Assembly (NCBI RefSeq): GCF_024029435.1
Contig: NZ_CP097118.1
Span: forward strand, 496,001 to 560,000
Source: Fructilactobacillus hinvesii
GTDB taxonomy: Bacteria > Bacillota > Bacilli > Lactobacillales > Lactobacillaceae
Reading direction: 5' to 3'
DNA length: 64,000 nucleotides
This document shows positions 1-64,000 of the stretch, one piece after another. Numbering within the stretch: the stretch's first letter is position 1; the number at the start of each line of letters is the position of its first letter. The notes below the pieces were generated by a model. That model ran no database searches. It worked only from the letters and a program-made list of their open reading frames with translations, and was not told the origin of the DNA. The translations under genes were made by a program, and so were the position numbers.

Positions 1-1454
1 TTACGAAACTTGGTAATGATGAAGACGGAAAGCAAATGTTAACTGGGTTTCAAAATGATCACATAAACATTGATCACTTAGTTACCACTGATCAAGCCCA
101 AACGGGAAAAGCATACATAACGGTCGATAAGTCCGGCCAGAATTCAATTTACGTTTACGGTGGTGCCAACATGGAGTTGACGGCTTCTGATGTTGAAGCG
201 CATCAGGAAGTAATTGCGCAGGCAGACCGGGTGATTGCCCAACTAGAAATTCCTCTAGAGGCCATTATTGCAGCCTTTAAAATTGCCAAGGCCCATGGAG
301 TGCAAACGATTCTGAATCCAGCTCCTGCCAAGGAATTACCGGAAGAATTATTGCGACTAACGGACGTGATTACGCCCAACGAGACGGAAGCGCAGACGTT
401 AACCGGAATTGAAGTGGCTGATGAAGTTTCAATGCTCGATAACGCGATGGTCTTCTTTAGCAAGGGGATTTCGATGGTGATCATTACGGTTGGTTCCAAA
501 GGAGCGTTTTACGCCACGCCACAAGCCCATGGATTTATTCCGGCTTTTAAGGTGAAAGCGGTTGATACCACGGCTGCCGGAGATACCTTTATCGGAGCCC
601 TGGCTTCCCAACTGGAAATGGATAACAGCAACATTGAGGATGCAATGTTATACGCTAACCGGGCTTCCTCATTGACAGTTCAAGTAGCGGGAGCGCAAAA
701 TTCCATCCCAACCCGAAAACAAGTGGAAGCTGCCAACCAGAAGACTGATCACACGCACGAACAAATTGAACGGGAAAAGGAACAAGCAGCCCAATACGTG
801 GCAGCCCGAATACCGAATCACATTGTGTTAGGGCTCGGTTCTGGTACCACCGCTGCCTACTTTGTGAAAGCCATTCACGACCGAATTGAAAAGGAACATT
901 TAGACATCGAATGTGTGGCAACTTCCGTTGGCACCCAACAACTAGCAGAAAAACTAGGCATGCGGATGTTAGATGTGAACACGATTGATGCCGTGGAACT
1001 GACCGTGGATGGTGCAGACATCGTGGACGACCACCTGGATGGAATTAAGGGTGGGGGAGCAGCGCTGCTGTTTGAGAAACTAGTTGCTAACATGTCAAAA
1101 CGGAACGTTTGGATTGTGGACCCGAGAAAACCACGGCACACGCTGGAAGGCCAAATGTTGCCGGTTGAAGTTGTTCCGTTTGGTGGGATGGGCGTCTTCC
1201 GTTACCTCCGTGATCACGGTTACCAACCAGCCTTCCGTTTCCAAGAAAACGGGGACATCCTCGCCACTGATTCTGGGAACTACCTGATTGACATCACGAT
1301 TCCCAAGGATGCTGATTTGCAGGCGTTATCCGAAAACCTCAAGAAACAAACTGGGGTGGTGGAACACGGGTTGTTCCTAAACATCTGCGACGAAATGGTT
1401 GTTGGTGGTGACCAGGTCAAGGTGGTGAAGCGCGAAGATTTGAAGCAGGACTAG
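1..1454 (+). CDS. rbsK-rpiA: Bifunctional ribokinase / ribose-5-phosphate isomerase A (5' end outside window)
   Basis: Two enzymes in one reading frame. The first part is the C-terminal three quarters of a PfkB-type ribokinase (ribose + ATP to ribose-5-phosphate): it has the N-x-x-E pocket (TPNETEAQTLTG) and the PfkB signature DTTAAGDTFIGALA with the catalytic Asp. After a short linker (around base 750) follows a complete RpiA of about 228 residues, which interconverts ribose-5-P and ribulose-5-P, with GLGSGTTAAYFVK near its N-terminus and the DGAD and KGGGAALLFEKL motifs. The frame is open to the left edge (ribokinase-like codons from base 3), so the ATG at 36 is internal and the true start lies upstream. 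The fusion would pass ribose into the pentose-phosphate pathway in two steps. I recall the same fusion from Fructilactobacillus-type lactobacilli. Followed by a strong terminator. Confidence 0.93.
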   Translation, partial: TKLGNDEDGKQMLTGFQNDHINIDHLVTTDQAQTGKAYITVDKSGQNSIYVYGGANMELTASDVEAHQEVIAQADRVIAQLEIPLEAIIAAFKIAKAHGVQTILNPAPAKELPEELLRLTDVITPNETEAQTLTGIEVADEVSMLDNAMVFFSKGISMVIITVGSKGAFYATPQAHGFIPAFKVKAVDTTAAGDTFIGALASQLEMDNSNIEDAMLYANRASSLTVQVAGAQNSIPTRKQVEAANQKTDHTHEQIEREKEQAAQYVAARIPNHIVLGLGSGTTAAYFVKAIHDRIEKEHLDIECVATSVGTQQLAEKLGMRMLDVNTIDAVELTVDGADIVDDHLDGIKGGGAALLFEKLVANMSKRNVWIVDPRKPRHTLEGQMLPVEVVPFGGMGVFRYLRDHGYQPAFRFQENGDILATDSGNYLIDITIPKDADLQALSENLKKQTGVVEHGLFLNICDEMVVGGDQVKVVKREDLKQD

Positions 1455-1472
1455 TTTAAAAATTGGCGATAC

Positions 1473-1514
1473 AAAAAGCTGGGCACTGAAATTATTTCAG
1501 CGCCCAGCTTTTTT
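1473..1514 (+). terminator. Terminator after rbsK-rpiA
   Basis: Long inverted repeat, AAGCTGGGC pairing with GCCCAGCTT and CTGAAA pairing with TTTCAG inside it, followed by T6. Confidence 0.9.
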
Positions 1515-1618
1515 ATTAGAGATAATAATTGGAAGTATTTTTCTTAATGTATATAGTAGTTTTTGGTCAAGGCGATGTCCTTGTTAGGTTTAAATGTTTG
1601 GTTAGGTCATCGTTGAGG

Positions 1619-2266
1619 TCACACACTCAAATAAATCGAAAAATACATCAACACCGTTCCCAGCATCACAAACAAGTGCCAGATTACGTGCCCGAACCAG
1701 ATCCGTTTAAAACTATAAATCACGGCCCCCAGCGTAAAGGCCACCCCACCCGCAAACAGGAGCCAGAAACTCAAGTGACTAAGATTGCGCCACAACGGCC
1801 AGGCGTCTACTAAACAAGCCCAGCCCATCACTACGTAAATGACAGTTGAAATAACTGGAAACCGGTTGCCGTACACGGACTTGTAAATAATGCCAGCGAT
1901 GGCCATTAACCAAATTACGATGAGGGTGGTCCAGCCGAGCCAACCGCCAATGGTAATTAGGCAATAGGGGAGATAAGTGCCGGCAATCAAGATGTAGATA
2001 GCGGAATGGTCAAAAACTTGAAAGACGTGCTTGGCTGGTGTAAAGGAAAGGCTGTGAAACAGGGTCGAAGCCAAGTAAAAAAGAATCAGGATGGAGCCGT
2101 AGATGGCAAAGCAGGTGATTCGTAAGGCACCTCCTTCTTGTACTCCTCGTAAAATGAGCATGACCAGGCCGGCAATGCTGAGGGCGACACCGATCCCGTG
2201 GGTGAGAGCGCTGAGAATTTCATTTAAAATTTGATAGTCTTTGCTGTTACGATATTGAGTAAGCAT
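1619..2266 (-). CDS. Hemolysin III / PAQR-like membrane protein
   Basis: A 215-residue integral membrane protein of the hemolysin-III (YqfA/PAQR) family. Seen: N-terminal ILNEILSALTHGIG with the family's early His, STLFHSLSF, a FDHSAIYILIAGTY motif, and the C-terminal WHLFVMLGT His motif, on about seven hydrophobic helices. In this superfamily the conserved Ser/His/Asp residues suggest a metal-dependent membrane hydrolase; the bacterial role is unclear and 'hemolysin' may mislead. The reading frame stays open upstream, but the start at 2266 is chosen because AGAAGGA precedes that ATG at normal spacing and homology begins there. Monocistronic, with its promoter presumably between the terminator at 2311-2341 and the start. 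Confidence 0.88.
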   Translation of the reverse strand: MLTQYRNSKDYQILNEILSALTHGIGVALSIAGLVMLILRGVQEGGALRITCFAIYGSILILFYLASTLFHSLSFTPAKHVFQVFDHSAIYILIAGTYLPYCLITIGGWLGWTTLIVIWLMAIAGIIYKSVYGNRFPVISTVIYVVMGWACLVDAWPLWRNLSHLSFWLLFAGGVAFTLGAVIYSFKRIWFGHVIWHLFVMLGTVLMYFSIYLSV

Positions 2267-2310
2267 CTGAAATCCTTCTTTAGCTAAATTGGGTTCTTGC
2301 TCATGATACC

Positions 2311-2341
2311 AAAAAAAGGAACCGCTGCGGCGGTTCCTTTT
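2311..2341 (-). terminator. Terminator after the secreted protein gene at 2340
   Basis: GGAACCGC/GCGGTTCC hairpin with A/T tracts on both sides, directly after the stop codon of the minus-strand gene. Confidence 0.85.
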
Positions 2342-2759
2342 AACGTGCTGCTTTATGATAACCAGCGGCCTGTGCTTCTGCTTCAGAATGGAAGGAAACG
2401 ATGTTACCACTGTTGATGTGATAGTTTGATTGATCTGGAGTATGGTAAACCATCGTCCGACTGTTACCAATAATGGCTTCGTTATTGGCAGTGCTAGCTT
2501 GCTGGTCACCGTGGCTCTGATCGGTCGTCACCGTATCTGCAGGGTCAGTTGCAGTGTCGGCCGTCTTATGTTGATGCTTTTTTTGATGCTGATGTTTTTG
2601 ATGGGAACGCCTCGTTTGACTTTGCGCTTGCCGGGCTTTTTTACTGTGACTAGCTGCCTGGGCAGTAGGTAAAAAATTGCCGGCCAGTGAGATGATGGCA
2701 ATTAGAACTAACCAAGCCAGGAACTTGAAACTAAGATGAACGGCACGGATGATTAACAA
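2340..2759 (-). CDS. Secreted or membrane-anchored small protein with C-terminal Ada-like/'sunset' domain
   Basis: About 139 residues. Residues 8-35 form a signal peptide or anchor ending in AQA, a possible signal peptidase site. Next comes a very basic, His/Lys/Gln-rich stretch (about 36-66), a Thr/Asp-rich linker, and a 45-residue C-terminal module with IIGN, YHTPDQ and FHSEAEAQAAGYHKA. That pattern is known from small domains at the ends of secreted proteins and nucleases of lactobacilli and resembles the metal-binding fold of Ada. No enzyme motif is visible. The start is uncertain: the frame opens with TTG at 2759 directly abutting AAAGGAG, which is unusually close, and no ATG follows in the signal region. 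Function unknown; probably extracytoplasmic. Confidence 0.7.
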   Translation of the reverse strand: MLIIRAVHLSFKFLAWLVLIAIISLAGNFLPTAQAASHSKKARQAQSQTRRSHQKHQHQKKHQHKTADTATDPADTVTTDQSHGDQQASTANNEAIIGNSRTMVYHTPDQSNYHINSGNIVSFHSEAEAQAAGYHKAAR

Positions 2760-2851
2760 CTCCTTTGTAAAATAAAACTAACTTAATGATAGCAATCTTA
2801 ACACTTAATTTCTAGTTGGAGTTGCGACAGAACATGGGTAAGTGTCACAAA

Positions 2852-4186
2852 TTACCAGCCAATCTTGTGACTAGGTTTGGCAATTTTGCCGGCCGCCAAT
2901 TCCGAACAAGCCTGCTTAATCGTCGCAAAGGCTTGTTGCAACGTTTCCTCGGGAATAACCAAGGGTGGTTGGAAGCGTAACACGTTACCCCGGACGGTAA
3001 TCATGAGCACCCCGAGTTCAAACAAGCGGGTGATCAGCATCGAAGCAGCTTCAGAATCGGGTTGTTTCGTAGTGGGATCTACAACGTCAACCCCACCGTT
3101 TAAACCATAGATCCGGACGTCGCCAAGAAAATGATAACGCTCGCGTAAATTAAGGAAGAACTGACGAGCTTGCTTTCCAAGCCGGGCGCTACGTTCGACT
3201 AAGTGTTCTGATTCAATGACATCGAGGGTGGCGTTGGCAGCCGCCGTTGTAACCGGGTTTCCGGCCGTTGTATAAACGTTCCCAGGGGCTGCCAATGAAT
3301 CAATTACTTCTGCTCGTCCAATCACGGCACTCAATGGCAAACCAGAGGCAATCGACTTTCCCACCGCAATTAGATCTGGATGAACGTCTGGGAAGTGATC
3401 AATGCTCCACATTTTCCCGGTTCGGCCGAGTCCTTGGTTAACTTCATCGACGGCAAACAAAATCCCGTGGTCCTGACAGAACTGGTAGACCTGGTTCAGA
3501 TAGCGTTCGGGAGCCTTACAGAAGCCACCGTCTCCCTGAATCGCTTCAATTTCCACTAATGCCGTTTCATCGGCTGGTAAGTAGGTTTCAAACGGTTGTT
3601 TAAATGCCGCAAACATGCGGTCGCAGAATTCGTCTTCCGTTTCGTAGGACAGTTTATCCCAATGACTGGGGAATGGAACTTTTACTACCCCCGGCAGTAA
3701 CGGTCCAATCTTGCGCGCCATGTTCAAACTAACGGCTGAAGTCGTAATGGAACCATAGGTAGAACCATGGTAGGCACCGGTAAAACTCACTACGTTTTGC
3801 CGCCCAGTGTAGGCCCGAGCAAACTTGATAATGGCATCATTAGCGTCTGAACCAGAGTTACCGAACGCGAGCTTAGCTGGACCTTCAATTGGAGCCAGAG
3901 CCGTTAGGCGTTTGACTAACTCAATTTCAGGTTCGGTGGCAAAGTAAGCCGGCGTGTATTGAATTAAGCGAGCCGCTTGTTCCTGAATGGCTTTAACCAC
4001 GTGCGGATGCGCGTGCCCAGTGTTCGTTGATGAGGCACTTGAGAGTAAATCAATGTAGTCGTTTCCATCTGCGTCGGTTAGAATGGCACCTTTACCGGAT
4101 TTGAGGACCACGTCAAAAAATTTAATCCGGCTGGCAGGAGCCAGTCCTTCCGATTCTTGGTGCAGTAGTGATTCGTTCCGTGACAT
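2852..4186 (-). CDS. Class-III PLP aminotransferase-fold enzyme, isoleucine 2-epimerase-like
   Basis: 444 residues of the class III aminotransferase fold. Seen: the GNSGSDANDAIIKFARAYTGR phosphate-binding region (split here for length), VDEVNQGLGRTGKMW with Asp247, PLP lysine K277 in AVGKSIASG, and RFQPPLVIP. From memory, the nearest characterised relative is the branched-chain amino acid 2-epimerase (isoleucine 2-epimerase, EC 5.1.1.21) of Lentilactobacillus buchneri/otakiensis, which shares DEVNQGLGRTGKMW and the ending KIGW. 4-aminobutyrate or ornithine aminotransferases are more distant options. The inferred role is interconversion of L-isoleucine/L-valine with D-allo forms. A TTAAAGGAGG site precedes the ATG. 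A consensus promoter, a Val/Ile/Leu-rich leader ORF and a terminator lie upstream, so the gene looks attenuated by branched-chain amino acid supply, which fits the enzyme assignment. Confidence 0.85.
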   Translation of the reverse strand: MSRNESLLHQESEGLAPASRIKFFDVVLKSGKGAILTDADGNDYIDLLSSASSTNTGHAHPHVVKAIQEQAARLIQYTPAYFATEPEIELVKRLTALAPIEGPAKLAFGNSGSDANDAIIKFARAYTGRQNVVSFTGAYHGSTYGSITTSAVSLNMARKIGPLLPGVVKVPFPSHWDKLSYETEDEFCDRMFAAFKQPFETYLPADETALVEIEAIQGDGGFCKAPERYLNQVYQFCQDHGILFAVDEVNQGLGRTGKMWSIDHFPDVHPDLIAVGKSIASGLPLSAVIGRAEVIDSLAAPGNVYTTAGNPVTTAAANATLDVIESEHLVERSARLGKQARQFFLNLRERYHFLGDVRIYGLNGGVDVVDPTTKQPDSEAASMLITRLFELGVLMITVRGNVLRFQPPLVIPEETLQQAFATIKQACSELAAGKIAKPSHKIGW

Positions 4187-4223
4187 AACAGTTCCTCCTT
4201 TAATAGTTAAACAACAAATACTG

Positions 4224-4314
4224 AAAAAGCCCCCAGCTACTTGACTGGGGGCTTTTTGGCTGAACTGTTATGTGTAAATCAAGCCCGTCCCACAGTCGGA
4301 AGCTGTGCGGACGG
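4224..4314 (-). promoter_or_regulatory. Transcription attenuator of the epimerase-like gene
   Basis: Between the leader ORF and the enzyme gene lie two strong hairpins. The first (4281-4314) pairs CCGTCC-GCACAG with CTGTG-GGACGG just after the leader stop codon. The second (4224-4257) is a canonical terminator, AAAAAGCCCCCAG/CTGGGGGCTTTTT. The 3' arm of the first ends GGGCTT, which can pair with AAGCCC in the 5' arm of the terminator, giving a mutually exclusive antiterminator. The leader ORF itself can form a third hairpin (4368-4377 with 4343-4352). The layout matches ribosome-mediated attenuation; the exact switching order is inferred. Confidence 0.78.
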
Positions 4315-4326
4315 TAGAGTGACAAA

Positions 4327-4410
4327 TTAGGCCGGCGTCACGTTATCATCCGCATGGTGCAAAATGACGGATAATAAAATGACCATTGATGGTTGGAAAC
4401 GCTGTGCCAT
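4327..4410 (-). CDS. Leader peptide, branched-chain amino acid type (27 aa)
   Basis: A short ORF, too small for routine gene calling, starting at ATG 4410 with AAAGAGG eight bases upstream and ending in TAA at 4327. Residues 10-17 read VILLSVIL: seven branched-chain residues in eight codons, the hallmark of ilv/leu/ivb leader peptides, where a ribosome stalled by lack of charged tRNA changes RNA folding. It starts about 23 bases after the inferred transcription start of a consensus promoter and is followed by hairpins and an intrinsic terminator before the epimerase-like gene. It probably has no function except its own translation. Confidence 0.8.
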   Translation of the reverse strand: MAQRFQPSMVILLSVILHHADDNVTPA

Positions 4411-4439
4411 GATTGTCGCCTCTTTCAGTAATTTTTCTA

Positions 4440-4468
4440 AGTATAGAACGAGGTTTACCAACTGTCAA
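4440..4468 (-). promoter_or_regulatory. Consensus promoter for leader peptide and epimerase-like gene
   Basis: Minus strand: -35 TTGACA (4463-4468), 17-base spacer, -10 TATACT (4440-4445). The transcript would begin near 4433. Confidence 0.8.
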
Positions 4469-4491
4469 TCACTAAATTTTTTTCGTACTAA

Positions 4492-4508
4492 TGTTACATA
4501 ATCCGACA
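4492..4508. promoter_or_regulatory. Candidate GlnR/TnrA operator upstream of amtB
   Basis: TGTTA-N7-CGACA matches seven of the eight fixed bases of the GlnR/TnrA box TGTNA-N7-TNACA. It lies about 75 bases before the Amt start, where GlnR control of ammonium transport is expected in Firmicutes. It also lies just upstream of the divergent leader promoter. Confidence 0.45.
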
Positions 4509-4581
4509 TTAACCCTAAACAATTGGGAATTGGATTCTTATACTGACCTCATATTGATAAAAAACGAAGGGGAGATTTACA

Positions 4582-5784
4582 ATGGCGGTTAACGTGTTAT
4601 TCATCTTTTTGTGTTCGATTCTGGTCTTTGTCATGACACCGGGGCTAGCATTTTTCTATGGGGGAATGGTTCCGCGGCGTGACATTAACAATACGTTAAT
4701 GGCCGTTTTCATCATGTGTTGTGTTCCCGTGTTATTGTGGGTGATTTGCGGATACTCATTATCGTTTTCGGGTAACAATTGGAACATCATTGGGAACCTG
4801 CACAACTTCTTTTTAAACAACGTGAAGTTTAACGCCGGGGCAGCTACCACCGGGGGAAGCATTACCAACATTGCCTTTTTGATTTTTCAAATGATGTTTG
4901 CGTTAATCACCCCGGCCCTGTTTGTTGGAGCGGTGGTGGAACGAATCAACTTCCGATTTTTGATTTTGTTCGTAGTGCTGTGGTCGTTATTCGTGTACTA
5001 CCCACTGGTTCACATTGTGTGGGGTGGGGGTTTCTTACAAAGCCTCGGAGTATTGGATTTTGCCGGGGGACTGGTAGTGCACATTAACGCCGGAGTGACA
5101 GCTCTGTTGCTGGCTTACTTTCTTGGACCACGTTTGATTCAGGAAAAAGGGAGCCCAAAGAGTTTGAGCTGGGTGTTACTTGGAACGACCTTTCTTTGGA
5201 TTGGTTGGTATGGATTTAACGCTGGGTCTGCCTTTGCCATCAACGGCATCGCAATGCAAGCCATGTTAACCACGACGGTCGCAACCGCAACGGCAATGTT
5301 AGTTTGGGTCATTCTCGACGTCTGTACGAAACGGAACGCTACTTTATTTGGAATTTGTTCTGGAGCCATTTGTGGTCTGGTTGCCATTACACCGGCCTGT
5401 GGATTTGTTTCCGTTGAGAGTTCCATGATTATCGGTGCCATTGCTACGATGGCGAGTTACGGATTCATCACCGTGATTAAACCCAAGCTCAAGATTGATG
5501 ACACGTTAGACGCTTTTGGTTGCCATGGAATTTCTGGAATCGTCGGCAGTATCTTAACCGGACTTTTCGCTAGCAAGGCAATTAACCCAGCTGTAACGCA
5601 CAACGGTTGGCTCGCCGGTGGAAACTTCCATCAGTTTGGCATTCAACTGGGGGCAACGTTGTTCACAGTTGCCTTTACCACGGTTGTGGTTACGATTATC
5701 ATCGTGGTCCTGAAGCAAGTGATGAGCATGCGGATGCGTCATGAGGAAGAAATTGTGAAACGAGAAATGGCTGATTTACAGTAA
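4582..5784 (+). CDS. amtB: Ammonium transporter (Amt/MEP/Rh family)
   Basis: 400 residues with eleven predicted membrane helices. Seen: FFYGGMV in the first helix region, ITPALFVGAVVERINF, the Amt signature LDFAGGLVVHINAG carrying the conserved Asp and first pore His, and the second pore His in FGCHGISGIVGS. It conducts ammonium/ammonia across the cytoplasmic membrane for assimilation. The C-terminal tail is about 30 residues and charged, where a PII protein would bind, but no glnK gene follows; a terminator comes right after. The ATG has a GGGGAG site. A GlnR-like box lies upstream, so induction under nitrogen limitation is likely. Confidence 0.96.
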   Translation: MAVNVLFIFLCSILVFVMTPGLAFFYGGMVPRRDINNTLMAVFIMCCVPVLLWVICGYSLSFSGNNWNIIGNLHNFFLNNVKFNAGAATTGGSITNIAFLIFQMMFALITPALFVGAVVERINFRFLILFVVLWSLFVYYPLVHIVWGGGFLQSLGVLDFAGGLVVHINAGVTALLLAYFLGPRLIQEKGSPKSLSWVLLGTTFLWIGWYGFNAGSAFAINGIAMQAMLTTTVATATAMLVWVILDVCTKRNATLFGICSGAICGLVAITPACGFVSVESSMIIGAIATMASYGFITVIKPKLKIDDTLDAFGCHGISGIVGSILTGLFASKAINPAVTHNGWLAGGNFHQFGIQLGATLFTVAFTTVVVTIIIVVLKQVMSMRMRHEEEIVKREMADLQ

Positions 5785-5797
5785 AGAGCTAAATGAT

Positions 5798-5832
5798 AAA
5801 GGACCTCACCGATGTTGGTGAGGTCCTTTTTT
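5798..5832. terminator. Bidirectional terminator between amtB and the GIY-YIG gene
   Basis: GGACCTCACC/GGTGAGGTCC hairpin flanked by A and T tracts, placed between two convergent genes. Confidence 0.88.
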
Positions 5833-7012
5833 AGTGGTTATTGAGATCTTTAAGGCGGATGCCTTCGTTATTTATCCAAGTAGCAGGACCACTCATTGGA
5901 GCTTTGCAGATAATGGTCGCCGCCGTTGATGATGATGTAAAAGTGTAGTTTTTAGTAAAGGTATTATTTGTAATGACCTGTTGGTGGACTAAACTTGTTA
6001 ATAATTTTGTTTGAGAAAACGATTTAGCGGTTTTTGAAGCTAGCTTTGATCCTTTAATAACAGTGGTCTTCTTTGTTTTAAAATCATAGGAAGCCTGGGC
6101 GTTAGCACCTCTGGCTACAAGGTGAAACAGATCTCGATTTTTAGTGAGTAAAGAGGGGGATAACTGTTCTAGCTTATTAAGGGGATGCTGGTTTTGATCA
6201 TGCCAAACTTGAGGACCACTGTAATTTCCTTTACTAAGAATGTTAGCTGCCATAGAAGCCGAATTAAATTGATAGTCACGGGTAAAAAAATGATCTTTGA
6301 TGATACCAGTTTGAATCAACTTGTTTAATTGTTTTTCCATTGCAAAGGAATTCGTTGGTTCAAGATCGGTTACACGTGAACCGGCTAGAACTGTAAGCGT
6401 TTTTTTGTGCTGTGAATAAATTCCTGAAGCAGTTGCATTTCGATTAGTTAAGTAAACCTGGATTTCATCATTATTTAAATTTGAGGAGATTGGTGATTTA
6501 GAGTCCTCTCTTTTCACAAAGAGCGGGAATCCTAACGACCTTAGCAAAATATCAATACTAGCAAAATTGCTTTTTAAATCATACTTTCTTGATTCAGTTA
6601 CAAATGACTGATGTGGGGTATTCACATTCACAAGTTGCATTTGCTTAGCTGACTTTGCTTTTGAGTACATTAAATTTTCTAAAAACTTAATGTCTGCTTT
6701 AGAAAGTTGGTGAGTTCGATTATTAATGACAAAGGCCACTGCGATGTTCCACCAATTTTCTTGGGGATTCGCATGTTGTTTTAACCGATTGCCAATGTTT
6801 TCTGCTTCTCCGATGTAAGCTTTCGTAGCGTTACTAGCGTCAAATAGGGTGTAAACCCCATTCCATGCTAATGCAGGACGTTGTTCAATCGCTGTTTTGA
6901 GGTTGGCTTTTGGGATGTAGTAGGCTTGCAGAGAATCACGAGTAATTTCTGTGACTCGAAAACCACTGGGATCACCAGTGGGAAAGAAGGTTTGGATTGT
7001 AAATGGTTGCAT
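5831..7012 (-). CDS. GIY-YIG domain protein with two DUF4357-type repeats
   Basis: 393 residues. Residues about 45-120 form a GIY-YIG nuclease-like domain: GVYTLF, AYIGEAENIGNRLKQH with the YIG and the conserved Arg, and FLENLM with the candidate catalytic Glu, so the active site looks intact. The C-terminal half holds two copies of a roughly 95-residue module (about 190-285 and 297-392), each ending in S-x-x-AA-x-I-(6)-SGP-x-x-W, the DUF4357 pattern. Such proteins are usually annotated as hypothetical GIY-YIG proteins, sometimes near restriction systems; DNA binding or cleavage is plausible but unproven. The ATG at 7012 is preferred over GTG at 7024 because AGTGAGG lies six bases before it. 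Transcribed alone. Confidence 0.82.
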   Translation of the reverse strand: MQPFTIQTFFPTGDPSGFRVTEITRDSLQAYYIPKANLKTAIEQRPALAWNGVYTLFDASNATKAYIGEAENIGNRLKQHANPQENWWNIAVAFVINNRTHQLSKADIKFLENLMYSKAKSAKQMQLVNVNTPHQSFVTESRKYDLKSNFASIDILLRSLGFPLFVKREDSKSPISSNLNNDEIQVYLTNRNATASGIYSQHKKTLTVLAGSRVTDLEPTNSFAMEKQLNKLIQTGIIKDHFFTRDYQFNSASMAANILSKGNYSGPQVWHDQNQHPLNKLEQLSPSLLTKNRDLFHLVARGANAQASYDFKTKKTTVIKGSKLASKTAKSFSQTKLLTSLVHQQVITNNTFTKNYTFTSSSTAATIICKAPMSGPATWINNEGIRLKDLNNH

Positions 7013-7106
7013 GGGTAACCTCACTTAGTAGTTATTTCCCTCTATTTTAACAAGAAAATGCCAATTAGATTTATGTTTCCATTTGATATGTTAATTATTC
7101 CAAACA

Positions 7107-7133
7107 AAAAAAGCCGCAACAATGCGACTTTTT
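7107..7133 (-). terminator. Terminator after the baeRF-like gene
   Basis: Small CGCA/TGCG hairpin extended by AAAAAG/CTTTTT, downstream of the minus-strand gene ending at 7155. Confidence 0.75.
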
Positions 7134-7154
7134 AATCAATCTAGATAACTTAGC

Positions 7155-8246
7155 TTACCATCTTAAGATAGCGGCAATTGGAGCGCCTTCTGGCATATCT
7201 TCAACGGGAAGAACGGTTACGTCACCATCCAAACCGAGCACCGTTAATGCTAAGGTGTTCAATTCGTTAGCAGAACGAGCGCCCTTGCTAGTCGTCACAT
7301 CAACCGTTTCACCGTTATCCTTGCTTTCAACGTATGCGTGGTCAGCAACGATTAAGTTAGCAACGCGGTCTTCTAAGACTGATTGTTCGATGTCATCTAA
7401 TCCGGTTGTCGCCTTCTTAGCTCCTAACATGTCACTGTATTGAGCCTTAATAGCTTGCTTACCGGCAGCAACAAATTGGTCGTGAATCTTTTGGGCAACT
7501 TCTTTGTAGTTTTCACCGGCGTTCTTAACGGCAGTATCGATGGCTACAGACTTGTCAGTTACTAAGTAAGGGTTGTGCGAAGCCTTCTTGAACATGCCGG
7601 CATCTTCAGCGTTGGCAACTAAGACCAGTGGGTTGTGGTCAACGTCTGAGTAACGTTTTTGTACGTACTTATCAACTTGTTCGAAGTATTCGTGCGTGTC
7701 CCATTCTGGACCGTTCTGCTTAGGATCCTTGATGGTGTTGGTTTCCGTCTTGTCACTGTCAAATGGATCAGCGGGAACGTTGTCTGGGTCAGTGATGTTT
7801 AAGTCGTTTACTGAGTACAACTTGTAGGAATCACGTTGTAAGAAGAGCATGTCAAAGTTAGGAGCAAACTCTAACTGCTTAACAACTGGCAAAACAGGAA
7901 GCTTGTCGCTGATTGAGAATTCTGGTTGGGGCGTGTAGTTTAAGTTGTATGACACCAAGGCATCGTTGGTAACGTACAGAATCACACCTTCAGCAATGGT
8001 AGCGTTGGGTTTTAACGTCTTCAAGTAGTTGCTGATTTGGAATTCGTAAGCCTTCCATAGTTCAGGCTTGTAGAGCTTTTGGAAAGCTGCTTTAGCTGAC
8101 TTTACCAAGCTATCAGTTTGGATTTGGTCTAAACGAGTGTTGTCTTCCTTGGGGTTCAAAGGAATCGTAATTGTGACAATCGGACCTGCTTGTGCTTCTA
8201 GGTCTAATAAATTTTTAATTTTATCTTTTTGGTCATGTTTTGCCAT
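7155..8246 (-). CDS. baeRF-like (bacterial archaeo-eukaryotic release factor-like) protein
   Basis: 363 residues, soluble and acidic. The start LLDLEAQAGPIVTITIPLNP, the long region ending in LVLVANAEDAGMFKKASHNPYL, and the C-terminal segment with ANLIVADHAYVES and LNTLALTVLGLDGDVTVLP resemble the bacterial eRF1-like (baeRF) families often annotated as hypothetical in lactobacilli. In C-terminal eRF1/L7Ae-like domains this layout suggests ribosome or RNA binding, possibly in stress-related ribosome handling; that is inference. ATG 8246 is used because TTGGAGG sits eight bases upstream; the TTG further up is part of that site. The gene is monocistronic and divergent from the MazG-like gene. 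Confidence 0.6.
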   Translation of the reverse strand: MAKHDQKDKIKNLLDLEAQAGPIVTITIPLNPKEDNTRLDQIQTDSLVKSAKAAFQKLYKPELWKAYEFQISNYLKTLKPNATIAEGVILYVTNDALVSYNLNYTPQPEFSISDKLPVLPVVKQLEFAPNFDMLFLQRDSYKLYSVNDLNITDPDNVPADPFDSDKTETNTIKDPKQNGPEWDTHEYFEQVDKYVQKRYSDVDHNPLVLVANAEDAGMFKKASHNPYLVTDKSVAIDTAVKNAGENYKEVAQKIHDQFVAAGKQAIKAQYSDMLGAKKATTGLDDIEQSVLEDRVANLIVADHAYVESKDNGETVDVTTSKGARSANELNTLALTVLGLDGDVTVLPVEDMPEGAPIAAILRW

Positions 8247-8374
8247 AATGAAAGCCTCCAATTGATATCTATTTCACTGATAAGCATAAACCAATTACAA
8301 GCGGAGGGGCAATTGAAAGTGCTTGATAATTTTGGGCGGATTGTCTTTGAGCGTGAAAGCTAGTTAAGCTGCAA

Positions 8375-8383
8375 TGGTATAAT
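8375..8383 (+). promoter_or_regulatory. Extended -10 promoter of the MazG-like gene
   Basis: TGGTATAAT, an extended -10 element about 34 bases before the start codon; no good -35 hexamer is visible. Confidence 0.45.
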
Positions 8384-8416
8384 TCAACCAACGATTAGGA
8401 AAGTGAGGATTGGAAA

Positions 8417-8734
8417 ATGGACATTAATGAGCATCGTGACTGGTTAGTTAATTTTTACAAACAAAGAAATTGGTACGAATACTCCCCATTAATTAGAATG
8501 AATTATTTAAATGGAGAAATGGGCGAATTGAATAGAGCGGTGATTGCTTATGAAATTGGGAGAGATCACCCCGGTGAAGCTGATAAAAATCATGATCAAC
8601 GCTTAGCCGATATTAAAGAGGAAATGGCGGATGTTTTGGATCAAGTTCTAATTCTGAGTAATAAGTATGATATTAGTGTTTCTGATTTGCTGGAACAAAG
8701 TGAAACTAAATTTAAAAAGCGGTTTGATTTGTGA
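8417..8734 (+). CDS. MazG-like nucleotide pyrophosphohydrolase
   Basis: A 105-residue all-alpha protein. The first acidic pair, NGEMGELNRAV, and the second, IKEEMADVLDQVLIL, give the EExxE...ExxD magnesium-binding arrangement of MazG/MazG-like NTP pyrophosphohydrolases, which hydrolyse (d)NTPs to monophosphates and pyrophosphate for nucleotide pool cleaning. It is a single-domain form, much shorter than E. coli MazG. AGGATTGGAAA precedes the ATG. It stands alone between the divergent baeRF-like gene and the convergent hsdR; proximity to the restriction locus may be coincidental. Confidence 0.82.
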   Translation: MDINEHRDWLVNFYKQRNWYEYSPLIRMNYLNGEMGELNRAVIAYEIGRDHPGEADKNHDQRLADIKEEMADVLDQVLILSNKYDISVSDLLEQSETKFKKRFDL

Positions 8735-8744
8735 TTCGAGGTAT

Positions 8745-8785
8745 TAAAAAAGTCCCGCGAAATTAATTTTTCGTGGGACTTTTTA
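8745..8785. terminator. Bidirectional terminator between the MazG-like gene and hsdR
   Basis: AAAAAAGTCCCGCGAAA pairs with TTTCGTGGGACTTTTT between convergent genes. Confidence 0.88.
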
Positions 8786-8809
8786 CGTATTTTGTTGAAA
8801 GTGATTTGA

Positions 8810-11800
8810 TTAGTGCAAACTAGCAAAGAAATCTTGGACCGCTTGTTCAAACTGAGCCCGATCAAAGAAACCAAGTTTTTCCTCGTCTTCGACTTGTTTA
8901 ATAAGTTGATGAAATTCAGGGTTATCGTTTAAATCAGTGCTAGGCCGATAAACCGCAAATAATTTCATGATTTGGTTACCGCTGTAACCTTGATCATCTG
9001 CCCAGCGTCTAATTCGTAGTTCTTGAAGTTCACCTCGAATGGCTTTTCTGGCTTGCTTCAAGCTCTCTGTGTCGAAATGTTCTTGGTAATCACCATCATC
9101 AATCTTATCCATAATGGCGCTAATTTCAGTTTGACTCTGTTCATCTAATGGTGTGATGTGATTTTCAACGGCCTTCCGATTAGCTTCTGTTTGATCATCC
9201 ATGTAGGCATTCAAGAGATCAACTAGCCGATCGTAGTCAATGATTTCTTGGTTTTGCTGTTGCAAACGTAATTTTAAGTTGGTTAAATCAATTCGATCTT
9301 CAGGGGCTAATTTTTCGTTAACGTCATTCCAACGAGCTTGGAGAGAACTAAAGTCATTATCTGAATTTAACTTCAAACTAACTGATTTCCCCGTTTTTTC
9401 GCCTTTTTCATTATAAACTTCAGCTGGGGTTCCTAATTGATATCCTTGTTGCATTAATTGCTGTACGGGTCCATTTACTTCAGCAGCTAATTGCGAGAAT
9501 TCTTTTTGTTCTTTAGCTGATCTTGGAATTTGCGAAAAATCTGATCCGGCAATTTCTTCTAGACGTTCTAGTTTTGGATTTATTTTTTCAATCTGCTGCG
9601 AATATCTACTTGCCAAAATATCATCATTAAGTAAAGCTTGGTCATCTTTAGTGGAAGCGTGTTTTTCTGCATCTGCAATCGTATCGTTACCACCCAACGT
9701 GTAAATTACGAGTGCATTTTTAACGTGATCTTCCATGTCAGCGCCACGTCTGTAAAATCTGACTTTCCCGTATGGTTTAGCATTCTTATTAATGACTCGG
9801 TTGGTCCGCGACATGGCTTGGATCAAGAGACCCTCTTTCAAAATCTTGTCCATATAAATTACGTTTACATATTTGGAATCAAATCCGGTTAGTAATTGAT
9901 CAGAAACAATTACTAGATCTAACCGATCTTCATCAGCTTTACGATCATAGGGCTTTTTGTGAGCCAGCCGACGCGTAATATCACTAACATAATCTTGTTC
10001 TGGATGCTTACTTTCGAGAAAATCTTGGGTATCAAAGGTTTTCTGGTAGTTTTTCATTGCCTGTTTTAATTCGGCTTGTAAGTCAGAAGAACCATTACCA
10101 TTAGTTTCATCACGAGAGAAGGTCATTGCTACCCGCAGTTCCGGAGCTAATTTTTGGAAAAGATGGTAGTAAGCCACCACTGCCTGTTTTCCAGAAACAG
10201 CGAGCATCGCATGAAATTGGTTGGGCTGACGTTGCCCGGCTTCTAGGGGACCATCGGCATTTTCGTGCCAGTGCGCAACAATGTCTTGAACCACGGCTTC
10301 ACGATAAGCAGTGCTAGTGTAAGCCGCTTTTTCCAGTTCAGCATCGCTGTAGTCTGGGTGTTCTTTCTTTTCAATGTCAGTTTCATAGTAGGTTACGTCG
10401 AAGCCCAGCACGTTTCCATCACCGATTGCGTCTTTAATGGTGTATTGGTGTAAACGAGGACCAAAGATATCATGAGTGGAAACATCACGACTAGTTTTAA
10501 TGTCATGGATTTCATCACTGTAGAAGTTAGGGGTACCAGTGAAGCCAAACCAGGTGGTATTTGGAAGAGCGGCCTTAATTTCTTTTACAGCGTCACCACT
10601 AGCAGAACGATGGGCTTCATCCATGAGGATTACCATTCGTTCATCAGATTTTAAATCTCTTTTTACAGCGCGGTGTAATCCCTGAACCGTGATTAGATAG
10701 ATATGGGAACCATTGTTTTTCAAATGAAGAGCCCGCTTTAGTTCGTGTCCTTTAACCTTTTTAATGCGGTTTTTAAATTGTTGGTAGGCAAAACTTCTAA
10801 AGTTATTGAGCGTCTGATCAACTAGATCAACCCGATCAACGATGAAGAGGACATTGCGAACCTTAGGCATCGAAGCCAATAATTGGGCAACTTTAAACGA
10901 AGTAACGGTTTTTCCAGAACCAGTGGTATGCCAAACGTAACCGCCTTCACGTTCAATGAATTGATCGTTATCCATCTTTTTCATACGTTCCAAAATGGCT
11001 CGGGTGGCTTGAATTTGGTAAGAACGCATGACCATTAGATTGCCGTTTTCAGCATCTGGAATCATGTTAACTGTGACTAACCGGTGTAACGCTGGAATTC
11101 CCATTACTTGATGGATAAATTCCATGGTGTCAGTTACGTCTTTTCCGTTAGCATCACGCCATCCGAATACAAAGTCTTGGTTGTAGTCAGAAGGACTCTT
11201 AGGACGGGCAAAGTAATGAGCAGAATGTTGGGAAAGGATGAATTGAACCTGGACAAAACTCATCAAACCCGTATACATGCCATCGTCATCGTATTTTTTT
11301 AACTGTTCAAAGGCATTCCATTGATTTTGCAAGGATTCGTCTTTTTCTTCGATATGCGCTACGGGGAGTCCGTTGATTAATAATAAGACGTCAATGCGAC
11401 GTTCTCTGCTTAATGTGTTGGCTAGATGTTTAAACGTTATCTGATTAACGACTTCATACTCAGATCGGCCGCCGGCAACTTCATCACCGTAGAAAATTTC
11501 CATTTCGATTTGAGAACCGTCGTCTCGAGTTAAAGGCAGGGTTCCAATTCCACCGGCCCCTGCGATGACAAGCTGAGCATCGCAGGGTGTTTTATTTTTC
11601 TCAAGCTCTAACTTTAACTGATTAAATTCTTCATCAGAAAGAGGAGTCCCGTCTAATTTGGCTCGATTGTTGCGATTTAAAATATCGCGCCAATGCTGGT
11701 ATAAGATATCATCTGGTTTGTTAGAAAGCTCTGGACGATAAGTCCAGCCTTCATCTTCTAATTTTTTGATTACTGCTTTTTCAAATTGATCTTCTGCCAT
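8810..11800 (-). CDS. hsdR: Type I restriction enzyme, R subunit
   Basis: 996 residues, normal for HsdR. Domains: N-terminal PD-(D/E)xK nuclease with Asp137 in RRIDVLLLINGLP and the E-x-K at 151-153; SF2 helicase motor with Walker A HTTGSGKT (291-298), DEAH box at 394-397, motif III FGFTGTP and motif VI-like AMSRTNR; then the helical C-terminal region that docks on HsdM. The subunit translocates DNA from the HsdM2HsdS target and cuts remotely when translocation stalls. AAAAGGAAT precedes ATG 11800. It reads away from the inverted hsdS' copy and is separated from hsdM by the whole inversion region, so it needs its own promoter in 11801-11866. All key motifs appear intact. Confidence 0.95.
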   Translation of the reverse strand: MAEDQFEKAVIKKLEDEGWTYRPELSNKPDDILYQHWRDILNRNNRAKLDGTPLSDEEFNQLKLELEKNKTPCDAQLVIAGAGGIGTLPLTRDDGSQIEMEIFYGDEVAGGRSEYEVVNQITFKHLANTLSRERRIDVLLLINGLPVAHIEEKDESLQNQWNAFEQLKKYDDDGMYTGLMSFVQVQFILSQHSAHYFARPKSPSDYNQDFVFGWRDANGKDVTDTMEFIHQVMGIPALHRLVTVNMIPDAENGNLMVMRSYQIQATRAILERMKKMDNDQFIEREGGYVWHTTGSGKTVTSFKVAQLLASMPKVRNVLFIVDRVDLVDQTLNNFRSFAYQQFKNRIKKVKGHELKRALHLKNNGSHIYLITVQGLHRAVKRDLKSDERMVILMDEAHRSASGDAVKEIKAALPNTTWFGFTGTPNFYSDEIHDIKTSRDVSTHDIFGPRLHQYTIKDAIGDGNVLGFDVTYYETDIEKKEHPDYSDAELEKAAYTSTAYREAVVQDIVAHWHENADGPLEAGQRQPNQFHAMLAVSGKQAVVAYYHLFQKLAPELRVAMTFSRDETNGNGSSDLQAELKQAMKNYQKTFDTQDFLESKHPEQDYVSDITRRLAHKKPYDRKADEDRLDLVIVSDQLLTGFDSKYVNVIYMDKILKEGLLIQAMSRTNRVINKNAKPYGKVRFYRRGADMEDHVKNALVIYTLGGNDTIADAEKHASTKDDQALLNDDILASRYSQQIEKINPKLERLEEIAGSDFSQIPRSAKEQKEFSQLAAEVNGPVQQLMQQGYQLGTPAEVYNEKGEKTGKSVSLKLNSDNDFSSLQARWNDVNEKLAPEDRIDLTNLKLRLQQQNQEIIDYDRLVDLLNAYMDDQTEANRKAVENHITPLDEQSQTEISAIMDKIDDGDYQEHFDTESLKQARKAIRGELQELRIRRWADDQGYSGNQIMKLFAVYRPSTDLNDNPEFHQLIKQVEDEEKLGFFDRAQFEQAVQDFFASLH

Positions 11801-11866
11801 GTAATTATTCCTTTTTGTTTTTTATGATTAGTGGGTGCTTTATGTATGATTTTATCATAGATATTT

Positions 11867-13063
11867 ATGATGCTAATAGATTGGGAGAAGGAAAAACTAG
11901 GAAACGTTACAGATATTAAAGGTGGAGGAACTCCATCTTCAAAAATAAAGGAATATTGGGATGGAAATATAGATTGGTATACTCCTACTGAAGTTAATAA
12001 TAATGGGTATTTGAACCACAGTATTAGGAAAATATCTGAAAAGGGACTAAAAAATAGTTCGGCTAATTTATTGCCTAAAGATACAATTCTGATGTCATCA
12101 AGAGCAGGAATTGGAAAGATGGCAATTTTAAGGACTCCTGCAGCAACCAATCAGGGGTTTCAATCTCTAATACCTAAAAAATATATTAATTCATATTTTT
12201 TATATTCCATGCAAAATATTATTTCTAAATCAGCAAATCGCCTGGCTTCCGGATCAACTTTTACAGAAATATCAGGTAAAGAAACAAGTAAGATTTTAAT
12301 AAAATTACCATTGAATATTAAAGAACAAGCAAAAATTGGAAGACTATTTAAAAAAATTGATAATCTAATTACTGTCAATCAGCAAAAATTAGAAAAACTA
12401 AAATTACTAAAAAGAGCTCTACTACAGCAATTATTCCCACAAAATGATGAAATAAACCCTAAAATTAGGTTTGCTAATTTTAACAATGATTGGAAACAGC
12501 AGAAATTAGGAACCCTCGCAAAATGGAAGTTAGGAACAGGGATAAAGAAAAATGATTTAAATTATTCTAATGGTAAATATGTAATTCATTATGCAGATCT
12601 TTATAAAATGCCAGAAGTAATTGGTATACAAGATATAACTCATCATTCATTATCTGATGAAGGAACTTTAGTAAAGAGAGAATCAATTCTATTTCCCAAA
12701 TCCGATGTTACACCTCAAGGATTGGCAAGAACTTCTAGTTTAATTGCTAATGAAGTTTATGCTGGCAGCGATGTTTTAATTGGAGAAATAAAAAATTCCA
12801 TGACTAATTATGGACCATTTTTATCTTTCGAAATAAATAGAAATAGTAACGATATATTAAGCTTTATAACAGGATCAACAATAAGACATATAAATTCAAA
12901 ATCATTATCAAAATTAGATATTAATATAACTAATTATACAGAACAGAATGAAATTGCTAGTTTGTTAATAAAATTAAATTATTTAATAACCTTCAAATAT
13001 CAAAATAAAATTAATAAGTATGATGCATTAAAAAAAGCTCTACTTCAAAACATGTTTATCTAA
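11867..13063 (+). CDS. hsdS: Type I restriction specificity subunit, silent inverted copy (hsdS')
   Basis: 398 residues with two target-recognition domains (about 1-160 and 200-375) separated by the conserved helix LITVNQQKLEKLKLLKRALL, and a C-terminal helix INKYDALKKALL. HsdS sets the DNA sequence recognised by the HsdM/HsdR complex. This copy points opposite to hsdM and lacks the first 18 or so residues found in the other hsdS; its ATG has no ribosome binding site, so it is probably a silent cassette. It shares with the hsdS at 14137-15305 a 12-bp motif near the start, a 105-bp central helix and a 500-bp 3' segment, all inverted. Its second recognition domain is intact, unlike that of the partner. 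AT-rich compared with the flanking hsdR and hsdM. Confidence 0.88.
   Translation: MMLIDWEKEKLGNVTDIKGGGTPSSKIKEYWDGNIDWYTPTEVNNNGYLNHSIRKISEKGLKNSSANLLPKDTILMSSRAGIGKMAILRTPAATNQGFQSLIPKKYINSYFLYSMQNIISKSANRLASGSTFTEISGKETSKILIKLPLNIKEQAKIGRLFKKIDNLITVNQQKLEKLKLLKRALLQQLFPQNDEINPKIRFANFNNDWKQQKLGTLAKWKLGTGIKKNDLNYSNGKYVIHYADLYKMPEVIGIQDITHHSLSDEGTLVKRESILFPKSDVTPQGLARTSSLIANEVYAGSDVLIGEIKNSMTNYGPFLSFEINRNSNDILSFITGSTIRHINSKSLSKLDINITNYTEQNEIASLLIKLNYLITFKYQNKINKYDALKKALLQNMFI
11879..11890 (+). repeat. Inverted repeat 1, left arm (12 bp)
   Basis: GATTGGGAGAAG, coding for DWEK near the start of hsdS'; the same frame and sequence occur inverted at 15237-15248 in hsdS. Confidence 0.6.
12357..12461 (+). 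repeat. Inverted repeat 2, left arm (105 bp, central hsdS helix)
   Basis: Reads identically to the reverse complement of 14690-14794 over 105 bases; encodes the conserved helix between the two recognition domains. A crossover here swaps second recognition domains in frame. Confidence 0.88.
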
Positions 13064-13500
13064 ATAAATCCCCAAAATTTTAAATGTTTTGGGGATTTAT
13101 TTATTAAATTAGTTTAGACATTTGATACATAATTTTTTCACTGTCTTTTGCTTCCAATTCACGAATAATGTGAATATAAGTTTCTTGAGTTGTTGTCATA
13201 CTTGAATGACCTAGTCTCTGTGCTACTGTTGCAATTGAAACATCTCCAAAAAGCAATAATGAAGCATGGGTATGACGTAAACCATGAACAGTAATCACTG
13301 GTACTTGTGCTTTTTCACATAATGTTTTTAAGTAATGATTAACTGTGGAATTAAAAATTCGCTTTTCGGTAACAAAAATTGGTTTATCTTTTGGTAAATT
13401 ATTAATTAATTGTGAAAATTGCATGGATAATTGCCAATCCATTCGAATACTACGAATAGATGACTCGTTTTTAGTTTTTTGAAAACTACCATGAAACGAT
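13001..13500 (+). repeat. Inverted repeat 3, left arm (500 bp)
   Basis: Appears identical to the reverse complement of 13700-14199, with exact boundaries at both ends. It carries the last 21 codons of hsdS', a terminator hairpin (13062-13102) and an inverted copy of the recombinase C-terminus. Confidence 0.9.
13104..13500 (-). pseudogene. Truncated copy of the recombinase C-terminus
   Basis: This stretch of inverted repeat 3 encodes, on the minus strand, the same last 131 residues as the recombinase at 13506-14096, including HGLRHTHASLL, LGHSS and the active-site Tyr. In the present orientation it has no N-terminal part and is not a complete gene. If the 199-bp spacer were inverted it would become the expressed 3' half and the right arm would become the fragment. 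Confidence 0.82.
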
Positions 13501-13505
13501 AGAAA

Positions 13506-14096
13506 TTGAAATTTTTAAATGAAGCTGAGTTACAAAAACTAATTCATCAATTCGATTTAGGGAGTGAAATTAATTGGGACTGGTTCCTAATGTTAGTTAT
13601 TAAAACCGGGATTCGTTTTTCTGAGGCGTTAGCTGTTACACCTGATGACTTTGACTTTAAAAGTCAGATGTTGCGGATTAATAAGACTTGGGATTATAAA
13701 TCGTTTCATGGTAGTTTTCAAAAAACTAAAAACGAGTCATCTATTCGTAGTATTCGAATGGATTGGCAATTATCCATGCAATTTTCACAATTAATTAATA
13801 ATTTACCAAAAGATAAACCAATTTTTGTTACCGAAAAGCGAATTTTTAATTCCACAGTTAATCATTACTTAAAAACATTATGTGAAAAAGCACAAGTACC
13901 AGTGATTACTGTTCATGGTTTACGTCATACCCATGCTTCATTATTGCTTTTTGGAGATGTTTCAATTGCAACAGTAGCACAGAGACTAGGTCATTCAAGT
14001 ATGACAACAACTCAAGAAACTTATATTCACATTATTCGTGAATTGGAAGCAAAAGACAGTGAAAAAATTATGTATCAAATGTCTAAACTAATTTAA
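13506..14096 (+). CDS. Tyrosine recombinase (catalytic domain only) of the hsdS inversion region
   Basis: 196 residues of a tyrosine recombinase/phage integrase catalytic domain: Arg37 in TGIRFSEAL, a beta-hairpin Lys near 73-75, His137 and Arg140 in HGLRHTHAS, His163 in LGHSS and Tyr173 in ETYIHI. All six catalytic positions seem present. The N-terminal core-binding domain (usually 100 or more residues) is missing; the frame is closed by TAG at 13500-13502 and opens with TTG at 13506 without a clear ribosome site. Recombinases at this place in phase-variable type I loci invert hsdS segments. Only 65 codons lie in the unique spacer; the rest lies in the 500-bp repeat arm. It could be active, or a remnant with inversion driven by homologous recombination. 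Confidence 0.8.
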   Translation: MKFLNEAELQKLIHQFDLGSEINWDWFLMLVIKTGIRFSEALAVTPDDFDFKSQMLRINKTWDYKSFHGSFQKTKNESSIRSIRMDWQLSMQFSQLINNLPKDKPIFVTEKRIFNSTVNHYLKTLCEKAQVPVITVHGLRHTHASLLLFGDVSIATVAQRLGHSSMTTTQETYIHIIRELEAKDSEKIMYQMSKLI

Positions 14097-14199
14097 TAAA
14101 TAAATCCCCAAAACATTTAAAATTTTGGGGATTTATTTAGATAAACATGTTTTGAAGTAGAGCTTTTTTTAATGCATCATACTTATTAATTTTATTTTG
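13700..14199 (-). repeat. Inverted repeat 3, right arm (500 bp)
   Basis: Partner of 13001-13500 across a 199-bp spacer. Holds the last two thirds of the recombinase gene, a terminator hairpin (14098-14138) and the last 21 codons of hsdS. Confidence 0.9.
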
Positions 14200-14496
14200 G
14201 TATACATGGATGAATTGGTCTATTTTATTAAAAAGGTTTCCAATTTTATTTTCTTCTTCCTTACCAGGTACATAAACAATAGTTTTTGAAAATTTTGAAA
14301 TCCATTGTCGATTATGACTTTTAGGAGTATATTCTAATTTTTTTATTATGTTATATAGAAAATATAAATTATCGCATTCATTATTTAAGTCTAAAATTTT
14401 TATCGCTGAACTTTTAATTTTAAAAGGAAAATTTATGAAATATGAGCTAGTTGTAAAATCATCAAAAATTATTACAGGTTTTTTGGAATTTGCTTC

Positions 14497-14512
14497 TTTA
14501 ATTCTTTAATTC
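14497..14512 (-). repeat. 8-bp tandem duplication inside hsdS
   Basis: Two copies of GAATTAAA (minus strand) followed by a partial GAA. One copy restores the reading frame. Confidence 0.88.
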
Positions 14513-14689
14513 CAAAATTTTCATCTGTATATCCTAAAATAAAGCTTTTTCCAGCGGTTAAAACTGGTGTTTTATTGTCATTTTTATATTGTGTATCTTT
14601 AACAATATATTCCGTAGGTTGTTCATATTTTATTAATTCATTTAACTTATGCTTTTCCCATTCTCCGTTAAAATTAGTGAATCTAATCC

Positions 14690-14794
14690 TAGGGTTTATT
14701 TCATCATTTTGTGGGAATAATTGCTGTAGTAGAGCTCTTTTTAGTAATTTTAGTTTTTCTAATTTTTGCTGATTGACAGTAATTAGATTATCAA
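14690..14794 (-). repeat. Inverted repeat 2, right arm (105 bp)
   Basis: Reverse complement of 12357-12461; central helix of hsdS. Confidence 0.88.
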
Positions 14795-15236
14795 GTTTTT
14801 TAAACAACATTCCTATCTTTTTTTGTTCATTGATACTAACTGGAATTTTAAAATTATGATTAGAAACTAGATTCCAATCAGATCGTGGCATTTTTGTTCC
14901 AGATGTAAAATTAGCAATATTTTGGAATTCTTTAGTTTGTATAAGAATATATAAAAATGATGGATCTACTAAGTTATTTACTTGTAAAACCCAAAAATCT
15001 CCAACAGCTATTCCTTCAAAATTAGGGAAAAGCCACTTTTTTAAATATGGGCGGAGCTTCCCAAATAAAATATTATTAGGCGTAAATTTAATTCCCTTTT
15101 TGTCATTTCCAATTAGTTCAATTGCTTCTTTATCTATTTTCCCTCTTTCAGAAATTATATTTTCAAATTCAATATGAGGTAAATTAACGCCATTTGAAGT
15201 TTTAGATTTTCTAAAGCATAATTGATTCAGTTTTCG

Positions 15237-15248
15237 CTTCTCCCAATC
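15237..15248 (-). repeat. Inverted repeat 1, right arm (12 bp)
   Basis: Reverse complement of 11879-11890, in the same reading frame (DWEK) of hsdS. Short, but placed where a crossover would swap first recognition domains. Confidence 0.6.
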
Positions 15249-15304
15249 ATCAGAAAAGCCCTTAAACCGGATTTCCGGAATCTTTTTCTCCACGTTTTCC
15301 GACA

Positions 15305-16888
15305 TTATTTCAACACCTTCTTTAATAATTCCAGTGTCTTTTGTGCTTCTGGAGTGGTGCCAACTAGGTCATCCATCATTGTTTTGATTTCACTAGTTAG
15401 TTCTTCTTCTTGTTGATCTAGTTCGTGCATATCATCAACTAGCTTTTGCACATCAACCGGCGGTTCTTCTTCAAAGGTATCTACGTAACGGGGGATGTTG
15501 AGGTTGTAGTCATTTTCTACAATTTCGTCCATCGAAGCCACGTGGGCATACTTATCGACATTTTCACGATTTAAATAGGTTTTGACAATCTTATCAATAT
15601 CTTGTTTGCGTAGCTTATTACTGTTCTTGGCCTTTTCAAATCCCTTAGATGCATCAATAAAAAGTACGTCATCATTTTCCCGATTTTTCTCAAGAATTAA
15701 AATGACGGTTGGAATCCCCGTATTGGTAAAGATTTTTTCTGGTAAGCCAATTACTGCTGAAATATTGTGATTATTTAACAGGTTTTTTCGTATTTTTCCT
15801 TCAGCAGCACCCCGGAAGAGGACTCCGTGTGGTAACACAATTGCCATCCGTCCGTCTTGCTTCAAGTGGTACAGACAATGCAGAAGGAAAGCATAATCAG
15901 CTTTTGATTTGGGTGCCACGCCCATTTTAAACCGGGGATCATTTTCTCGATCTTGGTTATCCCATCGCAGTGAGTAGGGTGGATTAGCCATTACAGCGTC
16001 AAACATTCGGGGAGCATCAACACCATCGACCACACCATCCGGCCAATCACTATTTAAAGTATCAGCATTGCGCAGGTGAATATCGTTGTATTCCACTCCA
16101 TGCATCATCAAGTTCATTCGTGCCAAGTTGTAGGTTGTGGTGATTAATTCTTGACCGTAGTATTTAATGGCACCTTGTTTTCCAGCATTGTGCATGTAGT
16201 TTGCAGTTGTTAAAAGCAAGGAACCAGAACCCATTGCTGGGTCGTACAGGCTGTAATTTTCAACGTCTTCACGTCCCGAGGTTAAAATTTGGGCCATGAT
16301 TTCAGATACTTGGTGGGGCGTGTAGAATTCACCGGCTTTAGCACCAGAATTTGCTGCAAACATTCCGATTAAATATTCATATAAATCACCAAGCACATCA
16401 GAATCTTCGTCTAACTCAATTTCACTCATTAAGTTAATCATGTCGGTAATCGTAGCTGTCCGAGCCTGCGTGTTATTTCCAAGGCGGGTGGAGGTTAAAT
16501 CCATATCGGCAAATATTCCGGCAAAGGCCGTCTTGGCCTTAGGAGCAATTCCTTGGTTAAATCGGGCTAGTGCATCAGACATCATCATCACGTTAAATTT
16601 ATCTGTGTTGATGGCTTCCTGCCAGTCTGAAAATAGATCCCCGGGTTGAATTACGTAACCTAAGTTATCCTGCATGTAAGCTTCAGCTTGCTGTTGATCT
16701 TGTTGCCAAATTTCAGCCCAACTGGTTCCTTGGGAAATGGATTGGACCCAGTTTTGTGCTTTATCTGAGAGGTATTTATAGAACATGATTCCGAAGATGT
16801 AGTTTTTGTATTCGGATGGTTCAATTTTTCCTCGTGTTTCGTTTAAGGTTTTCCACACGAGGGCTTCTTTTTTTGCGCTTAATGCCAT
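15305..16888 (-). CDS. hsdM: Type I modification methyltransferase, M subunit
   Basis: 527 residues. N-terminal HsdM helical domain (about 1-150), then the adenine methyltransferase domain with GEFYTPHQVSEIM, SAM-binding DPAMGSGSLLL and the catalytic NPPY in MANPPYSLRW, and a C-terminal helical tail that contacts HsdS. It methylates N6 of adenine at the site chosen by HsdS and forms the restriction complex with HsdR. ATG 16888 has a CGGAG site. The stop overlaps the hsdS start by one base, giving translational coupling. Base composition is like the host chromosome, in contrast to the AT-rich hsdS genes, which suggests that specificity genes were exchanged separately. Confidence 0.96.
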   Translation of the reverse strand: MALSAKKEALVWKTLNETRGKIEPSEYKNYIFGIMFYKYLSDKAQNWVQSISQGTSWAEIWQQDQQQAEAYMQDNLGYVIQPGDLFSDWQEAINTDKFNVMMMSDALARFNQGIAPKAKTAFAGIFADMDLTSTRLGNNTQARTATITDMINLMSEIELDEDSDVLGDLYEYLIGMFAANSGAKAGEFYTPHQVSEIMAQILTSGREDVENYSLYDPAMGSGSLLLTTANYMHNAGKQGAIKYYGQELITTTYNLARMNLMMHGVEYNDIHLRNADTLNSDWPDGVVDGVDAPRMFDAVMANPPYSLRWDNQDRENDPRFKMGVAPKSKADYAFLLHCLYHLKQDGRMAIVLPHGVLFRGAAEGKIRKNLLNNHNISAVIGLPEKIFTNTGIPTVILILEKNRENDDVLFIDASKGFEKAKNSNKLRKQDIDKIVKTYLNRENVDKYAHVASMDEIVENDYNLNIPRYVDTFEEEPPVDVQKLVDDMHELDQQEEELTSEIKTMMDDLVGTTPEAQKTLELLKKVLK

Positions 16889-16961
16889 TGGCTGACTCCG
16901 TTTCTGTTATTTATTTTTTATAATTAACGCTGTTATACAGAATAAACTAATCGGAGCAAAT

Positions 16962-16993
16962 AAAAAAGACCAACTAGATTAGTAGTGGGTCTT
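16962..16993 (-). terminator. Terminator after map
   Basis: AAGACC-ACTA pairs with TAGT-GGTCTT, then T6 on the minus strand. Confidence 0.72.
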
Positions 16994-17009
16994 GATCAAT
17001 TCGCAAATT

Positions 17010-17807
17010 TTAATCTTTCAAATACCATGCATCTTCCTCCGGATCCTGCGACGTCAGGATCTTTGGTCCGTCTTCCGTGATGGCCAAGGTGTGTTCGTAT
17101 TGCGCGGAGAGGGATCCATCTTCTGTGACGTAGTAGGTCCAGTCGTCCTTGGCATCAAAACGGTCCTTAATCTTCCAAGTTCCGAGTGTCACCATCGGTT
17201 CGATGGTAATCGTCATGCCGGGGCGGAGCCGTAAGCCACGGCCTTTTTCTCCGTAAGCGGGAACGGCTGGTTCTTCGTGAATTGTGGGCTGGATTCCGTG
17301 TCCAATTAGTTCCCGAACGTCGCCCATGTGGTTTTCGTCTTCTACGTAGTGTTGGATGGCGTAACCAATGTCACCGAGTCGGTTGCCAACCTGGGCTTGT
17401 TGAATTCCCTTGTAAAGCGATGCCTTGGTGACTTCCATTAGTTTTTGGGCTTCGGGACTGATCTTACCGACCGCATAGGTCCAGCAGGAGTCACTTTCAA
17501 AGCCGTCCTTGTTGACGCACATGTCGACCTTGACGATGTCACCGGACTTTAACTTCAAGCCCTTGCGGGGGATCCCGTGGGCCACTTCGTCGTTAATTGA
17601 GATACAGGTCCCAAACTTGTAGCCATCAAATCCTTTTTCGGAAGGAATCGCCCCGTGGTCAGTGATGTACTTGTTAGCGAATTCTTCGATTTCCCAGGTG
17701 TCTAGGCCGGGTTTAATCAGTTTCTGAAGCCCTTTGTGGACGCCCGCTAGGACGGCGCCTGATTCAGCCATTTTTTCAATTTCACGCTCTGATTTTAAGG
17801 TAATCAA
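17010..17807 (-). CDS. map: Methionine aminopeptidase, type I
   Basis: 265 residues, the usual length. Removes the initiator methionine from nascent proteins. Metal ligands seen: Asp in IVKVDMCVN, Asp in GFESDSC, His in ELIGHGIQ, Glu in TITIEPMV and Glu in AQYEHTLAI; His in EVAHGIP lines the pocket. AAGGAGAACAAC precedes ATG 17807. Compared with short bacterial MetAPs it carries a lactobacillar C-terminal insertion (KIKDRFDAKDDWTYY). Monocistronic with its own terminator. Confidence 0.95.
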   Translation of the reverse strand: MITLKSEREIEKMAESGAVLAGVHKGLQKLIKPGLDTWEIEEFANKYITDHGAIPSEKGFDGYKFGTCISINDEVAHGIPRKGLKLKSGDIVKVDMCVNKDGFESDSCWTYAVGKISPEAQKLMEVTKASLYKGIQQAQVGNRLGDIGYAIQHYVEDENHMGDVRELIGHGIQPTIHEEPAVPAYGEKGRGLRLRPGMTITIEPMVTLGTWKIKDRFDAKDDWTYYVTEDGSLSAQYEHTLAITEDGPKILTSQDPEEDAWYLKD

Positions 17808-17903
17808 TGTTGTTCTCCTTTGGTATTGATTATGTTAGGCAGAAAGCCATCCCCTTTAATATAGCACTAATTCGCGCAAAACGGCACCCAGAGCTCAACT
17901 AGC

Positions 17904-18422
17904 TTACTGTTGTTTATTCTTAATCGTATTTTTCACGATGGGAAGCAGGCCTTGGATAAAGCGTTTTTCTCGTTTCCAACTGGTCAGATAGTTAACGTAG
18001 TATTGACCTGCCAAGAAGATGACGAGGCTCACCACGATAAACAAAATGATACCGATGCGACCGAGTTCCATCTTTTCAATGATTAACTCGTAGGTCGAAC
18101 AAACTCCGTTTAAAAAGCCGGCGTAGGCCACGAAGTACCATGCAAGCCCTTTATTGTAAAAACTGTAGAAGTTCTTAAAGTCCTCCTTGTTGTTCACTAG
18201 GTCTTGCACCTGAGCCCGTCCGGCCGTTTTTTTCAAGCGGTGAAAGAGCAAAGGGGGAATAATCCACTCCAGTAAGCTCGTGGGCTTCGTCTTGTGGCCC
18301 TTGATTTGATACTTGGCAAAGACCGTGTTTGACTCCATCAGTTCCATCCGTCCCTGGTACAGAGGGAAAATGAACAATAACCAATCCCCGATAAAGCCGA
18401 GAATTCCAATGATAATTTCCAT
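17904..18422 (-). CDS. Uncharacterised membrane protein
   Basis: 172 residues; not recognised. A hydrophobic N-terminal helix (about 3-21), a polar, basic middle part with a second short hydrophobic stretch (SLLEWIIPPLLF), a helix near 90-110 (GLAWYFVAYAGFLNGV) and a strong helix at about 124-146, followed by a basic tail. No catalytic motif. GGAGG lies before ATG 18422. The gene is between map and the divergent DUF915 gene and seems to be transcribed alone or with map. Confidence 0.6.
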   Translation of the reverse strand: MEIIIGILGFIGDWLLFIFPLYQGRMELMESNTVFAKYQIKGHKTKPTSLLEWIIPPLLFHRLKKTAGRAQVQDLVNNKEDFKNFYSFYNKGLAWYFVAYAGFLNGVCSTYELIIEKMELGRIGIILFIVVSLVIFLAGQYYVNYLTSWKREKRFIQGLLPIVKNTIKNKQQ

Positions 18423-18574
18423 GTTTTGACCTCCATCATTCTAATTACTTACAATTAAATAACTAACTGAGTTAAATTGCAATCGAGCTTTCATTAACGT
18501 GGTGGGCATCCGGTGGGCTATGGTATGATAGATAATGATGTCTTTGAGAAGAATAAAATTAAAAAGGTGATTAT

Positions 18575-19549
18575 TTGAAAAAAAAGCTATTTAATAAATG
18601 GGACCTAGTGGTCTTAATTATTGGAGTTTCGGCGGCGGTGTTGGGGTTCTTTTATATGAACTATAACAACCAAAATTCCGGTGGTAAGCTGCATAAACCG
18701 ATGCAGTCGCCGATTATCTTTGTTTCTGACCAAAACCGGACCTCTGCGGCCGCCCAACACTTGGTAACCACGGCGAGCCGATCCGGAGGGTCAGTGGCGA
18801 TGCACATTGACGTTCTAACTGATGGGGAGATTCAGTACCAAAAAAACGGCAATGTAAAGGCCAAACAGCCGATTATTGAGGTGAACTTTAGTGATCGAAG
18901 TAAAACTACCCGGGAACAAGCTAAGGCCTTAAATAGCATCCTCCGGCACTTAAACCGGAAGTATCAATACGAACAGTACGATGCGATTGGCTTTGGCTCC
19001 GGGAGTTTGGCAGTCTTTACCAACGCGACCCACTATGGTTTTGAACGCAACCGGATGCGTTTGAAACACTTTGTGTCGGTAGCGGGTCCTTACCAGGGAG
19101 TGAAGCTGAACGTACCACCGGTTAAACCGGGGCAACCAGCTCCTGTTAATAACCAAGCTCCCGCTAACCGGCAAAATGGGAATCGGCCTAATCAGCAACG
19201 GATGAATAATTCCCAACGACCGGATCCTAATAATCAAGAACTAATGCGGGAACAAATTTTAGACCGCCAACAAGCGATTAACGATCGATATCCCACTTAC
19301 GTTGAACTAAAGAAGGAGTCGAAAAAACTGGATCCCAATACCCAGGTCTTAAATATTTACGGGGCCGTGGACAAACAGAGTAATTCAGATGGACTTGTTC
19401 CAGCGTCGTCGGCGGCAGCCTTGAAGAATCTGGTTCCGTCCCAGAACTATGAATCACTGCGGTTAACCGGACCGATGGCAGATCACGCCCAAATTATTGA
19501 TAATCAAGTTTCAGAGCGGATCATCAACCGGTTCTTATTTAATGATTAA
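18575..19549 (+). CDS. DUF915 alpha/beta-hydrolase-like membrane-anchored protein
   Basis: 324 residues starting at TTG with AAAGGTG upstream. Residues 9-28 form a membrane anchor, so the domain faces outward. The fold follows DUF915 hydrolases of lactobacilli: HFVSVAGPYQGV, SNSDGLVPASSAA with the acid, and DHAQII with the His. However, the nucleophile elbow reads GFGSG at 139-143, where G-x-S-x-G is expected, so the Ser position is Gly141; the enzyme may be inactive or use another Ser (142 or 144). A Pro/Asn/Gln-rich insertion at about 178-225 interrupts the domain. The biological substrate of DUF915 proteins is unknown. Confidence 0.78.
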   Translation: MKKKLFNKWDLVVLIIGVSAAVLGFFYMNYNNQNSGGKLHKPMQSPIIFVSDQNRTSAAAQHLVTTASRSGGSVAMHIDVLTDGEIQYQKNGNVKAKQPIIEVNFSDRSKTTREQAKALNSILRHLNRKYQYEQYDAIGFGSGSLAVFTNATHYGFERNRMRLKHFVSVAGPYQGVKLNVPPVKPGQPAPVNNQAPANRQNGNRPNQQRMNNSQRPDPNNQELMREQILDRQQAINDRYPTYVELKKESKKLDPNTQVLNIYGAVDKQSNSDGLVPASSAAALKNLVPSQNYESLRLTGPMADHAQIIDNQVSERIINRFLFND

Positions 19550-19557
19550 AAGAAGAC

Positions 19558-19589
19558 AAAAAGCCCCTGACAATTGTCAGGGGCTTTTT
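19558..19589. terminator. Bidirectional terminator between the DUF915 gene and pepO
   Basis: AAAAAGCCCCTGACA/TGTCAGGGGCTTTTT between convergent genes. Confidence 0.9.
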
Positions 19590-19591
19590 GG

Positions 19592-21511
19592 TTACCAAAT
19601 TTGGACACGTTTGGCTGGTTCAAGGTACATACCGTCGCTTGGTTGGACGTTAAAGGTGGTGTAGAAGTCATCGAGGTTTTTAACCTGGACCGTTGCCCGC
19701 AATGGACCAGGAGCATGCACGTCCACCGTTAAGAGGAGGTGTTGGTACTCAGGGGTGGCCTTCATTCGCCAAATCCGAGCCCAGTTCGTAAAGAACTCGT
19801 AGAGGTCGGCATCGGCTTCTTCCTTAGCGGCCGCTTCGGCACAGCTTAAACCGCCGGCATCAGCGATGTTTTCAGAGACGGTCAGCTTCCCGTTCACTTT
19901 ACCACCGGCGTATGGTAAGCCATCGAATTCGGTGATCATCTTTTGGGCCAAGCCCTCAAAGTGTTCGTGGTCTTCCTTGGTCCACCAGTTGTTCATGTTC
20001 CCAAATTCATCAAAGAGGGAACCGTTGTTATCAAAGGCGTGGGAGATTTCGTGGGCAATTACCGCTCCAATCCCTCCGTAGTTAGCACTGGCAGACTGTT
20101 CCAAGCTGTAGAACGGAGCCTGCAGGATGGCCGCTGGAAAGACAATGATGTTTTTGAACGGATGGTAGTAAGCATTAACGGTGTTGGCGCTCATTTCCCA
20201 CTTTTCTCGTTCGACTGGTTGGTTCCACTTTGAGAAGGTGTCTTTAGCTTCTAGGTAGTTGAAGTGTAATAAGTTGGCGACTAAACCAGCTGCTTCATCA
20301 ACGTGGAATTGGTGGTAGATGGGATCCAATTGGTCGGGATAACCAACTTGAATGCCCAAACTGTTCAACTTCTTAATGGCCATTTGCTTGGTGTCAGCAC
20401 CGAGCCAGTCGTTGTTGGCCAACCGTTGTTCGTAGATGCCAATCATCTTTTCGACCATGTGGTGGACATCCGCCTTGGCTTTGGGACCAAAGTATTTCTT
20501 GCCGTAGTAGTCACCCACGACGTGTTTGAAGGTTCCAGAGGCGAGATAAAAGGCTGCTTTAGCTGGTTTAGCGGCTTCCTTTTTCCCGGACAGAGCCCTG
20601 CTAAATTGACCACCAACCTGACGAAAGTCCTCTGAGAGGGCTCCGGCTAAGCCGTTAACCGTCTTTACTAACATCCAGGCTTGGAACTTTTTAAAGTTGG
20701 CGGGGGTAAGCAATTCGTTTAGGTGTTTGAAGTATTCTGGTTCCGTCACGATGATTTTTTCGGGGACGGCTCCCACCAGGCCTTGGATGGCTTGTTTTAA
20801 ATCTAGGGCCGTAGTTGAGGCAGCCAGTTCGTCCGTTGTGAACGGATTGTAGGTCTTACTAATGTCAGCTGCTTCTTCCGCTGATTTCACGTGGGGGGCA
20901 ATCTGAGCATCAAAGTCCTTCGCCTCTGCTACGAGCTCGCGTGCCTGGTCTGCTTCATAACCGGCCATCTGGAGCAGTTTTTCACTCATTTGGGTAAAAA
21001 TTGGCATTAATTGGGCGTAGGCCGGGTTATCTGGTTCGTAGTACGTCTTGTCTGGTAAGAAGAGACTGGGACTTCCAGCAAAGAGGGCGTTAACCTGCGC
21101 ATTCTTCATGTCCGCGTCGATGTCAAAGTCGAAGGGAACGGGGAAGCCCTTGAGAATCCAGTCAGCTAGGTGAGCATCAAGGTCTGCATAGTCAGTCAGT
21201 TGTTTAATCTGGTCTAAGCGGGGTTTTAACGGTGTGGCTCCGTCCTGATCCCGTCGCTTAAAGTCCATCGCCAGTTGGTAGAACTTTACGTATTCTTGTA
21301 ATTCGGGGGTGTTAGCTGGAATGTCTCCGGCAGCTAAGGCGTCGGAATCATGCATCAACGTCTTCTCAATCTCATCGACTAGATCCATAAAGCCACCCAC
21401 GGAGGAGTGGTCGCCGGGAATGGTGGCCTGTTTCACCCAGGCACCGTTGACAGCGTCATAGAGGTCGTCTTTGATTTCTGCTTGGTTTACTGGAAAATCA
21501 GCTTGTGCCAT
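19592..21511 (-). CDS. pepO: Neutral endopeptidase PepO (M13 family)
   Basis: 639 residues, normal for lactobacillar PepO. Zinc site: His487-Glu488-x-x-His491 in VIAHEISHAFDNNG and Glu547 in SENIADAGG; the substrate-binding NAYYHPFKN at 447 and the C-terminal tryptophan typical of M13 enzymes are present. No signal peptide, so it is cytoplasmic and trims oligopeptides taken up by transport. AAGAAGGATA precedes ATG 21511. Monocistronic. With PepT and the prolyl aminopeptidase elsewhere in the window it belongs to the peptide-use set. Confidence 0.95.
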   Translation of the reverse strand: MAQADFPVNQAEIKDDLYDAVNGAWVKQATIPGDHSSVGGFMDLVDEIEKTLMHDSDALAAGDIPANTPELQEYVKFYQLAMDFKRRDQDGATPLKPRLDQIKQLTDYADLDAHLADWILKGFPVPFDFDIDADMKNAQVNALFAGSPSLFLPDKTYYEPDNPAYAQLMPIFTQMSEKLLQMAGYEADQARELVAEAKDFDAQIAPHVKSAEEAADISKTYNPFTTDELAASTTALDLKQAIQGLVGAVPEKIIVTEPEYFKHLNELLTPANFKKFQAWMLVKTVNGLAGALSEDFRQVGGQFSRALSGKKEAAKPAKAAFYLASGTFKHVVGDYYGKKYFGPKAKADVHHMVEKMIGIYEQRLANNDWLGADTKQMAIKKLNSLGIQVGYPDQLDPIYHQFHVDEAAGLVANLLHFNYLEAKDTFSKWNQPVEREKWEMSANTVNAYYHPFKNIIVFPAAILQAPFYSLEQSASANYGGIGAVIAHEISHAFDNNGSLFDEFGNMNNWWTKEDHEHFEGLAQKMITEFDGLPYAGGKVNGKLTVSENIADAGGLSCAEAAAKEEADADLYEFFTNWARIWRMKATPEYQHLLLTVDVHAPGPLRATVQVKNLDDFYTTFNVQPSDGMYLEPAKRVQIW

Positions 21512-21553
21512 AAAATATCCTTCTTTCTGTAGTTGGTTATGGGTTATCTTACC

Positions 21554-21592
21554 AAAAAACGGCGGTTAAGGAAAACTTAACCACCGTTTTTT
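21554..21592 (-). terminator. Terminator of the opuA operon
   Basis: AAAAAACGGTGGTTAAG pairs with CTTAACCGCCGTTTTTT on the minus strand. Confidence 0.88.
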
Positions 21593-21601
21593 CGGATTTA
21601 T

Positions 21602-22510
21602 TTACTTTTTCAAGTCTTCAATCGAGTTAATGTTCTTCATGTACTTCGGTACGGCTAGACCAACCCGAGCACCAGGACAGTTAACTCCCACGACTTCTAC
21701 TTGATTCTTGAACTTCTGGTATAGCGGACCAGAGGTAACTGGTAGCCAAGCAGCGGTCGTGACGTCGGCTGAACCCCGGGCAATCGAAGCCCATTCTGGT
21801 TGAGCTTCCATGGCCGAGATGGTCACGTTGTAACCCTTGTCACGCAGGATTTGGGCGGTCACGTTCGTAGAGGCAATCGCATCATCCCACGTTACGTAGG
21901 TCATCCGAACTTTCTTTCCGTGTCCGTCTGGAACGCCGGCGGTCCATTTAGCAACCTCTTTAGGGTGTTGCTTGATGAACTTCTTCGCCGTCTTTTGCGG
22001 ATCGGCCCCCTTGAAGTTTTCGTACATGACGTCACCCATCATGTTGGAGTTCCACTTAAACTGCTGGAAGAACTTGTAGGCGCCGGGATTGTCCTTTTGG
22101 AAGCCCTTGCGAGCTACCGTGTTAATTTGTTCGGACTTTCCGTAAATGCCCTTGGGATCCTTCAAGAATTTAATTGGGTATTTCTTAAACATCCAGTGGG
22201 GTTGCCATGCGGTGACCACGATTGGTTGTTTGTACTTAATCGATTTTTCCAGTTGACTACACATGGCAGCCGTTGAACTGGTTTGCAGTTGCCAGTTTTG
22301 TTGCTTTAACCCATAAGCAGGGATGGCCTTTTGGGTCGAAGCCATAATTCCGGCCCCGGCATCGATCCCGGTGATAGTTTCATGCACTTGGGGACCGACC
22401 GGCTTATTAGCATCATATTTTTTCGGCGTGATGCTGCAGGCAGAAAGCATGATGGTTAAACAACTAATCCCGATGAAGCCCAGGAAGAGTTTTAATTTTT
22501 TGTTTTTCAT
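21602..22510 (-). CDS. opuAC: Glycine betaine/osmoprotectant ABC transporter, substrate-binding lipoprotein
   Basis: 302 residues. Signal peptide with lipobox LSAC (Cys25), so membrane-anchored on the outer face. The OpuAC-type fold has WQPHWMFKKYPIKFLKDP and, later, TTAAWLPVTSGP, which provide the aromatic residues for quaternary ammonium binding. It delivers betaine or a similar compatible solute to OpuAB. Start at 22510 with GGGAGCGG upstream; the longer open frame runs back into opuAB and is rejected. Last gene of the opuA operon, 16 bases after opuAB. Confidence 0.93.
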   Translation of the reverse strand: MKNKKLKLFLGFIGISCLTIMLSACSITPKKYDANKPVGPQVHETITGIDAGAGIMASTQKAIPAYGLKQQNWQLQTSSTAAMCSQLEKSIKYKQPIVVTAWQPHWMFKKYPIKFLKDPKGIYGKSEQINTVARKGFQKDNPGAYKFFQQFKWNSNMMGDVMYENFKGADPQKTAKKFIKQHPKEVAKWTAGVPDGHGKKVRMTYVTWDDAIASTNVTAQILRDKGYNVTISAMEAQPEWASIARGSADVTTAAWLPVTSGPLYQKFKNQVEVVGVNCPGARVGLAVPKYMKNINSIEDLKK

Positions 22511-22526
22511 CGAACCGCTCCCTTCT

Positions 22527-23402
22527 TTATTTGTGGTGGGATTGGTTGCTACCACTAACCCCTTCGGACAAGCGATCGAGGATAATTGCGAGAATAACGA
22601 TGGCAATTCCGGCAGCGAAACCAGCCCCAGCATCGTTACGACCAACGGCAAAGTAAACCAGTGAACCAAGGCCAAGAGTTCCGATCATGGAAGCAATAAC
22701 AACCATGGAAAGGGCCAACATCATTCCTTGGTTAATCCCGGACACAATCGTAGTCCGAGCCAATGGTAATTCAACTTTGAATAATTTTTGCCATGGGGTA
22801 CATCCAAAGGAAACCGCTGCTTCTTCTAAATCAGCGGGAACTTGTTGGATTCCCAGGCAGGTCGTGCTAACGATTGGTGGCAACGAGAAGATGACAGAAG
22901 CAACGACCCCAGGTACCATTCCAATTCCAAATAAAGCAACGGCTGGAATCAGGTACACGAAAGCCGGCATCGTCTGCATGAAGGAAAGGATGGGACGTAC
23001 AATTACGTTGACGGTGTGGCTCTTAGCCATCCAGATTCCCAACGGCACCCCAAAGACGATGATGATTAAACTCGTTGCTAACACCAACGTTAAAGTTTGG
23101 GTCATTTCGTGCCAGTAACCTTGGTTCCAGATTAAGCCCAGTCCTAAGGCTTCAAAAATCATGAAGCCCCAGTGCTTAGTTTTTCTGAGGATAAACCAGG
23201 TTAAGCACAAAACTAAAATGATAAAGAGCCAGGCGGGAAAGAGGTCTAAGACCCATTGAATGGCATCTAAGATGGCACCAATTCCAGCCGTTAAGGCATT
23301 AAAGAAGCCAGCAAACCCAGTCAGCCAGTTCACAAATGCATTAATCCACTTAGCGAGTGGGATGGCGGGAATGCCGCTTAAAATTGTCAGAAAACTATTC
23401 AT
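22527..23402 (-). CDS. opuAB: Glycine betaine ABC transporter permease
   Basis: 291 residues, about seven membrane helices, with the permease coupling motif EEAAVSFGCTPWQKLFKVELPLA that contacts the ATPase. It forms the channel of the OpuA importer. Starts at ATG 23402, overlapping the end of opuAA by eight bases with AAGGAGG inside opuAA, so translation is coupled. The binding protein is separate rather than fused, unlike OpuABC of Lactococcus. Confidence 0.94.
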   Translation of the reverse strand: MNSFLTILSGIPAIPLAKWINAFVNWLTGFAGFFNALTAGIGAILDAIQWVLDLFPAWLFIILVLCLTWFILRKTKHWGFMIFEALGLGLIWNQGYWHEMTQTLTLVLATSLIIIVFGVPLGIWMAKSHTVNVIVRPILSFMQTMPAFVYLIPAVALFGIGMVPGVVASVIFSLPPIVSTTCLGIQQVPADLEEAAVSFGCTPWQKLFKVELPLARTTIVSGINQGMMLALSMVVIASMIGTLGLGSLVYFAVGRNDAGAGFAAGIAIVILAIILDRLSEGVSGSNQSHHK

Positions 23403-24621
23403 TATCTGCGCCTCCTTCAGTATCATCGCTGTTTGAACCAGACATTGCTTCTAGAATGGTACTCCGAAGGATGATTCCTTCCAGGCGACCGTCTTCATCA
23501 ACTACGGCGTATGGCAACGGAGACTTCGAAATCTTGTCGAAGAGGTCGGCGATTGGAGTATCTGGACTAGTGGTTGGCAAGCCCTTCTTTAAGACAGGGC
23601 GCATATCTCGTTGTTGGGTTTCAATCAGCTTAATTACGTCGTCTGCATCTAACAACCCGAGCAGGCGTTGGTTATCATCCACAGCAAAGATACTGGAGAT
23701 GTGGTCTTCCTTCATCCGCCGTAAGGCCAACTTTGGTCCGTCCTTTTCGATGTTGATCGTGTTTGGATGGATCATGACGTTGCCGGCCGTCAAGATCTTG
23801 GAACGGTCCACGTTTTGAATGAACTTCTTGACGTAGTCGTTCTTCGGATGCGTTAACAGATCTTCGGGGGTATCGATTTGAACCACGTCTCCGTCGTGCA
23901 TCATGAGGATCCGATCCCCAATTCGGAGAGCTTCGTTTAAATCGTGACTGATGAAGATGATCGTCTTGTGCAATTTGTGTTGCAGGTCAATCAATTCATC
24001 TTGCATGTCCCGCCGGTTCAACGGATCCAGGGCAGAGAAAGCTTCGTCCATCAAAAGGACATCGGGGTCATTGGTAATGGCCCGGGCTAAGCCGACCCGC
24101 TGTTGCATCCCACCGGATAGTTCACTGGGGTACTGATTGTCATAACCATTTAGACCCACCATTTCCAAGGATTCGTGGGCTTTCTTTTCCCGTTCTTCCT
24201 TGGCAACTCCTTGAACTTCAAGGCCAAAGGCGGCGTTTTCTAACACGGTTTTGTCGGGTAACAGGGCAAAGCCTTGAAAGACCATGCTCATTTTCTTCCG
24301 TCGTAACTCTAATAAACCTTTCTTATCGAGTTGCATAATGTTTTGCCCATCGACATAGATGGTTCCAAGGGTTGGTTCGATGAGCCGGTTAAACATCCGA
24401 AGCATCGTAGACTTCCCAGAACCAGACAGACCCATGATAACGAAAATCTCGTTGTCATTAATGGTGAAATTAGCGTTATCAACCCCAACGGTACTTCCAG
24501 TTTTGGCGAGGATTTCTGCCTTACTTTTTCCTTCAGATAAAAGCTCTTGTGCTTTATTGATGTGGGGACCAAAAATTTTGGTTAAGTGGTCCACTTTGAT
24601 CTTTTCTTTGTTTTCGGTCAC
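23395..24621 (-). CDS. opuAA: Glycine betaine ABC transporter, ATP-binding subunit with CBS domains
   Basis: 408 residues. ATPase domain: Walker A GLSGSGKST, signature LSGGMQQR, Walker B VLLMDEAFSALD. Two C-terminal CBS domains (about 280-400: ISSIFAVDDNQRLLGLL and LPYAVVDEDGRLEGII), which in OpuA sense ionic strength and gate transport. GTG start at 24621 with AAAGGAGAA upstream. First gene of the operon, behind a promoter with a consensus -35. Confidence 0.94.
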   Translation of the reverse strand: MTENKEKIKVDHLTKIFGPHINKAQELLSEGKSKAEILAKTGSTVGVDNANFTINDNEIFVIMGLSGSGKSTMLRMFNRLIEPTLGTIYVDGQNIMQLDKKGLLELRRKKMSMVFQGFALLPDKTVLENAAFGLEVQGVAKEEREKKAHESLEMVGLNGYDNQYPSELSGGMQQRVGLARAITNDPDVLLMDEAFSALDPLNRRDMQDELIDLQHKLHKTIIFISHDLNEALRIGDRILMMHDGDVVQIDTPEDLLTHPKNDYVKKFIQNVDRSKILTAGNVMIHPNTINIEKDGPKLALRRMKEDHISSIFAVDDNQRLLGLLDADDVIKLIETQQRDMRPVLKKGLPTTSPDTPIADLFDKISKSPLPYAVVDEDGRLEGIILRSTILEAMSGSNSDDTEGGADNE

Positions 24622-24677
24622 AGAACTTCTCCTTTCTTTGAGGCAAACTTTAAGTAAAAATAAAAGCCCCTCTATCT

Positions 24678-24707
24678 AACATAACAAGCTCTTGTTTGGC
24701 TTGTCAA
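24678..24707 (-). promoter_or_regulatory. Promoter of the opuA operon
   Basis: Minus strand: -35 TTGACA (24702-24707), 18-base spacer, -10 TATGTT (24678-24683), about 57 bases before the opuAA start. Confidence 0.7.
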
Positions 24708-24720
24708 ATAAAGAAGGGCG

Positions 24721-24743
24721 AAAAATCCCGCGATGCGGGGATT
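24721..24743 (-). terminator. Terminator after the VIT gene pair
   Basis: AATCCCCGC-ATC-GCGGGATT hairpin followed by TTTT on the minus strand. Confidence 0.8.
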
Positions 24744-24817
24744 ATATTGGCGTTTCACGGATAAAATTAAAAGCGAATGGGCAGAAAATTCGGATTTTGG
24801 AAAGGCTTTCATGTCGT

Positions 24818-25510
24818 TTACATGAAGTGATCCAACATGATTCCGACAAAGTAGTGAATGAACATCGTCAGGATTCCCACGATGACATTCCGGATGATGG
24901 CAATTTTAACCAAACCGTTCCCCAGTTTGGCACTCAAGAATCCGGTTAAGGCCACGGCGATGATCACGGCTACGATTGTTCCCTCCCATTTAATGGGAGC
25001 AGGTAACAGGGTCATGGCCAGGAGGGGTAAAGTTCCACCGGCCGCTGCAGAAACTAAGGAAGAGAAGGCGGCGGACCACGGACTCATGTACTGGCCAATT
25101 TGAAGATCGTATTTAACGGAGACCAACGTTTGTAATGGGTTCTTTTGCAGTAAATCATCAGCAATTTCGGTTGCAGTTGCTGCTGAAATGCCACGACTTT
25201 GGTAGTAATCGATGACGTCCTGGCGTTCGCCGGCGTAATCGGTTTCTAAGAGCCGCTTTTCTGCGGCAACCGCGGATTCTTCTGTGTCTCGTTGGGAACT
25301 AACCGAAGCGTATTCTCCCCCAGCCATGGAGAAGGCACAGGCGAGGAGGTCTGATAGTCCGGCAATGAAGATCGTGAATGGATTAGTAGTAGCTACGCCC
25401 ACCGAGAAGAGCACCCCTACGACGGTTAAAATGCCATCGTTAGAACCAAGCACCCCGGCCCGCAGATTATTGAGTTTTTCATCCATTGATTGTTTTTGCT
25501 TTTTTTTCAT
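24818..25510 (-). CDS. VIT/CCC1 family metal transporter (second copy)
   Basis: 230 residues, about five membrane helices, of the VIT1/CCC1 (DUF125) family that exports iron or manganese from the cytoplasm. Seen: the first helix pattern GVLGSNDGILTVVGVLFSVG, ACAFSMAGGEYASVSSQRDTE between helices 2 and 3, and the cytoplasmic metal-binding helical insert rich in Glu. GAAGGGAG precedes ATG 25510. It is 14 bases after its paralogue at 25525, so the two are one transcript and may act as a heteromer or handle different metals. PerR, nearby, could link them to metal/peroxide stress, but no box was identified. Confidence 0.87.
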   Translation of the reverse strand: MKKKQKQSMDEKLNNLRAGVLGSNDGILTVVGVLFSVGVATTNPFTIFIAGLSDLLACAFSMAGGEYASVSSQRDTEESAVAAEKRLLETDYAGERQDVIDYYQSRGISAATATEIADDLLQKNPLQTLVSVKYDLQIGQYMSPWSAAFSSLVSAAAGGTLPLLAMTLLPAPIKWEGTIVAVIIAVALTGFLSAKLGNGLVKIAIIRNVIVGILTMFIHYFVGIMLDHFM

Positions 25511-25524
25511 GACAGAACTCCCTT

Positions 25525-26220
25525 CTAGTCAACTAACCCGACTAACGCACCGATGAGGTAGGTCACTGACATTGTGACCACGCCAGAGATTACGTTGCGC
25601 AAAACTGCTTTGAAGCGATTAGCCTTACTCAAAATAGCAGCTAGGTATCCGGTGATTGCGAGGGCAATGATCACGGCCGTGAAAGTGGTAACGATGTGCC
25701 AGTTTGTAGGGCCCACAAAGATTGAAATTAAAGGAAGCAGGGATCCGAGCGGAAAGGAAATTAATGAAGCGATTGCTGCTGCGTATGGACTCGTGAACTT
25801 GCTGGGATCAAAGGCGTAGCGTTCCCGCACTACGGTAGTCAGGGCGTCTTCTTCCATCATTTCGCTAGTTGCTTGGTAGGCGAGGGCCTGATTCATCCCC
25901 GTTTGGCGGTACTTGTCCTCGACGAAGTTAAATTCAGCTTGGTAGTTGTTGGCAAGATCGGTTTTTACGGTCGCGATTGCCTGGCGTTCGGAATCTTTTT
26001 GACTGTTTACCGATACATATTCGCCCATCGACATGGACACGGTTCCGGCTAACATCCCAGCTAAACCGGAGATCAGGATGGCCCAGTTGCTGGTGGAGGC
26101 GCCGGCCACCCCTAACACGATTCCGGCGATGGACAGGATTCCATCGTTAGCACCCATGACACTCGCCCGTAAAACGTTAATCTTTTGGGCGAGAGAAATT
26201 TTTGATTTGTGATCTGACAT
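25525..26220 (-). CDS. VIT/CCC1 family metal transporter (first copy)
   Basis: 231 residues, clearly paralogous to the next gene: SVMGANDGILSIAGIVLGVAG, AGTVSMSMGEYVSVNSQKDSE and the same five-helix layout. Predicted Fe(II)/Mn(II) exporter in the cytoplasmic membrane. AAAGGACTGAG precedes ATG 26220. First gene of a two-gene operon formed by tandem duplication. Confidence 0.87.
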   Translation of the reverse strand: MSDHKSKISLAQKINVLRASVMGANDGILSIAGIVLGVAGASTSNWAILISGLAGMLAGTVSMSMGEYVSVNSQKDSERQAIATVKTDLANNYQAEFNFVEDKYRQTGMNQALAYQATSEMMEEDALTTVVRERYAFDPSKFTSPYAAAIASLISFPLGSLLPLISIFVGPTNWHIVTTFTAVIIALAITGYLAAILSKANRFKAVLRNVISGVVTMSVTYLIGALVGLVD

Positions 26221-26303
26221 TTATTCTCAGTCCTTTTGTAAAGTTTATAATTTTATAACAAATATATTCTAACTCGTTTATCCAGATTAGTAAAGGGCTA
26301 AAT

Positions 26304-26339
26304 AAAAAACCTTGCGAATTTTGTTTCGCAAGGTTTTTT
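26304..26339 (-). terminator. Terminator after the DUF3290-YetF gene
   Basis: AAAAAACCTTGCGAA/TTCGCAAGGTTTTTT hairpin. Confidence 0.9.
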
Positions 26340-26349
26340 AGGTTCATGG

Positions 26350-27477
26350 TTACAGAATTTTCTTGTTAGATGGGTATATGACCAAATCTAATTTATGATC
26401 TTGGTATTGACCCAAGTATACGTCTTTAAGCGTGGTGTGCTGTTGCTTTAGCAATTCTTTGATTTCGTCTTCCGTCAGGCTGAACCGTTTCATGGCCGGC
26501 AGGTTAATTTGACCGTCAGTAATCAACGGATAGTTCTGGGATTCATCATCATCAAACGTGGTGACGGTCAGCTGACCATTTTGTTCCAGTGTGGCATTTT
26601 TAACCTTGCTGAAATCATTAACCCCGTTACTGCGTAACTTAAAGGTGAGTTCGTTGGCGTTAATTCCGTTCTTAAGGGATCGTTTAACGTTAATCTTACC
26701 GTTATAAATAAGAACCTGCGGGGCTCCGTTGATGATGGTATCCAGTATGTTACTTTGACTGGTTAGGTACTTAATGGCAAAGACGATGATAGACCAGATC
26801 AATAGAATGGCCACGAACTGCATTACCGTGATTTGGGAATTATAAATCACCCCACCGATAATTCCCCCCAGAATATAGTTTTGCAGTTGGTCAAGGGCGT
26901 TTGAAGGGGCCAGGTTTCCCTTTCCAGACAGGTTAATCTGTAAGACAATCATGATTAATCCGACGATGAATTTGAGGGCAACGGAACCAAAATCAACCCC
27001 GTTGTTACTGTAGCTCCCCCAAAATTTGAACTGGCCTTTGTTAATGTATTTCGGGGGATTTACCAACCGGGTTTTTTGCACGCTGTAGTTAGTTTTGTCA
27101 TTATTCATGTGTAACAAGTAAAAATTCTTGCCAAGTTTGACGGTCATCCCATCACTTAGGACGTTGCTGCTGGCGTAGACCTTGTTAATCGGCACGTGCT
27201 TTTGCTGGGCCAGGGTCTTTAGGACTTGGACGGTTTGACCCGTCTGGCTATCACTACTGCGTTGTTCGTTAAAACGACCAGCTTGTAACGCAATCACTAA
27301 TGCTCCCACCAGGGAAACCAGAATGAAAAGGTTACGAAACCGAAAGTCATTTTGATTGCGGTAGTAAAAGTAACCAGTTAATAGCATAATGGCTGCGACC
27401 ACGATGATGAGGCCAATGTAAAAGTAGTTAACCGCACTAAAGTTGTTAATGAGGTATTGATAAGAATATAAGTTCAC
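26350..27477 (-). CDS. Fused DUF3290-DUF421 (YetF-type) membrane protein
   Basis: 375 residues. The first 145 or so match DUF3290 proteins (start MNLYSYQYLINN, two helices, then an extracytoplasmic part with SDGMTVKLGKNFYLLHMN). The rest matches DUF421/YetF: three helices around 165-240 and a soluble domain with APQVLIYNGKIN, FKLRSNGVNDFSKV and a Glu/Lys-rich end. In most lactobacilli I recall these as two adjacent genes; here they are one frame. Function unknown; YetF proteins are linked to spores or stress in other Firmicutes. GTG 27477 is preferred over GTG 27486 because AGGAG lies eight bases before it and the DUF3290 start aligns there. Confidence 0.8.
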   Translation of the reverse strand: MNLYSYQYLINNFSAVNYFYIGLIIVVAAIMLLTGYFYYRNQNDFRFRNLFILVSLVGALVIALQAGRFNEQRSSDSQTGQTVQVLKTLAQQKHVPINKVYASSNVLSDGMTVKLGKNFYLLHMNNDKTNYSVQKTRLVNPPKYINKGQFKFWGSYSNNGVDFGSVALKFIVGLIMIVLQINLSGKGNLAPSNALDQLQNYILGGIIGGVIYNSQITVMQFVAILLIWSIIVFAIKYLTSQSNILDTIINGAPQVLIYNGKINVKRSLKNGINANELTFKLRSNGVNDFSKVKNATLEQNGQLTVTTFDDDESQNYPLITDGQINLPAMKRFSLTEDEIKELLKQQHTTLKDVYLGQYQDHKLDLVIYPSNKKIL

Positions 27478-27543
27478 GAGTTTCACTCCTGCAATTAAAT
27501 TTGATAGCTTTATTATACTGCAAACGGAGCATCATTGATAAGT

Positions 27544-27573
27544 AAAAAAAGCCCATTGCAGAACGCAACGGAC
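27544..27573 (-). terminator. Terminator after perR
   Basis: CCGTTGC/GCAATGG hairpin followed by a T run on the minus strand. Confidence 0.7.
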
Positions 27574-27596
27574 CGGTTCGTGATTTATTTGGCTGG

Positions 27597-28046
27597 TTAT
27601 TTTGCTTGTTCTTGAGCTTGGCATTCAGCACAAACTCCGTGGATCTCAACGTTGGTGACCTTGGGATCGAAGCCTTTTTGCTTTGCTAAGTCCATAAAGT
27701 GTTCGTTAATCTGATCAAATTCAGGATCATCGATATCGGTAATCTTGTTACACCGGTCACAGGTTGCATGCAAGTGCGGGTGATCAAAGAAATCATAACG
27801 GTAACCACCATCGGAACTAGGCATTTCAATGATTAAGTTCAACTTCTTGAATAAACGTAAGTTGTTGTAAACCGTTGCCATGCTAAGGTTCGGGAAGGTT
27901 TTTTCCAAAATGTGGAAAATCGTTTCGACTGATGGATGTTCATCCGTTTCAATCATGTACTTCAAAATAATTTGCCGTTGGGGCGTAATGCGAACGTTGT
28001 TTTCCTTTAAACGTTCCATTGCTTGATCATAACGTTTGTCTGTCAT
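27597..28046 (-). CDS. perR: Peroxide-responsive repressor PerR (Fur family)
   Basis: 149 residues. Winged helix with SMATVYNNLRLFKK as recognition helix. The regulatory metal ligands occupy the same numbers as in Bacillus subtilis PerR: His37, Asp85, His91, His93, Asp104; Asp85 (instead of Glu) is the mark of PerR rather than Fur or Zur. The structural zinc site is Cys96/Cys99 and Cys139/Cys142. It represses peroxide defence genes until His oxidation by H2O2. ATG 28046 with GAGGTGTCG upstream; the longer open frame runs back into the helicase gene. AT-rich promoter between 28047 and 28143; no clear PerR box was found. Confidence 0.92.
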   Translation of the reverse strand: MTDKRYDQAMERLKENNVRITPQRQIILKYMIETDEHPSVETIFHILEKTFPNLSMATVYNNLRLFKKLNLIIEMPSSDGGYRYDFFDHPHLHATCDRCNKITDIDDPEFDQINEHFMDLAKQKGFDPKVTNVEIHGVCAECQAQEQAK

Positions 28047-28143
28047 TGTGACGACACCTCTTTCTAAATAAATAAAAAATGGAGAACCACGAAACTTAAT
28101 TATATCATAGTTGCTTACTATAGGTGATTTCAAGTAATAACAT

Positions 28144-30501
28144 TTATAAATCTGTTTGTGATTGCCAAAAAGTTTGTAACTGCCGAGTGAGTTCAGCGGG
28201 ATTGTGCACGATTTGCGCCTGCTGCCAGCTGGCTGGAAACCATTGCCGATAACGGGGTTCGGCAAAGCGGCGGTCAAGCAGTAAGATGACTCCGCGATCG
28301 TGGATCGTACGAATGACCCGCCCGGCCGCTTGAAACACGTGGTTCAATCCGGGTAACTGGTAAGCAAATTCAAACCCCCGGCCGTTGTGTTGTTCAAAGT
28401 AATCCCGAATCAGATTGGTTTCGGTGTTCAAACCGGGAAGCCCCACGCCAACGATTGCGACTCCGATTAACCGGTCACCCACCAGATCAATCCCTTCCGA
28501 AAAAATACCCCCGAGGAGGGCAAAACCCACGATGGGATGAGTTTCTGGCTGCTGAAAGGCAGCTAGAAACTGATCACGAGCATTCGCATCCATGTTCGGG
28601 TGTTGCTTTTGCACTAGTTGGTGCGGATATTGCTTACGATAGGCTTGATAAATCTGATCGAGGTAGGCATAGGAAGGCGCAAACACGAGGTAGTTCCCCT
28701 GTTTACTCGTGACTAATTTGTGAATACTGGCGACAATTGATGCTAAACTATTGGTTCTTTGATTATAAGTTGTATTAATGTAAGTTGCAATCAATATAGT
28801 TTGGGAATTGGAATTAAACGGAGAGGGGAGTTGATATTTTAACTCCTTTGGATTATCACCTAAGACTCGTTGGTAGTACGTTAGAGGTGATAAAGTGGCG
28901 GAAAAAAGCACGGAGCCCCGCGCCAGTTCGAGCTGGGCTTTAATGAATGGACTGGCGTCTAAGCAAAAGATTCTAACGGTGACCGTTTCTTCCGTCATGA
29001 TGATCCGCCAGCGAAAGTTATCCCCAAACAGATCGTTAATTTTTAAATAGGTCGTTACCGTAAGGAAAAACTGCTGGACGGTTTCAACCAACGGATCGGT
29101 CGGGTGCTTGGCTAACCACCTCCGCAGGCTGTCGAGCGACTTTGTGACCGCCATGGTGAAGACTTCATCTGGTTTAGCTCGTTCGGCCGTTGTTTTTCCA
29201 GTCGGAAGTTCCGTTTGGAGTCGCTCAAACTGCTGAAGTAATTCTTGGAGGCGACGACGCAGGGCACGGTTGGCCTGGTTACGTGGCAATGACTGTAATA
29301 AGGTCGCACAGTCCGTTTGCGTGAGTTCCGTAGAGTACATTTCGCGGGCCCGGTCTACCAAATTATGCGCCTCGTCCACCAACAAGAAATTTTGCTGATT
29401 TTCCACCGTAAAGAACCGCTGTAACTTGACCACCGGATCAAAAAGGTAGTTGTAGTCACAGACGATGACGTCGCAAAAGAGGCTAACGTCCAGGGAAAAT
29501 TCAAACGGATCAAGTTGATAACGCCGGGCATAGTCCTGAACGACTGCTTTGGTGAGGTGTTGTCGTTCGCTTAAAATGGCCTTTAAGGCCGGCTTTAAAC
29601 GGTCGTAATAGCCCTGAAAGTAAGGATTCTGCTCGGGTTCAAGGTCCGCTTCTTCTGGGAATTGAATTTGCTCCTTGGCCGTTAGGGTAATGCTTTGAAT
29701 CCGCAAGCCGTGCTGGCGCAATAATTCGAGCGCTTCTTCTGCTACGCGGCGGGTACTTTGCTTGGCCGTAAGGTAAAATAGCCGCTCCACCTGATCGGTA
29801 GCAAAGGCCTTGACCGCCGGAAAAAGCGTTGAAATGGTCTTGCCGGTGCCAGTTGGGGCCTCCAGCAGGAGGTGTTTTCCAAGGACCGCCGACTTGTAAA
29901 CGGCTGCAGCTAGTTCACGTTGTCCCTTTCTGTAACTGGGAAAGGGAAACGATACTTGGGCAGCAGTCTGCACCCGATCCAGTGCCAGTTGCTCTTTTAG
30001 AGCCAACCAGCTCTCGTATTCAGCGGTAACCTGGGTAAAGAAATCTAGTGCCTGGGTTCGGCTAATTGATTGGTGTTCCCTCATGATTAGTTCATCGGGA
30101 GTTTGGACGTAGGTTAGCGTGAGTGCGACTGAGCTAACGTCCGGATCGGCTCTCATTAACAGGGCGGCGTAGAGTTTCACTTGTCCCCAGTAGAGAGTTA
30201 GCTGGTTGGTGGGCAAGTTGCCCCATTCTGCGTCAGAAGTTTTAATTTCTTCAATTTCAACCTGGCCATCATGGGTGGTAATGCCATCCGCCCGGCCGTG
30301 AATTAAAACGGGGCGCCCGTTTAGTTCGACCTCTGTTTTTAACGCGACCTCTGCTTGGTAGTCAGAACCGCGGTGCCGTTGAAGTTGTTTGTGGATGCGC
30401 GTGCCGGCCTGTGGTGTGTTAAAACTACTCAGCGAACTGTTTAAATCGCCACTGCGGAGGATAAATCCCACCAGTTCACGTACCCCAATTTTTTGCACCA
30501 T
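28144..30501 (-). CDS. DinG/Rad3-like ATP-dependent DNA helicase with PD-(D/E)xK nuclease-like domain
   Basis: About 785 residues of the COG1199 type. The N-terminal region has a Cas4/RecB-like nuclease pattern, RADGITTHDGQVEIEEIKTSD (Asp plus E-x-K). The helicase part has Walker A LEAPTGTGKTIST, the DEAH box in LLVDEAHNLVDRA, SGSVLFSATLSPL-like motif III, and AAGRVIRTIHDRG (motif VI). The family unwinds DNA in repair. ATG 30501 lies just behind AGGAGG (short spacing; GTG 30498 is an alternative start). It follows the small gene at 30561, whose terminator lies between them, so it likely has its own promoter or read-through. Confidence 0.85.
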   Translation of the reverse strand: MVQKIGVRELVGFILRSGDLNSSLSSFNTPQAGTRIHKQLQRHRGSDYQAEVALKTEVELNGRPVLIHGRADGITTHDGQVEIEEIKTSDAEWGNLPTNQLTLYWGQVKLYAALLMRADPDVSSVALTLTYVQTPDELIMREHQSISRTQALDFFTQVTAEYESWLALKEQLALDRVQTAAQVSFPFPSYRKGQRELAAAVYKSAVLGKHLLLEAPTGTGKTISTLFPAVKAFATDQVERLFYLTAKQSTRRVAEEALELLRQHGLRIQSITLTAKEQIQFPEEADLEPEQNPYFQGYYDRLKPALKAILSERQHLTKAVVQDYARRYQLDPFEFSLDVSLFCDVIVCDYNYLFDPVVKLQRFFTVENQQNFLLVDEAHNLVDRAREMYSTELTQTDCATLLQSLPRNQANRALRRRLQELLQQFERLQTELPTGKTTAERAKPDEVFTMAVTKSLDSLRRWLAKHPTDPLVETVQQFFLTVTTYLKINDLFGDNFRWRIIMTEETVTVRIFCLDASPFIKAQLELARGSVLFSATLSPLTYYQRVLGDNPKELKYQLPSPFNSNSQTILIATYINTTYNQRTNSLASIVASIHKLVTSKQGNYLVFAPSYAYLDQIYQAYRKQYPHQLVQKQHPNMDANARDQFLAAFQQPETHPIVGFALLGGIFSEGIDLVGDRLIGVAIVGVGLPGLNTETNLIRDYFEQHNGRGFEFAYQLPGLNHVFQAAGRVIRTIHDRGVILLLDRRFAEPRYRQWFPASWQQAQIVHNPAELTRQLQTFWQSQTDL

Positions 30502-30514
30502 AACCTCCTGACTG

Positions 30515-30550
30515 TAAAGAAAAAAAGCACCCACCAAGTTCGGTGGATTG
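30515..30550 (-). terminator. Terminator after the small gene at 30561
   Basis: AAGCA-CCACC pairs with GGTGG-TGCTT, followed by T7 on the minus strand; imperfect stem. Confidence 0.65.
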
Positions 30551-30560
30551 CTTGTTGTTC

Positions 30561-30902
30561 TTATTCCTTAATCCAGCGGTTGAGCTGGTCTTCGTGCCGG
30601 CCAAGGTACCGGACGGCTTCTTTTACCAGTTCCTTTTTTTCCTCCGCGCCATTTTCCGGTTCAATGTGGTAGTAGTCACAAATGAATCCCTGCGCGATGT
30701 TTTCGTACCGCTCTTTACGGCCATAACCACCATCGTTAAACAGGGAATCAAGTCCCGTAACGTCTTGATGAGCTGCATCGTAGAGTTGCTTAGCCAGGTT
30801 ACTGTCGGCGGGTAAAACTGATTTCGCGTATGTCACGAGAAATTCATTCATGTCGGTCACGATTTTTTCGCGTTCCTGTCGTTCGAGCTTCTTGTTCGCC
30901 AT
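30561..30902 (-). CDS. Small conserved-looking protein of unknown function
   Basis: 113 residues, not recognised. Charged, probably all-alpha and cytoplasmic: basic start (NKKLERQEREK), then DMNEFLVTYAKSVLP and a C-terminal half with GGYGRKERYENIAQGF and YLGRHEDQLNRW. No membrane segment or known motif. GAGGTGATT precedes ATG 30902. Codon use resembles its neighbours, so it is likely a real gene. Confidence 0.7.
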   Translation of the reverse strand: MANKKLERQEREKIVTDMNEFLVTYAKSVLPADSNLAKQLYDAAHQDVTGLDSLFNDGGYGRKERYENIAQGFICDYYHIEPENGAEEKKELVKEAVRYLGRHEDQLNRWIKE

Positions 30903-31083
30903 TTAAAAATCACCTCAACCTTCATTATAAAACAAAAATAGTTCCAAACATACCGTTAACGCTTAAATTATGGAAGTTTTCTCAATGTTCGTGTTGTAAG
31001 CAGATCAGAGTGGTAACTAGGGATTCACCGCGTAGATATGGTAAGATTGGTGCAGACGATTTCGAATAGGAGTTTTAGTAATC

Positions 31084-32058
31084 ATGAAAAAAATTTTAGC
31101 GATTAACACCGGCGGCACGATTTCCATGTCGCTCAATGATGAGGGCGGAGTCGTGCAAAATGAACAAAATCCCCTGGATAATGCGGCGGGACTGGGACTA
31201 CAGGACATCGAATTAATTAATGATGACCTATTAAACCTCCCTTCACCACAGATGACGCCTGATACGATGCTAAAAATTAAGGATCGGATTCAGCAGGCGA
31301 TTGCAGAAGGCATCGATGGCGTAGTGGTCACGCACGGAACCGATACGTTGGAAGAAACGGCCTACTTTTTAGACTTAACCCTCCCGAATACCATTCCGGT
31401 AGTTGTAACGGGGGCGATGCGTTCGTCAAACGAAATTGGAGCCGATGGGCTCTTTAACTTCAAGTGTGCGATTGAGGTGGCTGCTTCAGATTCCGCCCGG
31501 GATAAGGGCGTCTTGGTGGTTTTTAATACCGGGATTTATTCAGCCCGCTACGTGACAAAGACTCACACGACCAGTGTCGATACCTTTAAGGATCCGATTT
31601 ACGGCACCTTAGGAACGGTTGACCATGATCAGGTCATTTTTGCCCAACAATTGATTGGTAGTGAATACACGGAAATTGACCACGTGATTGACGGGGTCTA
31701 CCTGGTTAAAGCATACGCTGGCATGGACGGCACCCTGTTTAACGCAATTCAACAGGCACACCCAAAAGGGGTAGTGATTGAAGCCATGGGAGCCGGTAAC
31801 CTGCCGAAGGCCACGTTGCCAGCCGTAAAACGCCTTTTAGACGCCGGGATTCCGGTGGTACTGGTGTCACGGTGCTTTAGTGGGTACGCCCAACCAATTT
31901 ATGCTTATCCGGGCGGTGGAATCGAACTGCAGTCGCTAGGAATTGTTTTCTGTGAACAACTAAACGGGCCGAAAGCCCGGATTAAACTAACCGTTGGACT
32001 AAGCTGTGGAAAAAGCGGTCCTGCTTTACAGGAGTACATGTCCAACGCCCTTTCGTAA
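31084..32058 (+). CDS. ansA: L-asparaginase, type I
   Basis: 324 residues of the asparaginase/glutaminase family. First catalytic Thr in NTGGTISM (about 8-15); second in VTHGTDTLEETAYFL with Thr-Asp and the following VTGAMRSSNEIGADG Lys/Arg region. No signal peptide, so it is the cytoplasmic (AnsA-like) form that turns asparagine into aspartate and ammonia. AGGAG precedes ATG 31084. The next gene begins 16 bases after its stop, so the two form an operon. Confidence 0.93.
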   Translation: MKKILAINTGGTISMSLNDEGGVVQNEQNPLDNAAGLGLQDIELINDDLLNLPSPQMTPDTMLKIKDRIQQAIAEGIDGVVVTHGTDTLEETAYFLDLTLPNTIPVVVTGAMRSSNEIGADGLFNFKCAIEVAASDSARDKGVLVVFNTGIYSARYVTKTHTTSVDTFKDPIYGTLGTVDHDQVIFAQQLIGSEYTEIDHVIDGVYLVKAYAGMDGTLFNAIQQAHPKGVVIEAMGAGNLPKATLPAVKRLLDAGIPVVLVSRCFSGYAQPIYAYPGGGIELQSLGIVFCEQLNGPKARIKLTVGLSCGKSGPALQEYMSNALS

Positions 32059-32074
32059 TGAACGAGGTGGAATA

Positions 32075-33241
32075 ATGGATAACTATCAAACGGAAGAAAT
32101 TGTAAAAACCTTACGAGCGGCCCAGCAAAAGCACACCCTCGTAAACGTGTTGCAAAATAGTTCTTCAATTTTTTATACTGGCCGGGTAATTGCCTTAGAC
32201 GACGTCGGAGTAATTCTTACGACCTATACCGAAAATGGCTTGGCGAACGGCCTGGTTTATTTAACCTATGAGGATATCTTTGACGTTGATTTTGATAGTG
32301 ATGACTTGGTGCGAATGGAAGCTCGGATTGAAACCGCACAACAGCTTCATTTATTGGGGACGAAACCAAGCCACATGAAGGTGAACGACCGCGTCGATCT
32401 CTTAACCCAGGTACTGGGTAATGCCTACGTTTACGGTCAAGCCCTGTTGTTGATTAAGCAGGACGGTCGCATGGTCGAAGGCTTTATTGAACAGGTCGAT
32501 TCGGACCGGATTAGGGTGCTGAGTTTTGATAAATTTGATAACAGTCGGGTGGAACGACTGGAACTGGAAAAGACGGAGATTCGTTCCGTTGAATTTGGGG
32601 GCCAGGAACTCCAGCTATTGTCCCAATCACGGGAGCAACTCCAGGCGCCTCACGTTCAGTCGGTTGTAGAAACGGGAGCCCTCCCAATCTTTGCGAGTCT
32701 GCACCGGGCTGCAGAAACCGGTCATCGGTTATTGCTGGTGCCAAAGGTCAACTCCGATCTGTTCTTTATCGGTCAGGTGAAAGCCGTGAACTCTGAGGTA
32801 GCAGTGCTGTCTGTGGTCGACATGAACGGGCAGTTTGGTGGTTATGAACTGATTCGGTTGGCAGAAATTAAGGAACTACAATTAAAGAGTGATTACTTAC
32901 GCTTGATTAATCACCTAGTGTCTGTAAACCTGGCCCAGGGAACCTATCGCCAGCCGATTTTAAACGACGAACGGAGCTTTGACCGGACTGTGGATCTGGT
33001 GTACACAACGGTTCGGCAGGCGGTCTACTTTCGGCGGTTCTTACGGTTTAAAACCCAAAAAGGGAAAGCCTACCTAGGGATTCCCTATCAGTTAGAGAAG
33101 GGCAAGGTCACGTTTCGCTACCTGGATCGCGATGATCCCACCCGCACTAAGCGCAAGACTTTAGATTTACAACAAATCGACGAGCTGGCATTTGGATACT
33201 TGGATGCCGAATTAACCCAACGGCGAGTGCGCGGGCATTAA
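32075..33241 (+). CDS. Uncharacterised protein with repeated Sm/SH3-like beta-barrel units
   Basis: 388 residues, not recognised as a named family. It seems to consist of three or four copies of a beta-rich unit of about 70-80 residues: a variable helix, then (F/L)xGxV/I-x-x-(V/L)-(D/N)-x-x-x-(V/I)-x-(V/L), a short loop and an acidic end such as TYEDIFDVDFDSDDL (about 58-74), LELEKTEIRSVEFGGQEL and RLAEIKELQLKSDYL; the last unit ends DLQQIDELAFGYL. The strand order is reminiscent of Sm-like barrels, suggesting nucleic acid or protein binding. No membrane segment. Start at ATG 32075 with GAGGTGG; the longer frame overlaps ansA and is rejected. Cotranscribed with asparaginase. Confidence 0.7.
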   Translation: MDNYQTEEIVKTLRAAQQKHTLVNVLQNSSSIFYTGRVIALDDVGVILTTYTENGLANGLVYLTYEDIFDVDFDSDDLVRMEARIETAQQLHLLGTKPSHMKVNDRVDLLTQVLGNAYVYGQALLLIKQDGRMVEGFIEQVDSDRIRVLSFDKFDNSRVERLELEKTEIRSVEFGGQELQLLSQSREQLQAPHVQSVVETGALPIFASLHRAAETGHRLLLVPKVNSDLFFIGQVKAVNSEVAVLSVVDMNGQFGGYELIRLAEIKELQLKSDYLRLINHLVSVNLAQGTYRQPILNDERSFDRTVDLVYTTVRQAVYFRRFLRFKTQKGKAYLGIPYQLEKGKVTFRYLDRDDPTRTKRKTLDLQQIDELAFGYLDAELTQRRVRGH

Positions 33242-33262
33242 AAAATTGAATTAGAAACAAAC

Positions 33263-33301
33263 AAGCCAGCTTTCGTGATTAAGACCGAAATCTGGCTTTT
33301 A
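33263..33301. terminator. Terminator between the barrel-repeat gene and the aldo/keto reductase
   Basis: AAGCCAG-TTTCG pairs with CGAAA-CTGGCTT, with A and T tracts, between convergent genes. Confidence 0.85.
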
Positions 33302-33313
33302 GTTTCTGATTGA

Positions 33314-34144
33314 TTAGAATTCTTGGTAAGTGGCTGGATCTTGGTTGTGCGTGCGCCCGTCTGGTTTGGTCAGCACGTTAATCTTGTCCATGTCACTGGC
33401 AGTGATTGTAAAATCAAACACGTCCAGGTTGCTAAGCTGGTTGCGATCGTTGGACGATTTTGGAATCGGCAAAACGTTTAATTGAATTTCCCAGCGTAAA
33501 ATTAATTGTACGACCGTCTTGTGGTACCGCTTGGCAATCTCAATTAGCGTCGGATCCTTTAGCATCTCACTGGCTCTGCCCAACGGACTCCAGGCTTCAG
33601 TTAGGATGTTGTGCTCTTCGTCGTACTGGCGTTGTTCTAACTGATTGAAGTAGGGGTGGAGTTCGATTTGGTTGATTTGGGGCAGAACCCCGGTTTCTTG
33701 TTGCAAGCGGTCTAAATGGGCGGGTAAGAAGTTGCAGACCCCGATGGTTCTAACCAACCCAGCTTGTTGAGCGGCGATTAAGGCATTCCACGCCTCCACG
33801 TATTGGTCGTCCTGAGGATTGGGCCAGTGCAATAGGTAGATGTCAAAGTAGTCTAGTCCACTGCGATACAGTGATTCTTGCAGCGCAGAGGGCGCTTTTG
33901 GGTGCGCATAGTAACGACCGGGGAGCTTGGAGGTCACTAGCAGGTCCGACCGCCGGACGTCAGCATCCCGAATTCCTTGCCCGAGGGCTCCTTCGTTTTC
34001 ATAGTTATAGGCGCTATCTAACAGGCGATAGCCGTTGTTAATGGCGGATTTAATGGCCATTGCTCCGCTAAATCCGTTTAATTTGTAGGTTCCAAAGCCT
34101 AGTTGGGGAATTCTCATTCCGTTGGCTAAAGTATAGTATTCCAC
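33314..34144 (-). CDS. Aldo/keto reductase
   Basis: 276 residues, a single TIM-barrel AKR of the 2,5-diketo-gluconate reductase type. Catalytic tetrad: Asp and Tyr in LLDSAYNYENEGALG, Lys in LLVTSKLPG, His in DIYLLHWPNP. NADPH binding is indicated by IPKSSNDRNQL near the end. It reduces aldehydes or ketones with NADPH; the substrate is not evident. GTG start at 34144 with AAAGGAG eight bases upstream. Next to, and in line with, the TetR gene, but with an own upstream gap. Confidence 0.9.
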   Translation of the reverse strand: MEYYTLANGMRIPQLGFGTYKLNGFSGAMAIKSAINNGYRLLDSAYNYENEGALGQGIRDADVRRSDLLVTSKLPGRYYAHPKAPSALQESLYRSGLDYFDIYLLHWPNPQDDQYVEAWNALIAAQQAGLVRTIGVCNFLPAHLDRLQQETGVLPQINQIELHPYFNQLEQRQYDEEHNILTEAWSPLGRASEMLKDPTLIEIAKRYHKTVVQLILRWEIQLNVLPIPKSSNDRNQLSNLDVFDFTITASDMDKINVLTKPDGRTHNQDPATYQEF

Positions 34145-34238
34145 TTTGAAGACTCCTTTAATGATTAAACTAGTGGTAACGGTGCTATCCTAACATATTT
34201 TGGGCTCAGTTGATGAGCAGGTAGCTTTCCTTCTGGGG

Positions 34239-34781
34239 TTAGTCCTGAATGGCAGTGAGGTTAACGTGTAACAAATTAGTGATGGCTTGGACCAGTTGCT
34301 CCTGATTGGGAGTGGTTTCGCTAGTCACCAGATCGTTAATTAGACCATCAATTCCGTGACAAATGAAGCGCACCGCGGTAGTTGGTTTAAGTTTCAACTT
34401 TTCAATGAATTGTTCATACGTAAAGTCAAACAATTTTTGGCGAAATTGGTAGGGACCCTGGTCAGCAAATAAAAGCCGGAAAAAGCGCCGGTGATCCCAA
34501 AAGAAGGTCACCCAAATGGAAGTTTTTTGGGCAAAATCGTGGGGATCCGTGATGTTAGTGCAGGTAATGCGGAGTTCAGCTAAATAAGCGTCCAAGAAAT
34601 CGTCCATCAGGGCGTATTTGTCGGTGTAATGACTGTAAAAGGTCTTCCGGCCAATGTCAGCCGTGTCACAGATTTCCGTTACACTAATTTCTTCTAAACT
34701 AGTTTTGGTTTGCAGGAGGTGCTCTAAACTCGTGCGGATGGCCTGTTTGGTCTTGCGAACCCGCCGATCGGTTTGGTTCAT
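34239..34781 (-). CDS. TetR-family transcriptional regulator
   Basis: 180 residues. N-terminal helix-turn-helix with ISVTEICDTADIGRKTFYSHYTDKYALMDDF, cut here by positions about 36-66, and a C-terminal ligand/dimer domain of the TetR_C_7-like type (FFRLLFADQGPYQFRQ). Divergent from the SDR-oxidoreductase pair starting at 34914, so it probably represses that operon and itself from the shared 130-base gap; the inducer may be an aldehyde or quinone-like compound. ATG 34781 is chosen; GTG 34793 is an alternative because neither has a strong ribosome site. Confidence 0.85.
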   Translation of the reverse strand: MNQTDRRVRKTKQAIRTSLEHLLQTKTSLEEISVTEICDTADIGRKTFYSHYTDKYALMDDFLDAYLAELRITCTNITDPHDFAQKTSIWVTFFWDHRRFFRLLFADQGPYQFRQKLFDFTYEQFIEKLKLKPTTAVRFICHGIDGLINDLVTSETTPNQEQLVQAITNLLHVNLTAIQD

Positions 34782-34913
34782 GTTACTACCCACTTTCTCT
34801 TTTTTGTTTCATAAGTTACAAAGGAGGGGAATTGGCCCTTGCTTCGCAACTCATTCGAAGATATGATACACTTGTTACTTAAAATACGCAAAGGCAAAAA
34901 GGAGCAGATTAAC

Positions 34914-35726
34914 ATGAAAACAATTTTAGTGACGGGAGCTAGTTCAGGAATGGGATATCGGATGGCACATAACTTGGCTTCGGCAGGCTATCAGGTCTTT
35001 GGAGCTGCGCGCCACGTGGATCGGATGGCACCGTTGACCGAAGTTGGGGTAATTCCCTTACAATTAGATGTGACGGATGAAACTTCCCGGACAGCTGCCG
35101 TGCACCAGTTAATGCAACGGGCCCATCGCATTGATGCAGTAGTGAACGCAGCTGGATATGGTTCGTTTGGAGCGCAGGAAACGGTTAGTGATGAAGAAGC
35201 AAAGCAGCAGTTTGAAGTAAACGTCTTTGGGTTGATGGCCCTGACCCGGTTGATTTTGCCGTACATGCGCAAGCAACAGTCGGGACGAATTATCAATATT
35301 TCTTCCATGGCCGGTCGCTTCAGCAGTCCCATGGCTGGTTGGTACTTTGCCTCCAAGCACGCCTTGGAAACGCTCAGCGATTCGTTACGAATGGAAGTAA
35401 AGCGGTATGGAATTAAGGTGATTTTAGTTGAACCAGGCGTAGTTAAGAGTCGCTGGGAAGCCATTGCTATGCAACACTTACAGACGTCCGCTAAGGGAAC
35501 GGCTTACGAAGCCCAAGCTCAAGAAATGCAGCATAACATGGATCACACCTATTCATCAAAGCACGCTTCTGATCCAGAACTGATTGCGAAGACAGTCCAA
35601 AAGGCGTTAGAATCAAAGCATCCCCGCGCCCGTTATTTGATTGGTTACTTGGCCAAACCAACCGTCTGGGGCATGAAATTATTACCAACGGCCGTAAAAG
35701 ACTGGTTAATTCCAAAGTTTATGTAA
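34914..35726 (+). CDS. Short-chain dehydrogenase/reductase
   Basis: 270 residues. Cofactor motif TGASSGMGYRMA, VNAAGYGSFG (NAG-like), and the active site Ser in NISSMAG with YFASKHALE (Y-x-x-x-K). The Arg in GAARHVDR after beta-2 suggests NADPH. Substrate unknown; closest in style to SDRs annotated as oxidoreductase near TetR genes. AAAAGGAGC precedes ATG 34914; the frame upstream (from 34839) has no ribosome site. First gene of a two-gene operon with the MDR-type oxidoreductase, divergent from TetR. Confidence 0.9.
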   Translation: MKTILVTGASSGMGYRMAHNLASAGYQVFGAARHVDRMAPLTEVGVIPLQLDVTDETSRTAAVHQLMQRAHRIDAVVNAAGYGSFGAQETVSDEEAKQQFEVNVFGLMALTRLILPYMRKQQSGRIINISSMAGRFSSPMAGWYFASKHALETLSDSLRMEVKRYGIKVILVEPGVVKSRWEAIAMQHLQTSAKGTAYEAQAQEMQHNMDHTYSSKHASDPELIAKTVQKALESKHPRARYLIGYLAKPTVWGMKLLPTAVKDWLIPKFM

Positions 35727-35738
35727 GGAGGTTAGCGA

Positions 35739-36767
35739 ATGAACATTCCAACGCAAATGAAAGCCTTTCGCTTTAATCATTACCGGGAACCAGCGGAAAA
35801 CCAACGCATTCCCGTTCCCACGATTGGAGCCAATGAAGTGCTCGTTTACATTCATAATTCCGGACTGAATCCGGTGGACTATAAGATTCAATCTGGGAAA
35901 ATGAAGATTATTTTTCCGTTTCAGTTACCGCTGACGATGGGCAATGAATTTGCTGGAGAAGTGGTCCAAGTAGGAGCTAACGTCCACGATTTTCGCGTGG
36001 GGGACCGGGTCTACGGTCGACCGGATAATCAACACACCGGAACGTTAGCCGATTACATTGCCATTGATCAAAGTGAGATTGCTCTGATTCCAGCAGAACT
36101 GGACTATCAATCTGCCAGTGGGGTACCGTTGACCGGTCTAACCAGTTATCAAGCACTGGTGGAACTCGGCAATATTCAACCCGGCCAGAAGGTCTTTATT
36201 CAGGCCGGTGCCGGGGGGATTGGAACGATGGCGATTCAGATTGCTAAAGCGCTGGGGGCCTACGTTACAACTACCGCTAGTCCCAGCAAAACGGCATTAG
36301 TGCGTTCCCTGGGGGCTGATCAAGTGATTAACTACCACGAGGATTACTTTGCCGACGTGCTCTTTCACTACGACATGGTCTTTGATACGTTAGGCGGTCA
36401 GTACCTCAAGGATAGCTTCCGAATTCTGCGGCCTGGTGGGCGCCTAGTCACCATTAACGGCTTACCGACCTACCAATTTGGGCAGGACCACCACCTAGGT
36501 CTTGCAAAGTCACTACTCTTCTCGGTAGCCAGCGCCCCACTGCGACGGTTTGCAAAGAAACATCGGGTAAACTACCACTTCTTAATCATGCATCCGAGTG
36601 GGTCCCAACTCCAGATTCTGAGTCAGATGATTGAAACCGAAAAGTTGTTGCCAATTATTGACCGAATCTATGACTTTGGCGAAGCACAAGCGGCCTACGA
36701 TTACTTGGAAGGTGGGCACGCGCAGGGAAAGGTTATTGTAAACGTAAATCACACCATTGAAGCTTAA
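35739..36767 (+). CDS. NADP-dependent quinone-oxidoreductase-like protein (zinc-free MDR family)
   Basis: 342 residues of the medium-chain dehydrogenase/reductase superfamily. GroES-like N-terminal part (LPLTMGNEFAGEVVQVG, FRVGDRVYG) and Rossmann part with QAGAGGIGTMAIQIAKALGA. The zinc-binding Cys and His residues of alcohol dehydrogenases are absent, so it belongs with quinone/enone oxidoreductases using NADPH. AAGGAGG precedes ATG 35739, 12 bases after the SDR stop: one operon, probably for detoxifying reactive carbonyls under TetR control. Confidence 0.9.
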   Translation: MNIPTQMKAFRFNHYREPAENQRIPVPTIGANEVLVYIHNSGLNPVDYKIQSGKMKIIFPFQLPLTMGNEFAGEVVQVGANVHDFRVGDRVYGRPDNQHTGTLADYIAIDQSEIALIPAELDYQSASGVPLTGLTSYQALVELGNIQPGQKVFIQAGAGGIGTMAIQIAKALGAYVTTTASPSKTALVRSLGADQVINYHEDYFADVLFHYDMVFDTLGGQYLKDSFRILRPGGRLVTINGLPTYQFGQDHHLGLAKSLLFSVASAPLRRFAKKHRVNYHFLIMHPSGSQLQILSQMIETEKLLPIIDRIYDFGEAQAAYDYLEGGHAQGKVIVNVNHTIEA

Positions 36768-36800
36768 AAAAGCCGATTCAGAAATTGAATCGACTTTTTT
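36765..36800 (+). terminator. Terminator after the oxidoreductase operon
   Basis: AAAAAAGCCGATTCA pairs with TGAATCGACTTTTTT with one mismatch. Confidence 0.82.
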
Positions 36801-36825
36801 AGTTTATCCAAATTTAATATTTCCA

Positions 36826-36978
36826 TTATTTACCAGAAGTTCCAGCTTTAAAGCCAGCAACAAACGAATTAATTATAGATGGATTAATAATTAAATAAAT
36901 TAAAAATAGGATGATAATTATAACAATAACAGTTTTAATCGGATGACTTTTAATCGTGTTTGTACATTTTTTTAACAT
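36826..36978 (-). CDS. Small membrane peptide (50 aa) beside the CPBP protease
   Basis: A 50-residue ORF below usual gene-calling length, with AGAGG before ATG 36978. A basic N-terminus (about 1-15, five Lys) is followed by a helix of Ile/Leu/Val (about 16-32) and a C-terminal tail with SFVAGFKAGTSGK, a G-x-x-x-G-like pattern. It begins 23 bases after the stop of the CPBP gene on the same strand. Small peptides next to CPBP (Abi) proteases occur in bacteriocin/immunity loci, and the shape fits a membrane-active or signalling peptide, but no leader (double-Gly) or transporter is seen here, so the role is open. Confidence 0.55.
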   Translation of the reverse strand: MLKKCTNTIKSHPIKTVIVIIIILFLIYLIINPSIINSFVAGFKAGTSGK

Positions 36979-37001
36979 AAATACCTCTTTCTCCTCTGTC
37001 T

Positions 37002-37670
37002 TTAAATTAAAGCGCTAATAATTACCACAATATCTGAAATCCAATGGATATAAATCCCACTCCATAGGGTGTTAGATTTTTTCCAGGAAGCCGTGATGGG
37101 ATAGCGAGTGATTCCTACTACCAAAGGCATAAATAACTCAAAATGATAGTGGGGCAAATGTAAAAGTGCAAGTAAAAGACAACCTAAGCTATTTACGATG
37201 GGCCAGGCAAATTTTTTCATTTTCGTCTTTAGTAGCAAGTGAATCAGTGGAATCGAAATGGAAGCCATCCCAACCTCTTCACCAACTATAGATACTAAAA
37301 TTTTAAAGGTTACCCAGATTCTGAGGATTAAAGGGGTATGCAATTGATATGATTCACTAATAATTGATGTACCACGAAGGGATTTAATAACATTTGGGAA
37401 AAAGAAAACTACAATTAAAATTGGAATTATTTCCAAAATAAACAATAAAAAGAGATACCATACCAACATCCGCCACTTATGCCAGTCAAAGGGCCGAAAA
37501 AATATTTTTAAATTGGAATAACCGTATAAAATTACTAAACTAACTAGTCCAGTGGTAATCATTGATAACCAATTAAAGTTAAAATCAAGGAAAATTGCAC
37601 CCGCGTATCCAAGTAAAAAAAGTAAAAATGCAATCAAGTATTTGGCAGGCTTAAAACTGAGGTTTACCAT
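37002..37670 (-). CDS. CPBP-family intramembrane protease-like protein (CAAX/Abi type)
   Basis: 222 residues, about seven membrane helices. Motif 1 SIVGEEVGMAS has the Glu-Glu pair but Ala where EExxxR has Arg; motif 2 is LALLHLPHY with the His; motif 3 is GIYIHWISD. The family includes CAAX-prenyl proteases and bacteriocin self-immunity proteins. AT-richer than its neighbours. ATG 37670 follows AAAGGATG and overlaps a small ORF (37651-37758) by 20 bases, so the three frames 37758, 37670 and 36978 look like one operon. Confidence 0.8.
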   Translation of the reverse strand: MVNLSFKPAKYLIAFLLFLLGYAGAIFLDFNFNWLSMITTGLVSLVILYGYSNLKIFFRPFDWHKWRMLVWYLFLLFILEIIPILIVVFFFPNVIKSLRGTSIISESYQLHTPLILRIWVTFKILVSIVGEEVGMASISIPLIHLLLKTKMKKFAWPIVNSLGCLLLALLHLPHYHFELFMPLVVGITRYPITASWKKSNTLWSGIYIHWISDIVVIISALI

Positions 37671-37758
37671 CTATTCCATCCTTTAGGGCTGAGATCAGCT
37701 TATTGATTGAGTTACTAGCGGCATAGTTAATTGGGATTATTGCTTTTGTTTCATCCAC
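37651..37758 (-). CDS. Possible small peptide ORF (35 aa) upstream of the CPBP gene
   Basis: GTG start at 37758 with AAGGAT three bases upstream; 35 codons to TAA at 37651, overlapping the CPBP start by 20 bases. The central residues include AASNSINKLISALKDGIDG, an amphipathic-looking helix. No homology recalled. It may be a real peptide (bacteriocin-like or regulatory) or only a translation-coupling ORF; the short length makes chance occurrence possible. Confidence 0.32.
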   Translation of the reverse strand: MDETKAIIPINYAASNSINKLISALKDGIDGKPQF

Positions 37759-37900
37759 TAATCCTTACACTATCTTCTCATATAAATGAAAAAATTACTA
37801 ATCTAGTTTCAATGTATTTTATCAGTAAATTAATTATCTGAAATTAATTATAAAATCATAAAATGTGATTAAAAAGCGAGATTAACGGTGCTTCTAAACC

Positions 37901-37936
37901 AAAAAAGCACTAGAATTCTTTGAAAATTCCAGTGCT
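37901..37936 (-). terminator. Terminator after the 66-aa gene
   Basis: AGCACT-GAATT pairs with AATTC-AGTGCT followed by T6 on the minus strand, 82 bases after the stop codon. The rest of 37759-37900 is AT-rich and holds nothing I can name. Confidence 0.8.
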
Positions 37937-38017
37937 CAATGGTGACTTGTTTATTCAATTAACGGTGCAACAATGTCATTGAACCACGCTGATCTTTTAC
38001 TGCTCAGCCGGGTTAAT

Positions 38018-38218
38018 TTACTTATTGTGAATCAAAAATGACTGAATTAATTTAACCTCATCTGGATTGGGTTCCGCCCACATACTCTTTAAGTCGTGGT
38101 AACGTTCGACCGTCATATGCAGGGCGACGGCCATCTGGTTATCATCCAGGTTGTGCTTTTCTTCGTACTTGATCATTTCGGTGGCTAGGTTACTAAATTC
38201 TTCTGCGACGTATGCCAT
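38018..38218 (-). CDS. Small HTH-like protein (LBP_cg2779-type)
   Basis: 66 residues, all-alpha. The pattern LATEMIKYEEKHNLDDNQMA, then ALHMTVERYHDLKS, resembles a compact XRE-like helix-turn-helix, as in small lactobacillar proteins I recall under the name LBP_cg2779 family. Possible DNA-binding or accessory regulator; no evidence on its target. AAGGAGG precedes ATG 38218. Followed by an 80-base 3' untranslated region and a terminator. Confidence 0.68.
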   Translation of the reverse strand: MAYVAEEFSNLATEMIKYEEKHNLDDNQMAVALHMTVERYHDLKSMWAEPNPDEVKLIQSFLIHNK

Positions 38219-38266
38219 TGTGAAACCTCCTTGCTTATCTGTGCTTATTATAGCATTTCTAATTCG

Positions 38267-40102
38267 TTATGGTTGGGCTAATAGGTGGGTGGCAATTCGA
38301 TCGGCCACCGCAAAGTTGTGGTCGTGAGCCAGTGGATGGGGCAACGCCGTGGTCATCCATTCCTTACCACTCAGTGGGAGCCCCCAGACATATAGATTAG
38401 GGGATAAGGTTCCGTCCGCTTGCCAAGCCCTGTAACTAGCAAAGTCAACGTCCACGGCGCCGCTATCATAATTAGTTCCGTCCGTGAGAGGATAGCGAGC
38501 GGGCTGAACTGCGCCTTGTTCTAACAGATTGTGGAGCACGGGACTCGCTGTGTGGGCTAGTTTCATCGAGGGGACCCGGGCCTCTAGGACAGCGTCAGCA
38601 GCCACCGGTTCGTTGGGATAGAAGTGGGAAAAGGCTTGAAATTTGCCCTGTGCGCCTAAAACCCGGAGCTGTGGTCCTAAAATGGTAACAACACCGGCGC
38701 GCATCAATGCGGCTAGTTGCTCGTACCGTAACAGGGGCGGACCGGCCGTGAGAAAGCCACTGGCAGCGTTAAATTGTTGCAAGAAAGAGTGAACGTAATC
38801 GTCAGGGGTAAAGAAGCCATCCACAACTAGGTGCTGTAAGAAGGGCCGCAGCTCGATCACAATTGCTAACGCGCCGGTTAACGGAGCGTGCTTTGAACCT
38901 AAAGCGGCATCCGTCATGACTTGGTCCATCCAATTCAACAGGGTGTGTTGATAATCCTTGGTGGTGGTAATTTTGGTCCCCGCCACGGGATTTAAGACGT
39001 GGTCCCAGTCAAAACGATCATCTGGCTGAATGGCTGTTTCAGCAACAAAGTGGTTGCGATCGGCAGCGGCCACAAAGGCTTGAGTAAATTGCTGTTGGTC
39101 AAGCTCCAGATAGCGTTCTTGAATTAACAGTTGGTAGTAGCGCAGTTCAATTTCTGCTTGCAGCAGCGCAATGAAGCAGGATCCCGGCAAATGACCATTA
39201 ACCAGGTTGTTCTGCACGGTCACATCGTTTAAGAAGTAAAAGTGGTTTGTTTCGCCGATTTCTTCCTGATTGAGTGGTTTGGGGTAGTAGGGCACACCCC
39301 GGCGGGAGCCAGCCACGATGCGGGGTTCACGTCCTGATGGTTGGTACTCAAGCTGATGATTGGCGTGGCGCTTAAAATGACCTCCGCGACTGATTGTCAA
39401 CCGGGTCAGGTAATCAAAAAAGGATAATCCCATCCCGCGGATGACGACGGTTGCACCCGGTTGAATGGTTGCAAAATCAGCTTCTTCTGGAAGTTCCGGG
39501 GCAACGTAAGTTAATTGGTTCGCGGTGGCGTATTTTTGGAGTGATTGTTCGTCAGCACTTAGCTCACTGGGCGTATTTCCGGTGCTCAGCACCACTCGAT
39601 CGACCGCAAACTGCTCGTGATTAGTGGTCGTGATGATGGCTTGGACCGCCTTCGTGGTGACGTTTTCCACGTTAGTGGCGTGGCTAGTAACGGTCAGATT
39701 GGCAGGACATCGCTGTATGATGGTCTGAGTCACCCACTGAGCATAGGCTCCAAATAATGCCCGTGGCGCGTAGTCATTAGGACCAAGCTGATTTGCGAGC
39801 GTGATTAATTGGGGATCTAGACCATTGCTTTTAATGAAATCAGTGGCGTTCTCTGACTGGGTCCACTGGTAAAAAGTGGGACCGGTAACGGTTGGGGATT
39901 GCTCATCGTTAAACAGGGTCACTAGTTGGGCGGGTGAATTCATAATTAAATGGTGGTCCTGAGCGGGATCCCACACGTTCCCTCCCAACGGGGCCGCGTC
40001 AAACCACTCGACCTGAATTTTTTGATTGGGTTTGAAGTGGTGTAACAGGCTGTCTAAGAGGAGGATGCCCCGGGGGCCAGCTCCGATTAATGCAATTTTC
40101 AT
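38267..40102 (-). CDS. FAD/NAD(P)-binding protein
   Basis: About 611 residues. N-terminal dinucleotide fold MKIALIGAGPRGILLLDSLL with the G-x-G-x-x-G motif, then a NAD_binding_9-type arrangement: NVWDPAQDHHLIMNSPAQ, VVLSTGNTP, and a second GMGLSFFDYL motif, GREPRIVAGSRRGVPYYP. Proteins with this layout are annotated as FAD-NAD(P)-binding or adenylate-cyclase-like proteins in lactobacilli; some are linked to amino acid hydroxylation, but the substrate is unknown. ATG 40102 with GGAAG upstream; monocistronic. Confidence 0.82.
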   Translation of the reverse strand: MKIALIGAGPRGILLLDSLLHHFKPNQKIQVEWFDAAPLGGNVWDPAQDHHLIMNSPAQLVTLFNDEQSPTVTGPTFYQWTQSENATDFIKSNGLDPQLITLANQLGPNDYAPRALFGAYAQWVTQTIIQRCPANLTVTSHATNVENVTTKAVQAIITTTNHEQFAVDRVVLSTGNTPSELSADEQSLQKYATANQLTYVAPELPEEADFATIQPGATVVIRGMGLSFFDYLTRLTISRGGHFKRHANHQLEYQPSGREPRIVAGSRRGVPYYPKPLNQEEIGETNHFYFLNDVTVQNNLVNGHLPGSCFIALLQAEIELRYYQLLIQERYLELDQQQFTQAFVAAADRNHFVAETAIQPDDRFDWDHVLNPVAGTKITTTKDYQHTLLNWMDQVMTDAALGSKHAPLTGALAIVIELRPFLQHLVVDGFFTPDDYVHSFLQQFNAASGFLTAGPPLLRYEQLAALMRAGVVTILGPQLRVLGAQGKFQAFSHFYPNEPVAADAVLEARVPSMKLAHTASPVLHNLLEQGAVQPARYPLTDGTNYDSGAVDVDFASYRAWQADGTLSPNLYVWGLPLSGKEWMTTALPHPLAHDHNFAVADRIATHLLAQP

Positions 40103-40196
40103 AACGACGTGACTTCCTTTCTCAATCATTACTTTACCATAGTGGTATTAACTTCTCACATATGTTTATAATGAAGCAGGTAAAGGAGGGGGCAGA

Positions 40197-40517
40197 ATGA
40201 TTCCAGAAAACATGGACGAGGTGGAAAAACGGCTGGCAGAAAAGCAAGCTGCCGGAGAAAAGATTACCCGTAATCAATTAATCTATGAAACGATTTGTGA
40301 TTTACTGCAGGCTTATTTGATTAACGCTGAGGAAGGTCACTACGACTCGGTTAAACCGGTGGATGACCAGCACTTAGAGTTTGTAAGCGTGATGGGCAAA
40401 CATTTGGGGATGTATACCGCCAAGGGTGAGAGCCTCGTGGCCGACTTTAAGCAGGATTCCTTTCAGATGTTGTTGGATTTAGAGGCAGCGGCGCAACAGA
40501 TTGCGGGCGGACGCTAG
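40197..40517 (+). CDS. Small acidic protein of unknown function
   Basis: 106 residues, not recognised. Mostly helical and acidic; N-terminal MDEVEKRLAEKQAAGEKI, then NQLIYETICDLLQAYL and a C-terminal helix FQMLLDLEAAAQQIAGG. No membrane part and no motif. AAAGGAGG precedes ATG 40197 at good spacing, so it is probably translated. It lies 49 bases before tRNA-Arg on the same strand. Confidence 0.68.
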   Translation: MIPENMDEVEKRLAEKQAAGEKITRNQLIYETICDLLQAYLINAEEGHYDSVKPVDDQHLEFVSVMGKHLGMYTAKGESLVADFKQDSFQMLLDLEAAAQQIAGGR

Positions 40518-40566
40518 AGCCCTAGTTGCAAACGACGGGCTAAATTAGTACAATGAAGTCTGTAAG

Positions 40567-40638
40567 GCGTCCCTAGTGTAACGGATAGCACATGAGATTT
40601 CGGTCCTCATGATCTCGGTTCGACTCCGAGGGGACGCA
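40567..40638 (+). tRNA. tRNA-Arg (anticodon TCG)
   Basis: A 72-base cloverleaf: acceptor GCGTCCC/GGGACGC with discriminator A, D-stem GTGT/GCAC with loop AACGGATA, anticodon arm TGAGA-TTTCGGT-CCTCA, and T-arm CTCGG-TTCGACT-CCGAG. The 7-base loop places TCG at 34-36, reading CGA and, by wobble, other CGN codons. The last anticodon-stem pair is A31-C39, a mismatch. CCA is not encoded. Identity as Arg follows from the anticodon. Confidence 0.88.
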
Positions 40639-40656
40639 TTTACAATTGTAGGATTG

Positions 40657-40679
40657 AGGAGCGGGAGCCGCTCCTTTTT
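40657..40679 (+). terminator. Terminator after tRNA-Arg
   Basis: AGGAGCGggagcCGCTCCT followed by T5. Confidence 0.8.
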
Positions 40680-40706
40680 CATTGGAAAAATGGAGGAACT
40701 TTGGTT

Positions 40707-41129
40707 ATGACCACCCAATTACCCACGGAAAAGCAAATTATTGAACAGGCCCAAAATACGGTTAAACGACTACGGGTTAAGTTGAAGTACTATCAAATTT
40801 TATCTGCGGTCAGTAACATCACCCGGATCGTGCTGTCGGCTTCAATTCCGCTGTTGGTTTCGATGTCTTCGCACAACATTAAACTGCTGGCCATTGTTTC
40901 TTTGACCGGGGTGGCAATGAGCATCATCCAGGGAATTGACTCTTTCTTTAACTTGTCAGGAAAGGTGTCGGACTTAAAACAATCCATTTTATCGACGAAC
41001 AAAGAAATCTTACTGTTAACTTCACACAATGATCCCTATTCGGCTGATGATGACGAAAAGAACGTCCAACGGTTTATGGGCAACCTTGCCGATGCTTTAG
41101 ACGGCATGATGGATGACATTGAAAACTAA
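40707..41129 (+). CDS. DUF4231/SLATT-like membrane protein
   Basis: 140 residues. N-terminal helical part, two hydrophobic helices (about 42-58, TRIVLSASIPLLVSM, and 64-80, LLAIVSLTGVAMSII), then a coiled region with LSGKVSDLKQSILSTNKEI and an acidic tail. This is the layout of DUF4231/SLATT small two-helix membrane proteins, some of which are linked to defence or stress but most of which are uncharacterised. ATG 40707 is used, with GGAGG ten bases upstream; TTG 40701 is possible but too close. Confidence 0.72.
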   Translation: MTTQLPTEKQIIEQAQNTVKRLRVKLKYYQILSAVSNITRIVLSASIPLLVSMSSHNIKLLAIVSLTGVAMSIIQGIDSFFNLSGKVSDLKQSILSTNKEILLLTSHNDPYSADDDEKNVQRFMGNLADALDGMMDDIEN

Positions 41130-41132
41130 CTA

Positions 41133-41170
41133 AAAAAAATCCTGAATCAAATTTGATTCGGGATTTTTTT
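41133..41170 (+). terminator. Terminator after the DUF4231-like gene
   Basis: AATCCTGAATCAAA/TTTGATTCGGGATT with A8 and T7 flanks. Confidence 0.88.
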
Positions 41171-41245
41171 AATTTAATATTTTTTAATAAATAGTAGTAT
41201 AAGTTATTTATGAGGAGCAAATTATATATTAGGTATGATAAGTAT

Positions 41246-42790
41246 TTATAGTTTTGTATCGTTAAGCTTCTTAATTAATCTTTGCTTTTCCATTTCTATT
41301 TGTTGTTCATTAAGATTCATGATATATCTTGAACTTTTGTACGACCCTAAGTGAACTATTAAATCCATATCTGTTAGATTTTTTACAATTGTTCTAATCC
41401 TATTTTTAGGGATATTTGGGTTTCTTTTTGATAACTGTGGTATCGTTGTAAAATAATTTATAATGTCTCCTAATATTTTTATTTGCTCGTCAGATAAATC
41501 TCTAATATTTTTTATTGCATAAAGTAAATCAACCTTCCATATTGTTATCTTTGTGCTTTCTGGAAGAATAACTACATCTGGAGCAAGTAAATGATTGTTT
41601 ATTGCAGACTCAAATATTCTTGGTCCTCCACTTCCTGCTCTTTCAGCAATTCCAGACTTTCTGAATAATGAAGAAATTACAGAATTTCTTGAATCTGAAT
41701 CTTGACCCTTGATGAAAGAGTCCAAACTAACTCTCATATTACCAGGGTTAAAAAATTCAAAACAACTTTCGTAGTCATTTATTCGTATTGCTTTTGAAGA
41801 ATTATAGTAGGGATGCATAAGTGAATTTACTAGTGCTTCTTTTGTAGCTGATTTTAAATCAGCATAATAAGATCCTCTTGTCATTTCATTATTTTGAATG
41901 AATTTATCTGGAATTCCAGAAGGAAGCTTATTTAAAACTACATTATAGAATGAAAATATATTTAACTCTGGATAATTCATGTCACCACTTGAAACACGAT
42001 CTACCCAATTATTATCAGTATCATGATTATATTTAAAATAGTCCAATTGAAATCCAGGAAATTCATCAAGAATAGATTTTAATTTTCCAAAAAATAACAA
42101 TCCATCCTTAGTTAATTTATATTCACGATTTGAATTTTTTCTATCAATTTTAAAGACACCGATATCATATAGAAATTGTAAATTACTATAGTTTTGGAAA
42201 TCATCATATTTTTTCTTTTTTGTATTATTGAATAATAATTTTCTATAATCATTGATATCTTTTTCGTTTAAATCGTCAATATTGTAATTGTCTAATAATC
42301 CTGAATCAAGAGAGCTATTGGAATCTGTTATGAAGTATCTGTATTCCTCATCATCCATAAGGAAATCACCATCATTATGTCTTACATAAGCGTTTGTCTT
42401 TATTCCATTAATATAAACTGGTTTTTCACTATGATTTGCTTCTCTTACATAAATTTGAATTATTATTTTTCCATTGATTTCATATTCAATGTAATTTTCT
42501 GAATTATCTGATGTTAATCTTTGGCTAATTATTTTCTTATTTCCTAGTCCACTAAAAAAATCTCTTTTTACATCTTCTGGTACAGAAACTCCAGTTATTT
42601 TATAATTGTAAGTATGGGGTTCATCAATTCCTAAAACTATAAATCCGCCAGACGTATTTGCCATTGCGCTATACGTTTCCCAAAAATTTTTAGGTAATTT
42701 AAAATCGGATTTTTTATATTCTAAATTAATATTTTCTTTTTGTATTGGTTTATTTTTTCTATAATTTTTTCCACTATTTAATTTCTCCAT
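41246..42790 (-). CDS. AlbA_2 (Schlafen-like) domain ATP-binding protein
   Basis: 514 residues, AT-rich unlike the neighbourhood, so probably acquired. N-terminal AlbA_2 domain (about 25-140): LEYKKSDFKLP, then SAMANTSGGFIVLGIDEP, the usual (A/S)xANtxGGxilxGv pattern. The middle has a HATPase-like segment (ATKEALVNSLMHPYY and CFEFFNPGNM, with RKSGIAERAGSGGPRIFE), as in the 'ATP-binding/putative transcriptional regulator' proteins. The C-terminus is a winged-helix-like part (DEQIKILGDIINYF). Roles proposed for this family include transcription control and phage defence; none is shown. ATG 42790 has no clear ribosome site. Four 87-bp tandem repeats begin only 17 bases upstream. Confidence 0.78.
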   Translation of the reverse strand: MEKLNSGKNYRKNKPIQKENINLEYKKSDFKLPKNFWETYSAMANTSGGFIVLGIDEPHTYNYKITGVSVPEDVKRDFFSGLGNKKIISQRLTSDNSENYIEYEINGKIIIQIYVREANHSEKPVYINGIKTNAYVRHNDGDFLMDDEEYRYFITDSNSSLDSGLLDNYNIDDLNEKDINDYRKLLFNNTKKKKYDDFQNYSNLQFLYDIGVFKIDRKNSNREYKLTKDGLLFFGKLKSILDEFPGFQLDYFKYNHDTDNNWVDRVSSGDMNYPELNIFSFYNVVLNKLPSGIPDKFIQNNEMTRGSYYADLKSATKEALVNSLMHPYYNSSKAIRINDYESCFEFFNPGNMRVSLDSFIKGQDSDSRNSVISSLFRKSGIAERAGSGGPRIFESAINNHLLAPDVVILPESTKITIWKVDLLYAIKNIRDLSDEQIKILGDIINYFTTIPQLSKRNPNIPKNRIRTIVKNLTDMDLIVHLGSYKSSRYIMNLNEQQIEMEKQRLIKKLNDTKL

Positions 42791-42806
42791 ATTTTATATA
42801 TTTCAG

Positions 42807-43154
42807 GGTGCATTAAAAATAAATTGAAAATAAGTGAATGTGAATAAATGCTGATATCACGCGCTTACAGGACATGGATAAAAAATATTTCAAGGTGCAT
42901 TAAAAATAAATTGAAAATAAGTGAATGTGAATAAATGCTGATATCACGCGCTTACAGGACATGGATAAAAAATATTTCAAGGTGCATTAAAAATAAATTG
43001 AAAATAAGTGAATGTGAATAAATGCTGATATCACGCGCTTACAGGACATGGATAAAAAATATTTCAAGGTGCATTAAAAATAAATTGAAAATAAATGAAT
43101 GTGAATAAATGCTGATATCACGCGTTTACAAGATATGGATGAAATATATTGATA
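42807..43154. repeat. Four tandem copies of an 87-bp unit
   Basis: Units begin with GGTGCATT at 42807, 42894, 42981 and 43068, so the period is exactly 87. The first three seem identical; the fourth differs at several bases and fades by about 43154. Each unit carries a GATATC palindrome next to GCGCG and short A/T-rich direct motifs (GAAAATAAGTGAATGTGAATAAATG). There are no spacers, so it is not CRISPR. The array lies directly upstream of the AlbA_2 gene in the place of its promoter. Of the remaining bases, 43155-43257 show nothing nameable. Confidence 0.93.
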
Positions 43155-43257
43155 TTATAGTTAATGTAATCATCCGTTGTTATTATATCATTTGTAGGAT
43201 TTTATCAAAATATATTTTAAGCTTTACTAGAATAATGTTTTTATTAAATAATACTAT

Positions 43258-43300
43258 AAAAAAAGGCAACTAATACACAAGAAACTATGTGATTAGTTGC
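43258..43300 (-). terminator. Terminator after the DUF1541 gene
   Basis: GCAACTAAT/ATTAGTTGC stem followed by T7 on the minus strand. Confidence 0.8.
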
Positions 43301-43335
43301 TTAATAAATATTATATAAAAATGTTATAGTTCTGA

Positions 43336-43938
43336 TTAGTCTTTCTTTAATTCGGATTGACTTAACCACTTGTGGTTCGTGTACTTTTGACCGCCGTTGG
43401 TAGGGGTGAAGTTAACGGCGTAAGCTGGACCGGAGCAAACCTTGACGATCTTACCTTTGGCACCCTTCATACCGTCCATGTGATCGGCGTTGATGGTAAC
43501 CTTAGCGCCCTTACATAACTTCTTGCCGTTTTCGGCCTTTAATTCAGACTTAACCAGGTACTTGTGGTTTTTGACTTCTTTGTTCGTCTTCGTGTCCTTG
43601 AAGTCCACTACGTATAACGGTGAGTCATAAACGCCAGCAACAGTGGCTTTGGCACCTTTCATTCCCATCATGTGGTTGGCAGTAATGGTGACCTTTTCGC
43701 CAACCTTGTACTTCGGATTCTTGGCCTTTTTTAGATTAGTTGGTAATTCGCCATTATGGTTCATTTCCATCTTCATGTTGTCGTTCATGTTCATCTGATT
43801 GTTAGACTTGTTATCCATCTTCTTACTGCTCATGGTCTTGTCGCTAGCGGCGTGAACCGTAGATGGAATCACACTCGTGGCAGTCGAGAGCCCCAAACCA
43901 GCTAAGGCTGCAATCGTAAATAACTTCCGTTTCATCAT
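43336..43938 (-). CDS. Secreted DUF1541 (YdhK-type) protein, two domains
   Basis: 200 residues. Signal peptide at 1-30 ending in VHAA; no lipobox Cys. A Met/His/Asn-rich linker (about 35-65: MNMNDNMKMEMNHNG) that could bind copper or another soft metal. Two tandem DUF1541 domains (about 75-137 and 141-199), each with KVT-I-x-A(N/D)HM-x-GMKGAK and NHK(Y/W)L-x-(K/Q)SEL. Homologues (YdhK) occur with copper-resistance or other metal genes; its function is unproven. AAAGGAG precedes ATG 43938. Divergent from the glyA leader, with a long palindrome between them. Confidence 0.88.
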   Translation of the reverse strand: MMKRKLFTIAALAGLGLSTATSVIPSTVHAASDKTMSSKKMDNKSNNQMNMNDNMKMEMNHNGELPTNLKKAKNPKYKVGEKVTITANHMMGMKGAKATVAGVYDSPLYVVDFKDTKTNKEVKNHKYLVKSELKAENGKKLCKGAKVTINADHMDGMKGAKGKIVKVCSGPAYAVNFTPTNGGQKYTNHKWLSQSELKKD

Positions 43939-44012
43939 CTGTAACAGCTCCTTTGAAATCCTATTTAATACTCAACAATTAAATTGTATACCTGACAGTT
44001 GCTGATTGCCAT

Positions 44013-44040
44013 TTTTTTGCTTCTAATCGGAAGCAAAAAA
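44013..44040. repeat. Perfect palindrome between the DUF1541 gene and glyA
   Basis: TTTTTTGCTTC-6 bases-GAAGCAAAAAA. Lies upstream of both divergent promoters; could be an operator or an isolated bidirectional terminator. Confidence 0.6.
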
Positions 44041-44053
44041 GTTAAAACGAACG

Positions 44054-44082
44054 TTGACAAATAAAAACTGATTTAGTATGCT
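44054..44082 (+). promoter_or_regulatory. Consensus promoter of glyA
   Basis: -35 TTGACA (44054-44059), 17-base spacer, -10 TATGCT (44077-44082). Confidence 0.78.
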
Positions 44083-44103
44083 ATGTTTACTTTAAACATA
44101 GTA

Positions 44104-44307
44104 CCAGAGTGGGAGCTGGCAAAGGGATTGTTCGGAAACTGGAAAGAACAACGGCTCTCCTGGGAAGGCAGTTAGGGGATTTCTAAAAATTGATAACTTT
44201 TTCTTATAGCTAAGAAAATGAGGCCGAGCGTGCGAGCGCCCCGGTAAAATAAGGTGGAACAGTGTTCAGACGCCCTTGTACGAGATGTACAGGGGCGTCT
44301 TTTTTTG
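44104..44307 (+). ncRNA. T-box leader upstream of glyA, probably glycine-specific
   Basis: The T-box sequence is AAGGTGGAACAGTG (44251-44264). It folds as an antiterminator: AAGG with CCTT and GTGT with ACGC, leaving a 7-base bulge TGGAACA, and is mutually exclusive with the terminator at 44268-44307 (AGACGCCC-TTGTAC pairing with GTACA-GGGGCGTCT, then T7). UGGA in the bulge calls for a tRNA ending UCCA, which is the discriminator of tRNA-Gly. A Stem-I-like hairpin at 44104-44163 (CCAG/CTGG, GGAGC/GCTCT, TTGTTC/GAACAA) has GGC at 44153-44155 on its 3' side, a candidate Gly specifier. Uncharged tRNA-Gly would promote glyA transcription. The T-box proper and terminator are clear; the specifier is tentative. 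Confidence 0.82.
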
Positions 44308-44320
44308 AGGAGGAACCAAG

Positions 44321-45553
44321 ATGAAGGCATTACAGACAGAAGATCCAGAGATTTGGCAAGCGGTGCAGGCAGAAGCCGACCGGCAAGAAAACGTGATTGA
44401 ACTGATTGCGTCAGAAAACATTGCATCCCAAGCGGTGCGCGAGGTCCAAAGTTCGGTCTTGACCAATAAATATGCGGTCGGTTATCCCGAAAGTCGGGTC
44501 TATACCGGAAACGAAGCGATTGATCGAGTGGATAACCTGGCCCGGCAACGAGCTCAGGACTTGTTTGGAGCGGAATATGCCAACGTTTTTCCCCATTCGG
44601 GAACCCAGGCCAATCAGGCCGTTTACGCGGCATTGTTAGAACCAGACGATCGGATTTTAGCAATGAGTGAACACGCCGGCGGACACTTTACCCACGGACA
44701 GTCCCACAACTTCTCGGGTCAACTGTACGACGCGCAGTTTTACGGGGTGGATCCGGAAACGGAACTGCTGGACTATGATCAGATTGAACGCCAAGCCCAG
44801 GCGTGGCAACCCAAGCTACTGATTGCCGGTGCTTCGGCGTATAGTCAACTAATTGATTGGGAGCGGATGCGAGCAATTGCTGATGAAGTTGGGGCCTATC
44901 TGATGGTGGATATGGCCCACATTGCTGGTTTAGTTGCCGGGGGCGTCTTACCGAGTCCGGTGCCCATAGCCGACGTGGTGACCTCTACGACCCACAAAAC
45001 CCTGCGTGGTCCCCGCGGGGGAATGATTTTAGCCAAACGGCAGTACGCTGACCGCTTAAACGAAGCCGTTTTTCCACGGTCACAGAGTGGGACCCTCGAA
45101 CAGATTGTGGCGGCCAAAGCGGTGGCCTACCGCGAGGCTCAACAACCAGAGTTTCGCCAGTACGCGCAACAAGTGGTGGAGAACGCGCAGTTAATGGCTG
45201 AGATTTTGAACGAAACGCCCAACGTCCGGGTGGTCACCCGGGGCACGGTGAACCACGAACTAACTCTGGATGTTCAAGCGACCGGGATGACCGGAGCAGA
45301 GGCCGCTAACCTGTTGTATTCGGTGGGAATTGCAACGAACAAGGAATTGCTGCCGTTAGAAACGGGTAACACAATGGCAGGAATCCGGATTGGAACCCCC
45401 ACGATTACCAGTCGTAACTTTACGGAGGATGCAGTCCAAACCGTGGCCGAGTTAATTGGAACGGTGTTAAATCATCCCCATGACGAAGCCCAACTAACCG
45501 CGGCTCGGGAAACGGTCCAACGCCTAACGCGTCAATTTCCGACCACTCGATAA
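44321..45553 (+). CDS. glyA: Serine hydroxymethyltransferase
   Basis: 410 residues, normal length. PLP lysine K226 in TSTTHKTLRGPRGG; other signatures ELIASENIAS, SGTQANQAV and MVDMAHIAGLVA. It converts serine and tetrahydrofolate to glycine and methylene-tetrahydrofolate. GAGGAGG precedes ATG 44321. Expression is controlled by the T-box in front, so glycine shortage, rather than only purine need, is the likely signal. Confidence 0.97.
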   Translation: MKALQTEDPEIWQAVQAEADRQENVIELIASENIASQAVREVQSSVLTNKYAVGYPESRVYTGNEAIDRVDNLARQRAQDLFGAEYANVFPHSGTQANQAVYAALLEPDDRILAMSEHAGGHFTHGQSHNFSGQLYDAQFYGVDPETELLDYDQIERQAQAWQPKLLIAGASAYSQLIDWERMRAIADEVGAYLMVDMAHIAGLVAGGVLPSPVPIADVVTSTTHKTLRGPRGGMILAKRQYADRLNEAVFPRSQSGTLEQIVAAKAVAYREAQQPEFRQYAQQVVENAQLMAEILNETPNVRVVTRGTVNHELTLDVQATGMTGAEAANLLYSVGIATNKELLPLETGNTMAGIRIGTPTITSRNFTEDAVQTVAELIGTVLNHPHDEAQLTAARETVQRLTRQFPTTR

Positions 45554-45625
45554 ATTAGTTGTATTTTTGCTACAATCCGCTAAGATAGAAGTTATTTCTA
45601 ATGATTAAGAAGAAGGAGGATTGTT

Positions 45626-47362
45626 ATGCAGGAAGAAGCACCAAAAAAGTTTCAACTCCGGAGTTTCATTAAATTAGTACGCGATACGCATCCCAAGTAC
45701 TGGCAACTTTGGTTAGGGCTGGGATTGGGTCTGATTGCGACGCTTGGTCAGTTAGTGGTGCCGAAGTTTGCCCAGACGCTAGTTAATAACTTTAAAAACG
45801 GCGTGGACGTCCGACTCCTGGTCGGAATCATCGTGCTCTTTATCGGGAGTGCGGTGATCAATGCCGTTTCGGGCGGCTTACTGGGTTCATTTGGAGAACG
45901 AGTGGTAGCTGATCTGCGCCGGCGAGTGTGGAATAAGCTAATTCACCTCAAGGTTCCGTACTTTGATAACGTGAAGGTGGGCCAGCTCACTTCCCGGTTG
46001 GTAAACGATTCAGACCAAATCAAAGACTTACTGGCGAGTTCATTTCCCAACGCTGTAACTTCGATTTTTCAACTGGTGGGAGCCTTTTTGTTCATGATTA
46101 TCATGGACTGGAAGATGACGGTGATCATGCTGATCGCGGTCCCACTAGTCTTTACCTTAATGCGGCCCTTAATGAACCGAACAATGAAGGTTGGGCGAGC
46201 TCGCCAAAAGACCTTGGCAGATTTCAGCGGTCAGGTGGATGATACTCTGAGTGAAATTCGCTTAGTGAAGGCTTCGAACGCCGAGGGATACGAAAAAGAG
46301 AGCGGAGCAAAATTAATTCACCGGTTGTATCGAATTGGATTGAAGGAAGCCATCTACGAAGCAATTACCTATCCACTGATGGGGACCACCATGATGGCGC
46401 TGATTGTCGGGATTTTAGCCTATGGAGCGCACCGGGTGGCGACTGGTACGATGACGATGGGAACCATGTTTGCCTTCCTGATGTATTTATTCCAGGTGAT
46501 CTCACCCGTTTCGATTCTAGGGCAGTTCTCGGTTCGGTTGGCGAAGGCGAGTGGAGCAACCGAACACCTGCAGGCTATCTTACGCGAACCAGAGGAAGTC
46601 TTTGATCAGAAACAACTTCCGCAAATTAAGAATCAACCACTGGCTTTGCAGCACGTGGACTTTGCCTACGGTGATGGGCAACCCGTCTTAGAGGACGTGA
46701 ACGTGGTAGCCCAACCGAATACGACCATCGCCTTTGTCGGGCCATCCGGAAGTGGAAAAACCACGATTTTGAACCTGATTGAACGCTACTACCAACCGAC
46801 TAGTGGCAAGATTACGATTGGCAAGCAGGACATTAACCAGTTAGATCTGAAGGCATGGCGGAAGGCAATTGGCTTTGTGAGTCAAGATTCGGCAATTGTG
46901 GCTGGCACGATTCGCCACAACTTAACCTACGGCTTGGACGAGGAATATTCGGATGAGGAACTGTGGCACGTCTTGAAGTTGGCCTACGCCGATGGTTTTG
47001 TCAAAGAAATGGATCACCAACTCGATACCGAAGTGGGAGAACGTGGCATCAAGGTCAGTGGGGGACAACGGCAACGATTGGCGATTGCGCGGGCCTTTCT
47101 TCGTGATCCCGAACTATTGATGTTAGATGAAGCAACGGCTAGTCTGGATTCAGAGTCAGAAGCCATGATTCAAAAGGCGTTGCAACAACTAATGCATGGA
47201 CGGACCACGTTGATCATTGCGCACCGGTTGAGTACGATTGTCGACGCGGATGAAATTTACTTCATCGACGCGGGACACGTTAGCGGCCATGGAACGCACG
47301 AGCAATTGTTGGAGACGTTGCCAAAGTACCGCGAGTACGTGAAGATTCAGTTTAAGGAATAA
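45626..47362 (+). CDS. ABC exporter, half-transporter with fused ATPase
   Basis: 578 residues. Six-helix membrane domain (about 25-310) and nucleotide-binding domain with Walker A VGPSGSGKTT, signature VSGGQRQRLAIARA, Walker B LLMLDEATASLD and His-loop IIAHRLST. This is the BmrA/LmrA-like homodimeric multidrug/lipid exporter type; the substrate cannot be told. AAGGAGG precedes ATG 45626. Own promoter likely in the 70 bases after glyA; strong terminator follows. Confidence 0.92.
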   Translation: MQEEAPKKFQLRSFIKLVRDTHPKYWQLWLGLGLGLIATLGQLVVPKFAQTLVNNFKNGVDVRLLVGIIVLFIGSAVINAVSGGLLGSFGERVVADLRRRVWNKLIHLKVPYFDNVKVGQLTSRLVNDSDQIKDLLASSFPNAVTSIFQLVGAFLFMIIMDWKMTVIMLIAVPLVFTLMRPLMNRTMKVGRARQKTLADFSGQVDDTLSEIRLVKASNAEGYEKESGAKLIHRLYRIGLKEAIYEAITYPLMGTTMMALIVGILAYGAHRVATGTMTMGTMFAFLMYLFQVISPVSILGQFSVRLAKASGATEHLQAILREPEEVFDQKQLPQIKNQPLALQHVDFAYGDGQPVLEDVNVVAQPNTTIAFVGPSGSGKTTILNLIERYYQPTSGKITIGKQDINQLDLKAWRKAIGFVSQDSAIVAGTIRHNLTYGLDEEYSDEELWHVLKLAYADGFVKEMDHQLDTEVGERGIKVSGGQRQRLAIARAFLRDPELLMLDEATASLDSESEAMIQKALQQLMHGRTTLIIAHRLSTIVDADEIYFIDAGHVSGHGTHEQLLETLPKYREYVKIQFKE

Positions 47363-47374
47363 TAATAAAAACGC

Positions 47375-47421
47375 AAAAAAGCTGGCGTTTGACCATCAGG
47401 TGGTCAGACACCAGCTTTTTT
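47375..47421. terminator. Terminator between the ABC exporter and ogt
   Basis: AAGCTGG-TGACCA pairs with TGGTCA-CCAGCTT with A and T flanks, between convergent genes. Confidence 0.88.
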
Positions 47422-47902
47422 AGTGCTGTTGTTCTAATTGTAATAGGAATCGTTTCCGGTCTAAGCCCCCAGCATAACCAGTTAGGCTACCATTTTGCGC
47501 CAGAACCCGATGGCAGGGAATGATTAAACTAATTGGATTGTGACCCACGGCATTGCCAACCGCCCGGGCTGAGCTAGTTCCAGCTGCCGTGGCTAACTCT
47601 CCGTAGGTCGTGGTTGTTCCGTAGGGAACCCGTTGCAATGCAGTAAGAACTCGCTTTTGAAACGGAGTTACCTTTGGCTGCACCGGCACCCGCTGTGGAT
47701 CAGGATTCTGCCCGGCAAAGTACTGGTTGAGCCAGGTTTCCGCTTGCTGGATGGGTTCGGTGAGCTGACTAGGAATGTGGTCGAGTTGGTAGTGAGCCCC
47801 ATAGTAGCGTTGATCCTGAAACCAAAGGCCAACAAGCGCCGTTTCGTTACTAACCATTACGATCGGACCCAGCGGCGACTGATAGGTTTGCTGTGCTAAC
47901 AT
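47420..47902 (-). CDS. ogt: Methylated-DNA--protein-cysteine methyltransferase
   Basis: 160 residues. Acceptor Cys130 in LIIPCHRVLAQNGSLTGYAGG (motif PCHRV), with the helix-turn-helix RAVGNAVGHNP before it. A suicide repair protein that takes methyl groups from O6-methylguanine. Start ATG 47902 overlaps the pepT stop by one base, so it is translated with pepT. Confidence 0.94.
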   Translation of the reverse strand: MLAQQTYQSPLGPIVMVSNETALVGLWFQDQRYYGAHYQLDHIPSQLTEPIQQAETWLNQYFAGQNPDPQRVPVQPKVTPFQKRVLTALQRVPYGTTTTYGELATAAGTSSARAVGNAVGHNPISLIIPCHRVLAQNGSLTGYAGGLDRKRFLLQLEQQH

Positions 47903-49152
47903 TATTTTTCCGTAGTCGGGACGTCTTCCGTGATTTGCACGATTAAGTCCACGGCTTTTTCCATCGTTTGCAAGGAGACGTATTCAAAGCGACCGTGCAT
48001 GTTTTCCGGACCAGCAAAGATGTTAGGGGTCGGAATGCCTAGGAAAGAAATCTTGGAGCCATCGGTCCCACCCCGAACCGGGAAGATGCTTGGTTTGATG
48101 TCCAACTTGTGCATGGCATCCTTAACGAGGTTGACCGGCGTCAGGTCCTTTTCCAGAATCTCTCCCATGTTGTAGTATTGGTCTTTCATGTAGAGGTCGA
48201 CCCGATGATCACCGTACTTGTCGTTCATTTGGTGGGTAATCTTTTCCAGTAAGGCCTTGCGGTTTTCAAAGTTGTCCTTATCAAAGTCCCGGATAATGTA
48301 TTCTAACTTAGCTTCGTCACAGGTTCCGTTCATAGAAACCAGGAAGAAGAAGCCTTCGCGACCACTCGTGTTTTCCGGACGTTCCGTGGCCGGTAACTGA
48401 TTGTGGAATTCGATGGCGAGTTGGGAAGCATTGACCATCACGTCCTTGGCATCACCCGGGTGAACGTCGGTTCCGTGGAAGGTGACCGTAGCGGCTGCAG
48501 CGTTAAAGGTTTCGTACTCAAGGTCTCCGAGCGGACCACCGTCTACCGTGTAGGCGTAATCGGCGCCAAAGTCCTTAACATCAAAGTGGTCGGCTCCGGT
48601 TCCAATTTCTTCGTCTGGACCAAACCCAACGACAATCTTGCCGTGTTTGATTTCCGGATGATTGATCAGGTACTGCATAGCAGTAACAATTTCGGTGACC
48701 CCGGCTTTGTCGTCTGCTCCGAGCAGTGTTTCCCCGTTGGTAGTGATTAAGGTATCACCGTTGTACTTGGTGAGGCTCGGGAAGGCGGCTGGATCAAGTT
48801 GGTAATTGCCAGCGTCATCTAGGTTAATTACGCTGTGACCGTCGTAATTTTCGACCACTTGGGGTTGAATGTTTACGGAGTTAAAGTCAGCGGTGTCGAC
48901 GTGGGAAATGAACCCGACGACGGGACGAGGAGTCTCGTCTGTCTCTGGCAAGTCGGCAAAGACGTAGCCGGTTGCCTGGTTGGTCCGGACGTTGCTGAGT
49001 CCAATTTGCTTGAGTTCGGCGGACAACTTCTTTAAGAATTCGACTTCCTTTGCGTCAGACGGAACCGTCTTAGAATTGGGATTCGAGCGGGTATTTTGTT
49101 TAACGTACCCTAAAAAGCGGTCTAATAGTTGAGTTTGTAACTGTGCTTCCAT
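47902..49152 (-). CDS. pepT: Tripeptidase T (M20B)
   Basis: 416 residues. Metal site: His84 and Asp86 in [19 protein letters not shown] with the bridging Asp, FGPDEEIG with the catalytic Glu pair, and a final His in [13 protein letters not shown]. Releases the N-terminal residue from tripeptides in the cytoplasm. Start at 49152 with TTGGAGG ten bases upstream; five further codons upstream are rejected. Operon with ogt. Confidence 0.95.
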
Positions 49153-49280
49153 GATGATGACCTCCAAATGTTTGCTTATTACTTATCTTAATATAAATGA
49201 AGCGGCAGGGGAATTAATTGGGTTCTGGACGCTGCTTCGCTATAATGAAAGTAACCAATTAAGTCAGACAAAGGAGTAGC

Positions 49281-49655
49281 ATGATGGAAATTACAATTAC
49301 ACTTAACGATGGACAATTAGAAATTAACGGACCATTTAAGCTGGATACGGACGAAGGGAAACAAGAATTTAGTAATTTCTGGAAGCAGTTTATTACCCAA
49401 CAGATTCGGCGGATTTTAGACGAACTCGGTGACCACGAATTTTCTAAAATTGTAGAAGCCTCTAATGACGTTCAATTGGGCGCTTTACCAGCTACTTTGC
49501 AATTAACGATTAAGCTAGACGCCCAACCAGACGAACAGGATGCCAGTCAGACACACTTGGTAGTAAAGGGTGTGGAAGTTAAGCCAGAACTAGATGATGC
49601 CAAGTTCTTGTTCTTCTTGAGTTACGTGGATGCGGCGGTAAAAGAGATGAATTAA
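49281..49655 (+). CDS. Small acidic protein of unknown function
   Basis: 124 residues, not recognised. Beta-strand start EITITLNDGQLEINGPFKL, then a helix FSNFWKQFITQQIRRILDEL, a hydrophobic stretch LGALPATLQLTIKL, and a C-terminal FLFFLSYVDAAVKEMN. Strongly acidic, cytoplasmic. AAAGGAG precedes ATG 49281 (ATG 49284 also fits). Ended by a strong terminator, so monocistronic. Confidence 0.7.
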   Translation: MMEITITLNDGQLEINGPFKLDTDEGKQEFSNFWKQFITQQIRRILDELGDHEFSKIVEASNDVQLGALPATLQLTIKLDAQPDEQDASQTHLVVKGVEVKPELDDAKFLFFLSYVDAAVKEMN

Positions 49656-49674
49656 GGTTTAATTTATTCAGGAT

Positions 49675-49719
49675 AAAAATCCTAGTTACCCATTGATGTG
49701 ATGGGAACTAGGATTTTTT
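49675..49719 (+). terminator. Terminator after the small acidic protein gene
   Basis: AAAAATCCTAGTT-CCCAT pairs with ATGGG-ACTAGGATTTTTT. Confidence 0.9.
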
Positions 49720-49761
49720 GGGGTTATGGTAAGATTAAATAAAAATAAGAGGAGTGGTGAG

Positions 49762-50478
49762 ATGCGATTGGAAGCGATTGTGCCCGTATTAATTATTTGG
49801 TTAGGGGTGATTTGTTCCATCATCGGAATCGGTTTAGCGCGCCAAGTTGCTAAGGTAAATGCGAAACGAACAATGCTAGAAATCGTGCAAAATTTCAGTC
49901 TTAATAGTACCTTCACCTTTTTAACCTTAGGGATTGTGCTACTGATTTATATCTATTTTCCGTGGTCCAAAAGCTTTAATACCGAGGTTTATTTCCTGTT
50001 AATTGTTTTAACGATTGCGATCCCGGCTTACATCACATTTAAGTATTCCAAAGAAGAATACGAATCAATTTGCAAAAACTACCTAGAAAAATACGATGAG
50101 GTTAAGGTCGCAAACTTCAAAAATTCTGATCACTTTAGATTTACGTTTTTCAAAAGTTTGTTTGCGAATCTAGCCCCGTTAACCGGAACGATCACCGTTG
50201 ATGTTGTGTTTCTGAATATCATTAACTCAATTTTCTTGGCTAATAATTTTAAACTAGATTTTTATTTGGAAATTGATTTATTGCTGATTTTTTTCGTAGC
50301 CGTCTGCTTGAATTCCATCATTCTGTTAGCTGCTTCATTAAATTTTTTGAATAGTATTAATACGTTATTTTATGATAATGAGATGCTATTGCAAGCAGAA
50401 AAACCCAAGGAAGGTCGTTCGAATTACTTGGAAAGAATTGGTGCCATTCCGAAAAAAGACCCTCGTCATCCACGTTAA
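49762..50478 (+). CDS. Uncharacterised membrane protein with four helices
   Basis: 238 residues, not recognised. Helices at about 3-25, 45-65, 70-88 and 140-205 (the last two close together), with a charged loop between (SKEEYESICKNYLEKYDEVK) and a polar C-terminus ending in DPRHPR. Start ATG 49762 has AAGAGGAG upstream; the frame from 49726 starts within the terminator and is rejected. Slightly AT-rich. Confidence 0.65.
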   Translation: MRLEAIVPVLIIWLGVICSIIGIGLARQVAKVNAKRTMLEIVQNFSLNSTFTFLTLGIVLLIYIYFPWSKSFNTEVYFLLIVLTIAIPAYITFKYSKEEYESICKNYLEKYDEVKVANFKNSDHFRFTFFKSLFANLAPLTGTITVDVVFLNIINSIFLANNFKLDFYLEIDLLLIFFVAVCLNSIILLAASLNFLNSINTLFYDNEMLLQAEKPKEGRSNYLERIGAIPKKDPRHPR

Positions 50479-50534
50479 TAAAACTGGGATTGATATAAAA
50501 AATTGGATGGCATCGATATTGGAGGAGTAATTCA

Positions 50535-51059
50535 ATGGTTCAGCTCAGAACAATCCAAGCAGTGGATTATCCAGTAGTTAACCGGTTGGTTTTTCAGGCT
50601 TTTCAAGAGTCGGAACATGGTTATAATGAAGAAAATGATTTAGTCAAAAAAATTAGAGTAGCATCAGATTATCAACCTAACTTAGAAGTTGTGGCAGCTG
50701 AGGAATCTCAGATCGTGGGTTACGGAATGTTAAGTCCCTGTAAAATTATAACTGCAACTAATTCTATAGTGGGGTTAGTGTTAGCGCCACTGGCGGTTTT
50801 GCCGACCTCACAACAACAGGGCGTTGGTACCCAAATTTTGCGTTGTTTAGAAGCTCGAGTTGACACTAAAACTTTTCACTTCATCAGTATTTTAGGAGAT
50901 CCTGGTTATTATCAAAGATTTGGATATGAGCCAGCAAATAAGTGGGGAGTTAGCTTTCCTCTTGCTGTGCCAACGAAATTTTGTTTGTTAAAGCGACTTT
51001 CGGGGACTTTGAAACAGTTTAAAAATGGAAAATTAGTGTATCCAGAGGCATTTGATTAA
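50535..51059 (+). CDS. GNAT-family N-acetyltransferase
   Basis: 174 residues. Acetyl-CoA-binding loop around LPTSQQQGVGTQILRCLE (Q/R-x-x-G-x-G/A), beta-4 LVLAPLAVLP, and FHFISILGDPGYYQRFGYEPA, a feature of the YhbS-like subgroup. Substrate unknown. GGAGGAG precedes ATG 50535. Its stop overlaps an ATG of the next frame, but the CPBP start is more likely at 51111. Confidence 0.85.
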   Translation: MVQLRTIQAVDYPVVNRLVFQAFQESEHGYNEENDLVKKIRVASDYQPNLEVVAAEESQIVGYGMLSPCKIITATNSIVGLVLAPLAVLPTSQQQGVGTQILRCLEARVDTKTFHFISILGDPGYYQRFGYEPANKWGVSFPLAVPTKFCLLKRLSGTLKQFKNGKLVYPEAFD

Positions 51060-51110
51060 ATGGCTTTATTTTGTGTTAAAATAACTGAAAATGTGAATAA
51101 GGATAAAAGG

Positions 51111-51755
51111 ATGACGATAAAAAAATTTTTTGTGATTCTAATTTTTCCAATTTTAGTTGGACTAATTCAAATTCCAACCCTTGGAGAATTATTATGGAGT
51201 AACGAAACAACTCACAATGTTAACTATGGAGCTCACTTAGCAGTCAGTGTGGGAAGTTTTTTAGTTTTAGCAGTTTTCTCACTTTTAATTTATAAGTGGT
51301 TGGGTGGGACTTCCATTGATTGGACTAATTGGAGTTGGAAAATAATTGGGACTGCCGTTATAGCTGCAGTACTTTCACAAGCAATTCAATTCGGATTATC
51401 AATAATTACCAAGACACCCACCAGAGATTCCGAAACTCTTACAGCACTCCACTCATGCATTGGCAGTATTACGATTCTAACCCTTCTGGTTTTAAGTCCT
51501 GTTTTAGAGGAAATCTTGTTTCAGGGAATTTTACAGCAGGAAATTCTTGGAAAATTTAGACCATATTTAGCGATTGGAATTACTGCCATTATTTTTGCAC
51601 TAATCCACGGCTATTCTTTAGGAATTGGAACTTTAGAATTATTATTTTCTGGACTAGCATATGCATTGGCCTTTTGGTATACTGATGATTTAAAGTGTCC
51701 AATGCTAGCTCATGGACTTTCCAATTTAATCGTAATGATATTACTACTATGGTAA
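51111..51755 (+). CDS. CPBP-family intramembrane protease-like protein
   Basis: 214 residues, about six to seven helices. Motif 1 SPVLEEILFQGIL has Gln instead of Arg in EExxxR; motif 2 FALIHGYSLG; motif 3 LAHGLSNLIV. All but the Arg are conserved. Could be a CAAX-type protease or an immunity-like protein. ATG 51111 is chosen because the first helix starts right after; ATG 51060, overlapping the GNAT stop, would add 17 polar residues. Confidence 0.8.
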   Translation: MTIKKFFVILIFPILVGLIQIPTLGELLWSNETTHNVNYGAHLAVSVGSFLVLAVFSLLIYKWLGGTSIDWTNWSWKIIGTAVIAAVLSQAIQFGLSIITKTPTRDSETLTALHSCIGSITILTLLVLSPVLEEILFQGILQQEILGKFRPYLAIGITAIIFALIHGYSLGIGTLELLFSGLAYALAFWYTDDLKCPMLAHGLSNLIVMILLLW

Positions 51756-51778
51756 AGTTAGTTAATTAAATAAACTCA

Positions 51779-51812
51779 AAAAAGATTGCAAAGTTATTTT
51801 GCAATCTTTTTT
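51779..51812. terminator. Terminator between two convergent CPBP genes
   Basis: AAAAAGATTGCAAA/TTTGCAATCTTTTTT. Confidence 0.88.
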
Positions 51813-52565
51813 GGGTTGAATGCTTGTAAATCATGATCACAATTGGTGGAACTAACCAAACCCAGCAAAAGGTAGCTGATCAGTCCCAGGCAAATGATGA
51901 TGATACTAATGAACTCCCAGATTGAATTAATTTGCAAGGAATTGTTCGTGACATTAATCCCAAAATGGAGCATTATTGCTAACCAGAGATTCTGCGTCTG
52001 GAAATACAGGATGGCGGTGATGGTGCCCAAGCAAAAGGTCAAGGCGATCTGCAGAATGGTGGGAAGCACAGCCTGCCCAAGTGTTAGGATGTTCAAGCTG
52101 TGTAAACAACTAAAAAGGCTACTACTTACTAGAATAGCCAGTCTAACTGTGGTTACCGGAGGATGGTTGGGCGTTAGGGCTTGTAGAGCAAGTGGGAAGA
52201 TTAAGCCGCGAAAGCAAAGCTCCTCTAAAATTCCAGCATTGGCTGCCATTAAAACTATTTCCAGATTTAAATGAAATGAGGTCGGCAGAGTCATCAAGAT
52301 GATTAGCATCCCGCTGACTCCTAAAGTTGGCCAACTATTTTTCCACTCGGTTGGGGGTTAGCTGATGATAATAGAACAGGGGTTGGTGCAGATAGAAATG
52401 ATTGAAGATGGTGAGCACTAGCCACATGAGTGGTAAGGCAAGCATAAGTACCGGCGAACGAGACCAGTGAGGAACCATTAACCGGTGAAAAAAATTGAGA
52501 GCTAAAATTAAACCAAGGTAAATTACTAGAGTTAGTCCAATTTTAAAGCGAAAATGAGTAGGCAT
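51794..52565 (-). pseudogene. CPBP-family protease gene split by a frameshift
   Basis: Two frames make one CPBP protein. The first (52565 to 52335, 76 residues, with AGGAGG before ATG) gives the first two helices and stops at TAG soon after NRVEK. The second (about 52350 to 51794) continues with NSWPTLGVSG, then motif 1 GILEELCFRGL with intact EExxxR, motif 2 FSCLHSLN and motif 3 IMLHFGINVT. Removing one A from the GGAAAAATAG run joins them. Either a real one-base insertion, slippage at the A run, or a sequencing error. ATG 52309 with an upstream AGGAG could allow the second part alone. Expected full length is about 253 residues. Confidence 0.75.
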
Positions 52566-52682
52566 GAGTAACCTCCTAAAGTAGTGATGAAGTTATTTCT
52601 AATTTAGGTGGTTTTAGCGGATAAAACGAGCTTAAAAAGGTCCCAATTGGGAATGTCACCCATGTTACTCATTCAAATGAAG

Positions 52683-53273
52683 CTAATTTTTCCACAAAAA
52701 GAGCATGATAATGAAACCCACGGCTAACGTGACGCCATGGATTAGTAACCCAAAACAGTTACCCAGGGTTAAATTCATCTGTTGCACTTCAAGAATGATC
52801 CCTAGTTCTGCAAGCATTGAAAAGGTAAAGACGACTAGGCTAATCGTAACGATGGCGAAGTGATTTTGCTTTAATTGGGAACCATTGTGTGGATGAAGCA
52901 CGAAGAAAATGCAAAAATTAAACACCATCATCGGCGTAACAAAATAAAGGTGGGAAGGACCAACAGCAAATAAATTATAAATGCTAAGGGCTACGAGCAG
53001 CAGGTTAGCGCCGTAGCTTCCGGCCAAGCCCCATCTATGCCAGCGGTTCGATTTAACCACTGGTTGGGTCGGATTTGGATGGTTAGCCGCAAAATAGTCG
53101 AGAGGAACCTGATACAGTTCACACAGTAAATTGAGTGAGTCTAAATCAGGTGTGCTCCGCTGATTTTCCCAATTGGAAATGGTCTTGCGGGAAACGTGAA
53201 TTTGGTCCGCTAGTTGGGACTGAGTAAGCTGATGTTGTTTGCGAAGGGTGATTAATTTAGTGCCTAAATCCAT
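52683..53273 (-). CDS. XRE-family regulator with membrane domain
   Basis: 196 residues. N-terminal helix-turn-helix (about 1-60): QLADQIHVSRKTISNWENQR is the recognition region. Four hydrophobic helices follow (about 78-190). Such membrane-bound XRE proteins are common in lactobacilli and may sense envelope state or repress neighbours such as the CPBP gene. AGAGG precedes ATG 53273. Shares its layout with the protein at 55432-56088. Confidence 0.86.
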   Translation of the reverse strand: MDLGTKLITLRKQHQLTQSQLADQIHVSRKTISNWENQRSTPDLDSLNLLCELYQVPLDYFAANHPNPTQPVVKSNRWHRWGLAGSYGANLLLVALSIYNLFAVGPSHLYFVTPMMVFNFCIFFVLHPHNGSQLKQNHFAIVTISLVVFTFSMLAELGIILEVQQMNLTLGNCFGLLIHGVTLAVGFIIMLFLWKN

Positions 53274-53357
53274 GAGGGACCTCTGGTTTATTTTTTCAAT
53301 TGAAGACGGTGATTTTTATCCATAGCTTAGCACATGTCATTGTAAATGGAAGGCAAA

Positions 53358-53392
53358 CAAAAAGGATGTCCGTTAGACGGGCATCCTTGTTT
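53358..53392 (-). terminator. Terminator after asnB
   Basis: AAGGATGCCCGTC/GACGGACATCC hairpin with T5 on the minus strand. Confidence 0.85.
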
Positions 53393-53400
53393 TAAGTTAA

Positions 53401-55302
53401 TTACCGATCGTTAGGCGTCAAAACCACTTTTTGATCATAGTGCATGTTGGTGTTTTCTGGGAAGTAAACCCCGTACCAGAGGATGAACGTGTAGATCGTA
53501 AAGATCTTCTGCATGCTGGACTTTCCGTGAGCATGTTGTTCTAAGATGTAGTCCAACTGGTCAACGTTAAAGAAGCGTTGCGCAATGTCTGAGTGGAAGG
53601 CTTCCACAATGCGACCATGGTACTTCGGATCGTTAATCCATTGGGCGATTGGAGATGGGAAACCGAGCTTTTCTTTGTCGGCCACCACATCTGGTACTTG
53701 GGAAGCAGCGGCTTTTCTAAAGGAAGCCTTGGTAACGGGTTTGCCGTCCTTAAAGGTAATCCGCGTCTTCGTTGGCATCGTAGCCGCAAAGTTAGCCACT
53801 ACTTTATCAACTAACGGCGTCCGCACTTCCAGACTGTTGGCCATGCTCATCCGGTCCGCCTTGTGGAGGATATCGAATGGTAACCAGGTGTTGATGTCGA
53901 AGTATTGTTCTTGGGTTACTTCGTCCTTACCTTTGACTTCATCAAAGATGTGCTTGGAGTATTCAGCCGTATCGCGGTTCAGTTTTGGATTCTTCAAAAC
54001 CTTAGCTCGGTCGACTTCATCAAAGACGTAGTTGACCCGGTAGTAACGCCGCCAGAGTGGTTCTGCCCCTCGGATTAAGAACCGACGGCCGTGGAACCGT
54101 GGGAATTTCGCCGCAATGTGGCCCAGACCACTCCGGACAAATTTAGGCACCCATTTTTGGTAACGTTCAAAGGTGAAGGCTTCGAGGTAGGTATTGTAAC
54201 CACCGAAGAATTCGTCTGCTCCTTCTCCAGATAACGTTACCGGCACGTCTTTTCGTGCTCCTTGGGAGAGGTAGAAAAGTTGTGGAGCTGATGGGTTGGA
54301 TAGGGGTTCGTCCATGTAGTACATCATGGTTGGCAGGAAGTCGAAGTAGTTGTCCCCAGTCATCGTGATGGGCGTGTTTTCCTGCTTGATTTCCTTGGCA
54401 AACTTCGTTGACCAGGATAATTCACTGAACTTCGAGTTGTTGAACCCTAAGGAGAAGGAGTGAATTGGTTGTAATTTGGCGGCTTCGTTGAAAACGTAGC
54501 TAGAGTCCACTCCACTAGAAAGGAAGCTTCCAACTGGAACATCGGCAATCATGTGCGCCTTAACGGAATCGTCCACTAATTTTTCAATTTGTTGAGCGTT
54601 ACCGTCAATCGTTTGGCTGTTATCAATGTGATCGTAGTTGTACTTGTAGTACGTATCGGTCGTAACGTTGCCATCCTTGTAGATGAAGTATTGACCAGGC
54701 ATCACTTTGTAAACGTTTTTGAACATCGTTTCCTTAGAAGGAATGAATTCAAAACTTAGGTGAACCGCTAACAGGTCTTCATTGAATTCCTTCTTGAAGT
54801 TCGGGTTACCCAAAAAGGCTTTGATTTCTGAACCCCACATGAAGTTCGTCCCGTCATCATAGTAGTACAACGGCTTGATTCCAAAGTGATCGCGTGCACC
54901 AAAGACTTGGTGTTGCTTTTGGTCGTAGATCACAAATGCAAACATTCCCCGTAACTTACTGAGTAACTGTTTTGGGCCCCAGGTTTCGTAACCCCGAATC
55001 AAAACTTCAGAGTCACAATCGGTTTGGAAGGTTTGGCCTGCTTTAATTAATTCTTGTTGTAATTCCTGGTAGTTGTAAATTTCACCATTAAAGGTTAAGG
55101 CCAGCGAATTGTTGTCACCATACATTGGTTGGGCCCCGTGAGCTAAATCAATGATGGAAAGCCGCCGAAATCCAAGCGAAACGTCTTCGTTTTGGAAGTA
55201 ACCGCTGTCGTCTGGACCCCGGTGCTTAATTTTGTTCGCCATGTTTTCGATGGTTTCCTTAGGAATCCCAGCTTGGTTAATGTAACCGCAAAATCCACAC
55301 AT
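53401..55302 (-). CDS. asnB: Asparagine synthase (glutamine-hydrolysing)
   Basis: 633 residues. Class II glutamine amidotransferase with Cys2 (MCGFCGYI), HRGPDDSG and FNGEIYNYQEL; synthetase domain with the ATP-pyrophosphatase loop FLSSGVDSSYV and LSGEGADEFFGGY. Makes asparagine from aspartate, glutamine and ATP. ACAAAGGAG precedes ATG 55302. Together with the asparaginase at 31084 the window holds both directions of asparagine metabolism. Own promoter in 55303-55430. Confidence 0.96.
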   Translation of the reverse strand: MCGFCGYINQAGIPKETIENMANKIKHRGPDDSGYFQNEDVSLGFRRLSIIDLAHGAQPMYGDNNSLALTFNGEIYNYQELQQELIKAGQTFQTDCDSEVLIRGYETWGPKQLLSKLRGMFAFVIYDQKQHQVFGARDHFGIKPLYYYDDGTNFMWGSEIKAFLGNPNFKKEFNEDLLAVHLSFEFIPSKETMFKNVYKVMPGQYFIYKDGNVTTDTYYKYNYDHIDNSQTIDGNAQQIEKLVDDSVKAHMIADVPVGSFLSSGVDSSYVFNEAAKLQPIHSFSLGFNNSKFSELSWSTKFAKEIKQENTPITMTGDNYFDFLPTMMYYMDEPLSNPSAPQLFYLSQGARKDVPVTLSGEGADEFFGGYNTYLEAFTFERYQKWVPKFVRSGLGHIAAKFPRFHGRRFLIRGAEPLWRRYYRVNYVFDEVDRAKVLKNPKLNRDTAEYSKHIFDEVKGKDEVTQEQYFDINTWLPFDILHKADRMSMANSLEVRTPLVDKVVANFAATMPTKTRITFKDGKPVTKASFRKAAASQVPDVVADKEKLGFPSPIAQWINDPKYHGRIVEAFHSDIAQRFFNVDQLDYILEQHAHGKSSMQKIFTIYTFILWYGVYFPENTNMHYDQKVVLTPNDR

Positions 55303-55431
55303 AGTTAAATTCTCCTTTGTTCTTAATCAATTAAAACTCTAGTATTAATTGTACGTAATTTAATTTATTTTACCAGTCAAACCTCCGTTACACATGTCTA
55401 ATTAACGGTTACATCCCTTGGCACGCAAGGG

Positions 55432-56088
55432 TTACACGGAAGGATGCTGTTTGACCGTAAGGCGTTTGAGCGGAAAGATGATGGTCATTAACGCTCCGGA
55501 CGTGGTGGTTACTGCTAACAATAATAAGCCGATCCAGTTGGCTGATTGGTGCATAAATGCTAAAGAATGGTAGACGTAACCGTTTAATAAGTAGCCGGTT
55601 CCAAATAGAATGAGGAAGAGCAACGGGGTTACTAACATTAGTTTCCACACCAACGGCCGGTTGGTGGTAATTGTTTGCCAGCGTTGCTCACACAAAATAA
55701 TTACCACCAGAGTCAAAGCGAGTAGCGGAACCAGCAGGAGGTGTTGGAGGTGAAACGGAAGTACCAACAGGATGAGGGCAATCATCGTCAACAAAACGTT
55801 ACAGAAGTAAGCATACTTACTAAAGTAGCCCCACCGTTTGTAGCGAATCAGGCGAGAACGATAGGGGGATGGCGTTGTAGCTGTGGATGGAGTTTCCTCT
55901 CCTAGGAGGGTGGCCAACGAAACGTCGTAGAGGGTCGCTAGGGAGCGTAAATCATCTAGATTGGCAGTGCTCCGGCCGGTTTCCCAACTTGAGACCGTCT
56001 TGCGTGAAACGTTAAGTTGTTCTGCAACGGTAGCCTGGGTCAAGTGTCGCTGTTGCCGAATCGTTTTTAACCGTTCCGAAAGTTCCAT
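55432..56088 (-). CDS. XRE-family regulator with membrane domain
   Basis: 218 residues. Helix-turn-helix at 1-60 (TVAEQLNVSRKTVSSWETGR), then a linker and four to five hydrophobic helices (about 90-205). Same architecture as the protein at 52683-53273 but only distantly similar, so they are family members rather than a fresh duplication. AGGAGG precedes ATG 56088. Probably a membrane-linked transcription factor; target unknown. Confidence 0.86.
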   Translation of the reverse strand: MELSERLKTIRQQRHLTQATVAEQLNVSRKTVSSWETGRSTANLDDLRSLATLYDVSLATLLGEETPSTATTPSPYRSRLIRYKRWGYFSKYAYFCNVLLTMIALILLVLPFHLQHLLLVPLLALTLVVIILCEQRWQTITTNRPLVWKLMLVTPLLFLILFGTGYLLNGYVYHSLAFMHQSANWIGLLLLAVTTTSGALMTIIFPLKRLTVKQHPSV

Positions 56089-56116
56089 GAGCTCCTCCTC
56101 TCCTGCTTGATTTCAG

Positions 56117-56150
56117 AAAAAAAGCTTACTGAAAATTTCCAGTAAGCAAA
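56117..56150 (-). terminator. Terminator after the UspA gene
   Basis: GCTTACTGGAAA/TTTTCAGTAAGC followed by T7 on the minus strand. Confidence 0.88.
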
Positions 56151-56167
56151 TTACAGCTGGTTTACAA

Positions 56168-56641
56168 TTATTTCTTCGGGTTGGGTTTGTTATCTAATCC
56201 AGTCCGAATGATGGCCACGTCACAACTAGCATGGGTGTTAACGAAGCTGGCTACTGATCCTTCTAACAAGCGCGAAACGGCATTCTTACCGGTCGCTCCC
56301 ATGATAATCAAATCAACGGCGTAGTCGTGCGGAAAATCGTAAGTAATGACGTTGCGGGGGCTACCGAACCGCAAGTGCATGTGAATGTTTTTAATCCCGG
56401 TTTGTTTCTTAACCCGTTGGATCAAATCCTTTAGGTAGTCAATTTCGTCGTTCACCATGTCGGTAATGGCATCACCATCAACGACTCCGTATGAAAAGCC
56501 AAAGCTCGTCGTGTTTAAGACGTTTAAAACGTCTAAACGAGCGTCGTTACGAATGGCGACTTCCGCAGCTTTTATAAGTGCGGCTTCGGCTTGTTGGGAG
56601 CCATCGACTGGAACTAAAATGTTTTTGTATTCGTTGTACAT
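56168..56641 (-). CDS. Universal stress protein UspA family
   Basis: 157 residues. Starts with the typical beta-strand ILVPVDGSQQAEAAL; the ATP-binding pattern G-x-x-G-(9)-G-S occurs as MGATGKNAVSRLLEGSVASFV. Cytoplasmic, binds ATP and helps in stress survival. GGGGGAAG precedes ATG 56641. It starts 13 bases after the PEBP gene, so the two form an operon. Confidence 0.93.
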   Translation of the reverse strand: MYNEYKNILVPVDGSQQAEAALIKAAEVAIRNDARLDVLNVLNTTSFGFSYGVVDGDAITDMVNDEIDYLKDLIQRVKKQTGIKNIHMHLRFGSPRNVITYDFPHDYAVDLIIMGATGKNAVSRLLEGSVASFVNTHASCDVAIIRTGLDNKPNPKK

Positions 56642-56653
56642 AATGCTTCCCCC

Positions 56654-57166
56654 CTAATTGTGGACTGGTAAGACGGCCGTTGCTTGGGCAAGGACGTGAC
56701 CGGTCATTTGTTGTTCTAATTGATTCAGCCAAAATCCATCTGGTAAATCTAGTTTTTGGTCTAGGGCCGTCACGGTTAACTGATAATCGTGGGGTTGGTC
56801 TGGAGGCGTTGGACCGACGTAGTGGCGGTTTAAACGTTCATCTGTAACGTGTAAGAGGCCACCGGCCAAGCTGTTATTACCAAAGGTCATGGATACTACA
56901 CCAGACTGACTGGCATTTTCAGGCAACTTGGTTAACCGGGGGTCTAAATTGGCAGCGACCCAGTGGATGTAGGCAAACCCACAGACTGGAATCGAATCAG
57001 GATCAATCAAGGTGAGGGCCAGTGATTGAGCTTGTTCTGGAACGTCTTTAAATTCAATTGGAAAAGAGACCACCGGATACTTATTATCCACTTTTGCGGT
57101 AGTAGCAGCGTGTTTTGTGTACTGATCCGGTAAAAAACAGGCTTGTAATGGTACGTTAATTTTCAT
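56654..57166 (-). CDS. YbhB/YbcL-family (PEBP, Raf-kinase-inhibitor-like) protein
   Basis: 170 residues. Seen: LALTLIDPDSIP, FAYIHWVAANL with the ligand-site His, and HYVGPTPPDQPHDY, the G-P-x-P-P motif of phosphatidylethanolamine-binding proteins. Bacterial function unknown. GGAGGC precedes ATG 57166. Cytoplasmic; upstream partner of the UspA gene. Confidence 0.93.
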   Translation of the reverse strand: MKINVPLQACFLPDQYTKHAATTAKVDNKYPVVSFPIEFKDVPEQAQSLALTLIDPDSIPVCGFAYIHWVAANLDPRLTKLPENASQSGVVSMTFGNNSLAGGLLHVTDERLNRHYVGPTPPDQPHDYQLTVTALDQKLDLPDGFWLNQLEQQMTGHVLAQATAVLPVHN

Positions 57167-57240
57167 TTGACAACGCCTCCCTTGGGTTCATTATAACTTA
57201 AATCAAGCAAAATGAAAAAGAAGCACAGCAATTGACAGGC

Positions 57241-57864
57241 TTATTTTGTAAAGACGAGCACGTAGAAATTTTGCCCATTCTGCGAAATCGTGTAGTTGGT
57301 GTAACCAGCGGCTAGCCACTGGGATTGAGTGGCCCGTGCCCAGTTTTTAGCGTCTTCCACGGAACTAAACGTTCGGGGCTGACTGAAATCACTGGTTGCT
57401 TGCTCGTCGGTTGTAGTGACGTTCTTACTTTGGTTGGTGGTAGCAGACTGTGATGGACTGTTAGTGGCTGTCTCCTTACTAGCATTGCTACTTGTCGCAT
57501 TCGTGGTGGAGCTACTCTGTTGAGGAGTAGCTGACTGGTCACTATCAGTTTGTCCAGTTGAGCTCGAAGCAGACTGGTCCTCAGTGGGGGACTGGGATTG
57601 GCTAGTTGAACTTTGGTGGGTTGTTTTCTTAGTCGTTTGTTTGTTTGGTTGGGCCACCTTGGTAGTTCGTGGTTTCGTCGTGTTCGTTGTTTTTGATTGG
57701 GTGGTTTTACTGATGGCGTAGCGGAGCCCAAAGGCGAGGGCTAAGACTACGACAACGAGGAGTAAAATCCAGGGCCAGATTCGCGGTTCCGTCCGCGTGG
57801 CCGGCTGTTTCGATTTTCCAAAATTGTAACGTTGGTATCTTGAGTTTGGATCTGGTTTTTGCAT
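57241..57864 (-). CDS. Membrane-anchored Ser/Thr-rich surface protein
   Basis: 207 residues. A basic cytoplasmic start (about 1-30), one membrane helix (about 31-51, WPWILLLVVVVLALAFGL), a long Ser/Thr/Gln/Asn-rich extracellular linker (about 60-155) and a C-terminal globular part of some 45 residues (TFSSVEDAKNWARATQSQW and YTISQNGQNFYVLVF). The layout suggests a wall-spanning stalk with a small sensing or binding domain; not recognised by name. ATG 57864 with GGAGG eight bases upstream; the frame from 57888 is longer but without a ribosome site. Confidence 0.72.
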   Translation of the reverse strand: MQKPDPNSRYQRYNFGKSKQPATRTEPRIWPWILLLVVVVLALAFGLRYAISKTTQSKTTNTTKPRTTKVAQPNKQTTKKTTHQSSTSQSQSPTEDQSASSSTGQTDSDQSATPQQSSSTTNATSSNASKETATNSPSQSATTNQSKNVTTTDEQATSDFSQPRTFSSVEDAKNWARATQSQWLAAGYTNYTISQNGQNFYVLVFTK

Positions 57865-57901
57865 AAAGCGTTCCTCCATCCATTTCAAGTGAACTTAAAT
57901 A

Positions 57902-57939
57902 ATGGCATGGAAATTGAATTCCCATGCCATTATTATACT
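57902..57939 (-). promoter_or_regulatory. -10 element overlapped by a palindrome
   Basis: Minus strand TATAAT (57934-57939) followed at once by AATGGCATGG-11-CCATGCCATT. The predicted start of transcription falls inside the palindrome, so it may be an operator or a 5' hairpin; it could also serve as a weak terminator for the permease gene upstream. Confidence 0.4.
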
Positions 57940-57943
57940 AGAT

Positions 57944-59560
57944 TTAGTTTGGTTTTACTTTATCGTTAACTAACTTGGCGTGTGCCATCTCATCGGTGTT
58001 TTGGTAACTGTTAACGCCCCAGAAGTAGAAGAGGAGCGAAGCGATAATGATGATCACAAAGTCAAATGGGTAGTGCACCCAGTTTTGCCCGTGGAATGGC
58101 GTTGATCCAATGTATGAGAAGAACGACATAAAGACGAGGTAAACGAGCATCCAGAGGCTTCCGTTAAATTTCTTTTTGGAATCCTTCCAGTTCATCCGGC
58201 CTTCGTAGAAGAAGTAGAACGGTAGCCCAAGGGCAATTACGATAATTACTTCCACCGTGGTCGGCCACATTGCCCAGTAGATGGCTAAACTAGCCAACAC
58301 GAAGGCAATTGGAGCCACGATGTTGGCAATGTTAATCCGAACGGGCCGTTTGAACTCGGGAGCGTGTTTTCGTAGGGCAACCAGAGTTACTGGACCAGTC
58401 AGGTAAGCAATCAGCGTAGAGGTCGAGATCACACTGGCCAAGATCGCCCAGTTTTTGAAGATGGAAACCAGGATACAACTGATAATCCAGTTGGCAACCA
58501 TGGCAATCCGTGGAGTTCCCCACTTTTTGTCCATTTTTCCTAAGATCTTGGGTAAGTGACCGGTTTGGGTCATAGCAGCCAACGTCCGGCTGGTAGAAGC
58601 TACGAAGGAAACTCCGGTTCCAAATGGAGAAACGAAGGCATCCAAGTACAGTAGAATGACTAACCAGTGGATGTTTAACATAATTGCTAAGTCAGCAAAT
58701 GGGGATTCAAAGTTAATTCCGTGCCAACCAACTTGAGCCAACATGGAAGGTTTAATGGCCCCAATAAAGGTAAACTGCAACATCACGTAAATCACGATAC
58801 TGATTAAGAGGGCAATTACGATTCCCCGCCAGATGTTTTTCTTCGGGTTTGTAATTTCATCTCCAACGTTAATTACCGTTTGAAAGGCATTGTAAGAGAA
58901 GATGATTCCAGAAACCGTGGTAGCGGCAAAAATGGGAGCCGTTCCGTATGGTAAGAAACCACCAAAGTGCGGGTTCGTAAAGTTACCAACGTGGAACCCA
59001 GAAATTAGCAACATGATTATGGTAACCGTGGGGACGACCAGCTTGAAAATCGAAGTTAAGCTGGTAAACCGCGTCAAGAGGTTCACAGACCAGTAGTTTA
59101 ATAACGTAAAGATCAAGATAAACACGAAGACAGCGATTAAACCAACGGTTGTTACCGTTCCGTTAGCAACAAAACCGTGGGTCCAACTAGCCCAGCTCCA
59201 GGGCCAGGAACTCATGTATTGAACGGCAGCTACGGCTTCAATTGGTAACAGAGTAACCAGAGAAACCCAGTTGGCCCACGAAGCGATGAATCCTAGTAAC
59301 GGTCCGTGGGTATAACCGGCATATTTACTCATCCCTCCACTTTCTGGGAACATGGTTCCTAATTCGATGTAGACGTAAGCAATGGAACCAATCACGATGG
59401 CTCCGATGATCCACGAGATGATGGCTGCCGGTCCAGAAATTTTGGCCGCTTCCCAGGATCCAAAGAGCCAGCCTGATCCGATGATCGAACTTAGTGCCAA
59501 CATGACGACGCTAAATAAAGACATCTTGGTCTTTTTGACTTTAGTCGTATTTTTCTCCAT
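57944..59560 (-). CDS. APC-superfamily amino acid permease
   Basis: 538 residues, about 12-14 membrane helices. First helix LALSSIIGSGWLFGSWEAA carries the G-S/A-G substrate motif; GTMFPESGGMSKYAGYTHG is the conserved loop after helix 2. An amino acid/polyamine exchanger or symporter; the specific substrate is not clear. ATG 59560 is chosen because the first 24 residues of the longer frame overlap the VOC gene and look unlike a permease start. The ribosome site AAGGAT is weak and distant. Confidence 0.88.
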   Translation of the reverse strand: MEKNTTKVKKTKMSLFSVVMLALSSIIGSGWLFGSWEAAKISGPAAIISWIIGAIVIGSIAYVYIELGTMFPESGGMSKYAGYTHGPLLGFIASWANWVSLVTLLPIEAVAAVQYMSSWPWSWASWTHGFVANGTVTTVGLIAVFVFILIFTLLNYWSVNLLTRFTSLTSIFKLVVPTVTIIMLLISGFHVGNFTNPHFGGFLPYGTAPIFAATTVSGIIFSYNAFQTVINVGDEITNPKKNIWRGIVIALLISIVIYVMLQFTFIGAIKPSMLAQVGWHGINFESPFADLAIMLNIHWLVILLYLDAFVSPFGTGVSFVASTSRTLAAMTQTGHLPKILGKMDKKWGTPRIAMVANWIISCILVSIFKNWAILASVISTSTLIAYLTGPVTLVALRKHAPEFKRPVRINIANIVAPIAFVLASLAIYWAMWPTTVEVIIVIALGLPFYFFYEGRMNWKDSKKKFNGSLWMLVYLVFMSFFSYIGSTPFHGQNWVHYPFDFVIIIIASLLFYFWGVNSYQNTDEMAHAKLVNDKVKPN

Positions 59561-59603
59561 AAGGTCTAAATAAAATCCTTTCTTAAATCTAAAAAACGAG
59601 TTT

Positions 59604-59987
59604 CTAATTTGATTGAGCTTCTTTAATTTCAATTAGGTTTCCCGCTGGATCATTGATCAACAGGGAATGAGCCTGATTAGTAGTCAGTTGCCGATCAAGG
59701 GGACCAGCAACGATTTTAATAAAGTAGTTGGCAAGGTGCGCTTCAATCGTTGCTAAAGAATCCTTAGCGAGGAGACTAATGGTCGCTGCACCAACGGTTG
59801 GCTGAGCGGGTTGGGCGCCCTCAGCAGTTGGTAACTGACACACCAACGTCTGCTTGCCAAGCTGGAACAAGAGCTTTTGTTCCGTTTCGGCAAGAATCGG
59901 CAGATCTAAAACTTCGTGGTAAAAACCACGGGTAGCTTCTAGGTCATCAACCGTGATGACTACTTGATCGACGTCTTTTATGCGCAA
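59604..59987 (-). CDS. VOC (glyoxalase/bleomycin resistance) family protein
   Basis: 127 residues, two beta-alpha-beta-beta-beta modules: VDQVVITVDDLEATRGFYHEVLDLPI at the start (positions about 5-30) and SLLINDPAGNLIEIKEAQ at the end. Metal-dependent lyase or binding protein of unknown substrate. TTG 59987 is preferred, eight bases after AAAGGAG; TTG 59996 abuts the site, and the ATG between them is out of frame. Sits just upstream of the permease. Confidence 0.85.
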   Translation of the reverse strand: MRIKDVDQVVITVDDLEATRGFYHEVLDLPILAETEQKLLFQLGKQTLVCQLPTAEGAQPAQPTVGAATISLLAKDSLATIEAHLANYFIKIVAGPLDRQLTTNQAHSLLINDPAGNLIEIKEAQSN

Positions 59988-60107
59988 ACATTTCAACTCC
60001 TTTCAAAATGATACGTACCAGTATAACATTAATATTGATTGACTCCAAATCGAGCCAAATGATATTGTAGTAGTTATGGATTAAAACACGGAATACGGGG
60101 GAGATTA

Positions 60108-61649
60108 ATGGCACTTTTAGAAGTATCCAATTTGAGCATGAGTTTTGCGGATAAACAACTGTATTCGAATGCCAACTTTCAGTTAAATAAGGGAGAGCAC
60201 ATGGGAGTGGTCGGCCAAAATGGAGTGGGAAAATCCACTTTGATTAAGATTTTGACCGGCAAGGAACTCCCGGTGACCGGCTCCGTGCAGTGGCAAAAGG
60301 GCACTAAAATTGGGTATTTGGATCAGTACGTTGATATTCCCAAGGGCATGACGTTGATTGACTTTTTGCACACGGCATTTGCTGATTTGTATGAAATGAA
60401 CGATCGGATGATTGCGATGTACACGAAGTACGCCGAAACGATGGACGATCAACTAATGGAAAAGGCGACCCGGCTCTCTGGTCAATTAGATGCGCGGGGC
60501 TTTTACGACGTGGAGACCAAGATTGAACAGGTCATTAGTGGATTAGGTCTCGATGAAATTGGACGTGATCACGAAATCGCTGAAATGAGTGGGGGACAAC
60601 GGTCTAAGATTATTCTAGCCAAGTTGATTTTAGAGCATCCCGACGTGTTACTGTTGGATGAACCGACCAACTACTTGGATACGGCCCACATTAAGTGGCT
60701 TGAGGATTACCTGAATTCCTTTGACGGAGCCGCTCTGATTATTTCACACGACTATGACTTTTTGGAACCAGTCACCAACTGCATTATTAACCTCGCCTTT
60801 GGCAAAATTACCAAATACCGGGGTGATTTTAAGTCCGCGATGCGTCAACGAGCTGAAAAGGAAAAGACCCAGCAACGCGAATACGAAAAACAGCAGGTTG
60901 AAATTGAAAAGGCCAAAAAGTTCATTCAAAAAAATAAGGCCGGAAGCCGCTCAACCATGGCCAAGTCACGGGAAAAAATGTTGGACAGAATGGAAGTCAT
61001 TGAACCACCTAAGAGTAACATTAAAGCGGAATTTGCCTTTCCTTATTCAGAAACTGGCTCACAGAATGCCCTGGTGGTTAATCAGCTCTCAGTTGGGTAT
61101 GAACACCCGTTGCTAGCACCCGTAACTTTCTCCGTTGATACAGACCAAAAGGTTGTGTTACAGGGATTTAATGGAGTCGGAAAGTCGACGCTGATTAAAA
61201 GTATTTTGGGAATTATTCCGTCCCTAGGTGGGGAAGCTAATTTTTCTCCTTCGGCCAAAGTGAGTTACTTTAGCCAGGACCTGGTGTGGGATGATCCAAA
61301 CGAACAGCCGATGCAGATTATTCAAAATCGCTACCCGAAGTTAACCCAAAATGAAATTCGGACCAAGTTAGCCCAAGCTGGTTTGGATGCTGCCAATGCC
61401 TTTAAACCGATTGGCACCCTGTCTGGGGGTGAACAGGTGAAAGTAAAATTAGCCTTATTGGAATTTGAACCAAGCAACTTCTTGATTCTGGACGAACCCT
61501 CCAATCACCTTGATGATGAAACGAAGGAATCACTAAAAAAAGCGATTCGAGAGTTTCCCGGTAATGCAATCGTAGTGAGTCACGAAACGAGTTTTGCCGA
61601 AGGATTGGCAGATAAGACGATTGACGTAGAAAAACTCAGCTTGAATTAA
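60108..61649 (+). CDS. ABC-F family ATPase
   Basis: 513 residues, two ATPase domains in one chain and no membrane part: Walker A GQNGVGKST (first) and GFNGVGKST (second), signatures MSGGQRSK and LSGGEQVK, Walker B LLLDEPTNYLD and LILDEPSNHLD, joined by a charged linker (about 235-315, KEKTQQREYEKQQVEIEKAK). ABC-F proteins act on the ribosome in translation or antibiotic protection; this one lacks evidence for a resistance role. GGGGGAG precedes ATG 60108. Monocistronic. Confidence 0.93.
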   Translation: MALLEVSNLSMSFADKQLYSNANFQLNKGEHMGVVGQNGVGKSTLIKILTGKELPVTGSVQWQKGTKIGYLDQYVDIPKGMTLIDFLHTAFADLYEMNDRMIAMYTKYAETMDDQLMEKATRLSGQLDARGFYDVETKIEQVISGLGLDEIGRDHEIAEMSGGQRSKIILAKLILEHPDVLLLDEPTNYLDTAHIKWLEDYLNSFDGAALIISHDYDFLEPVTNCIINLAFGKITKYRGDFKSAMRQRAEKEKTQQREYEKQQVEIEKAKKFIQKNKAGSRSTMAKSREKMLDRMEVIEPPKSNIKAEFAFPYSETGSQNALVVNQLSVGYEHPLLAPVTFSVDTDQKVVLQGFNGVGKSTLIKSILGIIPSLGGEANFSPSAKVSYFSQDLVWDDPNEQPMQIIQNRYPKLTQNEIRTKLAQAGLDAANAFKPIGTLSGGEQVKVKLALLEFEPSNFLILDEPSNHLDDETKESLKKAIREFPGNAIVVSHETSFAEGLADKTIDVEKLSLN

Positions 61650-61661
61650 ACCGAATAAATC

Positions 61662-61695
61662 AAAAAGCGAACCGCAAAATGGTTCGCTTTTTTTT
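61662..61695 (+). terminator. Terminator after the ABC-F gene
   Basis: AAAAAGCGAACC/GGTTCGCTTTTTTTT. Confidence 0.9.
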
Positions 61696-61786
61696 GGCAA
61701 CTTTTGGCTTGGGTCAGTTGCAATTGGAAAGAGAATCCGGTAACATAATACCAATTTAAACAAATTCTGAACTGAGGAGGAATAAA

Positions 61787-62803
61787 ATGTTAACTCGAGC
61801 TGAGATTCAAAGATTCCCCAAAGCCGAACTTCATTGTCATTTGGATGGTTCCATCCGGCCTCACACCCTACGGCAAATTGCGCGGAGCCAGGGAATGGAC
61901 GTAGAAGCAAACCTGATGGAGTTGACCCGAAAAATGGTGGCTCCCAAAAAGTGTGAGAACTTAGAGGAATATTTGCAAACCTTTGACTTTGTGCTACCTT
62001 TTTTACAAACGGTGCCAGCCTTACAACGGGCAGCTTACGACGTGATGGAACAAGCCCACCAGGACGGAGTGGTGTACCAAGAAATCCGCTTTGCCCCGGT
62101 TTTATCCACCCAGGGGCAACTAACAATTCCAGAAACGGTTCAGGCGGTAGCTGCCGGAATGGATGAGGCCTATCGAACCTATGGAATCAAAGGAAACTTA
62201 ATTGTCTGTGGGATGCGGACGGAAACAAGTGACGAAGTTAAGCAGGACTTTCAGGAACTAACGGAGGTCAAAGATCAGGTAGCAGGAATTGATCTAGCGG
62301 GTCCAGAAGTGGATGGCTACGTGCCCGAATACGAAGCGGCATTACAGGAAGCCACGGCCGATTTAAACGTTCAACTAACCCTGCACGCGGGGGAGTGTGG
62401 TTGTGCTCATAACGTGGTAGAGGCGATTCAAGCTGGCAGTCAACGGATTGGGCACGGCATTGCTGCTAATGGTGATGCTACTGCAGAACAATTGCTTAAA
62501 GACCGGCACATTTGCATCGAAGGGTGTCCCACTAGTAACTGTCAAACCGGAGCATTAGACCGGATCGAGGACTATCCCTTACAACGGTGGCTTTCACAGG
62601 GGCAGGCGTTATGCATTAATACCGATAATCGGACCGTTTCCGATACGACCCTGACGGAAGAATACTTTCAATTATCCCATCATAATGGGTTGACCAAGGA
62701 GCAACTTCGGTTGTGCAACCAAACGGCGGTTCGCCACTCCTTTGCTTATGAAGCCACCAAGGCGGAGTTGTTAGCAACCATCACGAATTTTGAAGCCGAA
62801 TAA
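61787..62803 (+). CDS. add: Adenosine deaminase
   Basis: 338 residues. Zinc ligands His-x-His in AELHCHLDGSIRPHTL, LTLHAGECG with His and Glu, RIGHG with the catalytic His, and the final Asp pair region CINTDNRTVSDTTL (NTDNR in place of the STDDP of many enzymes; this variant is usual for Firmicutes). Converts adenosine to inosine for purine salvage. GAGGAGG precedes ATG 61787. Own terminator. Confidence 0.94.
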   Translation: MLTRAEIQRFPKAELHCHLDGSIRPHTLRQIARSQGMDVEANLMELTRKMVAPKKCENLEEYLQTFDFVLPFLQTVPALQRAAYDVMEQAHQDGVVYQEIRFAPVLSTQGQLTIPETVQAVAAGMDEAYRTYGIKGNLIVCGMRTETSDEVKQDFQELTEVKDQVAGIDLAGPEVDGYVPEYEAALQEATADLNVQLTLHAGECGCAHNVVEAIQAGSQRIGHGIAANGDATAEQLLKDRHICIEGCPTSNCQTGALDRIEDYPLQRWLSQGQALCINTDNRTVSDTTLTEEYFQLSHHNGLTKEQLRLCNQTAVRHSFAYEATKAELLATITNFEAE

Positions 62804-62833
62804 GTGATTCATCGTGCGATTTAGATTGCATAG

Positions 62834-62870
62834 TAAAAAGCCTAGCAGGTTGGTCCTGCTAGGCTTTTTA
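62834..62870. terminator. Terminator between add and the prolyl aminopeptidase gene
   Basis: AAAAAGCCTAGCAGG/CCTGCTAGGCTTTTTA between convergent genes. Confidence 0.9.
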
Positions 62871-62882
62871 GTGTGAATTTAG

Positions 62883-63788
62883 TTAGAATTGATTGTTTTC
62901 GACGTCCTTAATAAAGCTAGCTAAATGATCGTAGTAAACGGGGGCATTGTCAATCATGTGGTGGTGACCACCGTTCGGCGTGGAGGCAAACCGCGCGTTG
63001 GGAATCATTTGCGCCATCCGTTTTCCCGTTTCCAGTGGCATCGTTTCGTGTTCACCAAAGGTCACTAAGGTTGGCACTTGGATGTCTTTTAAGTGGTCGG
63101 TAAAGTTCCAGTCCTTCAATTTTCCGGTAATTACGAATTCATTATCACCCTGAAAGGCATTGTAAAGAGGAACGCTCATCGTGTCTACTAAGTGTGCGAT
63201 GGCAGCTGGTTGCTTTCTATCCACGTATTGTTGGTTCAAACGGGTCACTAGAGCTTGGTAACGATCGTTGTCGTAGTTGTTGTCTGCTTCACACTGTTGC
63301 ATGTAAGCTAACTCATCGGGAGTGAGGGCCTCCTTGCGAATTTGGGCGAGGTGATCAGTGTAGTCACTAATGCGGTCCACCATGGATGATATGATGGCTC
63401 CCTTAAGGTGTTGTCCGTACTTAGCAGCGTACATTTGGACTAACGCTCCCCCCCAAGATTGACCAATCAGATAGAAGTTGTCGAGACCCAGTTTTTGGCG
63501 CACTTCTTCAACTTCATCGACGTAGTAATCGTAGGTTTCAATGTTGTTAGCTACGGCCGGGTCGTCCCAATCAGGAGTATCTGAGTACCATGAACCGAGT
63601 TGATCATACATGTGGACCTGCACGTTCAGTCCTTGCTTTTCGAGTTGCTTGGCCGTGTCTTCCCAGTATTCGTGGGTTCCACCTGGGCCACCGTGTAAAG
63701 CGAGCAAATGAATGTCACCGGTTCCCTGGGTGTTAGTCCATAAATGGTAACCGTTTTCGAGGGTAATAATTGTGGTTCCTGTTTTCAT
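62883..63788 (-). CDS. pepI: Proline iminopeptidase / prolyl aminopeptidase (S33)
   Basis: 301 residues, alpha/beta hydrolase. Oxyanion motif LALHGGPGGTHEYW, nucleophile elbow GQSWGGALV, and the late His in NGGHHHMID. Releases N-terminal proline from peptides in the cytoplasm. ATG 63788 with AGGTGG upstream; GTG 63797 is possible but abuts the site. Part of the peptide-use set with pepO and pepT. Confidence 0.93.
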   Translation of the reverse strand: MKTGTTIITLENGYHLWTNTQGTGDIHLLALHGGPGGTHEYWEDTAKQLEKQGLNVQVHMYDQLGSWYSDTPDWDDPAVANNIETYDYYVDEVEEVRQKLGLDNFYLIGQSWGGALVQMYAAKYGQHLKGAIISSMVDRISDYTDHLAQIRKEALTPDELAYMQQCEADNNYDNDRYQALVTRLNQQYVDRKQPAAIAHLVDTMSVPLYNAFQGDNEFVITGKLKDWNFTDHLKDIQVPTLVTFGEHETMPLETGKRMAQMIPNARFASTPNGGHHHMIDNAPVYYDHLASFIKDVENNQF

Positions 63789-63935
63789 CTTTTCCACCTA
63801 CTTTTTTAGTTTAACTGTATGATACCACGATTGAAAAGTGGATTCATAATTGAGCAGTTTCTCGGAGTACCCAAACGAAGGGAAAGTGTGTAAGATAGTA
63901 ATTAGAAGCAAAATTTACGTAAAGTTGAGGTTAGA

Positions 63936-64000
63936 ATGGAATATTTAGGAAGCATTTGGATGGTATTAATTGCGGCGTTGCTGTTTGGTTACGGAGCGAG
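63936..64000 (+). CDS. Membrane protein, 5' end only
   Basis: A frame starting at ATG 63936 with GAGG five bases upstream runs off the right edge: 21 residues, beginning MEYLGSIWMVLIAALLFGYG, a membrane helix or signal anchor. Too short to name; transporter-like starts (DMT/GRP type) look similar. Confidence 0.5.
   Translation, partial: MEYLGSIWMVLIAALLFGYGA

Follow-up and report, generated by a model that had tools for sequence, protein, structure and literature searches.

The window analysed here is a 64,000-nucleotide stretch of the Fructilactobacillus hinvesii genome, and the leader locus described below lies on its minus strand. A gene for a 444-residue class III PLP enzyme (2852..4186), which resembles isoleucine 2-epimerase by sequence kinship, is preceded by the Shine-Dalgarno sequence AAGGAGG (4194..4200) and, further upstream, by the parts of a putative leader. 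The leader starts with a candidate sigma-70 promoter (4440..4468; 11/12 matches), with TTGACA at 4468-4463 and TATACT at 4445-4440 separated by 17 nt. It is followed by a Shine-Dalgarno-like AGAGG (4419..4423), which reads AAGGAG in four close relatives (L082-L085), and by an ORF of 27 codons (4327..4410; ATG at 4410, stop codon TAA at 4329-4327) with the predicted translation MAQRFQPSMVILLSVILHHADDNVTPA. The same frame appears in the mechanical ORF list, there from an upstream TTG and with a length of 44 aa. Residues 10-17 of the predicted peptide, VILLSVIL (4383-4360), are Ile, Leu or Val at seven of the eight positions. An intrinsic terminator of 14 pairs (4224..4257) marks the predicted 3' end of a short transcript. 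Promoter hexamers and spacing are identical in the four close relatives, where ORF length and terminator are kept as well. A sequence-only reading of this DNA had already proposed the promoter, the 27-codon ORF with its ribosome site, the VILLSVIL stretch and the terminator, and we find all of them where it had placed them, on the minus strand.

A census of the window for ATG-started ORFs of 15-45 codons, with nested starts counted separately, gave 574 small ORFs, 30 of them with a Shine-Dalgarno-like element. Just one of these 30, the leader ORF, holds at least seven Ile, Leu or Val in eight residues, and a terminator comes after it at a distance of no more than 130 nt. Relative to shuffled sequences, the leader RNA (4434-4216) has a folding z of -8.3, and 0 of 200 shuffles were as good. 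In the promoter scan, no minus-strand promoter was found between the terminator and the epimerase gene; the scan did list a weak minus-strand site (9/12) at 4399-4371, within the leader ORF and 5' of the terminator. A T-box was ruled out at this leader, the whole-window Rfam scan at gathering cut-offs having given a tRNA only and no RF00230. The gene adjoining the epimerase gene, in divergent orientation, encodes an ammonium transporter (4582-5784; TIGR00836, 398 bits), and the upstream region of F. florum (L089) contains reverse-strand sequence that, by eye, resembles this transporter gene.

The best PDB sequence matches of the enzyme are isoleucine 2-epimerase chains (5wya, 4ysn and 5ll2, 556 bits each), followed by a broad-specificity amino-acid racemase at 317 bits. 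The only NCBIfam name it receives is PRK08593, 'aspartate aminotransferase family' (692 bits, cut-off 570). Its identity is 57% with the homolog from Lentilactobacillus otakiensis and 77% with the one from Fructilactobacillus lindneri. Aligned with the former, and with residues counted by hand, the enzyme has Asp219 (codon 3532-3530) and Lys277 (codon 3358-3356) at the places of Asp222 and Lys280, the catalytic residues of L. buchneri ILEP (PMC6053490). The structural database matches and the retention of both catalytic residues bear out the earlier naming of the gene product as an isoleucine-2-epimerase-like PLP enzyme. Judged by its sequence, the enzyme groups with the isoleucine 2-epimerases, and it probably interconverts D- and L-branched-chain amino acids (BCAA). 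Production of D-BCAA is reported for strains that carry an ILEP homolog of 53-60% identity with an adjoining permease, and two strains with homologs more than 70% identical had no activity or D-BCAA production (PMC6053490); because of these two strains, activity is not settled by sequence alone. A single match to the epimerase gene was found in the window genome, as in every one of the 10 genus genomes, which their named relatives assign to Fructilactobacillus.

An ORF with an Ile/Leu/Val run, preceded by a Shine-Dalgarno element, lies before the epimerase gene in eight of the 10 genus genomes (G000, which is the window genome, G001, G002, G004, G005, G006, G007 and G009). Such a leader is also present before the epimerase gene of Philodulcilactobacillus myokoensis (L005), from a sister genus, and was not seen before that of F. 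florum (G003), F. sanfranciscensis (G008) or Lactobacillus sp. Sy-1 (L006). Loci duplicated across the two collections were counted once (L002/L086, F. lindneri; L003/L087, F. sanfranciscensis; L004/L088, F. fructivorans; L007/L089, F. florum; L009/L090, strain S2-2). Recurrence of the ORF and its codons in relatives had been named as a test of the leader, and its finding in most genus genomes and also in a sister genus answers it in the leader's favour. Outside the run the predicted peptides differ, five being 27 aa long with HADD near the end, two 34 aa, one 27 aa and one 39 aa. Peptide length (27-39 aa), sequence and C-terminus are variable, and the run and the overlapping RNA helices are constant, the densest eight residues holding 5-7 Ile/Leu/Val across 14 leaders. 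Codon changes in the leader ORFs are mostly non-synonymous (synonymous versus non-synonymous 12 versus 87 and 29 versus 99, over all sequence pairs), and codon evolution is thus no positive evidence of coding.

In the remaining 70-odd named loci, the same scan returned runs that were weak, lacked a terminator or were part of neighbouring genes, and ten further loci showed no leader ahead of the epimerase gene. An ORF of more than 400 aa ends shortly before the epimerase gene in 65 of the 80 named loci, one of which (L065) encodes a non-permease. Runs of Ile/Leu/Val in Leuconostoc, such as MLETIISVTGLIVILIMTTIFA, were rejected as leaders, since they end at the stop codon of the preceding gene (coordinates of L052, L059 and L069). 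We also searched 397 genomes of the family with two models. Model R1 matched 12 of them (five of the genus and seven others), and model R2 matched eight (seven of the genus and one other); both counts are too low, as the diverged leader of G009 escapes both models. Among the outside matches, seven loci (L111-L114, L116, L117 and L127) have terminators and no Ile/Leu/Val leader, and another, L115, has a terminator in the alignment view, which is the only view used for it; L118 and L119 were not among the loci inspected.

A second set of leaders was found on the gene for the partner permease. The permease gene starts within about 25 nt 3' of the epimerase gene in four of the 10 genus genomes (G004, G006, G008 and G009), and in F. 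lindneri, F. fructivorans and strain S2-2 the leader precedes the epimerase-permease gene pair. The best NCBIfam model for the F. lindneri permease (L002) is BcaP, a branched-chain amino acid transporter, at 395 bits and below the cut-off of 690. In the window no permease gene lies beside the epimerase gene; the ortholog is located elsewhere in the genome (G000:C1:1163034-1164494). A separated permease ortholog of this kind, 84-85% identical, occurs in G000, G001, G002, G005 and G007, and in all five it has a leader of its own, consisting of 28 codons (in G000, MVQMSASLIALFIFVSLITRRVDNAGRL) and then a terminator. The two genes are also apart in G003, where the permease has no leader (L096), so that five of the six genomes with separated genes have a leader on the permease. 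The permease leader of the window genome (L091) has a run broken by Phe; it was missed by the automatic scan and found by eye. Model R2 was built from the five permease leaders and two more, and its listing of the G000 permease leader is therefore by construction.

The leader RNA can be divided into six segments with alternative partners. Segment A (TTATTATCC, 4369..4377), which includes two tandem TTA codons for Leu, pairs with segment B (TGCGGATGATAA, 4343..4354), and B can take as its partner either A (GGATGATAA) or C (TGCGGATG). Segment C (CCGTCCGCACAG, 4303..4314) can pair with B or D; its coordinates in the window were taken from CGTCCGCA, the motif CACAG having an earlier copy in L001, L082 and L083. 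Segment D (GACTGTGGGACGG, 4285..4297) can pair with C or, as an antiterminator with one mismatch, with E (GACTGTGGG:CCCCCAGTC). Segment E (AAAAAGCCCCCAGTC, 4243..4257) is the 5' arm of the terminator, whose arms are E and F. The set of helices A:B, C:D and E:F excludes the set B:C and D:E, and vice versa, and the free fold of the window leader RNA is A:B, C:D and E:F. With segments picked by eye and bulges allowed, all six are possible in 14 of 14 leaders: A lies within the run or adjoins it, B is found where the ORF ends or shortly past that point, and C and D are downstream. In these 14 leaders, A:B measures 7-10 pairs, B:C 8-11, the core of C:D 4-10 and D:E 7-12.

For A:B and B:C, pairs were counted in an alignment of 13 leaders (L090 excluded; L005 has a gap in A). 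A:B was paired in 98.1% of 108 alignment cells as compared with 34-62% in slid controls, and B:C in 89.4% of 104 cells as compared with 15-59%. The observed percentages were reached by 0 of 500 column shuffles for either helix. A covariation score was reached by 0 of 500 shuffles for A:B and 29 of 500 for B:C. Both partners have changed in two pairs of A:B and in one of B:C, numbers reached by 364 and 360 of 500 column shuffles, respectively, and one B:C pair is open in seven of the 13 sequences. The pair changes amount to few events, because the five epimerase and the five permease leaders are each close relatives.

We then modelled the effect of a ribosome on the fold. For each codon, the RNA covered by a ribosome with its A site at that codon was removed and the rest folded as far as the last nucleotide of E; the readout was the probability of upstream pairing by E, with 150 dinucleotide shuffles per leader as controls. 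With any of codons 9-16 (M V I L L S V I, 4363..4386) in the A site, the window leader had a predicted D:E probability of 0.48-0.54, as compared with 0.21-0.24 on codons 1-8 and 0.18 at the stop codon; at codon 20 it was 0.46. The stall site put forward in the sequence-only reading (4383-4360) overlaps the codons at which the model switches (4386-4363). In 12 of 14 leaders, including that of the window, the model favours the antiterminator with the ribosome on the Ile/Leu/Val run, with on-minus-off differences of 0.31-0.92 and 0-12 of 150 shuffles reaching the observed value. The effect is moderate for L001 (0.53 versus 0.18; 6 of 150 shuffles). Two leaders did not switch in the model, namely the window genome's own permease leader L091 (difference 0.10, reached by 50 of 150 shuffles) and L095 (0.00, 79 of 150). 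Within the 12 switching leaders, Ile, Leu or Val make up 102 of 178 ON codons versus 27 of 163 OFF codons, a contrast whose Fisher value of 4e-15 overstates independence since the sequences are related. The commonest ON codons are TTA (38), ATT (33) and GTC (16), and in several leaders the ON window extends past the run. In L086, L088, L095 and L005, the antiterminator already stands at 0.60-0.80 with the ribosome at the start codon. These leaders would read through untranslated, which is a weakness either of the fold model or of the idea.

In three other relatives a different type of leader precedes the corresponding genes. The Rfam search covered 24 of the 80 named loci, and a scan for the T-box core motif all 80. 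An Rfam T-box was found directly 5' of the operon of BcaP-like permease and ILEP in Ligilactobacillus pabuli (98.5 bits), pobuzihii (91.1) and acidipiscis (74.7), the latter two scoring below the gathering score of 93. The three T-boxes lie at L010 1216-1459, L041 1182-1426 and L025 1199-1437. In all three we read the specifier column as CUC (Leu), the triplet also of the B. subtilis ilv-leu leader (PMC2494555). As a control for the reading of the specifier, T-boxes with specifier AUG lie divergent from the epimerase gene, on the minus strand, in L005 (2577-2343) and L009 (2590-2347), and precede apparently methionine-related genes, whose best NCBIfam matches, below cut-off, are S-methylmethionine permease and the MetQ/NlpA lipoprotein. 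The core motif matched at four of the 80 loci, close before the permease only in the three Ligilactobacillus; the match in L027, at a distance of some 1.1 kb upstream of the permease, was left out of the count. By Rfam, two other Ligilactobacillus (L038 and L048) have no T-box 5' of the operon, and the T-boxes of L049 and at the end of L038 lie 3' of the epimerase.

The genus has most likely to obtain BCAA from outside, as Pfam KARI_C, a domain of ketol-acid reductoisomerase, was found in none of the 10 genus genomes (14 of 14 control genomes positive) and Aminotran_4, the branched-chain aminotransferase family, likewise in none (13 of 14 controls positive). In L. fermentum, the permease beside ILEP is reported to import both D- and L-BCAA, and its ILEP to let a BCAA-auxotrophic Lactococcus lactis grow on D-BCAA; the reaction is described as reversible, and storage and later use of D-BCAA have been proposed (PMC11907396). 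For the Fructilactobacillus enzyme, the D-to-L direction is the most likely one, given the predicted induction on starvation and the synthetic and transaminase enzymes not found in the genus.

Taken together, we consider it highly probable that the leader acts by ribosome-mediated transcription attenuation and senses whether Leu, Ile and Val tRNAs are charged, and that the enzyme it induces most likely serves D-to-L salvage. When BCAA are ample, a translating ribosome would clear the run, A:B and C:D would form (or B would be covered), E:F would then form and transcription would stop near 4224. If BCAA run short, the ribosome would stall on V-I-L-L-S-V-I and cover A, upon which B could pair with C, D would be released to pair with E, the terminator would be blocked and the epimerase gene transcribed. 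The induced enzyme would then recover D-Leu, D-Val and D-allo-Ile imported by the permease. BCAA attenuation had been the proposal of the sequence-only reading, and the conserved leader, the stall scan, the permease leaders and the Leu T-boxes all lend it support; our confidence is reduced by the shuffle control for the pair changes and by the four leaders that are ON at the start codon. We accordingly read the locus as D/L BCAA salvage in auxotrophs placed under ribosome-mediated attenuation.

Other explanations need to be weighed. The small ORF might encode a functional hydrophobic peptide, membrane-bound or toxin-like, with the terminator simply ending its gene and the epimerase being expressed by other means. 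The predicted peptides of L086, L088 and L005 do resemble single membrane spans by eye, the terminator is directly 3', and the non-synonymous changes preserve hydrophobic residues. Yet the peptide varies from 27 to 39 aa while the run and the RNA helices persist, the same design stands before the partner permease in five species, and the promoter scan listed no minus-strand promoter between terminator and gene from which the epimerase might otherwise be expressed; we therefore regard this explanation as quite unlikely. Just as improbable, in our judgement, is that the attenuator is real and mainly sets basal expression or responds to slow translation generally rather than to Leu, Ile and Val. 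Ser, Phe, Ala and Met codons do fall within the ON windows, and L091 and L095 show no switch in the model, but against this stand the enrichment of Ile/Leu/Val in the ON windows (102/178 versus 27/163), with TTA, ATT and GTC the commonest codons, the Leu T-box on three orthologous Ligilactobacillus operons, and the action of homologs of both proteins on these same amino acids (PMC11907396). That a short ORF with a hydrophobic run happens by chance to precede a terminator is hardly credible: such ORFs do arise by chance in large genomes, but this one is the single case among 30 Shine-Dalgarno-preceded small ORFs in the window, recurs in eight of 10 genus genomes and is met again at the partner gene in five.

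The alternative that deserves the most attention, though we still hold it to be improbable, accepts attenuation and reverses the enzyme, so that induction would lead to D-amino acids being made from L-amino acids as a signal, a store or a modifier of the cell wall. In its favour, lactic acid bacteria with ILEP homologs of 53-60% identity are reported to accumulate D-BCAA from the start of growth (PMC6053490), and the reaction can run both ways (PMC11907396). Synthesis of D-forms during a shortage of L-forms would, however, deepen starvation; moreover, the tested synthetic and transaminase families are absent from the genus, and ILEP supports growth of an auxotroph on D-BCAA (PMC11907396). Attenuation with salvage of D-forms thus remains our preferred reading. 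On its wider meaning, we lean only slightly beyond even towards the view that D-BCAA are a reserve recovered under starvation control, that two unrelated sensors of tRNA charging were put independently on the same racemase-importer pair (the six-segment attenuator in Fructilactobacillus and Philodulcilactobacillus, and the Leu T-box in Ligilactobacillus), and that both genes had the attenuator once apart.

The mechanism itself is already known. In the enterobacterial his attenuator, pairing of AB, CD and EF leads to termination, and BC and DE lead to read-through when the ribosome covers A (PMC10989985); the window leader has the same six segments A-F in the same order and with the same logic. 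While the his leader uses His control codons before a biosynthetic operon, the window leader has Leu, Ile and Val codons, a Gram-positive host and, as its targets, a racemase-type enzyme and an importer. Leader-peptide attenuators for BCAA are described for ilv/leu operons in E. coli and Salmonella and for ilv-leu of S. aureus, with a Leu-rich peptide of 26 aa, and are predicted in Lactococcus lactis, Corynebacterium glutamicum and Streptococcus (PMC5794164). Like the window leader, they combine a short Ile/Leu/Val-rich ORF with a terminator and an antiterminator before BCAA genes (PMC5794164), but they control synthesis, whereas the Fructilactobacillus leader precedes genes for D/L interconversion and uptake. 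Leu T-boxes, for example that of yvbW, sense tRNA charging and precede branched-chain amino acid transporters (PMC2494555); the window leader would share the sensing of tRNA charging, but would act through a predicted translated ORF. The ILEP-AAP operon of lactic acid bacteria has the same enzyme family and the same kind of APC permease as Fructilactobacillus, its genes being together, while the two genes of the window genome are apart, each with a leader. Regulation of that operon is not treated in PMC11907396, whose main text makes no mention of regulation, attenuation, a T-box, a leader or starvation. The sequence-only reading had known of no such leader for an epimerase, and we likewise found neither an attenuator nor a T-box described for one in the listed titles and abstract beginnings from the open-licence literature. 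As far as could be seen, both the target and the use of the design twice, on partner genes that lie apart, are new. Beyond that reading, the present analysis adds the six-segment switch, the further leader of the partner permease gene and, in Ligilactobacillus, the Leu T-boxes before the orthologous operon.

How a gene is regulated says something about what it is for. If a shortage of charged Leu, Ile or Val tRNA induces the enzyme and the importer, then their role in such a shortage would be recovery of the L-forms, and such starvation-inducible control would support, for Fructilactobacillus, the recovery half of the D-BCAA storage proposal. If true, leader-peptide attenuation would here act on a racemase and a transporter, in a genus in which no ketol-acid reductoisomerase was found and hardly any biosynthesis, or none, would remain to be controlled. 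It also gives a regulation-based reason to ask whether proteins of this group annotated as PRK08593-type 'aspartate aminotransferase family' are BCAA epimerases.

Lastly, we note two observations apart from the epimerase leader. In F. sanfranciscensis, the locus L103 (G008:C8) has a short ORF, MINHNSKTNIYYFAYFWRLAD, with the aromatic run YYFAYFW, followed by a terminator-like hairpin with a T run; it precedes the gene for a paralog of the L002 permease (43% identity) and, by eye, resembles a leader peptide for aromatic amino acids on a transporter gene. In the window, a single frame of 472 aa (36-1454) joins a PfkB kinase domain (residues 2-227) to a ribose 5-phosphate isomerase A domain (293-459), a predicted fusion that would suit the use of ribose. 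Its PfkB part begins at profile position 69, so that the true start may precede the window's listed ATG.
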